DNA of 64,000 nucleotides, from positions 310,001 to 374,000 of the forward strand of contig NZ_VAWF01000003.1 in assembly GCF_005869845.1 (NCBI RefSeq), in the 5' to 3' direction. Positions 1-64,000 of the stretch are shown one piece after another. Numbering within the stretch: position 1 is the first letter of the stretch; each line of letters begins with the position of its first letter. The notes beneath the pieces are model-generated. The model was not told where the DNA came from and ran no database searches. It saw only the letters and a program-made list of their open reading frames with translations. The stretch comes from Fodinibius saliphilus (GTDB taxonomy: Bacteria; Bacteroidota; Rhodothermia; Balneolales; Balneolaceae). Position numbers and translations under genes: made by a program.

Positions 1-109
1 AACATTGCATATTGGGCTTGATGAGTTTGATCGGGATGAGGACAAAAAAATAATGGGATTATTTACAATGCCATTTAGAAAAGGAAATCCTAAACAGGAC
101 AAAGAGTAA
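1..109 (+). CDS. C-terminal end of an unknown protein (partial)
   Basis: An open frame enters from the left edge and ends at a TAA at 107-109, giving about 35 residues. The tail is charged and ends in KGNPKQDKE. No domain can be recognised in so short a piece. The gene stops 8 bases before the next start, so it may be co-transcribed with the methyltransferase-like gene. The function is unknown. Confidence 0.5.
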   Translation, partial: TLHIGLDEFDRDEDKKIMGLFTMPFRKGNPKQDKE

Positions 110-117
110 ATAAATTA

Positions 118-573
118 ATGAAGCTTAAGATACCACCGGCTATAGTAACAGGTATTTTTGTAGGTTTAATGTGGGGTATCGATTACTTCTTTAATGAGGT
201 TGGATTCTTGGGGTTGCCATGGCCCAATATTATTGCGGAAGTACTATTGGCTATTGGGGTGCTGTTTGGTGTATTGAGTATCTATCAATTTCACCGTAAC
301 ACAACTACTATAGATCCCCTAAACTTAGACCAAACGGCCAGTCTTGTGACTGATGGTATCTATCAGCTTTCACGAAATCCGATGTATGTTGCCTTTTTGT
401 TGCTACTTATCGCCTATAGCTTGGTATTACAGAATATATTGAGCCTTTTTTGCGTACCACTGTTTGTAGTGTATTTGAATCGATATCAGATTGAACCCGA
501 AGAAGAAGCTTTATTGGAAAAGTTCGGGGATGAATATCGAGAGTACCGACAAGAAGTTCGTCGCTGGATATAG
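118..573 (+). CDS. ICMT/PEMT-like membrane methyltransferase family protein
   Basis: This 151-residue integral membrane protein belongs to the isoprenylcysteine carboxyl methyltransferase / phospholipid methyltransferase-like family. The family signature is visible as GIYQLSRNPMY at residues 80-90, followed by the C-terminal block with EEE at 128-130, FGDEY at 136-140 and a terminal VRRW. Hydrophobic segments lie at about 8-22, 36-56, 90-105 and 106-120. The bacterial members are mostly uncharacterised, so the methyl acceptor cannot be named. The ATG at 118 lies 8 bases after the preceding stop. Family assignment is firm; the substrate is unknown. Confidence 0.8.
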   Translation: MKLKIPPAIVTGIFVGLMWGIDYFFNEVGFLGLPWPNIIAEVLLAIGVLFGVLSIYQFHRNTTTIDPLNLDQTASLVTDGIYQLSRNPMYVAFLLLLIAYSLVLQNILSLFCVPLFVVYLNRYQIEPEEEALLEKFGDEYREYRQEVRRWI

Positions 574-611
574 GTGTTTTCAGATAGCGTAAAATTCATT
601 GTTTTCTGGAG

Positions 612-1232
612 CTATTTATCGGCCATCTCTTCTATCCATTGCATAAAAACAGAGGCGCTGTAGTCGGCAATTCCCTCTTTTTTATAGATGATTTTCCCTT
701 CCTTTGAAATTACATAGGTAGTGGGTAAATATTCGCTTTGGAATGCTATCGGAAGTCTTGAAGCTGGGAAGTAATAGGGCATATCAAACTTTCTACTTTG
801 CATAAATTGAACAGCCTTATGGGGTTCCTTATCCATAGAAAGGAGAATAAAACGAATATTTTCATGGTCCCCCACTTCATTATACAGGGTTTCAATGGTA
901 GGCATTTCTGCAACACAGGGCGGGCACCATGAAGCCCATACGTTGAGAAAAATGAGATCTCCTTTAAAGTTACTCAAGGTAGTTCTGTTTCCATTGGTTT
1001 GCAGCAACTCTAATTGATAGTCTTGTGAACTTAATATCGGACCATCTGTGGTCGTAACCTGGGAGGTATCGGCATCAAAGAGGCCGGTCCAGAGCATACC
1101 GCGTTGTAAGGTGCCTAAAACTTCGGTATGCCATCCGGTAAAGTAGAGTAGGGCAATAACAGCTCCAATGACAGACCATTCAATAAGGCTTCGTTTCCAA
1201 CTAGATTTTTTATCTTTTTCTGTAGAAGTCAT
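612..1232 (-). CDS. TlpA/ResA-like thioredoxin-fold thiol-disulfide protein
   Basis: This is a 206-residue membrane-anchored thioredoxin-like protein, probably periplasmic. Residues 1-16 are charged and cytoplasmic, residues 18-34 form one membrane span, and the AhpC/TSA-type thioredoxin domain follows from about 65. The redox motif is WCPPC with C103 and C106, and the cis-proline is in LPTTYV near the C-terminus. Family members reduce or oxidise disulfides, often for cytochrome c maturation or metal-site assembly. It is transcribed away from the phosphatase gene and has no partner in its own operon. The partner protein is unknown. Confidence 0.88.
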   Translation of the reverse strand: MTSTEKDKKSSWKRSLIEWSVIGAVIALLYFTGWHTEVLGTLQRGMLWTGLFDADTSQVTTTDGPILSSQDYQLELLQTNGNRTTLSNFKGDLIFLNVWASWCPPCVAEMPTIETLYNEVGDHENIRFILLSMDKEPHKAVQFMQSRKFDMPYYFPASRLPIAFQSEYLPTTYVISKEGKIIYKKEGIADYSASVFMQWIEEMADK

Positions 1233-1501
1233 AGCTTAAATGTAAGAAAAATATAGGTTGTCAATTGACTAATTTAGTAAGTATGAACTTTGTTTTTTGT
1301 GAGTATAGTGGAACTACATCTTGTTTTTATCCTTTTATATTGTTGGTTAATCTTGGTGGGGATGGCGTGAATAGGTCCACAGAGCCGGGAATTTTTTACG
1401 CGAAAAGAAATACCTTATTTATGAGGCAGCTGAGCTTAAATCATTTTACAGAAACATAATTCGATAATTAACGAAAAGAAGTTACTTTTAGTTATCAAAT
1501 T

Positions 1502-3166
1502 TTGACAAATAAAATAAACACGAAACTCGTGAAAAATATTAGCCTTACGCTTCTCATTATACTCATTGGAGTTCAAACAGGATGGTCACAAGATCAAGAT
1601 GCAAAGAATATAACAACGGATCGTCCCAAACTAGTAGTAGGAATTGTTGTAGACCAGATGCGATACGACTATTTACCCTTGTACTGGGATAAGTTTAAAA
1701 ATAACGGTTTTAAGCGATTGGTAAATAAGGGATTTAGTTTTACGAATAATCACTTCAATTATGTACCAACGTATACCGGCCCGGGACATGCCGCAGTCTA
1801 TACAGGGACAACACCTTCTGTGAATGGTATCGTCGGCAACTCCTGGTACGATCGTTCTATTGATGATGGTATGTATGTGGTAGCAGACTCTACGGTACAG
1901 CCGGTAGGCACCGACGGAGATACCGGGCAGATGTCCCCCCATAATTTATTGAGTACCACAATAACGGATGAGCTTAAATCAGCAAGTTCTGAGAGTAAAG
2001 TAGTAGCGGTATCTATCAAAGACAGGGGCGCTGTATTGCCTGCCGGTCACTTGGGGGATGGGGCCTATTGGTATGATGATACGAATGGACACTTTGTGAG
2101 CAGTTCTTGGTATATGTCGGAGCTACCAACATGGATGAAAGAGTTTAATGAGCGCGGCTTAGCCCGGGAATTAAGTAATAAAACTTGGAACACCTTACTG
2201 CCTATAGAACAGTATACCGAGAGTAATCCGGATGATACGCCTTATGAAGGCACCTCAGGGGATGAAGAGAAGCCGGTTTTTCCTCATGAGCTGGGGGAGT
2301 ATTCTGAAGATGAATATTGGGCAGTAAAAGGATCCCCTTTTGGAAATACCTTGATTAAGGAGCTTGCTAAAGAAGCTGTGCAGCATGAACAATTAGGCAG
2401 CGATGAAATTACTGATTTTCTTGCCGTGAGTTTTTCGTCAACTGATTACGTGGGGCACCAGTATGGGCCACATTCTATTGAGCTGCAGGATACCTATCTG
2501 CGCCTTGATCGTGATTTGGCAGACCTGCTTAGTTATCTCGACCAAAAGGTTGGTGAAGGAAATTACATGGTCTTCTTGACATCTGATCACGGGGTTGTTG
2601 ACGTTCCGGCTGAGCTCAAGGATAAAAACCTCCCGGGTGGTTATTTTGACAGTGATACTGTGATTGATCAATTGTCATCCTTTCTGAATGAGACCTATGG
2701 CTCCGGAGCATGGGTTGAGGATTATACTAACCAGCAGATCTATCTGGATCGAGAGTTAATAGCTACAGAGGAGCTTTCATTGAAACAGGTCCAAGATAAT
2801 GTGGCAGATTTTCTTCTCCAGTTTGAAGGGGTAAAATCCACAAATACAGCTTATAATTTCCAGTATAAAAGTTTTGACCACGGTCAGCAGGCAATGTATC
2901 AGCGTGGCTTTATGTATGACCGTTCAGGGGATGTGTATATTCAGCTTAAGTCGGGTTGGTTAGATTCTAACTACCCCACGGGGACCTCGCATGGTTCACC
3001 ATATAATTATGATACTCATGTTCCGCTTCTGTTTTACGGATGGAATGTGCCGCAAGGCAGTACCGGTCGCAAAACGGTTATTCCACAAATTGCTCCTACC
3101 ATCTCAACGATGTTAAATATAGCACTGCCAAGTGGTTCGCCTGCTAATGTATTGCAATTTAAATAA
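1502..3166 (+). CDS. PafA-like secreted alkaline phosphatase/phosphodiesterase superfamily enzyme
   Basis: This 554-residue exported alkaline phosphatase superfamily enzyme resembles PafA of Elizabethkingia (546 residues). Two-metal-site residues can be read: D51 (VVDQMRYD), nucleophile T92 in TYTGPGH, D315 and H319 (STDYVGH), D362 and H363 (SDHG), and H497 in GTSHGSP. The PafA-type substrate contacts N113 and the K173-x-R175 pair in SIKDRG are also present, which favours phosphate-monoester hydrolysis. Residues 11-29 look like a signal peptide ending near WSQ. The start codon is not ATG: TTG at 1502 or GTG at 1529 both leave an intact signal peptide. It stands alone between a divergent TlpA gene and convergent crcB. 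Confidence 0.9.
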   Translation: MTNKINTKLVKNISLTLLIILIGVQTGWSQDQDAKNITTDRPKLVVGIVVDQMRYDYLPLYWDKFKNNGFKRLVNKGFSFTNNHFNYVPTYTGPGHAAVYTGTTPSVNGIVGNSWYDRSIDDGMYVVADSTVQPVGTDGDTGQMSPHNLLSTTITDELKSASSESKVVAVSIKDRGAVLPAGHLGDGAYWYDDTNGHFVSSSWYMSELPTWMKEFNERGLARELSNKTWNTLLPIEQYTESNPDDTPYEGTSGDEEKPVFPHELGEYSEDEYWAVKGSPFGNTLIKELAKEAVQHEQLGSDEITDFLAVSFSSTDYVGHQYGPHSIELQDTYLRLDRDLADLLSYLDQKVGEGNYMVFLTSDHGVVDVPAELKDKNLPGGYFDSDTVIDQLSSFLNETYGSGAWVEDYTNQQIYLDRELIATEELSLKQVQDNVADFLLQFEGVKSTNTAYNFQYKSFDHGQQAMYQRGFMYDRSGDVYIQLKSGWLDSNYPTGTSHGSPYNYDTHVPLLFYGWNVPQGSTGRKTVIPQIAPTISTMLNIALPSGSPANVLQFK

Positions 3167-3231
3167 TAAGTGTTATTGGCAAACTCATCCTGAGTTTACT
3201 TAGTGCTTAACGTTTAAGAATATCAGATAAT

Positions 3232-3255
3232 AGGGCCACAATATATTGTGGCCCT
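3232..3255. terminator. Perfect 24-base palindrome, probable terminator of the phosphatase gene
   Basis: The stretch 3232-3255 is a perfect palindrome with 12-base arms (AGGGCCACAATA and its complement), 66 bases after the phosphatase stop and between convergent genes. The GC-rich base suits a terminator hairpin serving either strand, but no clean T-tract follows. A protein-binding site is the alternative. Confidence 0.5.
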
Positions 3256-3380
3256 GTTATATAATAGAGTTTTGAAATACTTTTGATACTTCGCCGGTGA
3301 GACAACTCCTTTGTAGCTGCTATTTAACTACATAGCAAAGCATTTTACAGCTTATTTCCTTCCGTATTGGTTTTTGAGTT

Positions 3381-3752
3381 TTATCCCTTGATCAAGCTAA
3401 AGCCCAACCACACAAAAAACAGCCCAAGTACAAAGCTGGCCGCGGCATACAGAAAAGCATAGCCGGTATGTTCATGTTGCAACAGCGAAAAGAACTCATA
3501 TGAAAAAGATGAGAAAGTAGTAAAGCCTCCACAAAAGCCGGTGGCCAGCAGCAGACGTGTTTGTTGACTCATGTTGCCATTTAACGAAGCTGCAATAATA
3601 ATCCCAATAAGAAAAGAGCCTACCAGGTTAACGGCTAAGGTGCCTATGGGGAATTGGGATGACCAGTTCATGTTAACATAGTAGGACACCAGATAGCGGA
3701 GTATACTGCCAAAAAATCCTCCAAGACCCACCAAAAGTATAGATTGAAGCAT
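3381..3752 (-). CDS. crcB: Fluoride exporter CrcB/Fluc
   Basis: This 123-residue, four-helix membrane protein of the CrcB/Fluc family exports fluoride through a dual-topology dimer. Characteristic segments are GGFFGSILRYLVS at 11-23, FPIGTLAVNLVGSFLIG at about 35-51 with the conserved Asn, and the glycine/phenylalanine motif GFCGGFTTFSSFSYE near the middle. The length is typical. There is one copy, so a homodimer is expected. It is the last gene of the copper-related minus-strand run, 10 bases after the PCu(A)C gene, and is probably co-transcribed. That is an odd placement, since fluoride genes are usually riboswitch-controlled. I see no crcB riboswitch upstream. Confidence 0.93.
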   Translation of the reverse strand: MLQSILLVGLGGFFGSILRYLVSYYVNMNWSSQFPIGTLAVNLVGSFLIGIIIAASLNGNMSQQTRLLLATGFCGGFTTFSSFSYEFFSLLQHEHTGYAFLYAAASFVLGLFFVWLGFSLIKG

Positions 3753-3762
3753 ATAAAAAGTT

Positions 3763-4239
3763 TTAGTTCTGCTGAATTTGTACGGGTACAGTTACTTTCT
3801 TCGCACCAAGACGGGCAAAGGTAAGTGTTACCGAAAGGGAATCTCCGATACTAAGTTCTCTGGTTATATTTTTGAGCATGAGGTGATAACCACCGGGTTC
3901 GAGACGCAATTTTTCTCCCGATGGTATGAGTTGGCTTCCGGCTGGTTCCATGGAGATAGTGCCATCTTCGTGTTTAATAGATTGATGAAGTTCCACAGAC
4001 TCGGAAATTGTACTGCTTGTGCTGACAAGAGTATCCGGGCTGGCTGTACCATTCGTAATAGTAAGGTAGATCGTTGTTGTTTGGCCTTTAGGAGCCGGTC
4101 GAGCCCACCCATTAGAAAGCTCTAGTTTTCCCAATATAACTTCATTCGTATTTTTTTCTGTTTTTGATTCCGAACTGCATCCCCAAAATATTGTGATGTT
4201 AAAAAGGATTATTAAAATAAAGGTAATTGATGGTTTCAT
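3763..4239 (-). CDS. PCu(A)C-type periplasmic copper chaperone, lipoprotein
   Basis: This is a 158-residue PCu(A)C (DUF461) copper chaperone. The signal sequence ends at a candidate lipidated C21 (FWGC). The copper motif is clear: H85, M97, then exactly 21 residues to H119-x-M121 (M-X21-HxM). Known PCu(A)C proteins carry Cu(I) to the CuA site of cytochrome oxidase, often with SCO1/SenC. The SCO1-like gene lies directly upstream and overlaps this gene by 4 bases (ATGA), so the two are translationally coupled. An outer-membrane copper-receptor-like gene is further upstream. Copper delivery is a strong inference from motif and context. Confidence 0.92.
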   Translation of the reverse strand: MKPSITFILIILFNITIFWGCSSESKTEKNTNEVILGKLELSNGWARPAPKGQTTTIYLTITNGTASPDTLVSTSSTISESVELHQSIKHEDGTISMEPAGSQLIPSGEKLRLEPGGYHLMLKNITRELSIGDSLSVTLTFARLGAKKVTVPVQIQQN

Positions 4240-4829
4240 AGGGTTCTCAACGTTTGTATGTCTTCTATTACATATTCAGGAGGAACAACACTGGCTGGGT
4301 ATTCAGAACGAATTCGTCCATTTTCGTCCATGAGATAGATAGTGTTTGAATGGCGCATATTGTAGTTGCTACTATCTTGGGCCAGTGAATCCGCAAAGGT
4401 TTTTACGGCTATAATTTCCATTTTTTTAAGCAGGGAATCCACTGTCGCTTGTTCTCCTGTTAAAAAAGTGAACTGATCGTTTAGTTTGTATTGCTGTTTG
4501 TATGATTTTAATACGTTGGGCGTATCGCGTTGGGGATCAAAAGAGATCTCTATAAATTGGATGCCGGTTGTATCTTTAAGTCCACGCTGGATGTTACTCA
4601 TGTTTGCAGTAATAGCGGGACATACATCCGGGCAGTGTGTGAAGATAAAGCTTATAACTGCAATTTCACCGCGAAAATCGTCGGGGAATTGCACACGGCT
4701 GCTGTCAGTGTTACGCAGTTGATAGGTGTTGTTGCTTAAATCATACAGCGGTTCTGGCCCGCTGTTACACGAGGCCAGAATTACCGCTGCAGAAATAGCA
4801 ATAAATAACGTAATTGCGTTATACTTCAT
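4236..4829 (-). CDS. SCO1/SenC family copper metallochaperone, lipoprotein
   Basis: This 197-residue SCO1/SenC-family thioredoxin-fold protein has a lipoprotein signal (residues 1-20, lipid-acceptor C21 in LASC). Copper ligands are present: C66 and C70 in THCPDVC, and H160 in RHSNTIYLMD. The SCO block FIEISFDPQRDTP is at 92-104. SCO proteins deliver copper to, or reduce, the CuA centre of cytochrome c oxidase subunit II in the periplasm. The gene lies 26 bases downstream of the TonB receptor and overlaps the PCu(A)C gene by 4 bases, forming a copper-uptake and delivery operon. No oxidase genes are in the window. Confidence 0.93.
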   Translation of the reverse strand: MKYNAITLFIAISAAVILASCNSGPEPLYDLSNNTYQLRNTDSSRVQFPDDFRGEIAVISFIFTHCPDVCPAITANMSNIQRGLKDTTGIQFIEISFDPQRDTPNVLKSYKQQYKLNDQFTFLTGEQATVDSLLKKMEIIAVKTFADSLAQDSSNYNMRHSNTIYLMDENGRIRSEYPASVVPPEYVIEDIQTLRTL

Positions 4830-4855
4830 AATGTGAATTTAGCTAATTGCCAGCG

Positions 4856-7165
4856 TTAAAATTTGTAGGTGATATCAAGATGGAATACTCGACCCGGTTC
4901 AGGAATGGATTGTTTGCTGAAAGGGTTTTTGGCATTCAGATGATTAACGTACTGGGTATTTGTTACATTTTCTACCCCTGCTTGCAATGATAATCGATTC
5001 CAAGCCGTTAGGCCGGTTTTTATTTCGGCTGTGAGATACCCATCTGTTGAAGTTTCTCCCCGTGTGGTAGCTACACGATCTTGTTCGGTGATCCAGTGGA
5101 ACGTACCTTCCACAAACCAAGGTCGATCAGGTGATTCATAGCGAAGTCCGCCATCAATGCCGAAGGGGGAAATCCCTAAGGCCGGTTCATTTAATGAAAT
5201 ATCTTTTCCCCAAAGGTAATGGGCACTCCCGTTAAGTGATAGTGCATTGATTATTCGGTATGAGGCTGAGAGATCAAATCCCCAGAAACACGCTTTGCCA
5301 TTAATATATCGAAATACCGTATCGGGGCTCAAGGGCAGACGTTTTTGGAGGTTTGTTGCTTCAAAGGTTATATACTCATCAAGTTGACGACCAAATAGAT
5401 TAAGGGATAGGTTCCAGGATTGGTAGGTAGCGTCAATCCAAAGGTCGGCTTGTGTACTTCGTTCGGGGTCAAGGTCGGGATTTCCCACAAACTCCGCACT
5501 GGTTTGTGCCTTACTGGCCGGAATGCGATCAGAGTAGCGTTCGGTGGCATCAGCAGTACGTACTACCGAGCCAAGACCGGCGCCTAAGGTCCAGTGCTGG
5601 TTGGCAATATAGTTCAGGGTAAAGGAGCCGCTTAAGTTGGTTTCTGATTGTTCTAAATTGGTAGATACATTATTGGCAAAAAAGTTGCTGGTAGGGCCGG
5701 CATCAGTATAAACCAGATCCAGCCGAACGGTTGATGTTGCATTTAACTGATCAGTAAAGGAATGTTTGGCTTTGGCAAAAAGTCCCAGGTCGGTGACTCT
5801 GGCATCGGGCCACATCTGGTCTACAAGGGGGAACATGGCCGGCTTCATACCTTCATTACGTCGATCAATAGTGCGTACAGCATCACGATTGGCACTGTAG
5901 ATATCTGTGCCTATTTCAAGATTCCATGAAGGAGCAGGTGTGAGTTCTGCAGTGATGTTACCACCGCTCACATGGGCACGTGCATCAACAGCAACGGCTA
6001 ATGGAAAGGGGGGCATACGATTTTGGTCTTCTTGCGCGGTGGGTTTCCCATCATTATCCATACCATGGTCAACATTGTTTATATAGGCTTGAGCCTTTAA
6101 TGAGCTGAGAATCCCGTTTTCTGGGATCCACTCCCAGTTGGCCGAATAATTATAGGTATTAAAAAAATCGGCATTGAGTAGTCGGCCGGGATAATCAAGG
6201 TTTTTTTGATTCTGATATCCTATAGAAATATCTACGTATGACTTAGAAGTAAGCGCATATCCGAATTTAGCACGAAGTTCACGGGATAGGAAGTTTCCGG
6301 GAATATTGGTGCCATTGCCAGACTCGAAATCATTGCCCTCGCGCCAGGCACCGTGTACCCAGTAGCCAAACTTACCGGTGCTGCCCCGTACTGATACGGC
6401 TTCTTCAATAGCATTAAGGTTGGAGTCGTATCCGCTGGTAATGGTCCCCCCGAAAGTTTTCGTTAGGGTATTTAGTGGTTGGGTTTCAACGTGAACGGCG
6501 CTCATATTTCCTGCCCCCCATGTTAGGGCATAGGGCCCTTTGACAACCTCAATTTTTTTTATAGCTGTTGGATCAAGATGACTCAATGGGGAATCCATAC
6601 GAGCAGGGCCGCCTGGGAAAATGCGTGTGCCATCAAGGTAGGTTCCAATTTCTGTTTCTCGTAAACCCCGGATAACAGGGTCTAGACCTGCAGGGCCCCT
6701 CCGTACGGCATCAACACCGGCAATATTTCGAAGGAGTTCTCCTGAATCTCTTGGGTTGGCTTCTTTGACTTCATTTTCTTTCATATTAGCTTCTGCAATT
6801 TGGTCGGGGCGCAGAGCTGTAATCTGTATACCATTTAAGAGCATAGAACGCGGGCTTAGTTCTATTTTTATTTCAGCTCTTTCTCCGGGAGAAAGCTGAA
6901 TCGGTTTGATTATTTTTTTAAAGCCGATGAAAGAGAAGATCAGGGTATACGAGCCGGGATCGACTTTGGAGAGGGTAAATGCCCCCTGGCCATTGCTGGA
7001 TGACCCTTTGTTGGTATTCTTAATGATTATGTTTACGCCCGGGAGCGGTTTGTTGTTTTCTTCATTGAAAACCTGTCCATTAATTGTAGCCGTTTGTTGT
7101 GCTAATGACGTGCTAAAAGCACACAAAAGTAGTACAGCGGTAGTTGTGTATTTAATAATATTCAT
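4856..7165 (-). CDS. TonB-dependent receptor, OprC/NosA-like (probable copper uptake)
   Basis: This is a 769-residue outer-membrane receptor. A signal peptide (1-22, ending LAQ) is followed by a CarboxypepD_reg-like domain (about 28-110), a plug domain (about 125-235), and a 22-strand-type barrel ending in phenylalanine (TYKF). The plug carries RGPAGLDPVIRGL, a short PARMDSP segment and EVVKGPYALTWGAGNM. These recall the plug of copper receptors OprC/NosA, which read DPVxRGL and NRMDPP. Together with the downstream SCO1 and PCu(A)C genes, this suggests copper or copper-chelate import. Receptor class is certain; copper specificity is inferred. Confidence 0.88.
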   Translation of the reverse strand: MNIIKYTTTAVLLLCAFSTSLAQQTATINGQVFNEENNKPLPGVNIIIKNTNKGSSSNGQGAFTLSKVDPGSYTLIFSFIGFKKIIKPIQLSPGERAEIKIELSPRSMLLNGIQITALRPDQIAEANMKENEVKEANPRDSGELLRNIAGVDAVRRGPAGLDPVIRGLRETEIGTYLDGTRIFPGGPARMDSPLSHLDPTAIKKIEVVKGPYALTWGAGNMSAVHVETQPLNTLTKTFGGTITSGYDSNLNAIEEAVSVRGSTGKFGYWVHGAWREGNDFESGNGTNIPGNFLSRELRAKFGYALTSKSYVDISIGYQNQKNLDYPGRLLNADFFNTYNYSANWEWIPENGILSSLKAQAYINNVDHGMDNDGKPTAQEDQNRMPPFPLAVAVDARAHVSGGNITAELTPAPSWNLEIGTDIYSANRDAVRTIDRRNEGMKPAMFPLVDQMWPDARVTDLGLFAKAKHSFTDQLNATSTVRLDLVYTDAGPTSNFFANNVSTNLEQSETNLSGSFTLNYIANQHWTLGAGLGSVVRTADATERYSDRIPASKAQTSAEFVGNPDLDPERSTQADLWIDATYQSWNLSLNLFGRQLDEYITFEATNLQKRLPLSPDTVFRYINGKACFWGFDLSASYRIINALSLNGSAHYLWGKDISLNEPALGISPFGIDGGLRYESPDRPWFVEGTFHWITEQDRVATTRGETSTDGYLTAEIKTGLTAWNRLSLQAGVENVTNTQYVNHLNAKNPFSKQSIPEPGRVFHLDITYKF

Positions 7166-7263
7166 AGTTCTGGTATTACTTAAAAATGGTTCGCGATTAT
7201 AGTTCTGTCGTTATGACTAGATATCGTCATCAAAATTGACAGAGAAGTGGAATGATGTTCGCC

Positions 7264-7644
7264 TTAACCAATTTTTGGAGGGGGAGAGGGGGGCTCAGCA
7301 AGCCAGAGAGAATAGTCTTTTATATTTCCAATATATATAGACTGGCCGGTCCTGTCGAAGTTTGGAATAGAGGGTAGAGTGTCAGTAAAGAAAAGTAAGA
7401 TTCGTGCTTGGCGATCTACTCGTTGGTGGGGTGCTTCGTGTGCCTGCTTTTCTTGTCGCTCGTGCATCTTTTTTTCGAGCTGGCACATGCCGTCACACTC
7501 TATGTCGGGATTATTCCGATTTACACAAAGCTCAGAAGTAATATGATCATAGTTGGCAATATACCATGTAAGTGGCATGGCAAAACGCACAAGTGAGCCC
7601 AGTACACATACTATCAACGATATGGTAACTGCCTTTCTGATCAT
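7264..7644 (-). CDS. Small exported Cys-containing protein heading the copper operon
   Basis: This 126-residue protein has an N-terminal hydrophobic segment (about 5-28) and a short conserved-looking motif: LCVNR at 39-43, then IECDGMCQLEKK at 49-60, giving C40, C50 and C54. A charged, His-containing stretch follows (HERQEKQAHEAPHQR). I cannot name a family with certainty. My recollection is that similar small proteins with an LCVN...C-x-G-x-C pattern sit beside TonB receptors in Bacteroidota. It lies 98 bases upstream of the receptor gene on the same strand. A metal-binding or redox role in the envelope is plausible but unproven. Confidence 0.7.
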   Translation of the reverse strand: MIRKAVTISLIVCVLGSLVRFAMPLTWYIANYDHITSELCVNRNNPDIECDGMCQLEKKMHERQEKQAHEAPHQRVDRQARILLFFTDTLPSIPNFDRTGQSIYIGNIKDYSLWLAEPPSPPPKIG

Positions 7645-7754
7645 TGATTTACTAGTTAGTCACAAAGAGAGATAGCAATTTTTATTACCTGGTTTAATTT
7701 CAACTTTCCTGTCGGGATGTCGAATATGTTATATCAGTCCCAAGCTTAAGAAGC

Positions 7755-7787
7755 AAAGATGAAGGAAGCATGAATTTCTTCATCTTT
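7755..7787 (-). terminator. Hairpin downstream of the M14 peptidase gene
   Basis: Ten-base arms (AAAGATGAAG at 7755-7764 and its complement at 7778-7787) flank a 13-base loop, 7 bases past the stop of the minus-strand peptidase gene. No strong U-tract follows on the minus strand, so termination efficiency is uncertain. Confidence 0.4.
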
Positions 7788-7793
7788 AATCGG

Positions 7794-9071
7794 TTATTTC
7801 CGTTTTTTCTTTTCTTCTAAAAGTTGTCGCATAATAATATGGGCACTTTGTTGAGTTACAGTTCGTAAGCTATCCCGATTTGCCTCATCATTGAGTTCAT
7901 AAGTTACCCCATCAGCTCCGAAAGTTCGGTAGACCCAGTTTTTAGTGATGGGAGAGCTGGTATCAAAAGCTTCAACATCAACGGGGTAGTCAGGAAATGC
8001 TTTTTTGAGGCTGTCAATCCATTGAAACGTAAAATCCTGGGGAAAGGTGTCAATTTCACGATTGATGGGATAAAAGATATTTTCATCAGTAGAGTGGAAG
8101 TCGATGCCGTAGTAAACTTTGCGTAGGCTATCCCGTTTTAAGGGTAATAAATCATCACGGATCTCCTGTGTTTCCGGTTGGTTAAAGTTAATCCAGTCTC
8201 GGTTAAGATCTACGCCCCCTGCATTATGGCGCCAATGTCCTTGTTGTACGCCATCAGGGTTAGCAAGAGGGTAAGCCCAAACTTCAAACTCTTTCCTGAA
8301 TTGAGAAGCCAACGGTTTTTCAGAGGCAAGTTCGTTAATAAAGATTTGTGAGGCGATTCCGCCCGTGACTTCGGGGGGATGTTGACGCCCCGTAATGATG
8401 ACGACACCCTGAGGTTGTGAACTATCAGCCTGCCCAATAAGCATTTTGTATATGGGACGATGTTGATGGGAGTAGCCTACCGTATCTATGGTAACCCAAG
8501 GTTTCGAAGCCAGGGAATCGGCCCACTGATTATATTTCTTGCCGGTTAATATTTCCTGGGCAGCAACCCAAAGTGGTTCAGTGTCTATATGTAGGGTAAG
8601 GGTCGCTGTACCGGCCGTGGTATCAGTTCGTACTTTGGCGCTGTCAATACGTTGCCAGTTTCTGCCATCGTGACTTAATTTCGGTATATAGCGATGTTTC
8701 CCATGTTTGTATGTTAGCTGCAAGTCGACGGTTTTACTGCTGTCGCTCCATATTTTAAATGCATACCAGGGACTATTATTAACAGGATGGTTTTCCGGCT
8801 CAATGAGTACACGATATAAGGTGTCATTGACTTGGTAGAAATCATTCATCCGTGCGCCAGCAAATTCATTGCTTATCCAAATGGATCCTTTGTTTACTCC
8901 AATTCTGCGTTTATGCTGAGGCTGGATCTCTTTATCGGTAGTAATGGTAACGCCTTCAGGATCATAGGAAAAACCGCTAAACTCTTCCGAGCTACTGCAG
9001 TTAACTACTAATAGCAATGAAAGTATCACCAACGAATAAGCAAGTAGAATAACGGGGTGCCGGATAGTCAT
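7794..9071 (-). CDS. M14-family zinc carboxypeptidase-like lipoprotein
   Basis: An M14 metallocarboxypeptidase-fold protein of about 425 residues. With the ATG at 9071, residues 1-24 form a lipoprotein signal and C25 (VVNC) is the lipid acceptor. An in-frame ATG at 9128 would add 19 residues and spoil the signal peptide, so I prefer 9071. Zinc ligands are H231 and E234 (RQHPPE) and H326 (DFHS). NPDG and the GGVDLNRDW block carry the substrate Asn/Arg, and E392 (TYELND) is the likely catalytic glutamate. An N-terminal beta-sandwich-like region of about 190 residues precedes the catalytic domain. It is probably a cell-envelope peptidase; whether it acts on protein or peptidoglycan is unknown. 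Confidence 0.87.
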   Translation of the reverse strand: MTIRHPVILLAYSLVILSLLLVVNCSSSEEFSGFSYDPEGVTITTDKEIQPQHKRRIGVNKGSIWISNEFAGARMNDFYQVNDTLYRVLIEPENHPVNNSPWYAFKIWSDSSKTVDLQLTYKHGKHRYIPKLSHDGRNWQRIDSAKVRTDTTAGTATLTLHIDTEPLWVAAQEILTGKKYNQWADSLASKPWVTIDTVGYSHQHRPIYKMLIGQADSSQPQGVVIITGRQHPPEVTGGIASQIFINELASEKPLASQFRKEFEVWAYPLANPDGVQQGHWRHNAGGVDLNRDWINFNQPETQEIRDDLLPLKRDSLRKVYYGIDFHSTDENIFYPINREIDTFPQDFTFQWIDSLKKAFPDYPVDVEAFDTSSPITKNWVYRTFGADGVTYELNDEANRDSLRTVTQQSAHIIMRQLLEEKKKRK

Positions 9072-9245
9072 AAACGTAGATTTTAATTTATTGGAAGCAG
9101 AAAAGGTAATGAAAAAAAAGAAGCTCAAAAATCATTATTCTCGTATTGCAGCAAATTTAGAGTCTCTTTTTGATGCATTCTCCCAATATCTTATTATTGA
9201 ATACCTTTTTTGAATAAGCCATTTTTAACCTTGCCTGCTAGCTTA

Positions 9246-11159
9246 ATGGGGTCACGATTTTTTTTCTTTTTTTTAATGGGATTTGTGGGGATCTCTTTTC
9301 TGCCAATACCACAGGCTGTTGCCCAAGAAGCCGGTATACCCGACCAGGTTTGGAAAGTGAGATTTGAAGGTAATGATCAGTATTCGGCGATGGTGTTGTC
9401 TGAACAGATTGCGACTGAACAACCAACATTTTGGGAAAAGCTATCGTTTTGGGACCAAACGGGCTATGCCATTGATGAGAGAAAGATAAAAAAAGATGTA
9501 ATCCGGTTGCAGAACTATTATCGCAGGCGGGGCTTTGTTAATGTTCAGGTTAGTTATCGCATTAAGGAGGAGGGTAAATCTTGGAAAAAAAAGGTTGTTT
9601 TTGAAATTGATGAGCAACTACCTATTCGTATTCAGTCTGTAAGATATAAGTTCGAAGCGAAACGTACCGAGATAGCAGAAATACAGAAAGATAAATCATT
9701 CCAGCGAGTTAAAGAGAGACAAGCATATCGTAAAGGCAGGAGATATGAAACGATACGGGAGCCGGAAGTAATTGGTACGTTCACTGATGTATTTAAAAAC
9801 CTCGGTTTTGCTTATGCCCAGGTTTCGGTTGAGGCAAAGGTTGATACTTCCAAACTATCGGCTTACCTAACAATTAAGGGGGATTTGGGACCCCGAACGT
9901 ATATTAATAACATTTCAGTGGAAGGGGCTGAAAGCATTTCAGAAAAATATATTTTGAGAGAAGGAGATCTCAAAAAAGGAGAACGTTATAGTTTAAAAAA
10001 GTTAAGAACTGCACAAAAGGAGCTATTTAACAACCATCTTTTCCGGTTTGTGACGATTAGCATTCCTGAACAACAAAAAGATTCTACCTTAGATCTACAG
10101 ATGCGAGTGCGTGAGCATGATCTTCGTTCTGTTGAGTTGATGGCAGGATTTGGAACTGAAGAGTATTTGCGGGGACAAGTGAGCTGGAAGCATCGAAATG
10201 TTGCCAGACGGGGACACCGATTAACAGCAACAGCCCACGGTTCTTTTATTGAACAGTCACTCCGACTGGATTATCTTTTCCCGTATCTCTATAACACGAA
10301 AAGCAGTGTGGCTATATCTCCTTTTGGGCAGCACCTTTTGCAGAACAATTATGAACTGCTACGAGCTGGAATTACTAATAGTTTAATTTATCGTTATACC
10401 GAGAATTTAACGGCTTCCGGCTCTTATGAGTTCACGAAAAACAAAGAACTTTCACAGCGACTTGATAGCAGTTTGCCTGATACCACTCTGGAGTATGACC
10501 TGTCTTCTTTCCAGTTTAGTGGATACTATAATCAAACATTGGGCCGTGAACAAGAGGGATGGGTTTTTCAACCGTATTTAGAACTTTCGGGGTTATTTGG
10601 ATTGGCTACGTTTCAGTTTCAAAAGTTATCGGCTGATATTCGGCGTTTTACACGTCTTTCTAATACTACTATGCTGGCAACACGCCTCCAGGGAGGGGCT
10701 TTATATAATGTACCGTCTGATTCTCTTCCCAAGAATATAAGATTTTATTTAGGTGGTACTAATTCGGTGCGGGGTTGGCATCGTCAACAGCTTGGGCCTA
10801 AACGTGCTCAAACTGACAGTACAGGTTTTAAGAAGTATATTCCACGAGGCGGGCGTGCAATGGTCAGTTTTAATATTGAGGTCCGTCAAGAACTTAACTT
10901 TTTTGTTGATGGTTTGGGTATTGCTTTCTTTCTGGATGGCGGACAGGTATGGCATACATTCCATCGTACAAATACAAGGCCCATTCAATTTGGAGCGGGG
11001 GGAGGTTTGCGGTACAAATCCCCGGTGGGCCCAATACGAATAGATGTGGGGTATAAGATTAATCCCACTGATGAAGATTTAAATAGATATAATGGGCAGG
11101 ATTTTGGAAGTGCCTGGGATAGAATTGGTATACACCTAAGTATAGGGCAAGCATTTTAA
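9246..11159 (+). CDS. Omp85-superfamily outer-membrane assembly protein, TamA-like
   Basis: This is an outer-membrane protein with a signal peptide (ending AVAQ), POTRA domains and a 16-strand Omp85 barrel. POTRA-like units begin at VWKVRFEGN and at YINNISVEGAESIS, the latter with the usual ILREGD turn. The barrel holds the lid-loop motif NSVRGWHRQQLGP, and GGLRYKSPVGPIRIDVGYKIN near the end. The ATG at 9246 gives a clean signal peptide; a TTG at 9210 in frame is possible. Its stop overlaps the start of the TamB-like gene (TAATG), so the pair is coupled. That context makes TamA a better guess than BamA. Confidence 0.9.
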   Translation: MGSRFFFFFLMGFVGISFLPIPQAVAQEAGIPDQVWKVRFEGNDQYSAMVLSEQIATEQPTFWEKLSFWDQTGYAIDERKIKKDVIRLQNYYRRRGFVNVQVSYRIKEEGKSWKKKVVFEIDEQLPIRIQSVRYKFEAKRTEIAEIQKDKSFQRVKERQAYRKGRRYETIREPEVIGTFTDVFKNLGFAYAQVSVEAKVDTSKLSAYLTIKGDLGPRTYINNISVEGAESISEKYILREGDLKKGERYSLKKLRTAQKELFNNHLFRFVTISIPEQQKDSTLDLQMRVREHDLRSVELMAGFGTEEYLRGQVSWKHRNVARRGHRLTATAHGSFIEQSLRLDYLFPYLYNTKSSVAISPFGQHLLQNNYELLRAGITNSLIYRYTENLTASGSYEFTKNKELSQRLDSSLPDTTLEYDLSSFQFSGYYNQTLGREQEGWVFQPYLELSGLFGLATFQFQKLSADIRRFTRLSNTTMLATRLQGGALYNVPSDSLPKNIRFYLGGTNSVRGWHRQQLGPKRAQTDSTGFKKYIPRGGRAMVSFNIEVRQELNFFVDGLGIAFFLDGGQVWHTFHRTNTRPIQFGAGGGLRYKSPVGPIRIDVGYKINPTDEDLNRYNGQDFGSAWDRIGIHLSIGQAF

Positions 11160-14100
11160 TGACTGAGGAATCTATCCGACATAGCAGTTTTAAAAAATGG
11201 GGCAAACGCTTGTTGTGGTGTTTGCTGGGGGTGGGGGTATGCCTGCTGTTGGCGCGGTTATCATTAAAGACAAAGATCGTTCAAAACTGGGTTAAAGATA
11301 CTGTCAGGCATTCTGTCAACGAAAATATTGATGGGCAATTAGTGATTGGCAATTTGTCCGGGGATTTGTGGAATCACCTTTCTATTTCAGAAATTTCTTT
11401 GACTCAAGGTGAAGATACGTTGGTGAATGTAGATTCTTTAACTATATCCTACAATATTTGGCCTCTTGTTGGGGGAAAAGTTGACGTCGATAGGCTGGAT
11501 ATCTTTCGTCCAACGATAGGTTTGGAGGAAAAAAGTGGGAGATGGAATATTCAGTCGATAGTCAAAGAGTCGCCCGATACAGCATCTGGTAGTACAGGAT
11601 GGGCAATCGGGGTTCGGAGTTTTAAACTACATAACGGTTTGGTATCGGTAACTTCTGATAGTTTGTTACCTGTGGATGGTTTTACAATTAAGGAGTGGGA
11701 GATTGCAAGTAGTTTTGAATATGGTGAATCATACAATATAGATCTACAGAATTTGTCGTTTAAACTGTACGAAAAACGATTGTCGGGGCCGGTTCAACTA
11801 ACAACTGTGGCATCAGCTGATAAGGAGAAGCTAACCCTGGAGAAGCTGGTAATGGCAACCGGACGGTCAATGATAGAAGGTCGCGCTTCAGTAAGTACGC
11901 AAGATTCAAGCGGTCAATTAAGTGTTGACGCTTCTCCGGTATCTTGGGAGGATATTATGGCTTATGCAGAAGAGATACCGGTACGTAAAGATATGCGTGT
12001 AAATATAGGGGTTAAGGGTAGCAAAGGGCAGTTTAGGTCTACTTTGAATGTGCATGCCCCCGGTCTCGAAAAGTTCGCTCTCACCAGTCAACTGCATTGG
12101 GATGAGGGATTGGTTTTGGAAGAGCTTTCTACAGAGATCAAACATTTTGATCCAGTCATACTACTAGCCGATACAACACTGCCGGCCTTGGCCCAGTTTA
12201 ATGCCAGGTTTAATGGGCAGTTCCCTTTGGCCGATTATCGTAACAGCTATGGCGCTTTTCAGATTTCTGGGCACGATGTTAATTATGCTTCTTATAATAT
12301 CGATCAGTTTAACGGGGAAGGAAAGGTTGATGATGCGAAGGCAACGTTTGATTTGGAGTTAAATGCAGGTCAACAGCAGTTGGATGCTAGTGTAACTTCA
12401 GAGCAGTTATGGTCTGACTATCCAATGGTTGGTGCTCAAATTCGGGCTGAGCGTTTTAATCCCGGTTATTGGGCAGAGGACTCTACCTATGGCGGACGTT
12501 TATCTTTTACTACTGAAGTGTCAGGAAGGGGGTGGTATCCCCAACAGAACCCGTGGAGCTATGCTCTTACAATTAATAAAAGCCGATTGATGGGGCAGCC
12601 AATTTCAGAAGGTACAATGAAGGGGAAAATAAGTAGTGAGGAGATATCCCTTGACAGCCAGTTTGATATTCGAAAAGGCATGTTGGAAGTAATGGCTAAG
12701 GTGAAGAATTTGCATCAAATCCCGTCATTCAGCTATGAATTGGAAAGTCGGGATCTCGATGTTGCTGCTTTAATGGGGATAGAGGATTTTAAAACGGCAA
12801 TAAATGCTGTTGTTACCGGCAAGGGGCAAGGAAAAGATATCCCAAACCTTAGTTTAAACTCTACCGTAGATATCGATTCTTCTCTGGTGAATGGGGAGTT
12901 ATTACGCAGTTTTTCTTCCCACATTACTCTTGATGATTCCATCGCTGTAATTGACAGTGCACGATTGCAAAGTACTATTGCTGAAGGAACGTTGAAGGGG
13001 CAAATGAATATCCTGAAGAGATATGATGCACAAAATGAACTTACTTTAGATCTACAACTAAAAGATGTTAAATCGTTAGCTCCGTTGGTAGATGTAGAGG
13101 AGTTAGGTGTCAAAGGGCAGGTCACTGGCCGTTTACGCCCTATTAATGGGAATGGTCTGGAATTTAGAGGAGCTTTTGATTTTGCAAATCTGACATATGG
13201 GCAGGTATTTGCTGCGGATAGGGCCAAAGGCGCATTGAATACCAGAATTCTTAAGGCATTAGAGTATAAGCTAAATATAGATTTGGAAACGCCCATATTT
13301 TCGGGAGTAAAAGTTCAGGATTTGGAACTCCAAAGCCGAGGAGCATATTCTGAATTTTCTGCAAATGGGCAGTTCGACCTTCAGTTTTCGAGTCCTAATG
13401 AAGGTAGGATTGAACATTCAGGAGATTATAGGATCGAAACGGATTCTATCCGTGTACGAACGCGAGAATATAATATTATCAGTGATTATCGCATATTAAG
13501 CCTTGAAAACTCTTTTGATATGACGTTAACCGGGGATACGTTTCGAATGGAAAGAATGCGGGTGTCATCCGGTGATGGAGCCTTTTTTGAAATGGCAATA
13601 CCAGTATTAAATGCAAATGAGCAGGAGGCTGTGATTCATGGTGAGGCTCTAAATACAGCAGTTGTCCAGAGCTGTTTGTTGGATAAAACGCTTATTAAAG
13701 GGATGCTGTCGGGCAGGATGGAATTTTCCAGAAATGACACAGCACTTAACGCTCAGGGAGAGTTGGTTTTATCAGATGTAGAATATAAAGAGACCCGTTT
13801 TGATACGTTATTGCTACAGGGAAATATTGCAAATCAGCGTTTGAAAGGGGATTTGTCCGTAAAGCACGATCAGCAGGAGTTGATTACCGGACAGGCCAAT
13901 CTGCCATTTAAGTTGGGAAATCCTGAAAAGTTAACTGATCGTTTTTTCGAGGAACCGGTACATGGTAGTATACAGGTGCGTAAAATATCTATCGACCGTT
14001 TTAAATCTATTTTTGCAGAGGTGGGAGTTACAAACACGACCGGGTTATTTTCATTTCGTGGAACCCTTGATGGTAAAGCAGGGGACCCGCGTTTCGTTGC

Positions 14101-15619
14101 CGATGCTACCTTGAGTAAGGCCACGCTTTCTGGGGTATCGGTGGACTCGGTGACTGCAGGTTTTGATTATAATCATGCGGTAGAAGAAGTTGAGCTTGAT
14201 GCTTCTGTATTATCATTAGGTCAAAAGGCAGCAGATATAAAAAGCGAAGTTCCTTTTTATATTAATTTGAGGACCTTTGAGTTGGGCCTCCCTGCAAAAC
14301 AAGATTCAATTTTTGTAGATATAGAAACTAATGACTTTAATCTTGCTGCAGTGAATGATTTCTTAGATCGCCGCCGGGTCCGAAAAGTGAAAGGGAGATT
14401 GAATGGGGCTGTACAATTTTCGGGGAGTATAGGAGATCTAAAAACAGACGGTGAATTAGTATTTGATAATGGCGCATTGCAATTAGTACCTGCAGGAATA
14501 AAGGTTAAAAATGTGCAAGCTGCTCTGGATTTCGAATCGGACCATGTTCAGCTAAAAGAGTTCTCTGCTGATAGTGATAACGGAACTATGACTGCCAGTG
14601 GAAAGGTTGGTTTAAGAAATATGGAACCGGGTGCATTAGATATAGATTTGAGAGCTAAGAATTTCCGTATTGCCAATACTGATCAATATAATGCAGTTAT
14701 TAACCTTGATGCTAATGCTGGCGGTAAGGTGAGTCAGCCTAAAATGTCAGGAGACCTGTCTTTTGTAAGTGGATTTCTGAAGCTAAATAACTTTGGGGAG
14801 AAATCAGTGGAGACCGTACAGCTCGATACACTTGACCAGCCAGCAGTGAATGTTAATATGTATGATTCGCTGGCCTTGGACATGAATATTTCTTTTGATA
14901 GAAGGTTCTATATCCGTAATAATCGCTATCTGGAGATGGAGGTTGAGCTGAATGGAGCTCTTGATTTAGTAAAAGAGAAAGCAGAAGATCTTGAACTTTT
15001 TGGAACTATTAGAACACCCGGTGGGTATGCCCGCCCTTTTGGTAAACGATTTAATTTAGAGGAGGGGAGTGTGGTTTTTTCTGGTGATCCTACGAATCCT
15101 AAACTTTCAATACGGACGAGATATCAACCTCCGCAAACACAAGAAGATATTACGATCTGGTATATCATTGAGGGGACTGTTGAAAATCCAAAATTCAAGT
15201 ATGAGAGTCGCCCCACTATGCAGTTAGAAAATATTATAAGCTATACCATTTTTGGTCAGCCTTTCTATGCTCTCAACTCATGGAAACAGGTTGTTGCCGG
15301 TTCGGGAAATAATTCTGCCGCTAATGTAGCTCTCGATGTTCTGTTGGATAGAGTAGAAGCATTGGCAACACAGAAGCTGGGTATCGACGTAGTTAAGATT
15401 GATAATATTCAGGTGGGGGAAGAAAGTGGTACGCAGATTACGACAGGCTGGTATTTAAATCCCAAAGTATTTCTGGCTATACAAAATGTGATTACGGGTT
15501 CGACACCAGATACAAGTTTTTTACTTGAATATATGCTACGCAAAGATCTTAAACTGCTTATAAGGCAGGGAAATGGTATTCGGCAAGGGGTGGATATCAA
15601 ATGGAATTACGATTATTAA
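11159..15619 (+). CDS. tamB: TamB/YtfN-like translocation-assembly protein (AsmA-like superfamily)
   Basis: This is a 1486-residue envelope-spanning protein with an N-terminal signal-anchor (about 17-36) and a very long beta-rich body of repeated hydrophobic-groove strands. The C-terminal TamB (DUF490) domain has TRYQPPQTQEDITIWYIIEG and FKYESRPTMQLENIISYTIFGQPF. TamB-like bridges are thought to carry lipids, or help barrel insertion, between the inner and outer membranes. The length is usual for the family. The start ATG at 11159 overlaps the upstream TamA-like stop by one base. I see no frame break across the 4.4 kb. Confidence 0.92.
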   Translation: MTEESIRHSSFKKWGKRLLWCLLGVGVCLLLARLSLKTKIVQNWVKDTVRHSVNENIDGQLVIGNLSGDLWNHLSISEISLTQGEDTLVNVDSLTISYNIWPLVGGKVDVDRLDIFRPTIGLEEKSGRWNIQSIVKESPDTASGSTGWAIGVRSFKLHNGLVSVTSDSLLPVDGFTIKEWEIASSFEYGESYNIDLQNLSFKLYEKRLSGPVQLTTVASADKEKLTLEKLVMATGRSMIEGRASVSTQDSSGQLSVDASPVSWEDIMAYAEEIPVRKDMRVNIGVKGSKGQFRSTLNVHAPGLEKFALTSQLHWDEGLVLEELSTEIKHFDPVILLADTTLPALAQFNARFNGQFPLADYRNSYGAFQISGHDVNYASYNIDQFNGEGKVDDAKATFDLELNAGQQQLDASVTSEQLWSDYPMVGAQIRAERFNPGYWAEDSTYGGRLSFTTEVSGRGWYPQQNPWSYALTINKSRLMGQPISEGTMKGKISSEEISLDSQFDIRKGMLEVMAKVKNLHQIPSFSYELESRDLDVAALMGIEDFKTAINAVVTGKGQGKDIPNLSLNSTVDIDSSLVNGELLRSFSSHITLDDSIAVIDSARLQSTIAEGTLKGQMNILKRYDAQNELTLDLQLKDVKSLAPLVDVEELGVKGQVTGRLRPINGNGLEFRGAFDFANLTYGQVFAADRAKGALNTRILKALEYKLNIDLETPIFSGVKVQDLELQSRGAYSEFSANGQFDLQFSSPNEGRIEHSGDYRIETDSIRVRTREYNIISDYRILSLENSFDMTLTGDTFRMERMRVSSGDGAFFEMAIPVLNANEQEAVIHGEALNTAVVQSCLLDKTLIKGMLSGRMEFSRNDTALNAQGELVLSDVEYKETRFDTLLLQGNIANQRLKGDLSVKHDQQELITGQANLPFKLGNPEKLTDRFFEEPVHGSIQVRKISIDRFKSIFAEVGVTNTTGLFSFRGTLDGKAGDPRFVADATLSKATLSGVSVDSVTAGFDYNHAVEEVELDASVLSLGQKAADIKSEVPFYINLRTFELGLPAKQDSIFVDIETNDFNLAAVNDFLDRRRVRKVKGRLNGAVQFSGSIGDLKTDGELVFDNGALQLVPAGIKVKNVQAALDFESDHVQLKEFSADSDNGTMTASGKVGLRNMEPGALDIDLRAKNFRIANTDQYNAVINLDANAGGKVSQPKMSGDLSFVSGFLKLNNFGEKSVETVQLDTLDQPAVNVNMYDSLALDMNISFDRRFYIRNNRYLEMEVELNGALDLVKEKAEDLELFGTIRTPGGYARPFGKRFNLEEGSVVFSGDPTNPKLSIRTRYQPPQTQEDITIWYIIEGTVENPKFKYESRPTMQLENIISYTIFGQPFYALNSWKQVVAGSGNNSAANVALDVLLDRVEALATQKLGIDVVKIDNIQVGEESGTQITTGWYLNPKVFLAIQNVITGSTPDTSFLLEYMLRKDLKLLIRQGNGIRQGVDIKWNYDY

Positions 15620-15868
15620 TGAGTAAATAATAATTGGGGTTACGGATCTCTCCAGATTGTAATATCTTATACATTGAAGTATAGTTACTTAATATGCTGT
15701 TTGCCAAGGAGACTTAATAAGATCTACATAATTAATGAACAGTATCAGGGGAGTTATGCTTCCGTTTAAAAGTATTAGCCTACGGTGGCATAATCTCCTC
15801 GAAAAGAGGAAGGGCTGTATTGCTCTGTAAGTAACTGGTAATGATGATAATTTAATTATTTGCGATTT

Positions 15869-16975
15869 ATGATTTACTCAAATAAAGATAAAAAGTTAGC
15901 AAAGAAAATATTAGAGTTTAGTTGTGAACTGGAAAAGGGACAAAATGTAATGCTACAGCTGATGGGCCTTAATGGAATCGGATTGCTTCGAGCCTTGGTT
16001 GAGCATGCCCGGGCGATGGGAGTGAATCCCTATGTGCAGATTGAAGACACCCAAGTGCAGCGCATGCTTATCGAAACCGGTGATGAGGAGTTTTGGAAAG
16101 GACAGGCTCAGAACGATCAGCTGCCCAAGATGAAGAAGATGGATGCCTTTGTAGGAGTGCGTGCCTCATTGAATATTTATGAGAAGGCCAATGTCGGTAA
16201 AAAGGAAAATAAAGCCTACGCTGATCATTTTCTGGATCCCGTGCACTATAAAGAGCGAGTAAATAATACCAAATGGGTAGTGCTGCGCTATCCCTCTGAA
16301 GCTTTTGCGATGAATGCCAAGATGCCAACGCACGAGTTTGAGGAGTTTTATTACAAGGCCTGTCTGTTGGATTATACAGAGCTGGCTGAAGCGATGAAGC
16401 CCCTGCAAGCTCGCCTTGAAGATACCGATATGATTCGCCTGGAAGGGGAAGGTACAGACATCGAATTTTCGGTAAAAGGACAGACCTGGATCCCCTGCTT
16501 TGGGAAACGAAATATTCCTGATGGAGAACTGTTTTCATCTCCGGTATTATCTTCTGTTAATGGGCATATCACCTATGCCCCTTCAGTCTACCAGGGGAAT
16601 CCCTTTGAATATGTAAAACTGGAGGTTCGTGATGGGGTCGTTATCGATTCGGATTCATCCAATAATGAGGCCCTGCAGGATATTTTGGATACCGATGCCG
16701 GCGCGCGTCAGTTTGGAGAGTTTAGTTTTGGGCTTAATCCCGTAATTAAAGAGCCGATGTATGATATCCTTTTCGATGAAAAGATATACGGATCTAACCA
16801 CCTGACGCTCGGAAATGACTACGAAATTGCCCCGAACGGTAACGAGAGTAATATCCACTGGGATCTTGTGTGTATCGGCGCTGATGTATATCTCGACGAT
16901 GAAAAGATCCGTGAGGGTCGCAAATTTATTTCAGATGATTTGAAGGGCTTAAATCCGGAGAATTTGTTGGGATAG
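15869..16975 (+). CDS. M29-family aminopeptidase
   Basis: A peptidase of about 368 residues from the M29 (AmpS / aminopeptidase T) family, which are two-metal cytosolic exopeptidases. Numbered from the ATG at 15869, candidate metal ligands are E220 (DGELFSSP), E284 (GEFSFGLNP), H311 (SNHLTLG), H330 and D332 (IHWDLV), matching the order of the family ligands. An in-frame TTG at 15860 would add three residues. The N-terminal region (KILEFSCELEKGQNVMLQ) is the usual M29 opening. It is monocistronic, with 249 bases upstream and a strong terminator after it. Confidence 0.9.
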   Translation: MIYSNKDKKLAKKILEFSCELEKGQNVMLQLMGLNGIGLLRALVEHARAMGVNPYVQIEDTQVQRMLIETGDEEFWKGQAQNDQLPKMKKMDAFVGVRASLNIYEKANVGKKENKAYADHFLDPVHYKERVNNTKWVVLRYPSEAFAMNAKMPTHEFEEFYYKACLLDYTELAEAMKPLQARLEDTDMIRLEGEGTDIEFSVKGQTWIPCFGKRNIPDGELFSSPVLSSVNGHITYAPSVYQGNPFEYVKLEVRDGVVIDSDSSNNEALQDILDTDAGARQFGEFSFGLNPVIKEPMYDILFDEKIYGSNHLTLGNDYEIAPNGNESNIHWDLVCIGADVYLDDEKIREGRKFISDDLKGLNPENLLG

Positions 16976-17004
16976 TAGTGAGGTATATACAAACTTTTTT
17001 ATGG

Positions 17005-17039
17005 AGCGACATGGTAATCCATGTCGCTTTATTTTTTTT
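17005..17039 (+). terminator. Intrinsic terminator after the M29 aminopeptidase
   Basis: A perfect ten-base stem (AGCGACATGG at 17005-17014 with its complement at 17019-17028) and a four-base loop are followed by a T-rich run to 17039, 29 bases after the gene's stop. Confidence 0.85.
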
Positions 17040-17279
17040 AATGATATGTCGTTAAAGCTTTTTGCCATTAACGGAGGATACCACCTTATAGGATTTGGTG
17101 TAGCAGGATTAATTATAGGTCTGTTTTAGAATGTATATGTTTTTTGTTCCGTTTCATCAAAACTGAGGTAAGTTCAGACTTTCTGTTTTAGAAAGGTTAT
17201 TGGAACATTCATTTGGATATCCAATTTATATTCATTCAGTTACAGCCAATACCAAGGATATCCAAAGATAAATTTAACG
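17040..17279. other. Upstream region of the T9SS amidase gene, no gene seen
   Basis: After the terminator, about 240 bases precede the amidase start. They are AT-rich with no convincing reading frame, RNA gene or long repeat. It presumably holds the amidase promoter, which I cannot place with confidence. Confidence 0.4.
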
Positions 17280-18776
17280 ATGGATTTTAGATTCGGTACG
17301 TTGCTTGGGCTCTTAGCAATGCTATTGGTTAGAGCACCCGCAATTACAGCTCAAAAAAATGTTGCGAACCAAGGTAGGGGGGTTGCAAATATCACCTCAG
17401 AACATGTTAAGATCAATTTTGATACAGCTGGTCATTTACTAAAAACGAGTAACGTTGTTAAAACGCAGAAAGGGCTGAGAAAAGAGAACCCGGATAAAGA
17501 TGCAGTTTTGTTGTCTGATGTTATTGATGTGCCAATTCAGCAGGTAACTCCTTTTTTAGCTTTAGGCAGTCGGTTGGTGTTAGATAATGCAGTTGATCAA
17601 TTATCAGCTATTCAAATTGAAATCCGATCTCTAGACAATACCCAACAATGGTCAGCATGGAGGGAGATTAAATGGGATACCCACCTTACAGACAGTAAGG
17701 ATACGCTTGTTGGGAGATTACAGTTTTTGTCCGAGACTATAGCTACTGTTCAGTTTCGGTTAGTATTAAAGCGTCGATCAGCAAGTATAACTGGAAACGC
17801 CCGTTTACGTTCTTTAGCCATTTCTTTTACCAGTCCCGGTGCTACTGATCCCAAACGCTTAAAAGAAATCCAAGAGAAAAATAAAGAAGTAACTCTCCAA
17901 AAAGAGTATGAATCGAATGGAAAGGAGTATCCCATGCCTGATTTTGTAAGCCGTACCGATTGGGATTGTCCCGATGGCCAACAGCCGAGCGGACCGTATC
18001 CTTTGACGGATGTGACGCATCAAATTGTACACCACTCCGCGGGTACAAACAGTACTGATGACTGGCCTGCTGTAGTTAGGGCAATATGGGATTACCATGT
18101 AAACACTAATGGGTGGAGTGATATCGGGTATAACTGGTTGATAGATCCCAATGGGATAGTTTACCAGGGGCGTGGATGGGTTGATGGCGATGATGAGGTG
18201 CAGGGTGCTCATTTTTGTGGTACCAATTCCAATACGATGGGGGTTTGTCTAATGGGTAATTTTGAGGAGGTGGCTCCGAGGGAAGAGGCAAAAAAATCAC
18301 TTTCCAATTTACTAGCATGGAAATCCGACGAAAAGAATATCGATCCCTTGGCTATTCAATATCATTCTTCGAGCCAGCAAAACTTAAAAACCATAAGTGG
18401 GCATCGTGATGGTTGTAATACATTGTGTCCGGGAGAAAATCTATATACTCAATTGCCTCAAATACGAAACAGGGTAAAAGAATTAATCCAGGAATCAACA
18501 GTACCTATAACAAAAGTCGATTCGGTGGGTAATTATCCCAATCCATTTAGGGGTACTACCAATATTACCTTTTCACTTACCGAATCCGGTATGGTACGCC
18601 TTACGGTTTGGAATATAAAAGGACAATTTATTGAGGAAGTTACGCGGAGATTATATTCGCCGGGTTCACACAGTGAACTCTGGAATGCAACTGGATACGC
18701 TTCAGGGATCTATTTTTGCCGGATTGATTTTAAGGGACAATCAATCGTTAAAAAGATGGTTCTGGTGAGACGATAA
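17280..18776 (+). CDS. Secreted N-acetylmuramoyl-L-alanine amidase/PGRP protein with type IX sorting domain
   Basis: This 498-residue protein has a signal peptide (1-24, ending ITA), a beta-rich N-terminal domain (about 35-185), a charged linker and a PGRP/amidase_2 domain (about 220-400). A Por-type C-terminal sorting domain (about 414-498) starts with YPNPFRGTTNI and ends in a basic KKMVLVRR. Zinc-site residues of active amidases are present: H251/H252 in IVHHS, H375 in SGHRDG and C383 in TLCPG, so it is likely catalytic. The tail predicts outer-membrane passage by the type IX secretion system, so the enzyme probably acts outside the cell, perhaps on other bacteria. T9SS core genes are not in this window. 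Confidence 0.92.
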   Translation: MDFRFGTLLGLLAMLLVRAPAITAQKNVANQGRGVANITSEHVKINFDTAGHLLKTSNVVKTQKGLRKENPDKDAVLLSDVIDVPIQQVTPFLALGSRLVLDNAVDQLSAIQIEIRSLDNTQQWSAWREIKWDTHLTDSKDTLVGRLQFLSETIATVQFRLVLKRRSASITGNARLRSLAISFTSPGATDPKRLKEIQEKNKEVTLQKEYESNGKEYPMPDFVSRTDWDCPDGQQPSGPYPLTDVTHQIVHHSAGTNSTDDWPAVVRAIWDYHVNTNGWSDIGYNWLIDPNGIVYQGRGWVDGDDEVQGAHFCGTNSNTMGVCLMGNFEEVAPREEAKKSLSNLLAWKSDEKNIDPLAIQYHSSSQQNLKTISGHRDGCNTLCPGENLYTQLPQIRNRVKELIQESTVPITKVDSVGNYPNPFRGTTNITFSLTESGMVRLTVWNIKGQFIEEVTRRLYSPGSHSELWNATGYASGIYFCRIDFKGQSIVKKMVLVRR

Positions 18777-18817
18777 GATTTGAAACAGTCCCGAAATATA
18801 TAGTTGGGATGGTATAG

Positions 18818-18856
18818 TAAAAAAAGACCCATTGGTTATTAATTCCAATGGGTCTT
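18818..18856 (-). terminator. Intrinsic terminator of clpB
   Basis: A perfect 12-base stem (AAGACCCATTGG at 18824-18835, complement at 18845-18856) has a nine-base loop. On the minus strand it is followed by a run of U (the A-run at 18819-18825). It lies 26 bases past the clpB stop and also blocks reading from the convergent amidase gene. Confidence 0.88.
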
Positions 18857-18881
18857 GAAATATGATTATTTATGTCATTTG

Positions 18882-21515
18882 CTATTTCGCCCAGGCTTCG
18901 GCATCCTCATAGATTTCTGCAAACTCTATGCGTTCACCATCGTCACTGATGGTAGCCTCAAAGTATGTTTCACCTTCGTCCTGTCGTTTAATGAGTTCGG
19001 TAGCCAGCTGATCAATAATCTTGGTCTGTATCAGACGCTTAAGCGGACGCGCGCCATAGACCGGATCGTAACCACGTTCGGCCAGCCAGTCTTTAACAGG
19101 TTCAGATACTGACAGTTTGATATCTTTCTTGTCAAGCATCTTGTGTACCCGTTTCAGCTGGATATCCACAATCTCTCGGATATGTTCTTTGTTCAGTGGG
19201 TGGAACACAATAATATCATCCACACGGTTCAGGAATTCCGGGCGAATCTTCTTCTTGAGTCGATCCATCAGCTTGTTCTGAAGCTTGCTGTATACCTCAT
19301 CGGTAAATTCACCGCCTGTTTCCTCAATCTTTTCAGAAATGATATGTGAGCCGATGTTACTGGTCATGATGATGATTGTATTCGTAAAGTCGACCGTAAC
19401 TCCTTTGTTATCGGTCAGTCGACCTTCATCAAGCACCTGCAGAAGCATGTTAAATACATCGGGATGTGCTTTTTCGATCTCATCCAGCAAGATTACAGAG
19501 TATGGCTTGCGGCGTACAGCTTCTGTCAGTTGTCCGCCTTCATCATAGCCCACATAGCCGGGAGGGGCTCCTACCAGTCGGCTTACACTGTGCCGCTCCA
19601 TATACTCACTCATATCAATACGAATCATCGCATCCTCGTCATTAAAGAGGAAATCGGCCAGAGAACGAGCCAGCTCAGTTTTACCAACACCGGTTGAACC
19701 AAGGAAGAAGAACGAACCAATTGGGCGCTGTGCATCCTGCAGTCCGGCCCGAGATCGGCGCACAGCATTGGAAACGGTTTCGATAGCAGGATCTTGTCCT
19801 ACTACACGCTTGTGTAGTTCATCTTCAAGGTGAACTAATTTCTCACGTTCACTTTGCAGCATTTTTGTTACCGGGATGCCGGTCCAGCGAGAAACAACAT
19901 CGGCAATATCCTCATATTCTACTTCTTCTTTAAGCATTGCTCGGCCTTCCTGCACTTCATCCAGCTTCTCCTTGGTCTCTTCAAGATCTGTTTCTAGCTG
20001 GTTTATAGTGCCGTAGCGCAGCTCTGCTACCTTTTCGTATTTGCCTTCCCGTTCAGCTTTTTCAGCCTGGTTGCGGGCCGTTTCAATAGCTTTTTTCAGA
20101 TCGCGTGTTTTCTTTATGAGATCGCGTTCAGTATCCCACTGGTTGCGCATGGTCGAACGTTTCTCTTCAAGGTCGGCCAGCTCTTTCTCGATATTTTCGA
20201 TTTTTTCTTTGTTATCGCCACGTTTCAATCCTTCCCGCTCAATTTCGAGCTGACGAATTTGTCGTTCCACCTGATCGAGTTCTTCAGGCATGGAATCAAT
20301 CTCCAGCCGTAGTCGAGAGGCAGATTCATCAATAAGGTCAATTGCTTTATCCGGCAAGAAACGCTCGCTAATATAGCGGTGTGAAAGCTCAGCAGCTGCA
20401 ACGAGTGCTTCATCGCGAATCTTTACTCCGTGATGAAGTTCATAGCGTTCTTGCAGGCCACGCAGGATAGAGACCGTGTCTTCAACGGAAGGTTCATTAA
20501 TAAGTACTTTCTGCATGCGGCGTTCCAGGGCACGGTCTTTCTCAATATGTTTTCGATATTCATCAAGGGTGGTAGCACCGATGGCATGGAGTTCGCCGCG
20601 AGCCAGTGATGGCTTTAGGATGTTAGCGGCATCGACTGAACCTTCGGCTGCCCCGGCTCCTACAAGTGTATGAATTTCATCAATAAAGAGAATGATTTCA
20701 CCGGCTGAGTCGGTAATTTCATTTACAATCGCTTTCAGACGTTCTTCAAATTCCCCGCGGAATTTAGTACCGGCCATTAGTGCCCCCATATCAAGGGCTA
20801 CAATGCGTTTGCTTTTGAGACTTTCCGGCACGTCACCCTTAGTAATGCGCAGGGCCAAGCCTTCGGCAATAGCCGTTTTACCGACACCGGGCTCCCCAAT
20901 CAATACGGGGTTATTTTTAGTACGGCGCGATAGAATCTGCATGACGCGCCGTATTTCATGGTCACGCCCAATAACAGGATCAAGTTTGTTCTTTTCTGCT
21001 TCTTCGTTAAGATCGCGCGCATATTTATCCAGCGCATTATAACGGCTTTCTGCGTTGGGGTCGTCAACCTTTTGAGAGCCACGGACATCCTGCAATATTT
21101 TTAAGACATCCTGCTTTTTGACGCCGTGCTCTTTTAGCAGATTGCCGGCTTTGTTATTGGTTTCCAGCATCCCGATGAGCACATGTTCTGAGCTGATATA
21201 TTCGTCTCCAAGTTCATCAGCTGATTTCTGAGCCTCATCAAAAAGTCCTTTGGAATCATTGGACAAATACTGTCCCGATACAGAGGCTCCTTTAACAACC
21301 GGGAGTTTATCAACCCGACTCTGTAGTTCTGTTTTCAACTGTGGTAGTCGAACTCCAACCTTATTGAGTATGGTGTTTACCACATTGTCAGAATCCGATA
21401 CCAAAGCCAATAAAATATGCGATGGATCAACGGCTTGATGGTTGTTCTCCGAAGCTAAGTCAACCGCATCTTTTACAGCCTCTTGTGCTTTAAGCGTAAG
21501 TTTATCCAAATTCAT
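18882..21515 (-). CDS. clpB: ATP-dependent disaggregase ClpB
   Basis: This 877-residue Hsp100 protein rescues aggregated proteins together with DnaK/DnaJ. Two Clp_N repeats (about 1-145) precede AAA-1 with Walker A GEPGVGKT at 207-214. The long coiled-coil middle domain (about 400-530, rich in E/K/R) and AAA-2 with a second Walker A (GSTGVGKT) and the GYVGYDEGG pore loop follow. The M-domain separates ClpB from ClpA/ClpC. The length is typical. It is a single-gene unit with its own terminator, divergent from the macro-domain gene. I looked for a CIRCE operator upstream and saw none. Confidence 0.97.
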
Positions 21516-21899
21516 AATGGAGTAATTCTATTTAGAAATTTTCTTTTTATCCTTTCACCATAATATGTGCTAATACCATACCGCGCTTACAATTATGCCT
21601 AAATTACAGAATCATAATACAAAGAATGTACGTACTATTGTCTTTTCATCAGAAAAATAACAGCTTTCTGCCAACATCAAATTAGAGTAAGCATGTTTGA
21701 CAGTGTATAAGGCGATTTTTGGGGATATATATTGTCAAAATCACATATCGACAGGGGGTTTGAATACGAAATACGTTTAAACGAGGGATAAGTGAAGTTC
21801 TATGAGGGGGGCTCTTATCAGGTAAGTCTGGAAAGGTATTGAATGAAAGTATCTTGGATATTACGTTTTAAGTAAAAAGCTAATAAATCTGACGGAGAT
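21516..21899. other. 384-base divergent regulatory region between clpB and the macro-domain gene
   Basis: This gap separates two divergent genes and must hold both promoters. It is AT-rich on the clpB side, with some G-runs on the macro side. I see no CIRCE repeat, no tRNA, no long inverted repeat and no open frame worth calling. A GGAG-like ribosome site (CGGAGA) lies just before the ATG at 21900. Confidence 0.4.
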
Positions 21900-22436
21900 A
21901 TGAATACAGTTACAATTGAAGATGTGAGTATTGAACTCAAGCGAGGAGATATTGCCAGTCAATCTGATATTGAAGCAGTGGTTAATGCAGCTAATGCCCA
22001 GCTTCGCACAGGTGGTGGCGTTGCCGGCGCAATACATCAGGCAGCGGGTCCCAAACTGGCACAAGAAACTCGCCCTATGGCACCCATCAAACCAGGCGAA
22101 GCTGTTATTTCCGGGGCTCATAATCTGCCGAATGATTATGTAATCCATTGCTTAGGACCTGTATATGGACGTGATGAACCAGAAGAGGAGCTGCTGGCTA
22201 ATTGTTACCGTAATGCGTTACAACTGGCTAAAGATCATAACATTGGAACTGTAGCTTTTCCTTCAATTTCAACAGGGGCTTTTGGCTATCCCATGGAAGA
22301 TGCTGCCGATGTTGCCTTTCGTACAATTAAGGAGGAAGCTTCAGTATTGAGATCTGTACGCTTAATACGATTTGTATTATGGGGCGAAAAGGCGATGGAA
22401 ACGCATGAAAAGGTAATGGAGGAAATATTCAGCTAA
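21900..22436 (+). CDS. Macro-domain (ADP-ribose/O-acetyl-ADP-ribose processing) protein
   Basis: This 178-residue stand-alone macro domain is of the YmdB/MacroD type. Motifs: GDIASQSDIEAVVNAANAQL (residues 17-36) with the binding-pocket NAAN; GGGVAGAIHQAAG, the catalytic loop that binds the distal ribose; and SISTGAFGYP, which cradles the diphosphate. Family members deacetylate O-acetyl-ADP-ribose or remove mono-ADP-ribose from proteins in the cytosol. A GGAG-like site precedes the ATG. It is a single gene with no toxin, sirtuin or ADP-ribosyltransferase beside it, so a housekeeping role is more likely than an antitoxin one. Confidence 0.93.
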   Translation: MNTVTIEDVSIELKRGDIASQSDIEAVVNAANAQLRTGGGVAGAIHQAAGPKLAQETRPMAPIKPGEAVISGAHNLPNDYVIHCLGPVYGRDEPEEELLANCYRNALQLAKDHNIGTVAFPSISTGAFGYPMEDAADVAFRTIKEEASVLRSVRLIRFVLWGEKAMETHEKVMEEIFS

Positions 22437-22575
22437 GAATGTGCTGGGGATATTTTTCTTCCAATAAATAGAGCAGCCATAAGTGCGAGCATCCCGCTCA
22501 TACTATTATAGTTGAATCATCTATTTTTTCTTAACAAGCATTAATAACTTCTTAACTACATGTAACGGTTAGTTC

Positions 22576-23355
22576 TTATTTGCCATAAATCTCATTGAGA
22601 ACTCCGGCAAGACGAACACCGGCTTTAAGAAGACGCTTATTAAGAAGTTCGTAGTTTCGATAGCTATATTCATAGCCAATCTGGCGATCGTCAGGCAAAT
22701 CATATACTTGCTCACGAAGTTTCATAGATTCTCTTGCCCAGTCCAAAACCCCAGAGTCTTGCCAATCTTTCAGCTGCTCATTAGTAGGGTGGTTAATAGC
22801 CGTAGAAAACTCAGTATAACTCAATTTACGATCTTTGATCATTTCTGAATCCCAAACACGGTGCAGGTTCGATTCCTCATAGAACCACTCAACCTTTGTG
22901 GAATTACCACCGCGATCTTTACCAGTGCCTACATGCAAAGGTTGATGAATATCGCCAATCAAATGTATAAGCATTTTTAGATTTTCTTGTTCCTCTTGCT
23001 TATTGAGGGCACCACTTTTTAACTCTCGAACAATAGTACGAATAGTATTGATAAGATCCCCATCAGGATTTTTTTCTGTTTCCGCATATGTCATCCCATC
23101 AGGGATTGTTACCCAGTGCCAGCTATGAGTATGGTCATAAGCAGGATCAGATTTAATACGATCCATCCAAGTACTGGCAATGGCCATTGAAGTAGGGCCT
23201 AATACACGATCGACAGCCTCTTTAGCCTCAGGATTTAAATAATCTGCTGCAATGTCTCCTACAATTCGATGACCATTGGCACCCCAAATAGCAGTGCCAC
23301 GGTCATTAGTAGTTGGTAATAATAGCAAAATGGCAAAGAAGAGTGTAAAAAACAT
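22576..23355 (-). CDS. Secreted S1/P1-type zinc nuclease
   Basis: This 259-residue exported S1/P1 nuclease-family protein cleaves single-stranded nucleic acid using three zinc ions. After a signal peptide (1-22), the mature protein should begin at or near W24, since P1-type enzymes use the N-terminal Trp as a zinc ligand (IWGANGHR). Other ligands are in WMDRI, YDHTHSWHWV, HLIGDIHQPLHVG (HxxxDxxQPLH) and NLHRVWDSEMI. It is a single gene. A role in scavenging extracellular nucleic acid for phosphate or bases is the usual inference. Confidence 0.92.
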   Translation of the reverse strand: MFFTLFFAILLLLPTTNDRGTAIWGANGHRIVGDIAADYLNPEAKEAVDRVLGPTSMAIASTWMDRIKSDPAYDHTHSWHWVTIPDGMTYAETEKNPDGDLINTIRTIVRELKSGALNKQEEQENLKMLIHLIGDIHQPLHVGTGKDRGGNSTKVEWFYEESNLHRVWDSEMIKDRKLSYTEFSTAINHPTNEQLKDWQDSGVLDWARESMKLREQVYDLPDDRQIGYEYSYRNYELLNKRLLKAGVRLAGVLNEIYGK

Positions 23356-23441
23356 GGATGAAATATTCTGATAGGGGTTTGACTCGATGTTGAATATGCA
23401 TACTTTTTATCAGAAAGGTAAATAGTTTAACTTTTTTTAAG

Positions 23442-23822
23442 ATGTATAGCCTGCTGGATATCATCTTTATTATTGGCCATACCATATTTATCCTCTTTAA
23501 TCTATTGGGATGGATTTGGAAATGGACACGTCGATGGAATTTAGTAACGCTCTTATTGACGGCCTTTTCATGGTTTGGACTAGGGGTATGGTATGGTTTT
23601 GGGTACTGCCCGTGTACGCATTGGCACTGGCAGGTACGAGATAAATTAGGCTACACTGATATGCCTAATTCATATATCCAGTTTTTGATTCAACAACTGA
23701 CAGGTATTGAGATGAAGGCCGGAATAGTTGACTTTACCACCGGCACTCTTTTTATATTGGTTTTAATGATCTCTTTATATCTTAATTTCAAAAACTTTGA
23801 GCAGAAAGAGATCGTATCTTAG
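23442..23822 (+). CDS. DUF2784-like small integral membrane protein
   Basis: This 126-residue protein has four hydrophobic segments (about 5-25, 34-54, 80-92 and 100-118). A central [18 protein letters not shown] motif (about 54-71) is rich in Cys, His and Trp. It resembles the DUF2784 family of unknown function. The Cys/His/Trp motif could bind a cofactor or metal, but nothing proves this. Its stop overlaps the convergent DnaJ-like gene's stop by 4 bases, leaving no room for a terminator between them. Confidence 0.75.
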
Positions 23823-24853
23823 CTTTCACTCTTTGCTGCCAGCTTTTTAAACAGCTTTTCTTCTTCTTTCGATAAGTCCTCGGGGACTTGAACTTGCATG
23901 CGAGCCAATAAATCACCTTTTTTCGAGGAGTTACGGAATTTAGGCATACCCATACCATTGAGCCTAAATAGTTTGCCACTGGAGGTACCGGCAGGGATAG
24001 TCAATTTAGCTTTACCGGCAATGGTATCAACAACAGTATCGCCCCCAAGTACAGCGGTATAGAGGTCAAGGGGATGGTCGTAGTAGAGATTGTTTCCTTT
24101 GCGCTCATAGCCCTCCGGCATATCAATACGAACGGTAAGCAGCAGGTCACCTCGGGCACCTCCACGGGCTTTGGTAGAACCTTTGCCTTTTAATTTAAGA
24201 CGTTGTCCATCTTCAATGCCCGCCGGGATCTTAACTTTCATCTTTTCTCCCCCTACCCGGATAGTTCGTGAAGTTCCATTATATGCCTGTTGTAAAGGGA
24301 TGGTGACTTCGGCATTTAAATTCTTTTTAGCTGATGCTTTGCGGCCCTGTGTGCGAGCATTGCTTTGATAGCGCCGAGAACGCTTACTTTGAGCTTGTTG
24401 GCCAAATGGGCTGCCACCTCCACCGCCAAAAATAGTTTCGAAAAAGCTTGAAAAACTTTGTCCTTGCCCCTGTCTCTGCTGGCCACCACTACGGCCGCCA
24501 CCGCCAAAGAGATCGTTGATATCAAATCCGGTTTGGTATTGCTGGCCGCCATTAAAGCCTCGACCACGACCTTGACGGGCATAGTCTGACCAATCAAAGC
24601 CATCAGCAGTACCGCCGGCACGCTGATATTTTTTCCAGTCTTTACCAACCTTATCATATAGTTTACGCTTTTCGGGGTCTTGCAAAACCTCGTATGCCTC
24701 CCCAAGTTCCTTAAACTTATCTTCCGCAGAAGGGTCGTCAGGGTTTTTATCCGGATGGTATTTGGCGGCTTTCTTACGATATGCCTTCTTTATTTCATCT
24801 TGAGAGGCATTCTTGCTAACACCGAGTATATCGTAATAATTTTTGTATTCCAT
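23819..24853 (-). CDS. CbpA-like type II J-domain co-chaperone
   Basis: This 344-residue Hsp40 stimulates DnaK ATPase through its N-terminal J-domain (about 5-70, HPD at 33-35). A glycine/glutamine-rich linker follows (about 85-165, with [11 protein letters not shown]), then two CTD substrate-binding domains (about 175-340). The four CxxCxGxG zinc repeats of DnaJ are absent, so it is a CbpA/type II co-chaperone rather than DnaJ itself. It lies in the same minus-strand stretch as htrA and hsp20 but has its own upstream gap. Convergent overlap with the DUF2784-like gene is 4 bases. Confidence 0.92.
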
Positions 24854-24973
24854 AATGTAATTATGCCATCATAGAGCTTTTTCTAAATTTCACTATATAA
24901 TAGAGCAAATAGAGTGCCAGAATCTAAAAGCTAACGAATTGTCAACTTTGTGGCTGTAGTTCGTCAGCTTGTC

Positions 24974-25009
24974 ATAAAAAAAGCCCTCTGAAATTAACCA
25001 GAGGGCTTT
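24974..25009 (-). terminator. Intrinsic terminator of the HtrA gene
   Basis: A perfect 11-base stem (AAAGCCCTCTG at 24980-24990, complement at 24999-25009) has an eight-base loop. On the minus strand a U-tract follows it (the A-run at 24976-24982). It lies 26 bases beyond the protease stop. Confidence 0.9.
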
Positions 25010-25035
25010 AAACTTTAATAAATAGCCTTATCGCA

Positions 25036-26529
25036 TTAGAGTTCGAAAGCAATAAGCTGGTTAACATTTTTTGTTTTCACGCGGAGTAGAACAATATCTT
25101 TCTTTTGTTCCATAAGCTTATTCATCGCCTCATTAAATTCAGAGAGGTTTGCCACCGGTTCTCTATTAACTTCAGTAATGATATATCCCTGTCGCAAGCC
25201 TTGTTGATAGGCATCGCTTCTTCGTGAAATCTGCGTAACAACAACGCCATCTTGGTTGCGGCTGACTCCTAGTTCCTGAGCTATTTCTGGGCTTAGGTTA
25301 GTTACGCTAAAGCCAAGCTGTTCTTCCAGATCTACATCTGGGCGGCTTTGATTATTATCAGTCATTAAATCTTCGGGGAGTTCACCTAGTGTTACAGTGA
25401 GGGTCATTTTTTCTTCATCCCGAATAATTCCCAATTCAACTTCAGTGCCAGGTGAAGAGGTAGCGATAGTAGTCCGCAAAGAATTCCAGTTTCGCACCGG
25501 TTTGTCATTAAGGGTCTGGATAATATCATCTTCTTGCAGGCCAGCCTTGTCAGCAGGGCCATCATCTTTTACAGCACCTACGATGATACCGTATGATTTA
25601 TTGAGTCCTAGGGCACGGGCCATAGTGTCATCAACTTCACCGCCGGTCGTAATACCCAAGTAACCGCGAACAACTCTACCCTTTTCAATAATTGATTTCA
25701 TAACACGCTTAGCAATATCTACAGGTACTGCAAAGCCAATGCCATCACTGCCACCTGATCGTGAAGCAATAGCGGTGTTAACGCCAATCAGCTCTCCTTC
25801 CATATTAACGAGTGCTCCCCCAGAGTTTCCGGGATTAATAGCGGCATCAGTTTGGATAAAGTTCTCATAACCGGCACCTCTTTCAATAATACCAATGCTA
25901 CGATCTTTGGCAGATACAATACCCATAGAAACAGAGTGGGCAAGTCCATTATTTAGGGGGCTGCCAATAGCCAATACCATTTCCCCAACACGGGCTTTTT
26001 CACTATTACCGAGTTTGATAACATTGAGGTCCTCTGCCTTTACTTTGAGAACAGCAATATCCGTTTGGGGATCTGTACCCACCACTTTAGCATTGTAAAC
26101 CTTGTCATTATATAGCTGTACTTCTACTTCGTCAGCATTCTCAACTACGTGATTATTGGTGAGAATATATCCATCTTTTGATACGATAACCCCCGATCCT
26201 TGTCCTTCTCTTTCGTAGCGTTTAGGCTGTTGGTCTCGTGGGTCCCCAAAGAAACGCGATAGTGGATTAGGTCGTGCTTGAACAGTTTGTGTGACTGTTA
26301 CGGTTACAACAGTAGATTTCGCTTCTTCAGCTACTTCAACAATTGCATCATTAAATTCTTGTAGTGAAGGAGTAGACTTATTTTTAACTATCTCTGTTTC
26401 TTCGTCAGCTGAAAAGCTGGGCACCGAAAACACAGAAGCTTGGTTGGGCTGTAGCTCAATTGAATAAAAACCGACTACTAAAACAGCGACTATTGCCCAA
26501 AGTGCATAGGTTGAACGCGATCGTTTCAT
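25036..26529 (-). CDS. DegP/HtrA-family periplasmic serine protease-chaperone
   Basis: This is a 497-residue Do-like protease with an N-terminal membrane anchor or signal (about 7-24). The trypsin-like domain has catalytic H127 (NNHVVE), D157 (TDIAVL) and S236 (NPGNSGGAL), and two PDZ domains follow (about 285-385 and 405-495). All three catalytic residues are intact. It degrades or refolds damaged envelope proteins under stress. A GGAG-like site (CGGAG) lies just before the start. Its own terminator follows. It sits between J-domain and Hsp20 genes in a stress-protein-rich stretch. Confidence 0.95.
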   Translation of the reverse strand: MKRSRSTYALWAIVAVLVVGFYSIELQPNQASVFSVPSFSADEETEIVKNKSTPSLQEFNDAIVEVAEEAKSTVVTVTVTQTVQARPNPLSRFFGDPRDQQPKRYEREGQGSGVIVSKDGYILTNNHVVENADEVEVQLYNDKVYNAKVVGTDPQTDIAVLKVKAEDLNVIKLGNSEKARVGEMVLAIGSPLNNGLAHSVSMGIVSAKDRSIGIIERGAGYENFIQTDAAINPGNSGGALVNMEGELIGVNTAIASRSGGSDGIGFAVPVDIAKRVMKSIIEKGRVVRGYLGITTGGEVDDTMARALGLNKSYGIIVGAVKDDGPADKAGLQEDDIIQTLNDKPVRNWNSLRTTIATSSPGTEVELGIIRDEEKMTLTVTLGELPEDLMTDNNQSRPDVDLEEQLGFSVTNLSPEIAQELGVSRNQDGVVVTQISRRSDAYQQGLRQGYIITEVNREPVANLSEFNEAMNKLMEQKKDIVLLRVKTKNVNQLIAFEL

Positions 26530-26621
26530 AATTAACTCCGTTTTATAATACAGGATTAATAATTTTTAAATTCTGACAGTTCAATAAACAACTTTGAAGT
26601 GGTTATTATTGTGCACTAATA

Positions 26622-26662
26622 ATAAAAAAGAAGCGGGAGTACCGGTTCACGGGCACTCCCGC
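26622..26662 (-). terminator. Intrinsic terminator of the Hsp20 gene
   Basis: An eight-base GC-rich stem (GCGGGAGT at 26633-26640, complement at 26655-26662) is followed on the minus strand by a U-rich run (the A-run at 26622-26632). It is 30 bases beyond the Hsp20 stop. Confidence 0.85.
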
Positions 26663-26691
26663 ATGTTGGGGATTATCAAATCAGCTGTATT

Positions 26692-27120
26692 TTAGCTGAT
26701 TTCAATTTTCTTTGTTACTTCTTGTTCACTTTTTTGAATAGCGATATTCAACAATCCGTTGTCATACGTAGCTGAAATGCTACTTTCATCAACATTGTCG
26801 GGCAGTTGGAATGAGCGTTCAAAAGAGCCGTACTTAGACTCTACTCTATGAAACTTCTTGCCAGTTTCTTCTTTTTCGAAACTACGTTCACCGCTAATAG
26901 AAAGCCGGCTATTTTCTAAGTTGATGGTAATATCATCTTTGTCCATTCCGGGAAGTTCAGCAGTAATTTGAAACTCATCTTCCGTTTCAGAAATATCTAT
27001 TGTTGGAACAAACGTACCCCGACGAGAATTTACGGCGTCGTTGAAAAATTCGTCCATAATATCAGAGAACTGCTTAGACATCGCATTGCTGCCTGGTCGT
27101 GTATATTTCATAAGTGTCAT
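26692..27120 (-). CDS. Hsp20/alpha-crystallin small heat-shock protein
   Basis: A small heat-shock protein of about 142 residues that holds unfolding proteins in oligomers. The alpha-crystallin domain spans the C-terminal two thirds: FVPTIDISETEDEFQI opens it, ELPGMDKDDI follows, and the A-x-x-x-n-G-L motif is SATYDNGLLNIAI. I take the ATG at 27120 as start because GAGGT lies 8 bases upstream. An in-frame ATG at 27225 would add 35 residues unlike the family. A lone gene with its own terminator. Probably heat-induced, though I could not identify the operator. Confidence 0.93.
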   Translation of the reverse strand: MTLMKYTRPGSNAMSKQFSDIMDEFFNDAVNSRRGTFVPTIDISETEDEFQITAELPGMDKDDITINLENSRLSISGERSFEKEETGKKFHRVESKYGSFERSFQLPDNVDESSISATYDNGLLNIAIQKSEQEVTKKIEIS

Positions 27121-27344
27121 AACTGGTACCTCGAAATTATTTTTATTCGATGTTGTTTGAATCAAATTCACTTTTATGGGAGCAATACCTATGCCAACGG
27201 TATTTAAAGGTAGGGGATATGACATTCAGCCAACAAAGATCTGCGTTTTTTACAGGCTGCCAAAAGGAAAGGAAAAAAATGTCACAGCCTATTTAGTCAA
27301 ACCGACAGTTTGCCTGTATTTGTGACAGGGAGGGGAACAGAGAG

Positions 27345-27386
27345 GGGTAATAGTTATTGCATCTCTTATTTCAATAACTATTACCC
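27345..27386 (-). terminator. Long hairpin just after the DAHP synthase gene
   Basis: A perfect 15-base stem (arms at 27345-27359 and 27372-27386, mostly A/T with GGG/CCC at the base) has a 12-base loop. It lies 7 bases beyond the DAHP synthase stop. There is no U-tract on the minus side, so it may protect the mRNA end or terminate weakly. Confidence 0.55.
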
Positions 27387-27393
27387 ATTAACT

Positions 27394-28776
27394 CTATTTA
27401 TAGCTTTGATTCCATTCTTTGGCAATAAGAAAAGCCAACTCAAGACTTTGCTGGTAATTTAAGCGGGGATCGCAGTATGTTTCATAATTCTTATGCAGTT
27501 CCCCTTCATGTAAGCCTTTTGCACCGCCAACACATTCAGTAACGTTGTCACCGGTAAGCTCAAGATGAACTCCGCCGAGGTAGCTACCCTGCTCGCGGTG
27601 GATTGCAAAGGTTTTTCGAATTTCAGAAATAATAGCATCAAAATTACGTGTCTTGATATTATCATCAGTTGCAAAAGTGTTACCATGCATAGGGTCACAG
27701 CTCCATACTACTGGCATTCCTTCGTGTTTGATCCGTTTTATTAAATCTGGAAGGCCATCTTCAACCTGATCTTCCCCAAAACGGGTAATGAGTACGATTT
27801 TCCCCTGTTCGTGAATAGGGTTAAGCCGCTCAATTAGTTTGAGTGTATGATCCATATCATAGTTTGGCCCCATTTTAATACCAATGGGGTTTCGAATACC
27901 ACGCAGATATTCGACGTGGGCTCCGTCCAAGTCACGTGTTCTATTTCCTAACCACACCATATGGGCACTCAGGTTGTACCACCCCTGGCGTCGGGGTACA
28001 CGTTGTGTTTGTGCAGAATCATACCAGAGGTTAAGCCCTTCATGAGAGGTATATACATCAATTTTTTGGAGCGTATTAAACTGGTTAGGCGTGATGGTCT
28101 CCATAAAGTTTACTGCTTTCTGGATGGAGTTAACCATGGCCTCATACTCTTTGTAATACTCATTCTCCTGCATAAAGTCGAGCTCCCAGTATTCAGGGTG
28201 ATGCAAATCTGCAAATCCTTCATTAGAGAGCGCACGCAAGAAGTTGAGCGTTAGTGAAGACTTGTTATATCCCGTCAGTAAGCGTTTGGGATCGGGAATA
28301 CGCTGTTCAAGTTCAGGAGTAATGCTATTAATTAGGTCACCGCGATAATTTGGGATCTTTTCTCCATCAACAATTTCATAATCCCTAGAGCGAGGTTTAG
28401 CATACTGTCCGGCGATACGCCCCACGCGCACAACAGATGTCTCCATCTCGTGAATAAGGATGAAGCTCATCTGCATCAAAACCTTAAGTAGATTTACAAT
28501 CTTTGGAGATTTGCAGTCTGCAAAACTTTCGGCGCAGTCGCCTCCCTGTAATAGAAATCCTTTTCCAGCTGATACGTCGGCAAGGCGTTTTTTAAGCGCC
28601 TCAACTTCCCAAGACGTAATTAACGGAGGGTTATCTCTGAGCTGATCATATACCTCTTCCAGTTCTTCCTGATCAGGATAAGTAGGAAGTTGTTTAACAG
28701 GATAATCTTTCCAGGAAAGAGGAGACCAATCGTTGGGGTTTGCTACTTCGGGAGCCACAGTTCTTTTGGAGTACAT
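27394..28776 (-). CDS. Class II 3-deoxy-7-phosphoheptulonate (DAHP) synthase
   Basis: This 460-residue class II (plant/Mycobacterium-type) DAHP synthase condenses phosphoenolpyruvate and erythrose-4-phosphate in the first step of the shikimate pathway. Recognisable blocks: SWKDYPVKQLPTYPD near the start, LLQGGDCAESF with the metal-ligand Cys, VRVGRIAGQYAKPRS for phosphate binding, GIKMGP, and PVVWSCDPMHGNT. The length matches the class. No aromatic-pathway gene is adjacent. Allosteric control by aromatic amino acids is common in the class but cannot be read from the sequence. Confidence 0.95.
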   Translation of the reverse strand: MYSKRTVAPEVANPNDWSPLSWKDYPVKQLPTYPDQEELEEVYDQLRDNPPLITSWEVEALKKRLADVSAGKGFLLQGGDCAESFADCKSPKIVNLLKVLMQMSFILIHEMETSVVRVGRIAGQYAKPRSRDYEIVDGEKIPNYRGDLINSITPELEQRIPDPKRLLTGYNKSSLTLNFLRALSNEGFADLHHPEYWELDFMQENEYYKEYEAMVNSIQKAVNFMETITPNQFNTLQKIDVYTSHEGLNLWYDSAQTQRVPRRQGWYNLSAHMVWLGNRTRDLDGAHVEYLRGIRNPIGIKMGPNYDMDHTLKLIERLNPIHEQGKIVLITRFGEDQVEDGLPDLIKRIKHEGMPVVWSCDPMHGNTFATDDNIKTRNFDAIISEIRKTFAIHREQGSYLGGVHLELTGDNVTECVGGAKGLHEGELHKNYETYCDPRLNYQQSLELAFLIAKEWNQSYK

Positions 28777-28894
28777 TGTAAATATTATTCTGAGTACATT
28801 CTAATAAGCCCTAAGGATACCGAAATATGTGCTTAGGAGCAATTGAAATGGGATTATAGTTTGTTAAAAGGATTTTGATATACATAAGTGGTAG

Positions 28895-29941
28895 TTAGCT
28901 TAATGGTTCCATCACAAATATTCCCTGTTTATTGATGTAACCATACTTGTTGCCCAGCTTAACCATTGCCATGCCTGACTGAAAATCCCAAGCTAGATCA
29001 TAAATGGGTTCGGTTATCATATTACCCTTGGTATCAACAAAGCCAAACTTATTATTAAGCTTAATACGGGCAATGCCTTCATGAAAGCTAAATGCTTTAT
29101 CGAAACGAGGTTCGATAACAAATGTTCCACGCTTGTTAATGAATCCGTACTTCTTTTTTTCAAGGTTATTATTATCCTGCGGCATGGCAACTACAGCTTT
29201 GCCCTCAGAAAAGGGTTGGGCCTCTAAAAATGTAGAGGCAATTAGAATAGCTCCATTGGTATTGATATATCCCCATTGCTTGTATTTAAGTTGAACAGGA
29301 GCCAGTCCTTCAGAAAAGGATTTTGCCTTGGTGTAAGTTGGGTTAATAACCGTCTTTCCCTCTTTGTTAATGTATCCCCACTCTTTGTGGGCTGGTGTTT
29401 GAACAAGGGCTAAGCCATGATTAAAACTTTTAGCAGCGCTAAATTTTAATGGAATAGCATAATCTCCATTCGTATTAATGTATCCCCAAGGCCCATTTTT
29501 CTGTTTTTGAACAGCGGCAAGTCCTTTATGGAAAGAACGGGCTTCATAAAATTGAGGTTTGATAACATAATTACCAGTTCGGTCTATGAAGCCAAAGTGA
29601 CCGTTCTTTTGAACCAGAGCCATGCCTTCTTGGAAAGGTTTGGCGTGGTCAAACTGAGGTTTTATTGCTACTTCACCATTATAATCTATATAGCCTATTG
29701 CACCAAAGAAATTGATTGCAGCTAAACCTTCTGAAAATTGATAGGGCCAAAGCCTGCTATTTAAAAACCGAAACTTGGCAGATATCTGTGGGTTTAAATT
29801 ATCATCCAGAAAACCAACCTGATTGTTCTTGACAAACGGATAAAGTGTTGGTTCACCAGTCGCGGGTGTTTGAGTTGTTTTGCAAGAAATAAATATGATT
29901 AGTGCTGATATAATAATCCCTTTGAATAATAAATTACGCAT
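28895..29941 (-). CDS. WG-repeat lipoprotein
   Basis: A 348-residue protein made almost wholly of WG (KWG) repeats, after a lipoprotein signal with C20 (FISC) as acceptor. I count about nine units centred on G-(F/Y)-I-(D/N)-x-x-G, for example GYIDYNG, GFIDRTG, GYINTNG and GYINKEG. They are spaced about 35-40 residues apart with alternating F-x-x-G-(L/M)-A motifs. The first unit is degenerate. Such repeats form beta structures and are thought to bind proteins; the function is unknown. It is a single gene, probably displayed in the envelope. Confidence 0.88.
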   Translation of the reverse strand: MRNLLFKGIIISALIIFISCKTTQTPATGEPTLYPFVKNNQVGFLDDNLNPQISAKFRFLNSRLWPYQFSEGLAAINFFGAIGYIDYNGEVAIKPQFDHAKPFQEGMALVQKNGHFGFIDRTGNYVIKPQFYEARSFHKGLAAVQKQKNGPWGYINTNGDYAIPLKFSAAKSFNHGLALVQTPAHKEWGYINKEGKTVINPTYTKAKSFSEGLAPVQLKYKQWGYINTNGAILIASTFLEAQPFSEGKAVVAMPQDNNNLEKKKYGFINKRGTFVIEPRFDKAFSFHEGIARIKLNNKFGFVDTKGNMITEPIYDLAWDFQSGMAMVKLGNKYGYINKQGIFVMEPLS

Positions 29942-30029
29942 GGGAATAGTGTTGCTAATCTGTTTTAAGTACAGTTGTTAAGGTTTATTGTTGTTTTAAT
30001 GGGAACGGCCGACAAATGTTCCTGATAGG

Positions 30030-30683
30030 TTATGCCTTAAAAGCTGTTGAAGGAATAGTGTCACCCTTGTCTGTAATACTTTTATATGCTACAGCTGTTG
30101 CCATTGTTGTGAGCGGATATGTAAAGACAATACCCACTCCGAACAGTAGTATGCCCAAAATGTTAAGGGTAATGACTACTAATTGTAATAAAAAGAGTTC
30201 TAGAGTGAGGTTTTGTGACAAATCAAAACTCTTTTTTAACGCAGCGAAGGCTGATATCTCTTCTTCGATGATGATATGAGGATAGAATTGAAAGCGAACA
30301 AAAATGTAAATGCCAGGTACTACCAGAAGTAATAATCCCAAGGCCACGGCAATACCATAGAGAAAGCTGGCAACAAAATAGCTCAGAAATATTCTAAAGT
30401 TATTGAACATATCAGCTACTTCTACAAACTTATCTTGTACCAATAGTAACATGATTTTGATAAATCCCAGGCTTAAAAAAACCTGTACCAATGTTATGAC
30501 AAAAGAAACAATTTGAGATTCCATTGTTGGCTGCTCGGGGGCATACAACATAGAATATATCTTAGGTACTATACCGAGCACAAGAAAAGTTAGTGTTGCT
30601 CCTACAACGAAAGAGGCATATTTGCCGTATTTTGTTGTACTTATTTTAAAGAGTTTAACAAGGTCAATGGATAGGTCCTTCAT
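30030..30683 (-). CDS. Multi-pass membrane protein of unknown function
   Basis: This 217-residue integral membrane protein has about six hydrophobic segments (about 22-42, 57-80, 100-120, 120-138, 165-185 and 185-205). It carries a central VVPGIYIFVRFQFYPHIIIEE block, then a charged amphipathic helix, and LNILGILLFGVGIVFTYPL. This layout is shared by uncharacterised bacterial membrane proteins of the DUF975/YciC-like sort. No catalytic residues stand out. It is divergent from uvrA. Confidence 0.65.
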   Translation of the reverse strand: MKDLSIDLVKLFKISTTKYGKYASFVVGATLTFLVLGIVPKIYSMLYAPEQPTMESQIVSFVITLVQVFLSLGFIKIMLLLVQDKFVEVADMFNNFRIFLSYFVASFLYGIAVALGLLLLVVPGIYIFVRFQFYPHIIIEEEISAFAALKKSFDLSQNLTLELFLLQLVVITLNILGILLFGVGIVFTYPLTTMATAVAYKSITDKGDTIPSTAFKA

Positions 30684-30819
30684 CCAGATATATTATAGAA
30701 AAAATGTAGTTAAAAGTAGTGTTTCCTGATAGATAAATTTATCGGGAAATAAAGCTTCAAAAGATACGATTTATTCGTATTTTTTACAGTTTAATTAAAT
30801 CTAAAAATCTGGACGTACT

Positions 30820-33675
30820 TTGCGAGAAAATATAGTCATCCGCGGCGCGCGCGAACACAACCTCAAAAATGTTGATGTTAATATTCCCCGGGAGCAACTT
30901 GTCGTTGTGACCGGTATTTCAGGCTCTGGGAAGTCCTCTCTGGCTTTTGATACCATCTATGCAGAAGGCCAACGGCGATTTCTGGAATCCTTGTCAGCTT
31001 ATGCCAGGCAGTTCCTAGGTATGATGGAACGTCCCGAGGTGGATTTTATTGATGGATTATCGCCTGTAATATCAATTGATCAAAAAACGACTAACCGGAA
31101 TCCTCGTTCGACAGTGGGTACGGTTACAGAAATCTATGACTTTTTGCGATTGTTATATGCGCGCATAGGCGTGCCTTACTCTTGGAAGTCAGGTAACAAG
31201 ATGGAAAAGCAGACGGCTGATCAAGTTGTCTCTACTATTATGGATATGCCGGAAGGTACAAAAGCGTATTGCCTGGCGCCTGTTGTTCGGGGTAGAAAAG
31301 GCCATTATCGTGAACTTTTTGAACAAACGATGAAGCAAGGGTTTGTGCAGGTGCGCGTTGATGGAGAGCTGATGGACCTGGAAGAGGACATGAAGGTAGA
31401 TCGGTATAAAAGGCACAATATTGAGGTAGTTGTTGATCGATTTGTTATTAATACAAAGAGTGAGAAGCGTATTGCCGAGAGTGTTCGCTTAGCTCTTGAA
31501 ATGGCCGAAGGGAATGTGATCTTGTCAGTACCTAAAGAAAAGGATGGCGAAGTGGTTTTTAAGGATCATCTATATTCTCAAAACCTTTTTGATCCCGAAA
31601 GTGGATTAGCTTATGAAGATCCGGCTCCTAATATTTTTTCTTTTAATTCACCTTATGGCGCTTGCCAAAATTGTGATGGGTTGGGATATACTTATGATGT
31701 AGATCGCGATCTGGTAATCCCTAATAAAGAACAGACTATTGAAGAAGGAGCAATTCGGTTTTTGGGTGAACCGCGTGATATTTTTGCGTTTAAACAGCTT
31801 AATGCAGTTCTGGATACGTTGGATCTGGATTTTGAAACTCCTATCAAAGAGTTTTCGGATGAAGCTGTAGACCTTCTTTTTGAAGGGGGTGGGGATAAGA
31901 AATATGATGTAAATTACGATTTTCGACAAGATAATGTGACTTATAAACACTCCTTCAAGGGACTGCGAAAGATGATTCGCGAGCAGTACGAGGAGAGTAA
32001 GTCGAATAAAAAGCGCGACAAGGCAAAAGCATATATGGCTCGTATCGATTGCCCAGAGTGTGGCGGTGGACGGTTGAACAAGGAAGCTCTGTCTTACCGC
32101 ATTGATGATTACACAATCGATGAGTTGGTGAATATGGATATTACCACGCTCCGGACTACGATTAATAACCTGGAACTAACCGAACGTCAGCAAAAGATTG
32201 GAAGTCAGGTGCTCAAAGAGGTACGTGACCGTGTCGATTTTTTACTTAATGTTGGCCTCAACTATTTAACGTTGGATCGTGAAGCACAAACGCTGAGTGG
32301 CGGTGAGGCACAACGTATTCGGCTGGCTACCCAGATTGGAACCCAGTTGGTAGGGGTGCTATATATTTTGGATGAGCCAAGTATCGGGCTTCATCAGCGA
32401 GACAATGTTAAGCTGATAAAGTCTCTTGAAACCTTGCGGGATCTGGGTAACAGTGTGATCGTTGTAGAACACGATCGGGAAACTATTGAGGCTGCAGATT
32501 ATGTGCTTGATCTGGGACCGGGAGCCGGAGAATATGGAGGTGAAATTGTTACGGAAGGGAAGCCCGAAGATCTTGACCCAGATTCTATGACCGCTAAATT
32601 CTTGAAGGATGAGGAAGTAGTTCCTTATCCTGATGAACGTCGCGAGGGGAATGGGAAATCAGTAGGGCTCGAAAATGTACGCGGGCATAATCTAAAAAAC
32701 CTGGATGTTGAAATTCCACTTGGCAAGTTTATCTGTGTTACGGGGGTGAGCGGAAGTGGTAAAAGTTCACTTATTAACCAGACGTTGGAACCCATTTTGT
32801 CTTCCGAATTTTATAATTCTAAGTCAGTACCTCTACCATATGATGAGGTACATGGAATTGATAATCTGGACAAGATTATTTCTGTGGATCAAAGCCCTAT
32901 TGGGCGAACACCTCGATCAAATCCCGGAACGTATACCAAGGTATTTGATCATATTCGAAAGCTGTTTGCTGAACTGCCTGAATCTAAGATTCGGGGATAT
33001 GACCAAGGGCGGTTTTCCTTTAATGTGAAAGGAGGTAGATGTGAGGCTTGTAACGGAGATGGGGTTCGAAAGATTGAGATGAACTTTTTGCCCGATGTAT
33101 ATGTGGATTGTGAGACGTGCAATGGCGCACGTTACAACCGCGAAACACTGGAAATCTATTACAGAGAAAAAAATATATCTGATGTGTTAAATATGTCGGT
33201 TAATGAAGCTCATGATTTCTTTGATTCTGTTCCTGCTATTAACCGTATACTGGGGACTCTCGTTGATGTAGGATTGGGTTACCTGCGCCTTGGTCAACCA
33301 AGTACTACGCTCTCGGGAGGTGAGGCACAACGAATTAAACTTGCACGAGAGCTGGCTAAAGTAGGTACCGGTGATACGCTATATATTTTGGATGAGCCCA
33401 CAACCGGCTTACATTTTCAGGATGTTCGCATGCTTGTAGATGTAATTCAACAGCTGGTTGATAAAGGTAATACCGTTATTGTTATTGAGCATAACCTTGA
33501 TCTCATTAAAGCTGCTGACTGGATTCTTGATTTAGGCCCGGAAGGTGGGGTAGGAGGTGGAGAAATAATTACACAGGGAACGCCCGAAGAAGTCGCGGAA
33601 GTAGAAGAAAGCTATACTGGTCAGTACTTGAAAGAGGAGTTTGAGCGAGAAGAAAAGCAGAAGGTGAAAACTTAG
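30820..33675 (+). CDS. uvrA: Excinuclease ABC subunit A
   Basis: This 951-residue UvrA is the damage sensor of nucleotide excision repair. The first ATPase has Walker [10 protein letters not shown] (32-40), a C-x2-C zinc module (CQNCDG and CPECGG) and [12 protein letters not shown]. The second ATPase repeats these with [19 protein letters not shown] with [10 protein letters not shown] (the DNA-contacting zinc finger), [12 protein letters not shown] and [10 protein letters not shown]. The start is TTG at 30820, because an in-frame stop at 30802-30804 leaves no ATG between it and the conserved [13 protein letters not shown] small stem with a T-run lies 35-55 bases upstream. uvrB and uvrC are not nearby. 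Confidence 0.97.
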
Positions 33676-33883
33676 TACCACTGTTCGTTCAGTAGCTAAG
33701 GTTAGCAGTCAGATTGTTAGTTCTGCCAGTCCTTCTTATTTTAAATTTGAAAATTTTAAGCTCTGAATCTTATTTACTTAGTTATTTTTGAAAAAGAATA
33801 AAAACTTAGATAGAGTACTTTTCAATCAGATGATATTGATTGGTTGAAGCAGTAAAATTATTACTAAATATCAATTATAGAAT

Positions 33884-35071
33884 ATGGGTAAAAAAATTAA
33901 GCAGCGTTTACAAGGAGAATTGAAAGAGTTAAAAGAAGAAGGCCTTTATAAAGAGGAAAGAATTATAACTACTCCCCAAGGAGCGGTTATTAAAACGGAC
34001 CAAGGGAAAGAAGTTATAAACTTTTGTTCCAATAATTATTTAGGGCTGTCCTCGCATCCCCGGGTGTTAGAGGCCGCTAAAAAAACGATTGATGAATACG
34101 GTTATGGAATGTCATCAGTCCGGTTTATCTGCGGTACGCAAACTATTCACAAAGAATTGGAGGAAAAGCTAGCCGAATTTTTGGGTACCGATGATGCTAT
34201 TTTGTATGCTGCAGCTTTTGATGCTAATGGAGGTATCTTTGAACCGTTGCTTGGTCCGGAAGATGCTATTATATCGGACCGCCTGAACCATGCTTCTATT
34301 ATCGATGGGGTGCGGCTGTGTAAGGCTCAACGTTATGTATATGAGCATAACAATATGGATGCCCTGGAAGAGAAGTTAAAAGAAGCTTCAGATGCCGAAG
34401 TAAAAGTTATTGCTACCGATGGCGTCTTTTCTATGGATGGAACTATAGCACAGCTTGATAAAATTTGTGATTTAGCTGACAAATACGATGCTCTGGTGAT
34501 GTCGGATGAGTGCCATGCTACTGGCTTCATCGGAGAAACCGGTCGCGGTGTACATGAGTACCGTGATGTTATGGGGCGAATTGATATTATTACTGGAACC
34601 CTTGGTAAGGCATTGGGTGGTGCATCAGGTGGATTTACTGCTGCGCGACAAGAGATCGTAGATATGCTTCGCCAAAAATCACGGCCCTATCTCTTCTCCA
34701 ATACACTTGCACCTTCAATAACAGGAGCCTCTATTGAAGTGCTGGAGTTGTTAAGTGAAACTACAGAACTTCGAGACAAGCTGGAAGAGAATACTACATA
34801 TTTCAGGCAAAAGATGACCGAAGCCGGTTTTGATATCAAAGATGGGTCGCATCCCATAGTGCCTATTATGTTATATGATGCTAAAAAGGCTCAAAAGTAT
34901 GCGGAACGTTTGTTAGATAAAGGGATATATGTTATCGGTTTTTATTACCCGGTAGTTCCTAAAGGAGAAGCTCGTATTAGGGTTCAGCTTTCTGCCGCAC
35001 ACGAACGAGAGCATTTAGATCAGGCGATTAAAGCCTTTACGGAAGTTCAAGAAGAAATCGAAGAAGCATAG
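33884..35071 (+). CDS. kbl: Glycine C-acetyltransferase (2-amino-3-ketobutyrate CoA ligase)
   Basis: This is a 395-residue PLP enzyme of the alpha-oxoamine synthase family. It cleaves 2-amino-3-ketobutyrate with CoA to glycine and acetyl-CoA. The PLP lysine is K242 in GTLGKALGG, with D208 and H211 in SDECHATGF supporting the cofactor. The N-terminal block [15 protein letters not shown] is the family hallmark. Other family members (BioF, HemA, SPT) are less likely, because the next gene, 13 bases downstream, encodes an SDR-type threonine dehydrogenase that supplies its substrate. Confidence 0.95.
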
Positions 35072-35084
35072 TTGATATAATAAT

Positions 35085-36053
35085 ATGGGTACGATTTTAA
35101 TTACGGGTGCTTGTGGACAACTGGGAAGCGAGCTTACTGAAAAACTGCGTTCAATTTATGGCACAGAAGAGGTAATTGCTTCGGATATTCAAGAACCTCC
35201 GGAGCGTATTGCCGAGGGTCCTTTTAAATATATTGATGTGATGGACAAAGACGCCCTTGAAAAAGCAGTTGAAGAGAATGATGTTTCTCAGATTTACCAT
35301 CTGGCAGCGTTATTGTCTGCTAAAGCTGAGCAAAATATCGAGTTAGGGTGGAAGCTCAATATGGATGGGTTATTAAATGTGCTGAACCTGGCGAAAGAAA
35401 AATCGCTGGATAAGGTGTTTTGGCCCAGTTCCATAGCTGTTTTTGGCCCTGATGCCCCCAGCAAACGTACTGGGCAAAACGTAGCTCTAAATCCAACCAC
35501 TGTTTATGGTATCAGTAAAATGGCCGGCGAACAATGGTGTTCATATTTCCATGAAAATTTTGGAGTAGATGTACGCAGTTTGCGATATCCTGGTTTAATT
35601 GGTTATAAGTCACTCCCCGGTGGCGGTACCACTGATTATGCGGTGGATATTCATTATAAAGCACTCAAAAACGAACCATTCAGCTGTTTTTTGGATAAGG
35701 ATAATGCATTGCCGATGATGTATATGGAAGATGCGGTAGATGCAACTATTCAATTAATGCAGGCCGATGAAAATGATATAAAAATACGAACAAGCTATAA
35801 TTTATCGGCTATTAGTTTTACACCCCGGGAAATTGCAGAAGCTATTACAAAGCATATTCCCGGATTTGAGATCAGTTATGACCCCGATTACCGCAAGAAA
35901 ATTGCTGATTCTTGGCCCGACTCTATTGATGATAGTGCGGCGCGTGAACAGTGGGGATGGGAGCATGCCTATGATCTGGATAAAATGGTTGAAGATATGT
36001 TGGCAAACATACCAAATGAAAATCCCGATCTGTTAAAAGCAAGTGAAGCTTGA
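35085..36053 (+). CDS. SDR-type L-threonine 3-dehydrogenase
   Basis: This 322-residue NAD-dependent extended SDR protein has a Rossmann motif GACGQLG at 8-14, S115/S116 and Y141-x3-K145 as catalytic residues. It resembles the short-chain L-threonine dehydrogenases known from Bacteroidota, such as Flavobacterium frigidimaris, which oxidise threonine to 2-amino-3-ketobutyrate. It directly follows kbl, so the pair forms a complete threonine-to-glycine route. An intrinsic terminator ends the operon. A UDP-sugar epimerase is the other possibility by fold, but context argues against it. Confidence 0.9.
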   Translation: MGTILITGACGQLGSELTEKLRSIYGTEEVIASDIQEPPERIAEGPFKYIDVMDKDALEKAVEENDVSQIYHLAALLSAKAEQNIELGWKLNMDGLLNVLNLAKEKSLDKVFWPSSIAVFGPDAPSKRTGQNVALNPTTVYGISKMAGEQWCSYFHENFGVDVRSLRYPGLIGYKSLPGGGTTDYAVDIHYKALKNEPFSCFLDKDNALPMMYMEDAVDATIQLMQADENDIKIRTSYNLSAISFTPREIAEAITKHIPGFEISYDPDYRKKIADSWPDSIDDSAAREQWGWEHAYDLDKMVEDMLANIPNENPDLLKASEA

Positions 36054-36084
36054 TGCCTTCTTGTTAATATCCCAAAGAGGATTT

Positions 36085-36127
36085 AGCCCGAAAACAGAAT
36101 CTATGTAGCTGTTTTCGGGCTTTATTA
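36085..36127 (+). terminator. Intrinsic terminator of the kbl-threonine dehydrogenase operon
   Basis: A perfect 13-base stem (AGCCCGAAAACAG at 36085-36097, complement at 36109-36121) has an 11-base loop and is followed by TTATTATTT. It begins 32 bases past the stop. Confidence 0.9.
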
Positions 36128-36180
36128 TTTGGCATACTAGATTAGTTTCCACATCTTAAAATAAATACTTCCACCAAATA

Positions 36181-36187
36181 AGGAGGT
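36181..36187 (+). promoter_or_regulatory. Consensus Shine-Dalgarno site (AGGAGGT)
   Basis: A perfect AGGAGGT lies 5 bases before the ATG at 36193. Most genes in this window have no clear site, so this one fixes the start of the 68-residue protein and suggests strong translation. Confidence 0.8.
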
Positions 36188-36192
36188 CTACA

Positions 36193-36399
36193 ATGAGGTT
36201 TTTCTATGAGTGTTTAGCAGTATTTATTGTTCTGTCAATTCTATTAACAGCAGGCGTTGAATGGATTTTTGATCCGCAGATTCCGCTTCAGGCAACGATG
36301 TTGTTTACAGTCTTTATGGGTCTGTTGCTCACCTTGTTCTATGGCTGGATTGCTGAAGTATATGTTTATAAACGGCAGCCAGAGTTAGAGGATAGTTAA
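36193..36399 (+). CDS. Small two-helix membrane protein
   Basis: This 68-residue protein has two hydrophobic segments (about 5-25 and 34-58) and a short charged tail (YKRQPELEDS). The start is fixed by the consensus ribosome site just upstream. I recognise no family. It lies alone between the threonine operon terminator and the unknown exported protein, and may be transcribed with the latter. The function is unknown. Confidence 0.75.
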   Translation: MRFFYECLAVFIVLSILLTAGVEWIFDPQIPLQATMLFTVFMGLLLTLFYGWIAEVYVYKRQPELEDS

Positions 36400-36525
36400 C
36401 AGTCGATTTATACGGGATAATTATGTCCGGGTACTTGCGACTTTATGTTAGTGGTATGTCTTTTATTTCAGCTTATTAAGAAATCATTTGTCCCACTCTT
36501 TGTTTCTCCCTATTTTCTGCCACTG

Positions 36526-37074
36526 ATGAAACGATTCCGTACACATATTGTGCAGTTCATAATTGTACTGCTTATCTGCAGTGGCTTTAGCCTTTCGATG
36601 GTACAGCCTATACAAGCAAAGCATACAACAAGTGCTTTTGCGGATTGGTTAAGTACAATGACTACCACAGGAAATGGGGCTGACCTTCAGCAAGAGCTGG
36701 AAAGCTTACGCCAGTCTGGTGACCATCTTGATAAAGTTATCGAAAAAGCATCTCACATTGTTAGTAAGAACAATGAAGAGTTCTCTTTTTCGTATGACAA
36801 ATCCATGGCTTCACAGCAGTTATACCAGATGTTGCTTATTGAGTGGAATCAGTTTCAGACAGGTGACGAGATGTCAAGTATTCCTGTGCAACAGACCGTA
36901 AAGTCATTATATTCTGTTAATACAGACAAAAATCCTTTCAATAGTACCGCAAGCACCTTTTCTCATAAGCATAACAAGCTGTTGCAGCAAGTAGGGCAAG
37001 CTCTTGTGTTTAAGAAATGCTTTTCCATTGTGTTAATACCAATGGTTGATAGCATTGCCATAGGTGCTCCGTAG
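36526..37074 (+). CDS. Exported protein of unknown function
   Basis: From the ATG at 36526 the protein has about 182 residues. Its signal peptide (about 1-32, MKRFRTHIVQF then a hydrophobic core ending IQA) is followed by a mostly helical, polar domain. The same frame stays open back to 36445, but that extension would bury the signal peptide. No domain is recognised. Part of the middle (LQQELESLRQSGDHLDKVIEKASHI, residues about 53-77) looks amphipathic. It precedes secD by 94 bases on the same strand; any link to export is only positional. Confidence 0.6.
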   Translation: MKRFRTHIVQFIIVLLICSGFSLSMVQPIQAKHTTSAFADWLSTMTTTGNGADLQQELESLRQSGDHLDKVIEKASHIVSKNNEEFSFSYDKSMASQQLYQMLLIEWNQFQTGDEMSSIPVQQTVKSLYSVNTDKNPFNSTASTFSHKHNKLLQQVGQALVFKKCFSIVLIPMVDSIAIGAP

Positions 37075-37168
37075 AAAGTCCACTCTTTTATAAATATGTA
37101 ATGCTCCTGCAGTTTGGGAGTACCTTCTTATTTGAAACGCAATTCTAAAAATTTTAAGACGATTTATT

Positions 37169-38989
37169 ATGCAAGGTAATGGAACAAAAATTGTCGCTAT
37201 TGCGGCCTTTTTAATAATATCAATTTATTATTTGTGGCCGACTTTGGCTAATACCTTAGAGCAAAATTATATTGAAGATCTACCCGAAGCCGAACGTGTT
37301 GAGTATAAAGAGGAAAATACACAGCGTCTGCAAGAGCTGCGCCAAAATTCTCTTTCTTTGGGTCTCGATTTGCAGGGTGGTATGCACGTAACAATGGAAG
37401 TTGGAACGGCGAAGCTTCTTCGCGAATTGGCCGGAAGTAATGCCGACTCAACCCTTAATAACGTTATTAAGATAGCTCAGAAACAGGCCATCGAAAATGA
37501 TACTGATTTTATTGACGAAATGGTTTCAGAGTTCGAGGAGCGCTATCCTGATGGACGACTAAGTCGGTATTATCGTTCAGAAGCGGAGAATATCACCCGA
37601 CGATCAAGCAATGAAGAGATTGTAAAATATCTGAAAAAACAGCGTGATTCTGCTGTAGACCGTGCGATGGAAATTATTCGTACACGTGTTGATCGTTACG
37701 GTGTAACAGAGCCAGCTATTTTTAAGCAAGGTAACAGCCGTGTTGTTGTTGAGCTACCTGGTGTGGCAAATAAAAGTCGTATTCGGGACCTTCTTAAAGG
37801 TACTGCACGTCTTGAGTTTCGTCTTGTAGGTCAACCCGATCAAATAAGTTCTGCCAAAGAACGCATTGTAAGCTACTATAACCAGCAGGCACAGTCCGAT
37901 ACTTCCGATTCGGTTCAGCAGGGGCGACAACAAAATCCGCTGTTAGAAGTGTTAAATCCACGGGGACGTAATCCATACTCGGTGGGATATTCCACAGGCC
38001 GTGATACTGCTCGCGTCAATGAGTTATTGCAGAAACAGGAAGTACAAGAACTTATCCCTCGCAGCCTTACTTTGATGTGGGGTGCAACCCCTTTCCAGAC
38101 TACAGAACAGGGACAAGAGCTGTTTGAGCTTATTGCGGTACGTTCTGATGTGGAAATGACCGGTGATGTTATTTCTGAGGCGAGTGTAAACTTTGATCAG
38201 ACAACGAACCAGCCGCGCGTATCAATGAATATGAACGCCGAAGGGGCACGACGTTGGGCCCGAATTACCGGTGCCAATATCGGGAAACCGATTGCTATTG
38301 TATTAGATGGATATGTTTATTCGTATCCGAACGTAGAGACCAAAATTTCTGACGGACGTTCTTCGATTAGTGGAATTGGAGATGTCAGGGAAGCGGAAGA
38401 CCTTGTCAATATTTTGCTTTCCGGTGCATTGCCCGCTCCGCTCGAAATTATTGAAGAACGTACGGTAGGGGCTACACTAGGGGAAGAGTCGATTCAGGCT
38501 GGTTTTTATTCAACTCTCATAGGATTGGTCATTGTTGCCCTCTTTATGATTGCATACTACCATTCCGGGGGTGCTATTGCCGACCTCGCCTTAATGCTTA
38601 ATATCGTCTTTATATTGGGGATTTTGGCTGCCTTCAAGGCCACACTCACCTTACCCGGTATTGCGGGTATTGTACTGACGATTGGTATGGCGGTAGATGC
38701 AAACGTACTTATTTTTGATCGAATACGGGAAGAGAAAAGGACCGGTAAAACATTGCGGGCTGCCATTGAAGGTGGTTATTCCAATGCAATGAGTGCTATT
38801 GTGGATGCGAACGTAACCACCTTCTTTGTAGGTATTATCCTCTATAGCTTTGGGGTAGGACCTATTAAAGGTTTTGCGGTTACACTGATGGCCGGTATTG
38901 TGGCTTCCCTGTTCAGCGCTATTGTGATTACTCGCGTTGTTGTGGATTACCTAACTCGTGAAAAATCAGCTGAAATAAGCTTCGGTTAA
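37169..38989 (+). CDS. secD: Protein translocase subunit SecD
   Basis: This 606-residue RND-like subunit uses the proton gradient to help the Sec channel complete export. It has an N-terminal membrane span (about 7-25), then LSLGLDLQGGMHVTMEV, the SecD signature at the start of the periplasmic P1 domain. Five C-terminal membrane spans carry IVLTIGMAVDANVLIFDRIREE with the conserved Asp. secF follows 40 bases on. It is the separate, non-fused form. YajC is not adjacent. Confidence 0.96.
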   Translation: MQGNGTKIVAIAAFLIISIYYLWPTLANTLEQNYIEDLPEAERVEYKEENTQRLQELRQNSLSLGLDLQGGMHVTMEVGTAKLLRELAGSNADSTLNNVIKIAQKQAIENDTDFIDEMVSEFEERYPDGRLSRYYRSEAENITRRSSNEEIVKYLKKQRDSAVDRAMEIIRTRVDRYGVTEPAIFKQGNSRVVVELPGVANKSRIRDLLKGTARLEFRLVGQPDQISSAKERIVSYYNQQAQSDTSDSVQQGRQQNPLLEVLNPRGRNPYSVGYSTGRDTARVNELLQKQEVQELIPRSLTLMWGATPFQTTEQGQELFELIAVRSDVEMTGDVISEASVNFDQTTNQPRVSMNMNAEGARRWARITGANIGKPIAIVLDGYVYSYPNVETKISDGRSSISGIGDVREAEDLVNILLSGALPAPLEIIEERTVGATLGEESIQAGFYSTLIGLVIVALFMIAYYHSGGAIADLALMLNIVFILGILAAFKATLTLPGIAGIVLTIGMAVDANVLIFDRIREEKRTGKTLRAAIEGGYSNAMSAIVDANVTTFFVGIILYSFGVGPIKGFAVTLMAGIVASLFSAIVITRVVVDYLTREKSAEISFG

Positions 38990-39029
38990 TTCAAAAGAAA
39001 TTCAACATTTAGACTAGGGAATATATATT

Positions 39030-39941
39030 ATGAGATGGTTCGAAACACCAGATTTTAATTTTATTAAAGCACACAAGATTGGTTACGTCATTTCCGGTAT
39101 CCTACTTGTTGCTGCTCTCATTGGAATTTTTACCAAAGGTCTGCAGTATGGCATCGACTTTAAGGGGGGTAAAGAATTCGTCCTTGAATTTGATGAGCCC
39201 ATTGAGGTGGTAGAGTTGCGATCAGCACTTTCTGAGCCGTTGGGAAGCACGCCGGTAGTGAAACGTTTTGGGTCGCCAACGGATGTACTGATTCGTACAG
39301 ATAACGAAGGCGATATTACAGAAGTCCAAAACACAATTTTGGAAGTCGTTAACCAACGGTATTCGCAAAATGAAGCTTCTGTTATCAAAACTGACATTGT
39401 GGGGGCTCGTTTTGCAGAGGATCTGAAGCAAGGGGCGATGAATGCCATTATTTTTGCCTTGGTAGTTATCTTTATCTATATCCTTATCCGGTTTAAAAAC
39501 TGGACCTTTTCTGCCGGGGCTGTGGCTGCCCTGTTTCACGATGTATTAATCGTAGTGGGGATCTTTACCATCTTTGGTGAAATTGCTCCATTTAGTATGC
39601 AGATAGATCAGTCGATTATTGCTGCTTTTTTAACTATTGTTGGTTATTCGCTAAACGATACGGTAGTAGTATTTGACCGTATTCGTGAAAATAGCCTGCT
39701 ATATAAGACCATGGATTACGATAAGATGGTTAACAAAAGTCTCAATGATACATTGAGTCGTACAGTTATTACTTCTGTCACTACCTTGTTTGTGGTAACC
39801 GTGCTATTTATCTTTGGCGGGGAAGTCCTGAAAGGATTTTCATTTGCCTTGATGCTTGGTGTTATTATTGGTACATATAGCTCGTTGTTCGTAGCTAGTT
39901 CTATGGTTGTAGAGCTTCAACGCAGAAAAGAAAATGCTTAA
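39030..39941 (+). CDS. secF: Protein translocase subunit SecF
   Basis: This 303-residue partner of SecD has six membrane spans. The N-terminal span is followed by GLQYGIDFKGGKEFVLEF, the short periplasmic domain, and the C-terminal spans carry IVGYSLNDTVVVFDRIREN. Together SecDF drives late stages of Sec export. The length is typical. A STAS-domain gene follows 38 bases downstream and probably shares the transcript, which ends at the terminator at 40360-40389. Confidence 0.96.
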   Translation: MRWFETPDFNFIKAHKIGYVISGILLVAALIGIFTKGLQYGIDFKGGKEFVLEFDEPIEVVELRSALSEPLGSTPVVKRFGSPTDVLIRTDNEGDITEVQNTILEVVNQRYSQNEASVIKTDIVGARFAEDLKQGAMNAIIFALVVIFIYILIRFKNWTFSAGAVAALFHDVLIVVGIFTIFGEIAPFSMQIDQSIIAAFLTIVGYSLNDTVVVFDRIRENSLLYKTMDYDKMVNKSLNDTLSRTVITSVTTLFVVTVLFIFGGEVLKGFSFALMLGVIIGTYSSLFVASSMVVELQRRKENA

Positions 39942-39979
39942 TTATTAACTCCTAATACTAACTAAGGGGAGATCAAACA

Positions 39980-40336
39980 ATGAATTTCAACGTATCAGAG
40001 CGTTATAACTGTGTAGTTATTGAGTTTAAAGGGAATGTGATGGGCGGCCCCGATGCCGTAAAGCTCAACGAAAAACTGCACGAGCTAATTGAAGATAATA
40101 AGACCAATATCGTTGCCGATGTTGGTAAGGTCAAATTTATGAACTCTTCCGGTTTGGGGATGCTGATCGGTGGGCTAACGACAATGCGAAAAGCAGGTGG
40201 CGATCTTCGAATTGCCAACGCGACCGATAAGATCGAAAGTCTGCTTGTTGTTACGAAACTAATTACAGTATTCAAGCACTATAAATCATTAGAAGCGGCA
40301 GTAGAGTCATTTGCCGAGTCATCGGAAGAAGAATAA
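39980..40336 (+). CDS. STAS-domain anti-sigma-factor antagonist-like protein
   Basis: This 118-residue single STAS domain is of the SpoIIAA/RsbV type. The phospho-acceptor region is VKFMNSSGLGMLIGG, where one of the two serines would be phosphorylated by an anti-sigma kinase. A GGGGAG-like ribosome site precedes the ATG. It is downstream of secDF in the same direction. No anti-sigma kinase or PP2C phosphatase is nearby, so its partner switch must be encoded elsewhere, or it serves another STAS role such as localisation. Confidence 0.88.
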   Translation: MNFNVSERYNCVVIEFKGNVMGGPDAVKLNEKLHELIEDNKTNIVADVGKVKFMNSSGLGMLIGGLTTMRKAGGDLRIANATDKIESLLVVTKLITVFKHYKSLEAAVESFAESSEEE

Positions 40337-41680
<1,344 letters not shown>

Positions 41681-41695
41681 GAGCAGATGGTTTTT

Positions 41696-41726
41696 AAAAG
41701 GGACCACCATTAAGGTTCCTTTTTAA
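41696..41726 (+). terminator. Terminator of purA
   Basis: A ten-base stem with one G-T pair (AAAAGGGACC at 41696-41705, GGTTCCTTTT at 41714-41723) has an eight-base loop and T-rich 3' arm, 16 bases after the purA stop. Confidence 0.7.
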
Positions 41727-41786
41727 ATTGCTTTTAAATAGAAGGGTGCCAATAATATCTATGCAGCGTAATCAAAATAGAGCCGG

Positions 41787-42893
41787 ATGAATACCTTCGA
41801 AATTACATATCTGGTAACCTTGTTAGAAGGTGAAGATATTAATGAGAAGGTTGAATCTATTTGCCTGGAACAATCGGTTGAGTTGCCCAGAGCTTTGTTA
41901 GATGGTCATGCTAAAGAAGAAATAGTCGGAGAAACTGTTTACAAAGAGAAGAGGAGAGAAGGTGAATATGAGGTTGTAATTGCTTGGCCGATTGCAAACC
42001 TTGGGGGCGAAGTTACACAGTTTATAAATGTACTGTATGGGAATATTTCTCTTAAACCGGGTATTCGTATAACCGGTACTGATTGGACTGAGCTATCAGA
42101 TCTTCTTAATGGACCGGCTGTAGGGATGAAAGAAGTGCGTAGCCGGTACCAGCTTTCAGATCGCCCATTAAGTGCAACGGCTTTAAAACCTGTTGGGAGT
42201 ACTTCTGCCGAGCTCGCCGATTATTGTTACCAATTTGCTTGTGGGGGTATCGATATTATCAAAGATGATCATGGCCTTGCGAATCAGGTAAATGCTCCTT
42301 TTTTAGAAAGACTAAATGCCTGTGTGAAAGCAGTTGATAAAGCTGCAGAAAAGACCGGGGATCGTTCATACTATTATCCCAACATTACCGCTACACCTGA
42401 ACGGACTGTGGAGCGGTATAGAAAGGCAGCAGAGGCTGGGGCAGATGGAGTACTGCTTTGTCCTCATATCAGTGGGCTGCCAACGATGCACTTGTTAGCT
42501 CAGATGGAGATCAATTTGCCAATAATTGCTCATCCGGCTTTTTCGGGACAGCTTACTACACACAAGACCAAGGGTTTTACTCCAAGCTATTTATATGGGC
42601 AATTATGGCGGGCTTTTGGGGCAGATTATGTGATCTATCCCAATAAAGGAGGGCGGTTCACACTGGATACTGATGAATGCCAATCTATCAACCGGGCAGC
42701 ACGAACGGTGGATTTGCCATTTAAAACCTCATTTCCAATGCCCGGTGGTGGCATAAAGCTTTCAAATGTGGATCATTGGATTGCAGAGTATGGGCTAGAT
42801 ACCACATTTTTGATCGGTAGCAGTTTATATGAACATCCTGAAGGAATTAAGCAAGCAGTACAAAAGCTGCGTGCTAAACTTATGACGAGTTGA
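41787..42893 (+). CDS. RuBisCO-like protein (form IV)
   Basis: This 368-residue protein has the RuBisCO large-subunit fold but not the full active site, so it should not fix CO2. K134 in ALKPVG matches the first catalytic lysine. K159 and D161 in IIKDDHGL match the carbamylated lysine and Asp of KDDE, but the Glu is His (H162). AHPAFSG replaces the HRA loop, YPNKGGRF takes the loop-6 region and MPGGG the late glycine motif. It is shorter than usual (about 410-430). Known RLPs act in methylthioadenosine salvage, the MTA-isoprenoid shunt or apionate breakdown. A cupin gene starts 9 bases after its stop. The substrate is unknown. Confidence 0.88.
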   Translation: MNTFEITYLVTLLEGEDINEKVESICLEQSVELPRALLDGHAKEEIVGETVYKEKRREGEYEVVIAWPIANLGGEVTQFINVLYGNISLKPGIRITGTDWTELSDLLNGPAVGMKEVRSRYQLSDRPLSATALKPVGSTSAELADYCYQFACGGIDIIKDDHGLANQVNAPFLERLNACVKAVDKAAEKTGDRSYYYPNITATPERTVERYRKAAEAGADGVLLCPHISGLPTMHLLAQMEINLPIIAHPAFSGQLTTHKTKGFTPSYLYGQLWRAFGADYVIYPNKGGRFTLDTDECQSINRAARTVDLPFKTSFPMPGGGIKLSNVDHWIAEYGLDTTFLIGSSLYEHPEGIKQAVQKLRAKLMTS

Positions 42894-42902
42894 TATAGTG
42901 AT

Positions 42903-43355
42903 ATGGAGTCTAAAGTAGTTAAATGTTCGGATTATGAGTGGGATTCAGTGTCTCACAAGGAGTACAAGGATGATCAGAGTTGCTATAAGGGAGTACAACG
43001 TTACTCCTTACTGGGAACAAGAAATGATGAACAAGCATTGAACTTTGAAACTCGGTATTTTGAAGTAGAAACGGGAGGCTATACTTCTTTTGAATATCAT
43101 CGTCACCCACACTCTGTTGTGGTTATTCGTGGGATGGGAACCGTTATATTGGATAATGAAGTTTGTGAGTTATCGCTGCATGATGTTGTTTATATTGCAC
43201 CGAATACCCTGCATCAATTTCATGCCGATCATGGAGAATCATTAGGATTTATCTGTACTGTTGATCGCTATCGAGATCGTCCAACTTTACCGGATAAAGA
43301 TAAAATTGATGATATTGTTGAATCAGAAAAAGTCCGCAAAAAAATTAAAATTTGA
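42903..43355 (+). CDS. Cupin-domain protein paired with the RuBisCO-like protein
   Basis: This 150-residue single cupin fold has the metal-site motif FEYHRHPHSVVVIRGMG (63-79, H66/H68/H70). The second motif is IAPNTLHQFHADH (98-110) with P100, H104 and H107. GFICTVDRYRDRP places a cysteine at 118. It begins 9 bases after the RLP stop and is surely co-transcribed. In Rhodospirillum rubrum an RLP gene neighbours a cupin that acts as methylthioxylulose-5-phosphate methylsulfurylase, so a similar two-step role is an attractive hypothesis. Sugar-acid isomerase or regulatory roles are alternatives. Confidence 0.82.
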   Translation: MESKVVKCSDYEWDSVSHKEYKDDQSCYKGVQRYSLLGTRNDEQALNFETRYFEVETGGYTSFEYHRHPHSVVVIRGMGTVILDNEVCELSLHDVVYIAPNTLHQFHADHGESLGFICTVDRYRDRPTLPDKDKIDDIVESEKVRKKIKI

Positions 43356-43356
43356 G

Positions 43357-43388
43357 TTGAAATATAGTGGTGAATAGCCTTATATTGG
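43357..43388 (+). promoter_or_regulatory. Candidate Bacteroidota-type promoter of tRNA-Gly
   Basis: TTG at 43357-43359 and TATATTGG at 43381-43388 are 21 bases apart. This approximates the TTG / TAnnTTTG promoter of Bacteroidota with one -7 mismatch, 13 bases before the tRNA. The call is weak. Confidence 0.35.
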
Positions 43389-43401
43389 ACTCGCTTCAAA
43401 A

Positions 43402-43473
43402 GCGGGAATAGCTCAGTGGTAGAGCATCTCGTTGCCAACGAGAAGGTCGCCAGTTCGAATCTGGTTTCCCGCT
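43402..43473 (+). tRNA. tRNA-Gly (anticodon GCC)
   Basis: A complete cloverleaf: acceptor GCGGGAA with TTCCCGC, D-arm AGCTCAGTGGTAGAGC, anticodon stem TCTCG/CGAGA with loop TTGCCAA (anticodon GCC), and T-arm with GTTCGAATC. The discriminator base is T73 and the CCA tail is not encoded. A strong terminator follows. Confidence 0.96.
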
Positions 43474-43477
43474 CAGA

Positions 43478-43512
43478 TAAAAAGCCCTTGCAGCTGTTGC
43501 AAGGGCTTTTTT
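43478..43512 (+). terminator. Intrinsic terminator of tRNA-Gly
   Basis: The stem AGCCCTTGCA (43483-43492) with TGCAAGGGCT (43498-43507) and a five-base loop is followed by a T-run to 43512, starting 5 bases after the tRNA. Confidence 0.9.
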
Positions 43513-44012
43513 ATGTTAGGTGCAGTAGTTTTCATCTTATCGTTGTACGTACTCATATCTAACAATCTGATACTACAGCTGAATATCCCTCCTTATTACT
43601 AATTCCCATCAATCTTTACAATTTCTTGAATTTGAGGCTACAGAAGTTCTCCATTCGGTTTCATCATTTAAAAAAGGAGATATTGTGACATTTGAATATG
43701 GAGATAGAGGAGGGGAATAAAACATGGAGGTTATGGCTGGTAGACTATTGTTTATAAAAACTCATCATTAATGGTGGGGGCATTTATTATTAGTAAAATT
43801 GATTGTATTTCCAGCCAAGAAGTTTGGGTTTGGCGGGTAAAAGCAGTCGAATCTTAATATAGCAGTGCTTAATAAATATTAATTGTTTTGAACATTGTAA
43901 ATATAAGTTTTGTTGAGGGTTAACAGTTAATAGATGAGAAGGGGATTGGAGACATCAGATATTACCACAGCATGCTGATGTAGTATTTGTTACTAATATA
44001 GCTTCTTTTGAG
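43513..44012 (+). other. 500-base gap with a possible short coding remnant
   Basis: This AT-rich stretch has no convincing gene. One frame stays open from about 43583 to a TAA near 43720 and reads ...LQFLEFEATEVLHSVSSF then KKGDIVTFEYGDRGGE. That looks protein-like but has no good start, so it may be a gene remnant or chance. The rest (about 43720-44012) is A/T-rich and presumably holds the promoter of the binding-protein/kinase operon. Confidence 0.35.
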
Positions 44013-45029
44013 ATGAGAAAAATATACCAGCTGTTTATTATTGTATTTATTCTATCGGTAAATAGCTGTGTTCCAGATGGTTCGCCTGATGATCAAGAGT
44101 TAAAGGATGTTACAGTTGGTATTACTTCTTCATTTATAGGAGAAGCTGCAATTTTTGTAGCAAAAGAAAAGGGTTTATTTAAAGAAAATGGATTAAATGT
44201 ATCCTTAAAACATAACCAGTCCGGTACTGCTTCTATTCATGATCTTTTCGATAAGGTAGTAGATATTGCCCATGTAGCCGAAACTCCTGTTGTCTATTCA
44301 CTGGTTGACTCTTCTTACTACCCAAAAGGTACGCCGCCGGAATTACAGATAATAACGAACCTGCTTATTACTGATGAAGTCCAAAAAATAGTTGCACGAA
44401 AAGATCATGGTATTACAGGTCCCAAGGATGTTATTGGTAAGAAGGTTGCATTGGCAAAAGGGACCCAGTTGGAGTATTATCTCGACTCATTTCTCTTGGA
44501 ACATCAAGTACTTAAAGACAGTTTGACTATTGTCGATCTAAGCCCTCTCTCTCAGGTAGAAGCCCTTAGAGAAGGCAGAGTAGATGTCTCAGTAAATTGG
44601 GAGCCCTATGCAACATTTTCAGAACAACAGTTGGGGCCGAAAAGTATATTATTAAAAACAAAACTTCACTACTCCACACTTTGGTTAGTTTCAACACTCA
44701 GCTCATTTGCTAAATCCAATCCTGAAATATTAACAGCTTATTTAAAAACGTTATATCAGGCCAACAACTATATTGAAAAAAATGGATTAGAGGCCCGAAA
44801 AATATTATCTGCTAATATAGAAGTGCCGGTGAGCGCGATCGACTCTGTTTGGCAGAAAATTGATTATAAACTGTCAATGAGTGAACGTATGATTCAGTTG
44901 TTTGAAGATCAGGAGCGATGGTTAATAAGAAAAGGAAAAGCAGATACTACGAATCTGAATTATATAAATCTAATAAACACAACGCCGCTAAATGAAGTAG
45001 ATCCTGAAGGTATTACCCTTATAAAATGA
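44013..45029 (+). CDS. Orphan NMT1/SsuA-like periplasmic substrate-binding lipoprotein
   Basis: This is a 338-residue type II periplasmic binding protein of the NMT1/SsuA/TauA-like (nitrate, sulfonate, taurine, thiamine-precursor) class. It has a lipoprotein signal with acceptor C19 (VNSC). The opening TVGITSSFIGEAAIFVAKEKGLFKENGL (about 34-61) is the family hallmark, and the second lobe has VDVSVNWEPYATF. No ABC permease or ATPase is present. Its stop overlaps the start of a histidine kinase gene by 4 bases, so it more likely presents a ligand to the kinase than feeds a transporter. The ligand is unknown. Confidence 0.85.
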   Translation: MRKIYQLFIIVFILSVNSCVPDGSPDDQELKDVTVGITSSFIGEAAIFVAKEKGLFKENGLNVSLKHNQSGTASIHDLFDKVVDIAHVAETPVVYSLVDSSYYPKGTPPELQIITNLLITDEVQKIVARKDHGITGPKDVIGKKVALAKGTQLEYYLDSFLLEHQVLKDSLTIVDLSPLSQVEALREGRVDVSVNWEPYATFSEQQLGPKSILLKTKLHYSTLWLVSTLSSFAKSNPEILTAYLKTLYQANNYIEKNGLEARKILSANIEVPVSAIDSVWQKIDYKLSMSERMIQLFEDQERWLIRKGKADTTNLNYINLINTTPLNEVDPEGITLIK

Positions 45030-46795
45030 AGTTAATAAACCGTTTAAATATTATTGCTGCTTGTTCTGTCGGTGTACTTGTACTGACATTTGGGCTATTG
45101 TGGTATTCAAAAGCGCAACTAAGTAACCAACTAGAAAGTTTAAATAGGCTTAACGAATTTGAGAATACCGCATCCAATGTTCAAACAGTTGTTGGAGGAT
45201 ACTTGGCAGATGGGAAAGTGCGCCATCTAAATGCTTGGGGTAGACTATATCATGAACTCCAAGTCGATATTGACTCAACAGATGACCTGCCGCGAAGAAA
45301 AGCGATGAAAAACTACATGGAGTCTATTAAAGATGCCTTTGAATTGATTCGGGAAATTAAAGAGAATCCCCAACACTATGAAGAAGAACGGAAAGAGCAA
45401 CTATTGGAACGGGCAGAGGCAAGGATACGAGCTGATATTCAGATGTTTAAATCCATTGCGTACACCGTTACCAATAATTTACAGGCTGATATCCAATCTC
45501 AGCAAAAGTACCAGCTTGTATTATTACAATTTCTTATGATACCGGCTGTTTTTATTATTTCCTTTCTCATTTTTCGTTTTCGCAGGCGTCTAAATTATTC
45601 TCTTGACACCCTATTAAATGGAACAAAACAAATTGCTTCAGGCGATCTGGATGTCGCAATCGAGCTGGAAGGAGAAGGTGAACACACAAAGTTAGCGAAA
45701 GAGTTTAACAGGATGACCAGGAAATTGCAGAAAAAGATTGAGGAGTTAGAAGAGAGCCGAAAAAAGATTGATCAAAACAGGAAGCGATGGGAAAAGCTTG
45801 TGGAACAAGATCCAAACCTGGTCATGATTCATATTGATGGAATCGTGAAGTTCATAAACCCTGCCGGGGTAAACCTAATTGGTGCAGTGTCTGCAGAAGA
45901 AGTGGAGGGTTTAAATATTTATGATCTTATCGAAGAGTCCCAGCTTGAAAAAGCACTTGTACGGGTATCACAGGTACAAGAGTCCAAAGAAAAAGTATCA
46001 CCAACGACCTATAAGGTTACTTCTCTAAAAGGGAAAGAACGCTATGTTCAGTTAGAATCAATGCCCATTAAATATGATGACAGGGATGCTACACAAACGG
46101 TAGGACTCGATATTACTGAACGAGTACGCTACGAAAAAGAGATGAAAAAATCGCTTGAGGAAAAAACGGTATTGCTAAAAGAAATTCACCACCGGGTTAA
46201 AAACAACCTGGCCGTAATATCAGGACTGATGGAATTACAATCTATGCAAGCAGATGATACCCATTTTGCCAGCAAGTTACGGGCAAGTCAGCTACGAATT
46301 CAATCTATCGCATCCATTCATGAATTATTGTATCAAAGTGATAATTTTTCAGATTTAGAGTTCCATACACAGATAAAAAAATTAGTAAATACCGTAAAGG
46401 AAACATTAGTATCTGATGTATCAATTGAAATTAATTATGACCTGGATCATGTAGTTATTAATGTGAATAAGGCAATACCAGCAGCACTTATCGTAAATGA
46501 ATTGGTTTCAAACGCTTTAGAACACGCATTCTCAGGCACAGAGTATGGAAAAATTGATATAACGCTCCGCGAAAGAGAAAAGCAAATAGTCCTTGAGGTG
46601 ACTGATAGTGGGCAAGGAATCTCCAACGACCTTGATTTAGAGAAACCTGATACCTTAGGGTTAAAATTGATAAATATCCTTACCAAGCAGCTAGGTGGAG
46701 ATATTGAATATCACTCCAGCATTGAAGGCACTACATTTGTGCTTGCTTTTAAAAATGTTGCTACGAAGGGTATTGGGAGCCACCATTTAAACTAA
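45026..46795 (+). CDS. Membrane histidine kinase, HAMP-PAS-HisKA_2-HATPase
   Basis: This 589-residue sensor kinase has a first span at about 8-27, an extracytoplasmic helical domain (28-162), a second span at about 165-183, HAMP (185-238) and a coiled coil (235-255). PAS follows (about 253-365), then HisKA_2 with EIHHRVKNNL at 386-395 and HATPase_c with the N-box ELVSNALEHAF and VTDSGQGIS. HisKA_2 kinases often signal to diverse or distant regulators. The overlap with the upstream binding-protein gene suggests that the lipoprotein is its sensing partner. No response regulator is adjacent. Confidence 0.9.
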   Translation: MKLINRLNIIAACSVGVLVLTFGLLWYSKAQLSNQLESLNRLNEFENTASNVQTVVGGYLADGKVRHLNAWGRLYHELQVDIDSTDDLPRRKAMKNYMESIKDAFELIREIKENPQHYEEERKEQLLERAEARIRADIQMFKSIAYTVTNNLQADIQSQQKYQLVLLQFLMIPAVFIISFLIFRFRRRLNYSLDTLLNGTKQIASGDLDVAIELEGEGEHTKLAKEFNRMTRKLQKKIEELEESRKKIDQNRKRWEKLVEQDPNLVMIHIDGIVKFINPAGVNLIGAVSAEEVEGLNIYDLIEESQLEKALVRVSQVQESKEKVSPTTYKVTSLKGKERYVQLESMPIKYDDRDATQTVGLDITERVRYEKEMKKSLEEKTVLLKEIHHRVKNNLAVISGLMELQSMQADDTHFASKLRASQLRIQSIASIHELLYQSDNFSDLEFHTQIKKLVNTVKETLVSDVSIEINYDLDHVVINVNKAIPAALIVNELVSNALEHAFSGTEYGKIDITLREREKQIVLEVTDSGQGISNDLDLEKPDTLGLKLINILTKQLGGDIEYHSSIEGTTFVLAFKNVATKGIGSHHLN

Positions 46796-46919
46796 TTTAC
46801 AGACGAGTAATTTAGAGTATTTTTGTTGAGTAGTTAACTCTATTATTTAATTTACTATTTACTGCTCGATTTTCTTAACTTTCCGATCACTGGAACTCGA
46901 TTATTATCAATAAAAATTA

Positions 46920-48419
46920 ATGCTCGACAAGCCACGCGACTATTGCGGTATTTTTGGAATGCAAAATCATCCGGATGCTGCACTTCTTACCTATTACGGA
47001 TTGCATGCTCTACAGCATCGCGGACAGGAATCAGCGGGAATTGTAACTTCCCATTTTGATGAGGAAAAAGATCGGTGGGTAATGCCTGCTCACCGTGATT
47101 TCGGTCTTGTTCTCAATGTTTTTGATGATCAGGAAATTTTTGAAGATGAGCTAAAAGGAAGGGCTGCTATTGGGCATAATCGTTATTCTACGACAGGTGC
47201 CTCGAAGAACCCCGCCAATATCCAACCCTTTCGAGTGCATTACCGAAAGGGAAATATTGCTATTGGGCACAACGGGAACCTGGCGAATGCCAAACAGCTT
47301 CGTGATCGATTTCGGGAAGAAGGGGTATTGTTTCAAAGTACTTCTGATACCGAATTGATATTACACCTCATATCGCACAGCCAAAAGGATACACAGCTGG
47401 AACAGGTACTGGAAGCACTGGAACAGGTTGAGGGTGCTTACAGCTTAGTAATGCTTACAGATGAAAAGCTTATTGCTGTTCGTGATCCTAATGGTTTTCG
47501 TCCACTCGCTCTTGGAAAGGTAGACGACTCATATTGTGTGGCAAGTGAAACCTGTGCCTTTGATATCATTGATGCTGAGTATATACGAGATATTGAACCC
47601 GGTGAAGTGTTGGTTATGGATCTGGATGCTGATATCGATTCTGAACCTGAATCCTATCATCTGGATGCAGAATACGGTACAGATACCAGCCAATGTATCT
47701 TCGAATATGTTTACTTTTCACGCCCTGATAGTAAAATATTTGGGGAAAATGTAGATAAGGTTCGAAGAAATTTAGGCAAGTACTTGGCCAAGGAACATCC
47801 TATTGATGAGATTATTCAAAAAGATACCAAACACAAACCTATCGTTATTTCAGTACCCGACTCCAGTAACACTGCGGCATTGGGGTATGTGCATGAAAAC
47901 CAGAAACTGGGTTTTGAATGTAAGTTTGAAATCGGGTTGATCCGAAACCATTATGTAGGTCGTACGTTTATTTCGCCCGGGCAGAAATCTCGGGACCAGA
48001 AAGTGCGAACAAAATTTAATACGGTCAAAGGAGTAATAGAAAATCGCTCGGTTATTATTGTTGATGATTCTATTGTAAGGGGAACAACCTCTCGATACCT
48101 GGTGAATATGATTCGTCAGGCCAATCCTGCCGAAGTACATTTCTTAGTGAGTTCTCCACCAATCATCAGCCCATGTTATTATGGCATGGACTTCCCAACA
48201 CCAAAAGAGCTGATGGCGAATCGTTTTGATCGTGATATTGATGCTATGGCAAAAGAGATTGGGGTTGATAGTTTACGTTATCTCTCCCCTGATGGATTGG
48301 TAGATTCTGTAAAAGAAGCAAATGTATCTCCTAAAGGATATTGCACCGCCTGCTTTACAGAGGATTATCCGGTACCCGTTAATTTTGGTATCGAGAAAGA
48401 AGATAATGAGATAGTGTAA
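46920..48419 (+). CDS. purF: Amidophosphoribosyltransferase
   Basis: This 499-residue glutamine PRPP amidotransferase catalyses the first committed step of purine synthesis. The nucleophilic cysteine is C9 (DYCGIFG), preceded by an eight-residue propeptide that must be removed. RGQESAG, GHNGNLAN and the PRPP loop VIIVDDSIVRGTTS (378-391) follow. C259, C419, C475 and C478 match the four [4Fe-4S] ligands of the Bacillus-type enzyme, so it is probably an oxygen-sensitive iron-sulfur form. It leads an operon with yihA, serA and mce. Confidence 0.97.
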   Translation: MLDKPRDYCGIFGMQNHPDAALLTYYGLHALQHRGQESAGIVTSHFDEEKDRWVMPAHRDFGLVLNVFDDQEIFEDELKGRAAIGHNRYSTTGASKNPANIQPFRVHYRKGNIAIGHNGNLANAKQLRDRFREEGVLFQSTSDTELILHLISHSQKDTQLEQVLEALEQVEGAYSLVMLTDEKLIAVRDPNGFRPLALGKVDDSYCVASETCAFDIIDAEYIRDIEPGEVLVMDLDADIDSEPESYHLDAEYGTDTSQCIFEYVYFSRPDSKIFGENVDKVRRNLGKYLAKEHPIDEIIQKDTKHKPIVISVPDSSNTAALGYVHENQKLGFECKFEIGLIRNHYVGRTFISPGQKSRDQKVRTKFNTVKGVIENRSVIIVDDSIVRGTTSRYLVNMIRQANPAEVHFLVSSPPIISPCYYGMDFPTPKELMANRFDRDIDAMAKEIGVDSLRYLSPDGLVDSVKEANVSPKGYCTACFTEDYPVPVNFGIEKEDNEIV

Positions 48420-49015
48420 TGGGTTTTAAAAAAGCAGAATTCGTTACCAGTGCCCCGTCGCTTGATGTTTGTCCCAAACCATATTTCCCAGAAATATGCT
48501 TTGCAGGAAGATCGAATGTGGGTAAGTCTTCTTTGATTAATGCGCTCGTCAACCATAAGGGATTGGCACGTACCAGTAACAGACCAGGCAAAACACAGGA
48601 GATGAATTATTACCAGGTAGATGATAAAATGTATCTGGTTGACCTCCCCGGTTTCGGATATGCCAAAGTATCCAAAAAAGAGCGGGAGCGGTGGGGGCGT
48701 GATATTCGAGATTACTTGTTAGAGCGGTCGACATTACGACTTGTAATTCATTTGGTGGATATTCGTCATAAACCTACTGATCTGGATGAAGAGTTTTTCT
48801 ACTGGCTGGGGATTAATCGCCTGCCATTTACAGTAGTATTAACAAAGGGGGATAAACTATCCCATAACAAACGCCAGCAATCTAAGGCACGAGTCAAGCG
48901 AATCTTAGATGAAATGAATATTGAAGTTCCTATTATTATTAGTTCTTCTGAGGATAATATTGGGGTCGGAGAGATAAAAGAATTAATTTACGAATTTGCC
49001 CAATTTGACGATTAA
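48419..49015 (+). CDS. yihA: Ribosome-biogenesis GTPase YihA/YsxC (EngB)
   Basis: This 198-residue small GTPase is needed for large-subunit ribosome assembly. G1 is GRSNVGKSS (30-38), the G2 region holds RPGKTQEMNYY, G3 is DLPGFGYA and G4 is TKGDK. The ATG at 48419 overlaps the purF stop by one base (TAATG), so the two are translationally coupled. The length is standard. Confidence 0.95.
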   Translation: MGFKKAEFVTSAPSLDVCPKPYFPEICFAGRSNVGKSSLINALVNHKGLARTSNRPGKTQEMNYYQVDDKMYLVDLPGFGYAKVSKKERERWGRDIRDYLLERSTLRLVIHLVDIRHKPTDLDEEFFYWLGINRLPFTVVLTKGDKLSHNKRQQSKARVKRILDEMNIEVPIIISSSEDNIGVGEIKELIYEFAQFDD

Positions 49016-49031
49016 CAACAACACACAAGTT

Positions 49032-50639
49032 ATGTCCTTTAAAGTTTTATTGCTCGATAACGTAAACGAACGTTGTGAAGAAGTATTTGAGAAGCGTGGA
49101 ATTGAAGTTGTCAGAAATCACGATCTGAGTGGCCAAGCCCTATATGATGAGATTAAATCGTATCATGGTATTGTCGTACGCAGCTCTACCAAGGTAACAC
49201 CAGAGGTGTTAAAAGCAGGTGAAAATCTTAAAGTCGTCGGTCGTGCCGGAGTAGGAGTTGACAATATTGATATAGAGGCTGCTACGAAACAAGGGATATT
49301 GGTAATGAATACGCCCAACGGTAATACTATTTCTACCGCTGAACATACTTGTGGTATGATTCTGGCGATCACACATAATATCCCTCAGGCTGTTGAAAAA
49401 GTAAAAAGCGGTGGTTGGGACCGTAAAAAATACATGGGGAATGAGGTTTATAACAAAACTTTAGGTGTCGTTGGATTGGGTAAAATAGGGAGTGAAGTTA
49501 CCCAACGTATGCAACATTTTAATATGAAGGTAAAAGCTTATGATCCTTTTGCTTCTGTAGAGAAAGCCGAGCGATTGGACGTAGAACTTGTTGAGCTTGA
49601 CGAGTTATTAGGTACTTCCGACTTTCTTACCGTTCATACCCCTCTCACAGAAAAAACGAAGGGGCTTGTTTCTATGGAAAATGCAGATAAGCTCAAGAAG
49701 GGCATCTTCTTAATTAACTGCGCACGGGGGGGCATTTACAAAGAGGAAGATCTGCCTGCACTGATTGATGAGGGCTATGTTGGCGGCGTTGCTCTAGATG
49801 TATACTCCAGTGAGCCTCCTTCTGATGAGTTGTATGAAATACTTCAACATCCCAAAATTATTTCGACTCCTCACTTGGGAGCTTCTACTGATGAGGCACA
49901 GGAGAAAGTAGCTGAGCAGATTGCCGAACAGATGGCTGATGCCTTTGAAGAGAAAAGGTTTGAAGGTAGTCTAAATGGTAAGTCTATAGCTCTTACAACC
50001 AACAAGGAGGTACAGCCTTATCTCGACCTGGCACAAAAGCTAGGTAGTATCGCTATTCAGCTGGCACCTGAACATGCCAACGAGTTTTCATTTGAGTACA
50101 GCGGAACTTGTGCTAAGTTTTCGGATGTACTTACGGATTCTATTCTTAAGGGCATTCTTTCTCACCATGTGAGTGAGGCGGTAAATCTAATTAATGCTCG
50201 TCATTATGCCGAGGAACGGGGTTTAAATATTCGTGAAACAACCGATTCTCAATCCGAGACTTTTAATGATTTGATTACGATTCAACTGAAAGAGGACGGG
50301 GAGTATCAAAAGATCTCTGCTACGGTCTTCGGTGAGAATGACTATCGTATTGTTGAGATTGATGGTTTCGGTATCGAATTGGCTCTTGAAGGAGATATTC
50401 TCATGTACAAGAATGTTGATAAGCCGGGAATGCTTGCAAAGGTAAGTTATGCGCTGGCTAAGCAGGAAATTAATATTGCATCGTTAAGCTTGGGCCGTAC
50501 TCTTAAGGGTGAAAATGCAATTACAGCGGTTTCTGTGGATAAAAAAATGACGGAAGAAGAGTTACAACCGTTATATGATTTGGAAGATATACGAGCGTTG
50601 CAATATATAAGTTTGCCTTCAAACCACGATAACAATTAG
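49032..50639 (+). CDS. serA: D-3-phosphoglycerate dehydrogenase, long form with ACT domain
   Basis: This 535-residue enzyme (from the ATG at 49032) catalyses the first step of serine synthesis, the NAD-dependent oxidation of 3-phosphoglycerate. The Rossmann motif GVVGLGKIG is at 145-153 and the catalytic triad is R232 (CARGG), E261 (SSEPP) and H281 (PHLGAS). The C-terminal part holds the allosteric-binding insert and an ACT domain (IALEGDILMYKNVDKPGML onwards), the usual site of serine feedback. An upstream in-frame TTG at 48996 would overlap yihA and is rejected. It is third in the purF operon. Confidence 0.95.
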   Translation: MSFKVLLLDNVNERCEEVFEKRGIEVVRNHDLSGQALYDEIKSYHGIVVRSSTKVTPEVLKAGENLKVVGRAGVGVDNIDIEAATKQGILVMNTPNGNTISTAEHTCGMILAITHNIPQAVEKVKSGGWDRKKYMGNEVYNKTLGVVGLGKIGSEVTQRMQHFNMKVKAYDPFASVEKAERLDVELVELDELLGTSDFLTVHTPLTEKTKGLVSMENADKLKKGIFLINCARGGIYKEEDLPALIDEGYVGGVALDVYSSEPPSDELYEILQHPKIISTPHLGASTDEAQEKVAEQIAEQMADAFEEKRFEGSLNGKSIALTTNKEVQPYLDLAQKLGSIAIQLAPEHANEFSFEYSGTCAKFSDVLTDSILKGILSHHVSEAVNLINARHYAEERGLNIRETTDSQSETFNDLITIQLKEDGEYQKISATVFGENDYRIVEIDGFGIELALEGDILMYKNVDKPGMLAKVSYALAKQEINIASLSLGRTLKGENAITAVSVDKKMTEEELQPLYDLEDIRALQYISLPSNHDNN

Positions 50640-50640
50640 T

Positions 50641-51042
50641 ATGCATATTGATCATATTGGAATAGCTGTTGAAGACCTGGAGTCTGCGGTAAAAACCTAC
50701 GAAAAGCTGTTGGACGGTAAATGCTATAAAAGGGAAGTGGTCGAAGACCAAAACGTAGAAACAGCTTTCTTCAAGACTGGGCAGTCGAAAGTTGAACTGC
50801 TCGGTGCGACTACTGCTGATTCTGTGATTGCTAAGTATATCGCCCAAAAAGGGCAGGGAATGCATCACGTAGCTTTTGAGGTAGAAGATATCTATGCTGA
50901 GCTTGATCGCCTGCGAGAAGAAGGATTTACAGTCCTCGGTGAGAAGCCCAGTCGTGGCGCCGATAATAAGCTGGTTGCCTTTGTTCATCCCAAAGACAAT
51001 TGCGGCGTATTGGTAGAACTATGTCAAGAGCAGGAAGGTTAG
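50641..51042 (+). CDS. mce: Methylmalonyl-CoA epimerase
   Basis: This 133-residue VOC-fold enzyme interconverts (2S)- and (2R)-methylmalonyl-CoA in propionate breakdown. Metal-site candidates are H5 (IDHIG), E52 (KVELLG), H75/H76 (GMHHVAFEV) and E126 (LVELC). It begins one base after the serA stop and closes the purF operon. A carboxyltransferase that could supply methylmalonyl-CoA is encoded at 59.3 kb; the mutase is not in the window. Confidence 0.93.
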   Translation: MHIDHIGIAVEDLESAVKTYEKLLDGKCYKREVVEDQNVETAFFKTGQSKVELLGATTADSVIAKYIAQKGQGMHHVAFEVEDIYAELDRLREEGFTVLGEKPSRGADNKLVAFVHPKDNCGVLVELCQEQEG

Positions 51043-51101
51043 CCCCTATTTTTCTTGGTGAATACCAAAGAGTCTTACAGTAATTTATAGCAAAGAAAGG
51101 G

Positions 51102-51132
51102 TTGAGTTTTGGGTCTGTCAGCCGTATCTTTG
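51102..51132 (+). promoter_or_regulatory. Bacteroidota-type promoter of tRNA-Pro
   Basis: TTG at 51102-51104, a 20-base spacer, and TATCTTTG at 51125-51132 match the TTG-N19-20-TAnnTTTG promoter used by Bacteroidota primary sigma factors. The site lies 12 bases before the tRNA gene. Confidence 0.7.
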
Positions 51133-51144
51133 TACTCGTTAATT

Positions 51145-51218
51145 CGGGACGTGGCGCAGTCCGGTAGCGCGCACGACTGGGGGTCGTGAGGTCGCTGGTT
51201 CAAGTCCAGTCGTCCCGA
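51145..51218 (+). tRNA. tRNA-Pro (anticodon GGG)
   Basis: Complete cloverleaf: acceptor CGGGACG with CGTCCCG, D-arm with GCGCAGTCCGGTAGCGC, anticodon stem CACGA/TCGTG with loop CTGGGGG (anticodon GGG), and T-arm with GGTTCAAGTCC. The discriminator is A; CCA is not encoded. Confidence 0.96.
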
Positions 51219-51219
51219 C

Positions 51220-51274
51220 ATTTAAAAGGTCTTTTTTAGTAGTCTTAACGGCTACTTAAAGGCCTTTTTTAAAT
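51220..51274 (+). terminator. Terminator between tRNA-Pro and lexA
   Basis: An imperfect long inverted repeat (outer AAAAGGTCTTTTTT against AAAGGCCTTTTTT, inner AGTAGTC / GGCTACT around TTAAC) carries T-runs. It sits between convergent tRNA-Pro and lexA and may serve both. Confidence 0.65.
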
Positions 51275-51291
51275 TGGGCAATCCTCGATTA

Positions 51292-51942
51292 TTATCCAGA
51301 GCGAAAGATCAGTCCCCAGTTGCCGTTCTTTTTCCACGCCTTACCGATAAACGTGCCGAAGACCGTAATCTCTTCCCACTTATCGGGTGTTATATGGATA
51401 GGTTTGTAGGAGGGATTTTCAGGCTGCAGCATCACACCATCTTTCTTCTTTCTTATGGTCTTTAGGGTAGTCTCCCCATTATACAGGATAGCACCGATCT
51501 CCCCGTCTCGCGGCTCGCGCGGGTCGATGATGATGTAATCGCCGTCTCTGATGTCGGCATCGATCATACTCTCACCGTCAACGATGAGGGCAAAATAATG
51601 GTCGGATTTGTTGGCAGGATGTACTTCTACGGGCAGATGTCCAAGGTTTTCACTGATTGCTTCGTGCATGCCACCCGCGGCAATACGTCCTTTGATAGGT
51701 ATGCCGGGGAAGAAGCCCTTCAGCTCAGATCGTTTGGTGGGATGAATACCGTAATTTCCGCGTCCATACTTTGTAAGGTAATTTTTCTTTTCAAGGGCAT
51801 TTAAGTGTTGGTAGATACTGTTTGATGAGCTATAGCCAAATGCTTCCTGCATATCAGAGTAGGAGGGGAACTGGCTGTACTCCTCATAGTGGTCAATAAT
51901 GAATTCCCAGAGTTGTCTCTGTTTTTCGGTAAGTGTTTTCAT
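51292..51942 (-). CDS. lexA: SOS repressor LexA
   Basis: This 216-residue LexA has a winged-helix DNA-binding domain (about 1-65, recognition region GYSSSNSIYQHLNALEKKNY) and an S24 self-cleaving domain. The scissile bond is A89-G90 (RIAAGGM), with catalytic S125 (DGESM) and K161 (TTLKTI). The recognition helix differs from the E. coli sequence, so the operator is probably different too. Two CATG boxes lie 24-39 bases upstream and could be its own operator. uvrA and rarA in this window are candidate regulon members, though no shared operator is obvious. Confidence 0.93.
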   Translation of the reverse strand: MKTLTEKQRQLWEFIIDHYEEYSQFPSYSDMQEAFGYSSSNSIYQHLNALEKKNYLTKYGRGNYGIHPTKRSELKGFFPGIPIKGRIAAGGMHEAISENLGHLPVEVHPANKSDHYFALIVDGESMIDADIRDGDYIIIDPREPRDGEIGAILYNGETTLKTIRKKKDGVMLQPENPSYKPIHITPDKWEEITVFGTFIGKAWKKNGNWGLIFRSG

Positions 51943-51965
51943 AAGAGACTATTATATAAAAAATA

Positions 51966-51981
51966 CATGAAAAAAAACATG
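51966..51981. promoter_or_regulatory. Candidate operator upstream of lexA
   Basis: CATG-A8-CATG lies 24 bases upstream of the lexA start. The two palindromic tetrads, one helical turn apart, could bind a dimeric repressor such as LexA itself. The evidence is only the symmetry and position. Confidence 0.3.
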
Positions 51982-52073
51982 AAAAGATGAATATATCATA
52001 TGAAAAATATTTTATCAGTCATTAATCTGATATCATTCAACTCTCATGCTCAAAGATAATGTAGAGCAAATGC

Positions 52074-52229
52074 CTAGAGGACAAGCCATATGATTAGTAA
52101 GAAAATCATTACCCAAACGGCAACCTTCAGGTATAAGGGCTGGGTAGGGAACTCATATCCACAAATGGGACAGATTTCTGCATTATTATCAATCTGTACA
52201 GCACATGCAGGGCATTCTTTTTGCGACAT
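52074..52229 (-). CDS. 51-residue zinc-ribbon protein with C-terminal membrane helix
   Basis: A short gene with ATG at 52227-52229 and TAG at 52074-52076. The product opens MSQKECPACA and has a second CPIC pair (C6, C9, C20, C23), forming a compact zinc ribbon, then GYEFP. From about residue 33 a strongly hydrophobic helix runs to the C-terminus. Such ribbon-plus-helix proteins are common but unstudied. It lies upstream of lexA on the same strand. The opposite strand also has an open frame, but that product looks random. The function is unknown. Confidence 0.72.
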   Translation of the reverse strand: MSQKECPACAVQIDNNAEICPICGYEFPTQPLYLKVAVWVMIFLLIIWLVL

Positions 52230-52298
52230 AATATTTCCTAATAAGTATAAGCTTGCCTATTATTGGCATCATAAGAATAGTAAAATATAATTACAGCT

Positions 52299-52649
52299 AT
52301 GAAAATTCAGACCGCTGCAATTATTGATCAGCTGCTAATTGACGATAAGCGAGTAGACCTAGCTGAAGAGCACTTTATTGAACTTGAGTTTTCGGCCATT
52401 GATACAGGAGGGGGATTTAAAGATCCTATTCTCGATTTTTCAATTAAGGTACCGGATAAAATGCCCATTGATGTGGGACAACTGGTAGTCGTAGGGCTTC
52501 GAAATCCCCAACAAGAAGAGCGTAAAGTTGCGTTTGAATATAAGATGCCGGAAGAGCAAAGAGGTAGCAATATTGCAATAAACGGGCGTCTTAAAGGAGA
52601 TCAGCTTAGCCGAGAAGTTATTGGTTTTGTATTACAGCTTTTGCGTTAA
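52299..52649 (+). CDS. Small protein of unknown function
   Basis: This 116-residue soluble protein has alternating beta-like segments (FIELEFSAIDTGG, ILDFSIKVPD, VGQLVVVGL, KVAFEYKMP) and a helical end. There are no cysteines, signal peptide or membrane span, and I recognise no family. The composition looks like a genuine protein. It is divergent from the 51-residue zinc-ribbon gene and convergent with the TPR-like gene. Confidence 0.65.
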   Translation: MKIQTAAIIDQLLIDDKRVDLAEEHFIELEFSAIDTGGGFKDPILDFSIKVPDKMPIDVGQLVVVGLRNPQQEERKVAFEYKMPEEQRGSNIAINGRLKGDQLSREVIGFVLQLLR

Positions 52650-52795
52650 AGAGCTCTGAAAAACCGTCCTTTTGGTTGATATCTGTATTTTAGTAAACTG
52701 GAAATTCTTATTAGTGGGAGATAAGCACCAGTTTCAAACTGACTCAAGTTTTGACTTTGATCAGAATTCTTGGTTTTTCAAAGTTCTCTCGTTGA

Positions 52796-53617
52796 TCAGG
52801 AGTTTTCTTTTAAAAGCTTTCGACTTCGATATTTTAGGTATCGGTCTTCAATGATGTGGTCAGGACGTATTTTTTTGTTGAGAATATATTTCAGATGGTT
52901 TTTAGCTTTACTGTCCTGATTAAACTCTAATAGTACCTGCGCATAGAGCATCCGGTTGGTAGGGTGGTCAGGGTTTATCTCCATCGCTTTTTCAACAAGT
53001 TCCTTAGCTTTTTCGTCAGAAGGCCAACCTATCAATAGCGGGATTTTAGGAGTGTAAAAATGGACCTGTGCCAAGATACGATACCCTCCGCCTGCTTCAT
53101 ATCTGGGATCAAGTTCAATAATTTCTTTAGACAGGCGTCGCAGTTTTTTAGCTATACCACTGGTGGAGGCTTTAATAAATCCATGAACATCGGCCCAACG
53201 CCCAAGATTGGCTCCATACCAAAATTTAATGGGGGCTGATTTTGGAAACTGTTGGTTCATTTTTTCTCCCAACTCACGCCCCTTGTCGTAAATATCTTTT
53301 TGTTTATCCTCAGAAAGGTCTGTAAACATCGCTTTAAAATAATAGGCTCGCAGAAGGAATGAGGCTGATTTCTTTAGTTCAATATTTTTTTGGATTGCCT
53401 GCTGTAGGGCATCAATAGATTTGTTTATGGGTTGAGGATCTGCCCGGAACCCTTCTGCCCCTTCAGCGCGTTGATCATAAAATTCTTTTCCTTGCTGAAA
53501 TAAGTTTTGAGCCGTTAGCTCGCTAACGAATGATGTTAAAAGAATGGCACACAGAAATATTGGTGAAACAAGGGGGCAAGGAAATGCGGAGATTATACAA
53601 TGGGATCTATTATACAT
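52796..53617 (-). CDS. Exported tetratricopeptide-like protein
   Basis: This protein of about 273 residues is measured from the ATG at 53617; an ATG at 53662 is in frame but would lengthen the signal region. A signal peptide ends near LTAQ, followed by helical repeats resembling TPR units: INKSIDALQQAIQKN, a WYGANLGRW segment, DEKAKELVEKAMEINPDHP and LYAQVLLEFNQDSKAKNHL. The middle WYGANLGRWADVHG with LDPRYEAGGGYR resembles TRAP-associated periplasmic TatT-type helical proteins. A periplasmic scaffold role is likely; the partner is unknown. Confidence 0.72.
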   Translation of the reverse strand: MYNRSHCIISAFPCPLVSPIFLCAILLTSFVSELTAQNLFQQGKEFYDQRAEGAEGFRADPQPINKSIDALQQAIQKNIELKKSASFLLRAYYFKAMFTDLSEDKQKDIYDKGRELGEKMNQQFPKSAPIKFWYGANLGRWADVHGFIKASTSGIAKKLRRLSKEIIELDPRYEAGGGYRILAQVHFYTPKIPLLIGWPSDEKAKELVEKAMEINPDHPTNRMLYAQVLLEFNQDSKAKNHLKYILNKKIRPDHIIEDRYLKYRSRKLLKENS

Positions 53618-53760
53618 AAATAAAGCCGTTTGGCTATTATTTTTCGTCTGCCGAATGCACATGTATTATGCGGTATTTTCTAGTGTATTGCAATCCAAAG
53701 TGGTTTGGTTGAATGAAATAAATAACCGGGAACAAAAAGGGGCAATTAGAGTTAAAAATT

Positions 53761-54327
53761 ATGAAACGGTTGGCCGGGATTATTAGCGTTATATTGGCAA
53801 AAGGGAGAAATCCCAACAAAAACGAAATAATCATAATGTATATCATAAACCACGATAAACAAATTGCATTAATTAGTGAGATGAGACAACTTCGCAAGGA
53901 TACTAAGAATTGTGAGGTCTACTATCATCATCCCTATACAAACCAGATGTGGAAGGCCTTTTTCCCTCGTGCAACGGAAGATGAGTTAGGGCCAAAATTA
54001 CTGCGCCATGAACCGGTCCCAACCAATATTGAAAAACGCTTGAATATCTGTTTGGGAGAGCAGGTACCCGAAAATGCTATCGGTCTTGGCATTGAATGGT
54101 CGGCCCATCCCGAAATTTGGCCGGGTGTTATAAAAGCACTGGAAAATGAATATGCCCACTATGACAGGAAGCAGTTAAAACTCTTCTTGAATAATCTGCA
54201 TCTTGATGAGGTCAAAGAAGAGTTGCCGGAAGATCCTCAGGAAGAGGAACTATCGGCAGATTTGGTGGGAGACCTCATTTGGCGGTCCCGAAAAATTCGA
54301 ATGAAACGATTTTTCGTATTAGGATAG
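53761..54327 (+). CDS. Protein of unknown function with acidic C-terminal stretch
   Basis: A 188-residue reading from the ATG at 53761; the ATG at 53836 (MYIINHDKQIAL) may be the true start, giving 163 residues. The body is polar and has HHPYTNQMWKAFFPRA near the start and GIEWSAHPEIWPGVIKALENEYAHYDRKQLK later. An acidic run (about 145-165 of the longer form) and a basic end RSRKIRMKRF follow. No family is recognised. Its stop overlaps the convergent SDR gene by 9 bases. Confidence 0.6.
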   Translation: MKRLAGIISVILAKGRNPNKNEIIIMYIINHDKQIALISEMRQLRKDTKNCEVYYHHPYTNQMWKAFFPRATEDELGPKLLRHEPVPTNIEKRLNICLGEQVPENAIGLGIEWSAHPEIWPGVIKALENEYAHYDRKQLKLFLNNLHLDEVKEELPEDPQEEELSADLVGDLIWRSRKIRMKRFFVLG

Positions 54328-55170
54328 TCCGGTAAGTTCAGCACTTTTTTTCCATAATTTGTTTGTAATACTATCGTCATAACCGATGCTAGCCGGAGAG
54401 CGTTTTTTTCGGTTTCGAAAGTATTTTCCATTCTTTTCTGCGACATCATCCGAAGTGGCCAGGTAGATACTGGTCTGGGCTCCGGACTTTGGTGATCGCA
54501 TAAAGGGTTTGCCAATAAAGTAGAATAGTTTCATAAGCCAGCTGGCTTCTTCAGCAAGCTGTGTGCGCGTAATACCGGGGTGTAAACTATAGGTAGTAAC
54601 AGTGGTGTCGGCCCATCGTTTAGCCAATTCATGAGTGAACATGATATTGCATAATTTTGAGATACCATAGGCTTTTATAGGAGCATAGTTGTTATGTACC
54701 TGCAGATCATTGAGGTCAAAAAAGACAGCTCCCAGCCGATGTACTTCAGAAGCTACATTAATAACCCTTGCCTGGGAAGCCCTTTTAAGATGAGCACCCA
54801 GCAAATTGGTCAGCAGAAATGGAGACAGGTGGTTTACCGCTAACGTTTTTTCAATACCATCGATGGTCACTTCACGTTCATTAGTAATGAGGCCGGCATT
54901 ATTGACGAGCAGATCTACTTTTTCATATCTTTGGGTGATTCGGTTGGCTAGTTCTCGCACATCGTGTTGAAGTGCTAGGTCAGCAAGCATGATTTCTATA
55001 CCCGTATGAGTTGTATCGTTGATGATATCTCTTTTTGCCTGTTCGGCTCGTTTTTCATCACGGCAAACCATAATCACATATGCTCGTTGGTTTGCCAAGG
55101 CACGGGTTGTTTCTTTGCCTATTCCGGAATTAGCTCCGGTAACTATACAAAGTTTATTAGCTAAATCCAT
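54319..55170 (-). CDS. Short-chain dehydrogenase/reductase (retinol-dehydrogenase-like)
   Basis: This 283-residue classical-type SDR has the cofactor motif TGANSGIGKET near residue 11, NNAGLI in the core, and the active-site Y-x3-K in AYGISKLCN. The N-terminal CRDEKRAEQA favours NADP. It resembles the retinol dehydrogenase / protochlorophyllide-reductase-like subgroup often annotated loosely; the substrate cannot be read. It is a single gene, convergent with and overlapping the unknown gene by 9 bases. Confidence 0.88.
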   Translation of the reverse strand: MDLANKLCIVTGANSGIGKETTRALANQRAYVIMVCRDEKRAEQAKRDIINDTTHTGIEIMLADLALQHDVRELANRITQRYEKVDLLVNNAGLITNEREVTIDGIEKTLAVNHLSPFLLTNLLGAHLKRASQARVINVASEVHRLGAVFFDLNDLQVHNNYAPIKAYGISKLCNIMFTHELAKRWADTTVTTYSLHPGITRTQLAEEASWLMKLFYFIGKPFMRSPKSGAQTSIYLATSDDVAEKNGKYFRNRKKRSPASIGYDDSITNKLWKKSAELTGLS

Positions 55171-55281
55171 AGCGTAAAATTGCTGATAGTGGTCAGTATT
55201 AAAATATTTAGTTCAGATTGTTGTTCAAAGAAGTTAACTTTAAACGTTTATATAATTAGTTTCACGAAACATATATTATAA

Positions 55282-55653
55282 ATGATTCAAGAATATCTTA
55301 ATTCTGTAGAAAACTTTATTGTCGTTGGCGATCGCGTACTCATAAAGCCAAGGGATATGGAAACCCGAACTAAAAGTGGTCTTGTATTACCGGCAACAGT
55401 TAAAGAAAAAGAAGATATCCACAGTGGGTATGTCGTTAAAACGGGACCGGGTTATCCTATTCCCTCGAACGAAGTAGATGAAGCCTGGAAGGATACCAGT
55501 GAGACTAAATATATTGGTATGCAGGCACAAAAAAGTGATTTGGCAATATTCTTAAAGGACCAAACACACGAAATTGAATTTGAAAATGAGAAATACCTGA
55601 TTTGTCCGCATGCAGCAATATTGTTGTTGATCAGGGAAGATATGGCACTTTAG
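55282..55653 (+). CDS. GroES-like (Cpn10-fold) protein without adjacent GroEL
   Basis: This 123-residue protein has a Cpn10-like core: VVGDRVLIKPRDMETRTKSGLVLPATVKEKEDIHSGYVVKTGPG, then YLICPHAAILLLI at the end. It is longer than ordinary GroES (about 95) because of an N-terminal extension (MIQEYLNSVENF) and a central insert (YPIPSNEVDEAWKDTSETKYIG). It may be a divergent co-chaperonin or a GroES-fold protein with another task. No groEL lies next to it, so it is probably not the main GroES. Confidence 0.82.
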   Translation: MIQEYLNSVENFIVVGDRVLIKPRDMETRTKSGLVLPATVKEKEDIHSGYVVKTGPGYPIPSNEVDEAWKDTSETKYIGMQAQKSDLAIFLKDQTHEIEFENEKYLICPHAAILLLIREDMAL

Positions 55654-55782
55654 GATCGATTTTATAGTAGATAGCTTTATTCTTACAATGGTAAGGGAAA
55701 GAAGATATTATTAGAAGCCTGTTATCAAGCTTCGGTTCTCTTTTCTATGTACCACAAACATTAATTTAATCGCTACATAGCT

Positions 55783-56679
55783 ATGGATCGTCGTCAATTT
55801 TTAGTTCGCTCATCGTTATTCGCCGCAGGAGCGGCATTACCATTTAAAAGTCTCTTTGCCGAAGCAAAAGGAACGTTCACACCTCTTCGAAGAAATGTAG
55901 GTTGTTTTACCGAACGGGGAGGGACTATTGGATGGCTGGCAAGTAAAAACGGAATGGTTATTATTGATACGCAATACCCCAAATCAGCAAAAAAATGTTT
56001 GAATGGGCTGCAGGATCGTACCGAACATCCCCTGGATCTGCTTATTAATACGCACCATCACGGCGATCATACTTCGGGCAATTCAGTGTTTGAAGGAGTA
56101 GCAGAAAAAATGGTGGCCCATAAGAATGTGCCTAAACTGATGAAACAATCGAATAAAGAGAATGAGGGTGAAGGCAATACCGCTTTTCCTACAACAACTT
56201 ACGCAGATAGCTGGAAAATGGATGTAGGAGATGAGACGGTCCATGCTAAATATTACGGGCACGGACATACCAGCGGGGATTCTGTGATCTATTTTGAGAA
56301 AGCTAATGTGGTGCACATGGGGGATCTGGTCTTTAACCGGATGAATCCCTACACCGATCGTCCGGCCGGTGCTTCTATGCAAAATTGGGTAACTATTTTG
56401 GAAACGGTAGCTGACGAGTACCCGGCAGATGCAAAGTATATTTTTGGCCATGGGAAACCGGAATATGGTATTACAGGAGCCAAAGAGGATGTATTAGTGA
56501 TGAGAAATTACCTTTCAGGTATAATTGAGTATGTTCAAGAGGGGATTGAGCAGGGAAAATCCAAAGATGAGATTACTAAGATAAAGTCGCTTAATGGTTT
56601 TGAGAACTTTTTGTATGCTGATTTTTGGACACTGCCCCAGAATCTTGCTGTTGCATATGAAGAATTAACTCAATCTTGA
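55783..56679 (+). CDS. Tat-exported metallo-beta-lactamase-fold hydrolase
   Basis: This is a 298-residue MBL-fold enzyme. The N-terminus DRRQFLVRSS with a hydrophobic AAGAALP core looks like a twin-arginine signal, so it is probably folded with metals before export. Metal ligands: H91, H93, D95 and H96 in NTHHHGDH, later GHGHTSGDS, MGDLVFN and FGHGKPE. The full site suggests an active hydrolase, possibly two-zinc. The substrate is not readable. A 58-residue Cys-rich gene begins one base after its stop. Confidence 0.88.
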   Translation: MDRRQFLVRSSLFAAGAALPFKSLFAEAKGTFTPLRRNVGCFTERGGTIGWLASKNGMVIIDTQYPKSAKKCLNGLQDRTEHPLDLLINTHHHGDHTSGNSVFEGVAEKMVAHKNVPKLMKQSNKENEGEGNTAFPTTTYADSWKMDVGDETVHAKYYGHGHTSGDSVIYFEKANVVHMGDLVFNRMNPYTDRPAGASMQNWVTILETVADEYPADAKYIFGHGKPEYGITGAKEDVLVMRNYLSGIIEYVQEGIEQGKSKDEITKIKSLNGFENFLYADFWTLPQNLAVAYEELTQS

Positions 56680-56680
56680 T

Positions 56681-56857
56681 ATGGCAAATAGTAAAACAGT
56701 CGAAATATACCAGCAAGTTACCGAGGAAGAATCACGCCGTTGTAGCTATTGCGGAGTGGAAGCGCCTTTGGTTTGGGTACATGGGCACGGGCAGTGTGCC
56801 CACTGTGGTATTAACGTGCAGGAATGTTGTCAGGGCGAAAATTGTGAAATGAATTAG
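56681..56857 (+). CDS. 58-residue Cys-rich small protein
   Basis: A short gene from the ATG at 56681 to the TAG at 56855-56857. The product has CSYC (21-24), HGHGQCAHCG (35-43) and QECCQGENC (48-55), that is seven cysteines and two histidines in 58 residues. A zinc-ribbon or other metal-binding fold is likely. It begins one base after the stop of the Tat-exported MBL protein and lacks a signal peptide, so it would stay in the cytoplasm, perhaps as a metal or assembly factor. No family is recognised. Confidence 0.75.
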   Translation: MANSKTVEIYQQVTEEESRRCSYCGVEAPLVWVHGHGQCAHCGINVQECCQGENCEMN

Positions 56858-56937
56858 TCCACTTGCTGAGGAAAATTCTTGTTAGAAAAAGCAAGGTTAC
56901 CGTAATTTTTCCTTAATTCGGATTGGTCTGCGGCTAC

Positions 56938-57567
56938 CTATTCGAAAGCTTCTTGCTCAATAGAAAAAATGTTCTCGCAGAGCTGTAACTCTTCAGGGCT
57001 GTTAGAGGCAATTATCAGCATTTTTTCAGGAGATTGGAACGACTCAGCAATATTATGAATAAGGGTTCTGCCTGCCTCATCCAGGTTTGAGCCGGGTTCA
57101 TCCAGCATAAGAATCTTCGGGTCATGAAAGAGAGCCGATGCCAGTCGCAATCGCTGTTGTTGTCCGGTCGAAAGTTTTCCAAACGGCTGGTCGGCAACGT
57201 GGGTTAATTCTACCTTGTCAATCCAATAATTTAACTCTTTCTCATCCGTTTTTTGATGGCGGACATCCACAAGAAAAGATAGGTTCTCACGGCAACTCAA
57301 CTCGTTATACAGATTGATGTATGGGGCTGCATAGCCCAACATTTTTTTAAAATGGGGTATTGGAATCTCATCGCCACTGTTGTACCAGTTGATGGTTCCC
57401 TTGCTGGGTTGTAACAACCCGGAGAGGGACTTTAGAAAGGTGGATTTGCCAGAGCCATTGGAGCCTGCAATCCCCAATGTTTTTCCCTCGTGAGCAAAAG
57501 AGATTTCCGAAAAAACAGTGTTGTCGCCGAATGATTTTGTAAGCTTTGTAACTTTTAAGGTAATCAT
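56938..57567 (-). CDS. ABC transporter ATP-binding protein, CcmA-like
   Basis: A protein of about 209 residues, with ATG at 57567 (MITLKVTKLTK); an ATG at 57588 would add seven residues. Walker A is GSNGSGKST, the signature is LSTGQQQRLRLAS, Walker B is ILMLDEPGSNLD, and the switch region reads IIASNSPEEL where H-loop histidine is expected. It resembles small CcmA-type heme-exporter ATPases. No permease gene is adjacent. The apparent lack of the H-loop His should be checked. Confidence 0.85.
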   Translation of the reverse strand: MITLKVTKLTKSFGDNTVFSEISFAHEGKTLGIAGSNGSGKSTFLKSLSGLLQPSKGTINWYNSGDEIPIPHFKKMLGYAAPYINLYNELSCRENLSFLVDVRHQKTDEKELNYWIDKVELTHVADQPFGKLSTGQQQRLRLASALFHDPKILMLDEPGSNLDEAGRTLIHNIAESFQSPEKMLIIASNSPEELQLCENIFSIEQEAFE

Positions 57568-57716
57568 AGGCCAAAGGTAAAAAGGCATTTTTAAATCACA
57601 AATGATAAAATTTGAGACAAAGCACTCTAAAATTTCAAAAGATTGTCAGGATTTAACATATTGCTGCGTTCTTTAGTTGTATTGCCTGTCTTTAGACGAT
57701 ATATTTCCAGAAATTT

Positions 57717-59330
57717 ATGCAACATATTATTCAACAAATAACGAAACAATTGATCGCCCGACTTCCGGAGCATGAGCAGTATTATCGACTGCATGAGCTG
57801 CGTTCATGGGGATTCCCTTCATTTATTATTAAAAGAATAAAGATCGAGCTCGAACGGAATTTGGCAGAATCGATGATTATTCCTAAAACGGACTGGGCCA
57901 ATACCAGCTCGGATGCGGTTTTAGATGCATGGGATCAGTTTGTAAGTGCTATTAGAGCCGAGGCTCGCCTACCGGCCAGTTATGCCCAAACGGTAATTGA
58001 AACAGCAGTAGCTGATGTCGTTGAGATATTGGTGCAACCAAGAAAAAATATTCCTTCTGTTATTTTTGGGAATAAGGATGAGCTTGACTTTTCTATGGTA
58101 CAAAAAGGAGCAGAAGCCGTGGTGGTCTATCAGCATTTAGGGAGACTCATTCCTCGGTATATGGAGAAGAAGGGACTGGATAAGCTAACTAAAAAGCGTT
58201 GTGCTAAACTTGTTTCGAAAGCAGATGAGAAGCTGACATTAAAATATTCTCCCTTAAATTGGGCCCAGATGTTAGAGCCCCTTTTTAAATTGCTGGATGC
58301 CGAAATTGATACTGAGTTATTGCGCCTCTTTTTTGAAGATAAGGCGATGCCACGTATTGCACGAAAGTTCGACTTGATGAGTGGAGCACTAACGCGGGCA
58401 GAACTTATAGAAATCCTTTCTTCACCGGAGTTATTGAACTTTGAAGGTTATGAAGAAGAGCAGTCGACTCTTTTTGATACCAAGAATGTCCCGGGGGGGG
58501 CAGCGAATGAGGCTGAAGGTATATCGAAAAAGTCTGTTGTAGAAGATTCTGAAGAATGTATAGAAAGTGATAGGGACGCTTCATCATCTTCAGATAAGGA
58601 AGATGATGAGTCTATTGCCAAAGAAGATGATAACAGTTTAAACGGCGGATTCGAATCTGAAGATAAAGTAGATATAGACGAAAAGGAAGAAAGTAATGGA
58701 GACCATGCTTCTCTCAATGCTATTTTTGCGCAACCTGAAAGCGACGAAAAGAGTAAAGAAAGTTCACAAGAGACAGCAATAACAGACCAGCCGGAGCCGG
58801 AGGTATCATCTCATGATGAGGAAGTAGCAAAAGAGGAGAGGAAGGAAACGTCTGCAGAACCGGAGAGTTCCGGTAAAGCCACTGAAAAGGAGAGTAATGG
58901 GCAGAAGGCCGCAAATTCAGAAGGGAAGGAAACCCCCATGTGGATGCGCTATATGAGCGACGATGAAATTGAAGAGTATCAAAAGGAACAGCAAGAGCAG
59001 GACAAAGAACCCGATGAGGATGGGTTTGTGGAAGAACCCATTATCGACCTTACCCAAGAAGATGCCTCAGAGAAAGAGATACGAAATCTTCAAGAACAGC
59101 TTTCGGGCGACCGTGAACGATTTATTGAAAATATATTCCGTGGTTCTGAACGGGCTTATGAAGAAGCAGTAGAAGATATCGCGGCCTATGCCAGTTGGCG
59201 GGATGCAAGCAAGTATATCGAAAAAGATATTTTTAAACGTAATTTAGTGGACATGTACTCTGAGACCGCTGTTGATTTTACAGATCGGCTGCAGAGTTAT
59301 TTTCTGGAAAAACAAAATCGAAATAAATAA
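57717..59330 (+). CDS. Large protein of unknown function with acidic low-complexity linker
   Basis: This is a 537-residue protein in three parts. Residues 1-250 are a helical globular domain with HELRSWGFPSFIIKRIK near the start. About 255-440 is a disordered linker dense in D, E, S and K. A helical C-terminal domain (about 455-537, LQEQLSGDRERFIENIFRGS onwards) follows. There is no signal peptide or membrane span, and I recognise no family. It lies 8 bases upstream of the acyl-CoA carboxylase gene on the same strand, suggesting co-transcription and perhaps a link to carboxylase function or regulation. Confidence 0.72.
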   Translation: MQHIIQQITKQLIARLPEHEQYYRLHELRSWGFPSFIIKRIKIELERNLAESMIIPKTDWANTSSDAVLDAWDQFVSAIRAEARLPASYAQTVIETAVADVVEILVQPRKNIPSVIFGNKDELDFSMVQKGAEAVVVYQHLGRLIPRYMEKKGLDKLTKKRCAKLVSKADEKLTLKYSPLNWAQMLEPLFKLLDAEIDTELLRLFFEDKAMPRIARKFDLMSGALTRAELIEILSSPELLNFEGYEEEQSTLFDTKNVPGGAANEAEGISKKSVVEDSEECIESDRDASSSSDKEDDESIAKEDDNSLNGGFESEDKVDIDEKEESNGDHASLNAIFAQPESDEKSKESSQETAITDQPEPEVSSHDEEVAKEERKETSAEPESSGKATEKESNGQKAANSEGKETPMWMRYMSDDEIEEYQKEQQEQDKEPDEDGFVEEPIIDLTQEDASEKEIRNLQEQLSGDRERFIENIFRGSERAYEEAVEDIAAYASWRDASKYIEKDIFKRNLVDMYSETAVDFTDRLQSYFLEKQNRNK

Positions 59331-59338
59331 GAAATTAG

Positions 59339-60889
59339 ATGGCTTCGGATAAAAAAGTAGAACGACTAAAGCAAAAACGTAAAGATGCTAAAAAGGGCGG
59401 TGGAGAAAAACGAATTCAAAAGCAACATGATAAAGGAAAGCTTACAGCTCGTGAGCGACTAGACCTATTGCTGGACGATGGTTCCTTTGAAGAGATCGAC
59501 CCTTTTGTAACTCACCGAAGTAAGAAGTTTGGGTTAGACAAAAAGAAAATTGACGGAGATGGTGTTGTAACTGGTTTTGGTGAAATACACGGCCGACCGA
59601 TTTACGTTTTTAGTCAGGATTTTACGGTTTTTGGCGGTTCGCTCTCAGAGACCCATGCCGAAAAAATCTGCAAGATTATGGATATGGCAATGAAAAACGG
59701 AGTGCCCATTATTGGTCTTAATGATTCCGGTGGAGCTCGTATCCAGGAAGGGGTTTCTTCGCTTGGAGGATATGCCGAAGTCTTTTGGAGAAACAGTATG
59801 GCTTCAGGGGTGATTCCACAATTTTCGGCCGTAATGGGACCGTGTGCAGGTGGAGCGGTTTATAGTCCGGCCCTGACTGATTTCGTTTCGATGGTGAAAG
59901 ATACCAGCTATATGTTTGTGACGGGGCCCAATGTTGTGAAAACAGTAACCCACGAAGAGGTTACCTCCGAGGAGTTGGGCGGAGCCAGTGCGCATGGTAA
60001 AAAGTCGGGTGTTGCACATTTTACAGAAGAGAATGATGCGATCTGCCTGAAGAATCTTCGCAAGCTGTTGACTTATGTGCCGCAAAATTGCGAAGAAAAG
60101 CCGCCACGGGAAGAGGCCAAAGCACCGGATTCTTCAAAGGTCAAAAAACTGGATGATATTGTTCCGGATAATCCCAATAAACCCTATGATATTAAAGATG
60201 TTATTGGCGGTATTGTAGATAAGGACTCATTTATGGAAGTCCATGAGCACTATGCTACAAATATTGTGGTAGGCTTTGCCCGTATCGACGGACGCAGTGT
60301 TGGGATTGTAGCAAACCAGCCATTGTCGCTGGCTGGTGTACTCGATATTGATGCTTCACTGAAAGGTGCTCGCTTTGTTCGGTTCTGCGATGCTTTTAAT
60401 ATTCCCTTGGTGACTTTTGAAGATGTGCCCGGTTTTTTACCCGGTACAGACCAGGAGTGGGGCGGCATTATTAAACATGGTGCGAAGCTGCTGTATGCAT
60501 TTTGCGAGGCAACTGTGCCTAAGATGACGGTTATTACCCGTAAGGCGTATGGTGGAGCCTACGACGTTATGAACTCCAAACATATTCGTGCGGATTATAA
60601 TGTAGCCTGGCCAACAGCTGAGATTGCAGTGATGGGACCGAAGGGAGCAGTTGAGATTATCTTCCGTAAAGAGATTGCCAATGCTGATGATCCGGAAGCA
60701 AAGGAGCAAGAGCTCATCGATTACTACAAAGAGGAGTTTGCACATCCCTATAAGGCAGCTGAGCGAGGATTTATTGATAATGTTATTCTGCCGAGTGAAA
60801 CGCGCGAAAAACTTATTCATGTGCTCAAGATCACAGAAAATAAGGTGGATGATGTGCCTCAGAAAAAGCACGACAACCTTCCGTTATAG
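59339..60889 (+). CDS. Acyl-CoA carboxylase beta subunit (propionyl-CoA carboxylase-type carboxyltransferase)
   Basis: This 516-residue carboxyltransferase transfers carboxyl from biotin to acyl-CoA, most likely propionyl-CoA. It opens with [19 protein letters not shown]. The two crotonase-like halves hold [44 protein letters not shown]-like [13 protein letters not shown] and [16 protein letters not shown] methylmalonyl-CoA epimerase (mce) is encoded at 50.6 kb, which supports the propionate route. A decarboxylase alpha subunit (MmdA) has the same fold and cannot be excluded. The biotin-carrying alpha subunit is not in the window. Confidence 0.93.
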
Positions 60890-61125
60890 GTTGAGTATTA
60901 AAGGTTAAAAGGCTCCTGTTAGTTCAGCTAAATAAGTTTAATTTTAGAACCAGCATCCCGAACATTCAAACTGTACAACGGCTCCGAGGGAATTGTGCTC
61001 CCGTCTATAAGCTGATTGTGATGGAGTGAGCAGATACTTAGCCAGAATTTATTAATATTTATTTCTGTTTTATTGTTGCAATGAATATTAGCGCTTATTC
61101 CCAATTCTTAATCCTTAATTGATTC

Positions 61126-62499
61126 ATGGATCTTTTCAACGAGGATGCGGACCAACAAAAAGGTCAGCAATCCGATTTCGTAAATCCTCATGAGCCGTTG
61201 GCTACAAGAATGCGTCCGCGTTCGCTTGAAGAATTCGTAGGCCAAAATCATATTGTCGGTGAAGGCAAGATGCTGCGGCGTATGATTGAATCCGGTGTAA
61301 TCGGGTCACTTATTTTCTATGGTCCGCCAAGCTCTGGTAAAACGACGTTGGCCCATGTAATTTCCCGGGAAATTAATGCCCAGTATATAGAGTTAAATGC
61401 GGTACTCGATGGTATTAAGGATCTGAGGAAAGTAGTAGCCAAGGCTGAGAAAATGCAGCAGATGAATGAACAAAAAACTATTCTTTTTGTGGATGAAATT
61501 CATCGTTGGAACAAAGCCCAACAAGATGCACTGTTGCCTCACCTGGAGTCGGGGGTTATCACTTTGATCGGAGCGACCACTGAAAATCCTTTTTATTCGT
61601 TGGTAAGTCCGCTGTTATCACGTTGTCAGCTTTTTGAGCTGTATGATTTAACCAAAGATCATGTGCTTACCATGATTGACCGATCACTGGACGATAAGAA
61701 GCGTGGGCTGGGGGGTAAAAAGGTAGAGGTGACGGATGCTGCTAAAGACCACCTTGCAGAGTTTGCAGGTGGAGATATCAGGAATGCTATTAATGCCCTG
61801 GAAGTAGCGGTGCTTTCCAGTGATGCCGATGAGGATGGCGTGATCCATATTGACCTGGATATCGCCAAGGAGTGTATTCAGCGGCGTGGTGTACGGTATG
61901 ACGGTACTGGAGATGAACACTACCATTATGCTTCGGCTTTTATCAAGTCGTTGCGGGGGTCCGATGTGGATGCTGCCCTGTACTGGATGGTTGCAATGCT
62001 GGAGGGGGGCGAAGACCCTAACTTCTTATTCCGTCGCATGATTATTCAGTCGTCAGAGGATGTGGGGATGGCAGATCCACATGCGTTGTCAGTGGTAAAT
62101 TCGGCCCATGAGGCTTTTACAAAGTGCGGGATGCCCGAAGGTCTTTATTTTTTGGCTCATGCCTGTATATACCTGGCACTGGCTCCTAAGAGTAATAGTA
62201 CCGGGGCAGTGTTTTCGGTACGGAGCGAAATTAAAAATAATGGTATTGGTCCTGTGCCTTCGCACCTAAGAGATAAAACAGCAAACTCAAAGCAATCGAG
62301 ATACTTGGGAGTTGAAAATGCATCAGATGATTATCATTATCCTCACTCTTATGATCATCACTGGATACCTCAAGACTATTTGCCTGAAGAAGTTAAAGAG
62401 AAAGGATGGTATGACCCCGGCAACATAGGACGTGAAAGTAAGCTTTGGAAACGGTTGGAAACAATTAAAGAAGCATATGCCAAATCTGCTAAGGAATAG
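61126..62499 (+). CDS. rarA: Replication-associated recombination protein RarA (MgsA)
   Basis: This 457-residue AAA+ ATPase acts at stalled replication forks. It opens with PLATRMRPRSLEEFVGQNHIVG. Walker A is GPPSSGKTT at 66-74, Walker B is ILFVDEIHR, sensor-1 is GATTENPFY and the arginine finger is in LLSRCQ. The C-terminal tetramerisation half has YHYASAFIKSLRGSD, DPNFLFRRMIIQSSEDVG and NIGRESKLWKRLE at the end. The length is typical. It is monocistronic with 236 bases upstream. Confidence 0.95.
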   Translation: MDLFNEDADQQKGQQSDFVNPHEPLATRMRPRSLEEFVGQNHIVGEGKMLRRMIESGVIGSLIFYGPPSSGKTTLAHVISREINAQYIELNAVLDGIKDLRKVVAKAEKMQQMNEQKTILFVDEIHRWNKAQQDALLPHLESGVITLIGATTENPFYSLVSPLLSRCQLFELYDLTKDHVLTMIDRSLDDKKRGLGGKKVEVTDAAKDHLAEFAGGDIRNAINALEVAVLSSDADEDGVIHIDLDIAKECIQRRGVRYDGTGDEHYHYASAFIKSLRGSDVDAALYWMVAMLEGGEDPNFLFRRMIIQSSEDVGMADPHALSVVNSAHEAFTKCGMPEGLYFLAHACIYLALAPKSNSTGAVFSVRSEIKNNGIGPVPSHLRDKTANSKQSRYLGVENASDDYHYPHSYDHHWIPQDYLPEEVKEKGWYDPGNIGRESKLWKRLETIKEAYAKSAKE

Positions 62500-62504
62500 G
62501 CCTC

Positions 62505-62534
62505 CTGTACTTTATATAAGAAATTGTATCTTTG
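62505..62534 (+). promoter_or_regulatory. Candidate promoter of the FMN reductase gene
   Basis: TATCTTTG at 62527-62534 is identical to the -7 element before tRNA-Pro. A near-match CTG at 62505-62507 sits 19 bases upstream. The gene starts 34 bases later. Confidence 0.45.
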
Positions 62535-62568
62535 ATCATCAATAATTCAGTTTTTAGTCTACATTTTT

Positions 62569-63135
62569 ATGCTTGATTTACAAATTATAAGCGGTACCGA
62601 CCGCCCGGGATCTAATGCTCTGCGGATATCAAAATATATCCAGAAGAAATATCGCGATGAAGGTGTTGATGCAGGAATTATTGATTTGCAGAATTTTCCT
62701 GCCGAGCAGGTTATTGGCGGGCGGTATGGAGAAGATTTGCCTGAGGTTGAGGCTTTTGTAAGCCGGGCTGTTTCAGCAGAAGGTCTCGTTATTGTATGCC
62801 CAGAGTATAATGGCGGTTATCCCGGTATCTTAAAGCTGTTTATTGATTACTTTCCTTTTCCAGGTAGTTTAGAAAAGAAACCGATTGCGTTGGTAGGTGA
62901 AGCCAGTGGTGCTTTTGGGGCATTGCGGGCCGTAGAACAGTTGCAGCAGGTGCTTGGTTATCGGCATGCCCATATATTTCCAGAACGGGTCTTTATTCCC
63001 CGAGTTACCGAAAATTTTGATGATGAAGGGGGAATTAAAGATGAACTCCAGCAACAACTTCTAATGACACAGATCAGCGGTTTTCCCCAGTTTGTACAGG
63101 ACCTTAATAAAGATTCAGTTATCTCAAAGGGGTAA
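62569..63135 (+). CDS. NADPH-dependent FMN reductase family protein
   Basis: This 188-residue flavodoxin-fold protein has a phosphate-binding opening IISGTDRPGSNALRISKYIQ (residues 5-24), the flavin-contact motif CPEYNGGYPGILKLFIDYF, and the family block PIALVGEASGAFGALRAVEQLQ. Members reduce FMN, quinones or azo dyes with NADPH. The exact substrate is not readable. It is a single gene, convergent with the response regulator. Confidence 0.9.
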   Translation: MLDLQIISGTDRPGSNALRISKYIQKKYRDEGVDAGIIDLQNFPAEQVIGGRYGEDLPEVEAFVSRAVSAEGLVIVCPEYNGGYPGILKLFIDYFPFPGSLEKKPIALVGEASGAFGALRAVEQLQQVLGYRHAHIFPERVFIPRVTENFDDEGGIKDELQQQLLMTQISGFPQFVQDLNKDSVISKG

Positions 63136-63152
63136 CAGAAAGCAGGGGAGTA

Positions 63153-63857
63153 TTAACTCATTTTCAGCATATATCCTACTCCGTGGAGTGTGACCAGATA
63201 TTTTGGATCATCGGGATGCATTTCAATTTTTGATCGCAGTTTGGAAATGTGGACGTCTACTGTGCGTGTATTTGTGCTAAACTCATATCGCCAAACGTTC
63301 TCGAGCAGAGCATCTCGTGATACCGGTTCATTAGCATGAGCAACCAAGTATCGAATAAGTTCCACTTCACGAGTAGTGAGCTCTAGTTTTCCGTCCTCAG
63401 GATGTTCCGCTACGGCATCTTTGAGATTGATTTTGATAGGATCTAGATCCACCTCATTAATAGGTGTTGCACTGGCATATTCTTCGGAGCGGCGTAATCG
63501 TGCCTGGATACGTGCTAACAGCTCTTTAACTCCAAAGGGCTTGGTCATATAATCATCAGCCCCGATGTTTAACCCCGTGACTTTATCGATTTCTTGGTCA
63601 CGAGCAGTTAAAATTATGATGGGAAAGGTATAGTTCATCCCTCGAACTTTTCGGCATACGTCAAAGCCGCTCATTCCCGGTAGCATAAGGTCAAGAACCA
63701 TCAGGTCAGGATTTTCCTTCTTGACGATATTTACCGCTTTATCTCCCTTGTTGGCTACATATACATCGTAGCCTTCATTCTCCAGGGTATCTTGTAAGGT
63801 AAAAACTAAACTTGGTTCGTCTTCGACGATTACAATCTTTTTAGAATCAGTTGACAT
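63153..63857 (-). CDS. OmpR/PhoB-family response regulator
   Basis: This is a 234-residue regulator. The receiver domain (about 7-118) has acidic E12/D13, phospho-acceptor D56 (VLDLMLPG), T84 and K106 (TKPFG). The trans_reg_C winged helix (about 140-230) has LTTREVELIRYL and SNTRTVDVHISKLRSKI. The kinase gene upstream overlaps its start by 11 bases, so the two are a co-expressed two-component pair. The regulon is unknown. Confidence 0.94.
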   Translation of the reverse strand: MSTDSKKIVIVEDEPSLVFTLQDTLENEGYDVYVANKGDKAVNIVKKENPDLMVLDLMLPGMSGFDVCRKVRGMNYTFPIIILTARDQEIDKVTGLNIGADDYMTKPFGVKELLARIQARLRRSEEYASATPINEVDLDPIKINLKDAVAEHPEDGKLELTTREVELIRYLVAHANEPVSRDALLENVWRYEFSTNTRTVDVHISKLRSKIEMHPDDPKYLVTLHGVGYMLKMS

Positions 63858-64000
63858 ATGTTTCAGACTCCTTATTTAATGAATCAGATTCAGAAGAATA
63901 TGATGGGGTGTGTTGTTTGGTAGTATCTTTTTCTTCAAGGATAGCAGGAAAGCTAATGGTAAAAGTTGAGCCTTTACCAGGTTCACTGGAGACGGTAATT
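63847..64000 (-). CDS. C-terminal end of a sensor histidine kinase (partial)
   Basis: The minus-strand frame enters at the right edge and stops at a TGA at 63847-63849. It reads VSSEPGKGSTFTISFPA, the last beta strand and G3-type loop of an HATPase_c domain, followed by a polar tail of about 35 residues. It overlaps the response-regulator start by 11 bases and is clearly the cognate kinase. The sensing part lies outside the window. Confidence 0.9.
   Translation of the reverse strand, partial: ITVSSEPGKGSTFTISFPAILEEKDTTKQHTPSYSSESDSLNKESETYVN

Follow-up and report, generated by a model that had tools for sequence, protein, structure and literature searches.

The window, by which we mean the whole stretch of 64,000 nucleotides that was analysed, comes from a Balneolota-type genome of 3.6 Mb in 11 contigs. 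Two neighbouring open reading frames on the + strand are the subject of this analysis: a RuBisCO-like protein (RLP) of 368 amino acids (41787..42893), predicted to be a 5-methylthioribulose-1-phosphate 1,3-isomerase, and a cupin of 150 amino acids (42903..43355), predicted to be a 1-methylthioxylulose-5-phosphate methylsulfurylase. Both lie where the original prediction had placed them, with 9 bases between them; they are two separate ORFs, which rules out a fusion of the two in the window. Upstream of the RLP is purA (40367-41680, named by eye), and 46 bases past the cupin stop lies a tRNA-Gly (gcc; 43402-43474), after which a terminator-like hairpin with a T-run can be recognised by eye (stretch 43402-43500). 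The Rfam search of the window matched two tRNAs only, and no riboswitch. Further downstream (44013-46795) are genes that look by eye like an NMT1/THI5-type substrate-binding-like lipoprotein followed by a sensor histidine kinase. The nearest named RLPs among the matches listed are those of Fodinibius roseus (59% identity to the window RLP) and F. sediminis (56%).

The RLP is clearly a member of the RuBisCO superfamily (PF00016, 76.6 bits against a cut-off of 30.1). Its top PDB match is 3qfw (1.8e-57), followed by MtnW enolases (2.9e-43), and a profile of 19 RLP sequences gave the same order, with 3qfw at 389 bits and an MtnW next at 237. We take 3qfw to be RLP1 of R. palustris; it is 378 amino acids long, carries KDDHGLADQ and is 34% identical to the window RLP. 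The original prediction that the lysines matching K175 and K201 and the Asp are kept, with His for the Glu, is borne out by K134, K159, D161 and H162, respectively, with K175 and K201 given in spinach numbering. The K159-D-D-H162 motif (42261..42272, + strand) thus consists of the carbamylation-site lysine, the metal Asp and a His replacing the Glu of RuBisCO and MtnW. With His162 in the place of the metal-binding Glu of KDDE, a carboxylase identity for the window RLP was rejected. The active-site set shared with 3qfw comprises K134, K159, D161, H162, H249, G288-F291 (GGRF), P319, G321 and G322 (PxGG). In the alignment, the His of KDDH is found in 31/31 transketolase-partner RLPs and in 50/51 cupin-partner RLPs, the latter comprising 31 loci with the cupin no more than 1 kb away, 19 rows of alignment A1 from genomes in which a cupin is present though not always adjacent, and 3qfw, placed in this class as the presumed R. 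palustris RLP1. KDDH, the trait behind the suggestion of novelty, can therefore be regarded as a mark of the RLP family. Glu occupies the position in 2/2 MtnW rows and 3/3 Chlorobi-type rows.

The cupin exceeds the PF07883 cut-off (33.0 bits against 27.2), and its PDB matches are 3ibm (1.7e-35), 3kgz (7.6e-26) and 3jzv, which is named Rru_A2000 (3.4e-20). Identity is 44% to 3ibm, the nearest solved structure, and 37% to 3jzv; 3ibm is presumably from H. halophila and 3kgz from R. palustris. Sixty cupins were aligned, namely 30 of the 31 found in the scan across bacteria described below (that of L169, on the opposite strand, is absent), 26 of the 27 phylum loci, the window cupin and the three solved structures; the 27th phylum locus is the window's own and was counted once. 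Fourteen positions are invariant in all 60, Rru_A2000 included, and the window cupin retains every one of them (W13, Y21, R51, F53, E64, H66, H68, H70, G77, D94, H104, F116, C118 and V120). From the cupin fold, the invariant E64-x-H66-x-H68-x-H70 (43092..43112, + strand) is the probable metal site, to which the equally invariant H104 (43212..43214, + strand) would probably contribute a further ligand. The invariant C118 (43254..43256, + strand) is a candidate for thiol chemistry and may be catalytic.

The window RLP was then used to search 296 genomes of the phylum (E <= 1e-10). Matches were obtained in 97 of these, 27 with a window-type RLP (E <= 4.2e-38) and 70 with weaker matches only (24-30% identity). 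The cupin was sought in 48 genomes, made up of the 27, one genome with another type of RLP (G231, 28% identity) and 20 listed RLP-negative genomes, all of the window's family, with 179 further RLP-negative genomes lying outside this sample. It was present in 27/27 genomes with the window-type RLP and in 0/20 of those with no RLP match, and G231 is also without it. Furthermore, the RLP and the cupin are jointly present or jointly absent within each of the genera g1, g5 and g8, and therefore shared descent alone is not a sufficient explanation. The pairing is far beyond chance, and the joint role that had been proposed for the two genes survives this check of conservation. The two genes lie within 1 kb of each other on the same strand in 17 of the 27 genomes, and are non-adjacent in the other 10, being about 5-12 kb apart in eight and on different contigs in two. 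In G018 and G030 the gene caller missed a cupin adjoining the RLP, as the search positions show. The order purA-RLP-cupin recurs across families, and the recurrent neighbours identified by clustering are the cupin, purA and genes that look by eye like housekeeping ones.

A scan across bacteria with cupin-type RLPs as query gave 574 RLP loci, and the best 80 of these were analysed. A cupin lies no more than 1 kb from the RLP at 31 of the 80 and a transketolase at another 31; no locus has both, and 18 have neither. The cupin is on the strand of the RLP at 30 of its 31 loci in this set; at the transketolase loci the C-terminal half shares the strand of the RLP in 31/31 and is accompanied by the N-terminal half in 28/31. 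At three of the 31 cupin loci the RLP and the cupin are fused in a single ORF, two of them in anammox records (Scalindua L153 and Brocadiaceae L157) and one in a Chitinispirillaceae record (L155). Fusions suggested by ORF length at L143 and L148 proved to be artefacts, with the RLP and the cupin in different frames. When the genomes behind 44 of the loci were searched throughout, a cupin was found for 8/8 cupin loci, 3/9 loci with neither partner and 2/27 transketolase loci (L137, where it is weak, and L141), 13 in total. Because of these last two genomes, the mutual exclusion of cupin and transketolase is strong but not absolute at the genome level.

This division is reflected in a careful maximum likelihood tree of 101 RLPs, from which the incomplete RLP of L108 was dropped, as from the other trees, and which has no row for R. 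rubrum's own RLP. One side (support 99/93) holds 46 rows, 31 with a transketolase, 14 with neither partner and one with a cupin. The other holds 53, namely 30 with a cupin, 19 of the window's class, three with neither partner, 3qfw and none with a transketolase. Only two changes of partner are needed on the tree. A quick tree agreed with it, and in another quick tree, built with the Chlorobi rows omitted, the root divides the cupin side; the cupin side as a putative single clade is weakly supported in the careful tree (79/43), and may instead represent the ancestral state. The window RLP falls on the cupin side with 3qfw, inside a branch of 29 rows (98/96) and apart from MtnW and the Photo-type RLPs, as a DeepYkr-type RLP would. 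The main reason for caution is that its percentage identity to the transketolase-partner RLPs (median 38%) is higher than that to 3qfw (34%). Position 227 of the window RLP is His, and Gly in 31/31 transketolase-partner RLPs.

In Amnibacterium (L169) and Bifidobacterium (L159), the RLP of this family is immediately preceded by homologues of MtnK and MtnA, and both genomes have a cupin, which links the RLP and the cupin to the salvage of methylthioribose in bacteria other than the purple ones. The L169 cupin comes right after the RLP but is encoded on the other strand, for which reason a single MtnK-MtnA-RLP-cupin operon was rejected there; it occupies the end of an ORF of 509 aa whose only Pfam match is the cupin.

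In the source genome of the window, mtnA is present on another contig than the pair (TIGR00512, 449.8 bits, cut-off 279), with no recognised salvage genes beside it. It occurs in 10/10 RLP genomes checked and also in 5/7 RLP-negative relatives of known status, and is therefore not specific to the pair. The genome also has dxs and an O-acetylhomoserine sulfhydrylase (TIGR01326), each over its cut-off; with dxs present, the shunt discussed below is not required for 1-deoxyxylulose-5-phosphate (DXP). The TIGR01694 cut-off for MTA phosphorylase (MTAP) is reached in 0/48 genomes. The source genome has three weaker relatives, the best at 93.6 bits. It carries two purine nucleoside phosphorylases and an MTAP-like protein (L094:5239-6024; 94 bits, cut-off 274.85), the latter adjoining a protein that resembles methylthioribose kinase (82.8 bits, cut-off 275). 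No match to MtnD (ARD), MtnB or MTA nucleosidase was obtained in this genome. It had been claimed that the window holds no MTA phosphorylase, kinase or isomerase gene, and indeed all of the genome's matches to mtnA, MTAP and methylthioribose kinase lie elsewhere. As a side observation, the two sub-cut-off genes follow ABC importer genes on contig C2 (L094:1637-7060), and of the 12 genomes in which the kinase was looked for, only the source genome and G274 showed such an adjacent MTAP-like/kinase-like pair.

From these sequence comparisons, we consider it very probable that the window pair catalyses the two steps that characterise the MTA-isoprenoid shunt, the first of the options in the original prediction; the tree position with 3qfw, the cupin residues and the co-occurrence all support this reading. 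MtnA would provide 5-methylthioribulose-1-phosphate, which the RLP would isomerise to 1-methylthioxylulose-5-phosphate, and the cupin would then release methanethiol from this to leave DXP. The DXP could feed the MEP isoprenoid route, whilst O-acetylhomoserine sulfhydrylase could convert the methanethiol to methionine. Flux would presumably run in this direction, and methylthioribose-1-phosphate may be supplied by a purine nucleoside phosphorylase or by the MTAP-like protein. The further proposal of a new reaction is disfavoured, with the RLP on the side of 3qfw and the pathway genes mtnA and dxs present, even though identity to 3qfw is 34%.

The shunt itself has been described in R. rubrum, where Rru_A2000 is the cupin-type MTXu-5P sulfurylase and Rru_A1998 the RLP, and similarly organised RLP-cupin homologues are named from R. 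palustris, Meiothermus, Nitrococcus and Halorhodospira in the same paper (PMC4958253). In a second study (PMC5893883), a deletion mutant, labelled metabolites and an enzyme assay showed R. palustris RLP1 to be the isomerase, and deletion of the cupin caused methylthioxylulose-5-phosphate to accumulate. A review covers the same shunt (PMC6302742), and a 2023 survey applies existing KOfam profiles for both enzymes (PMC10663253), so that the RLP and the cupin belong to annotated families. The R. rubrum and R. palustris systems (Rru_A1998/RPA2169 and Rru_A2000/RPA2170) resemble the window in their neighbouring RLP and cupin, KDDH, invariant cupin residues and mtnA. In contrast to these proteobacterial systems, the window is Balneolota-type and has purA upstream, its proteins are only 34% (RLP to 3qfw) and 37% (cupin to 3jzv) identical to theirs, and its genome is without an MTA phosphorylase over the cut-off. 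The H. halophila pair named in the first of these papers is from a different phylum but has a cupin (presumably 3ibm) 44% identical to that of the window; the RLPs of the Ectothiorhodospiraceae loci L122 and L129 fall in the window's 29-row branch. An RLP-cupin pair in Balneola-type bacteria is undescribed in the open-access literature searched, most subscription journals lying outside it; the papers it turned up mention RuBisCO-like proteins solely among their references. The window would thus extend the shunt, known from purple bacteria, to Balneolota-type bacteria, where it would combine sulphur salvage, methanethiol release and isoprenoid supply.

Of the other readings, an unlikely one is that the natural substrate of the RLP is the 5-deoxy analogue, derived from 5'-deoxyadenosine, which would be 1,3-isomerised directly to DXP with the cupin in a side role. 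MtnA enzymes accept 5-deoxyribose-1-phosphate, and the failure of all 48 genomes to reach the MTA phosphorylase cut-off would suit such a substrate. However, a cupin of the methylthio-removing type, with its invariant residues kept, is present in 27/27 genomes with the window-type RLP, and its known reaction, removal of the methylthio group, would serve no purpose on a deoxy substrate. A chance neighbourhood of the RLP and the cupin, each with a function of its own, is very unlikely: the genomes in which they are about 5-12 kb apart (8/27) or on different contigs (2/27) might point that way, but the two are jointly present or absent even when apart, and single-ORF fusions exist.

Action of the RLP on some other sugar phosphate, for example as a decarboxylase or transcarboxylase in apionate catabolism, is in our view highly improbable. 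It would accord with a non-carboxylase RLP, and the original prediction had associated the motifs of the window RLP with a different branch that includes apionate-pathway enzymes. That association is not supported, since the shorter length and KDDHGL also fit 3qfw, GGRF is common to nearly the whole RLP family, and the OiaX model, whose cut-off is 700, gives 71.6 bits. In the PDB search 3nwr, which we take to be a transcarboxylase-type RLP, scored 56 bits against 198 for 3qfw, and the recurrent neighbours are the cupin, purA and apparent housekeeping genes noted above. Finally, it is scarcely credible that the RLP is MtnW, the Bacillus/Geobacillus DK-MTP-1P enolase of universal methionine salvage, which is likewise of the RuBisCO superfamily with an MTA-derived phosphate substrate and whose models are the best NCBIfam matches, as the score of 198.4 bits is under both cut-offs (409 and 513.6), KDDE is KDDH in the window RLP, MtnW forms a separate branch, and the source genome has no match to ARD or MtnB.

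The partner gene, cupin or transketolase, offers a simple genomic rule for interpreting the many members of this RLP family (574 loci from a single scan), and the partner split also suggests, on the transketolase side, a new pathway that could be tested. The 31 transketolase loci among the best 80 of 574 (L110, L112, L114, L117, L118, L120, L121, L123-L125, L127, L128, L130-L132, L135-L138, L141, L142, L145, L152, L156, L160, L161, L165, L170, L172, L175 and L176) have a transketolase C-half, joined by the N-half in 28 of the 31, upstream of the RLP on the same strand, and never a cupin within 1 kb. Their RLPs (L120, L160, L161, L165, L172, L176 and others) are like that of the window in family, KDDH and the median identity given above, but differ from it in their partner, transketolase halves instead of the cupin, and in the Gly at position 227. 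The flanking stretches contain an mtnA homologue at 9/31 and an mtnK homologue at 7/31 of these loci, and the kinase of L160 exceeds the methylthioribose-kinase cut-off. An apparent lack of the ThDP motif in the transketolase N-halves (2/25 by pattern) was overturned by alignment: SDGE occupies the place of the expected GDGE, and ThDP binding is therefore plausible.

The chances seem to us about even that the RLP family provides one common isomerase module to which different outlets are attached, the methylsulfurylase cupin in the window and a dedicated split transketolase in the sister branch, the latter representing an undescribed salvage route in which methylthioxylulose-5-phosphate (or DXP) would be cleaved to glyceraldehyde-3-phosphate and a two-carbon fragment. 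On the same reading this route would span Bacillota, Actinomycetota, Chloroflexota, Spirochaetota and others, and at some loci the transketolase is encoded together with a sugar ABC importer as well as methylthioribose kinase and MtnA homologues. The RLP-transketolase module is not described in the open-access literature searched, which leaves most subscription journals outside. For Brachyspira, one paper lists mtnK, mtnA and a two-gene transketolase far apart by locus number, and draws no link between them.

The source genome also contains a second, very divergent RLP of 445 amino acids on contig C4 (L040:7761-9098), just over the PF00016 cut-off (30.7 bits against 30.1). PADLOC gave no match for this RLP itself. 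It stands in a row with what could, by eye, be a membrane protein and with a GNAT-type protein that falls just short of the cut-off; next to these are McrC and an AAA protein that has an EVE domain and is McrB-like in its position. The RLP may be part of a defence island.
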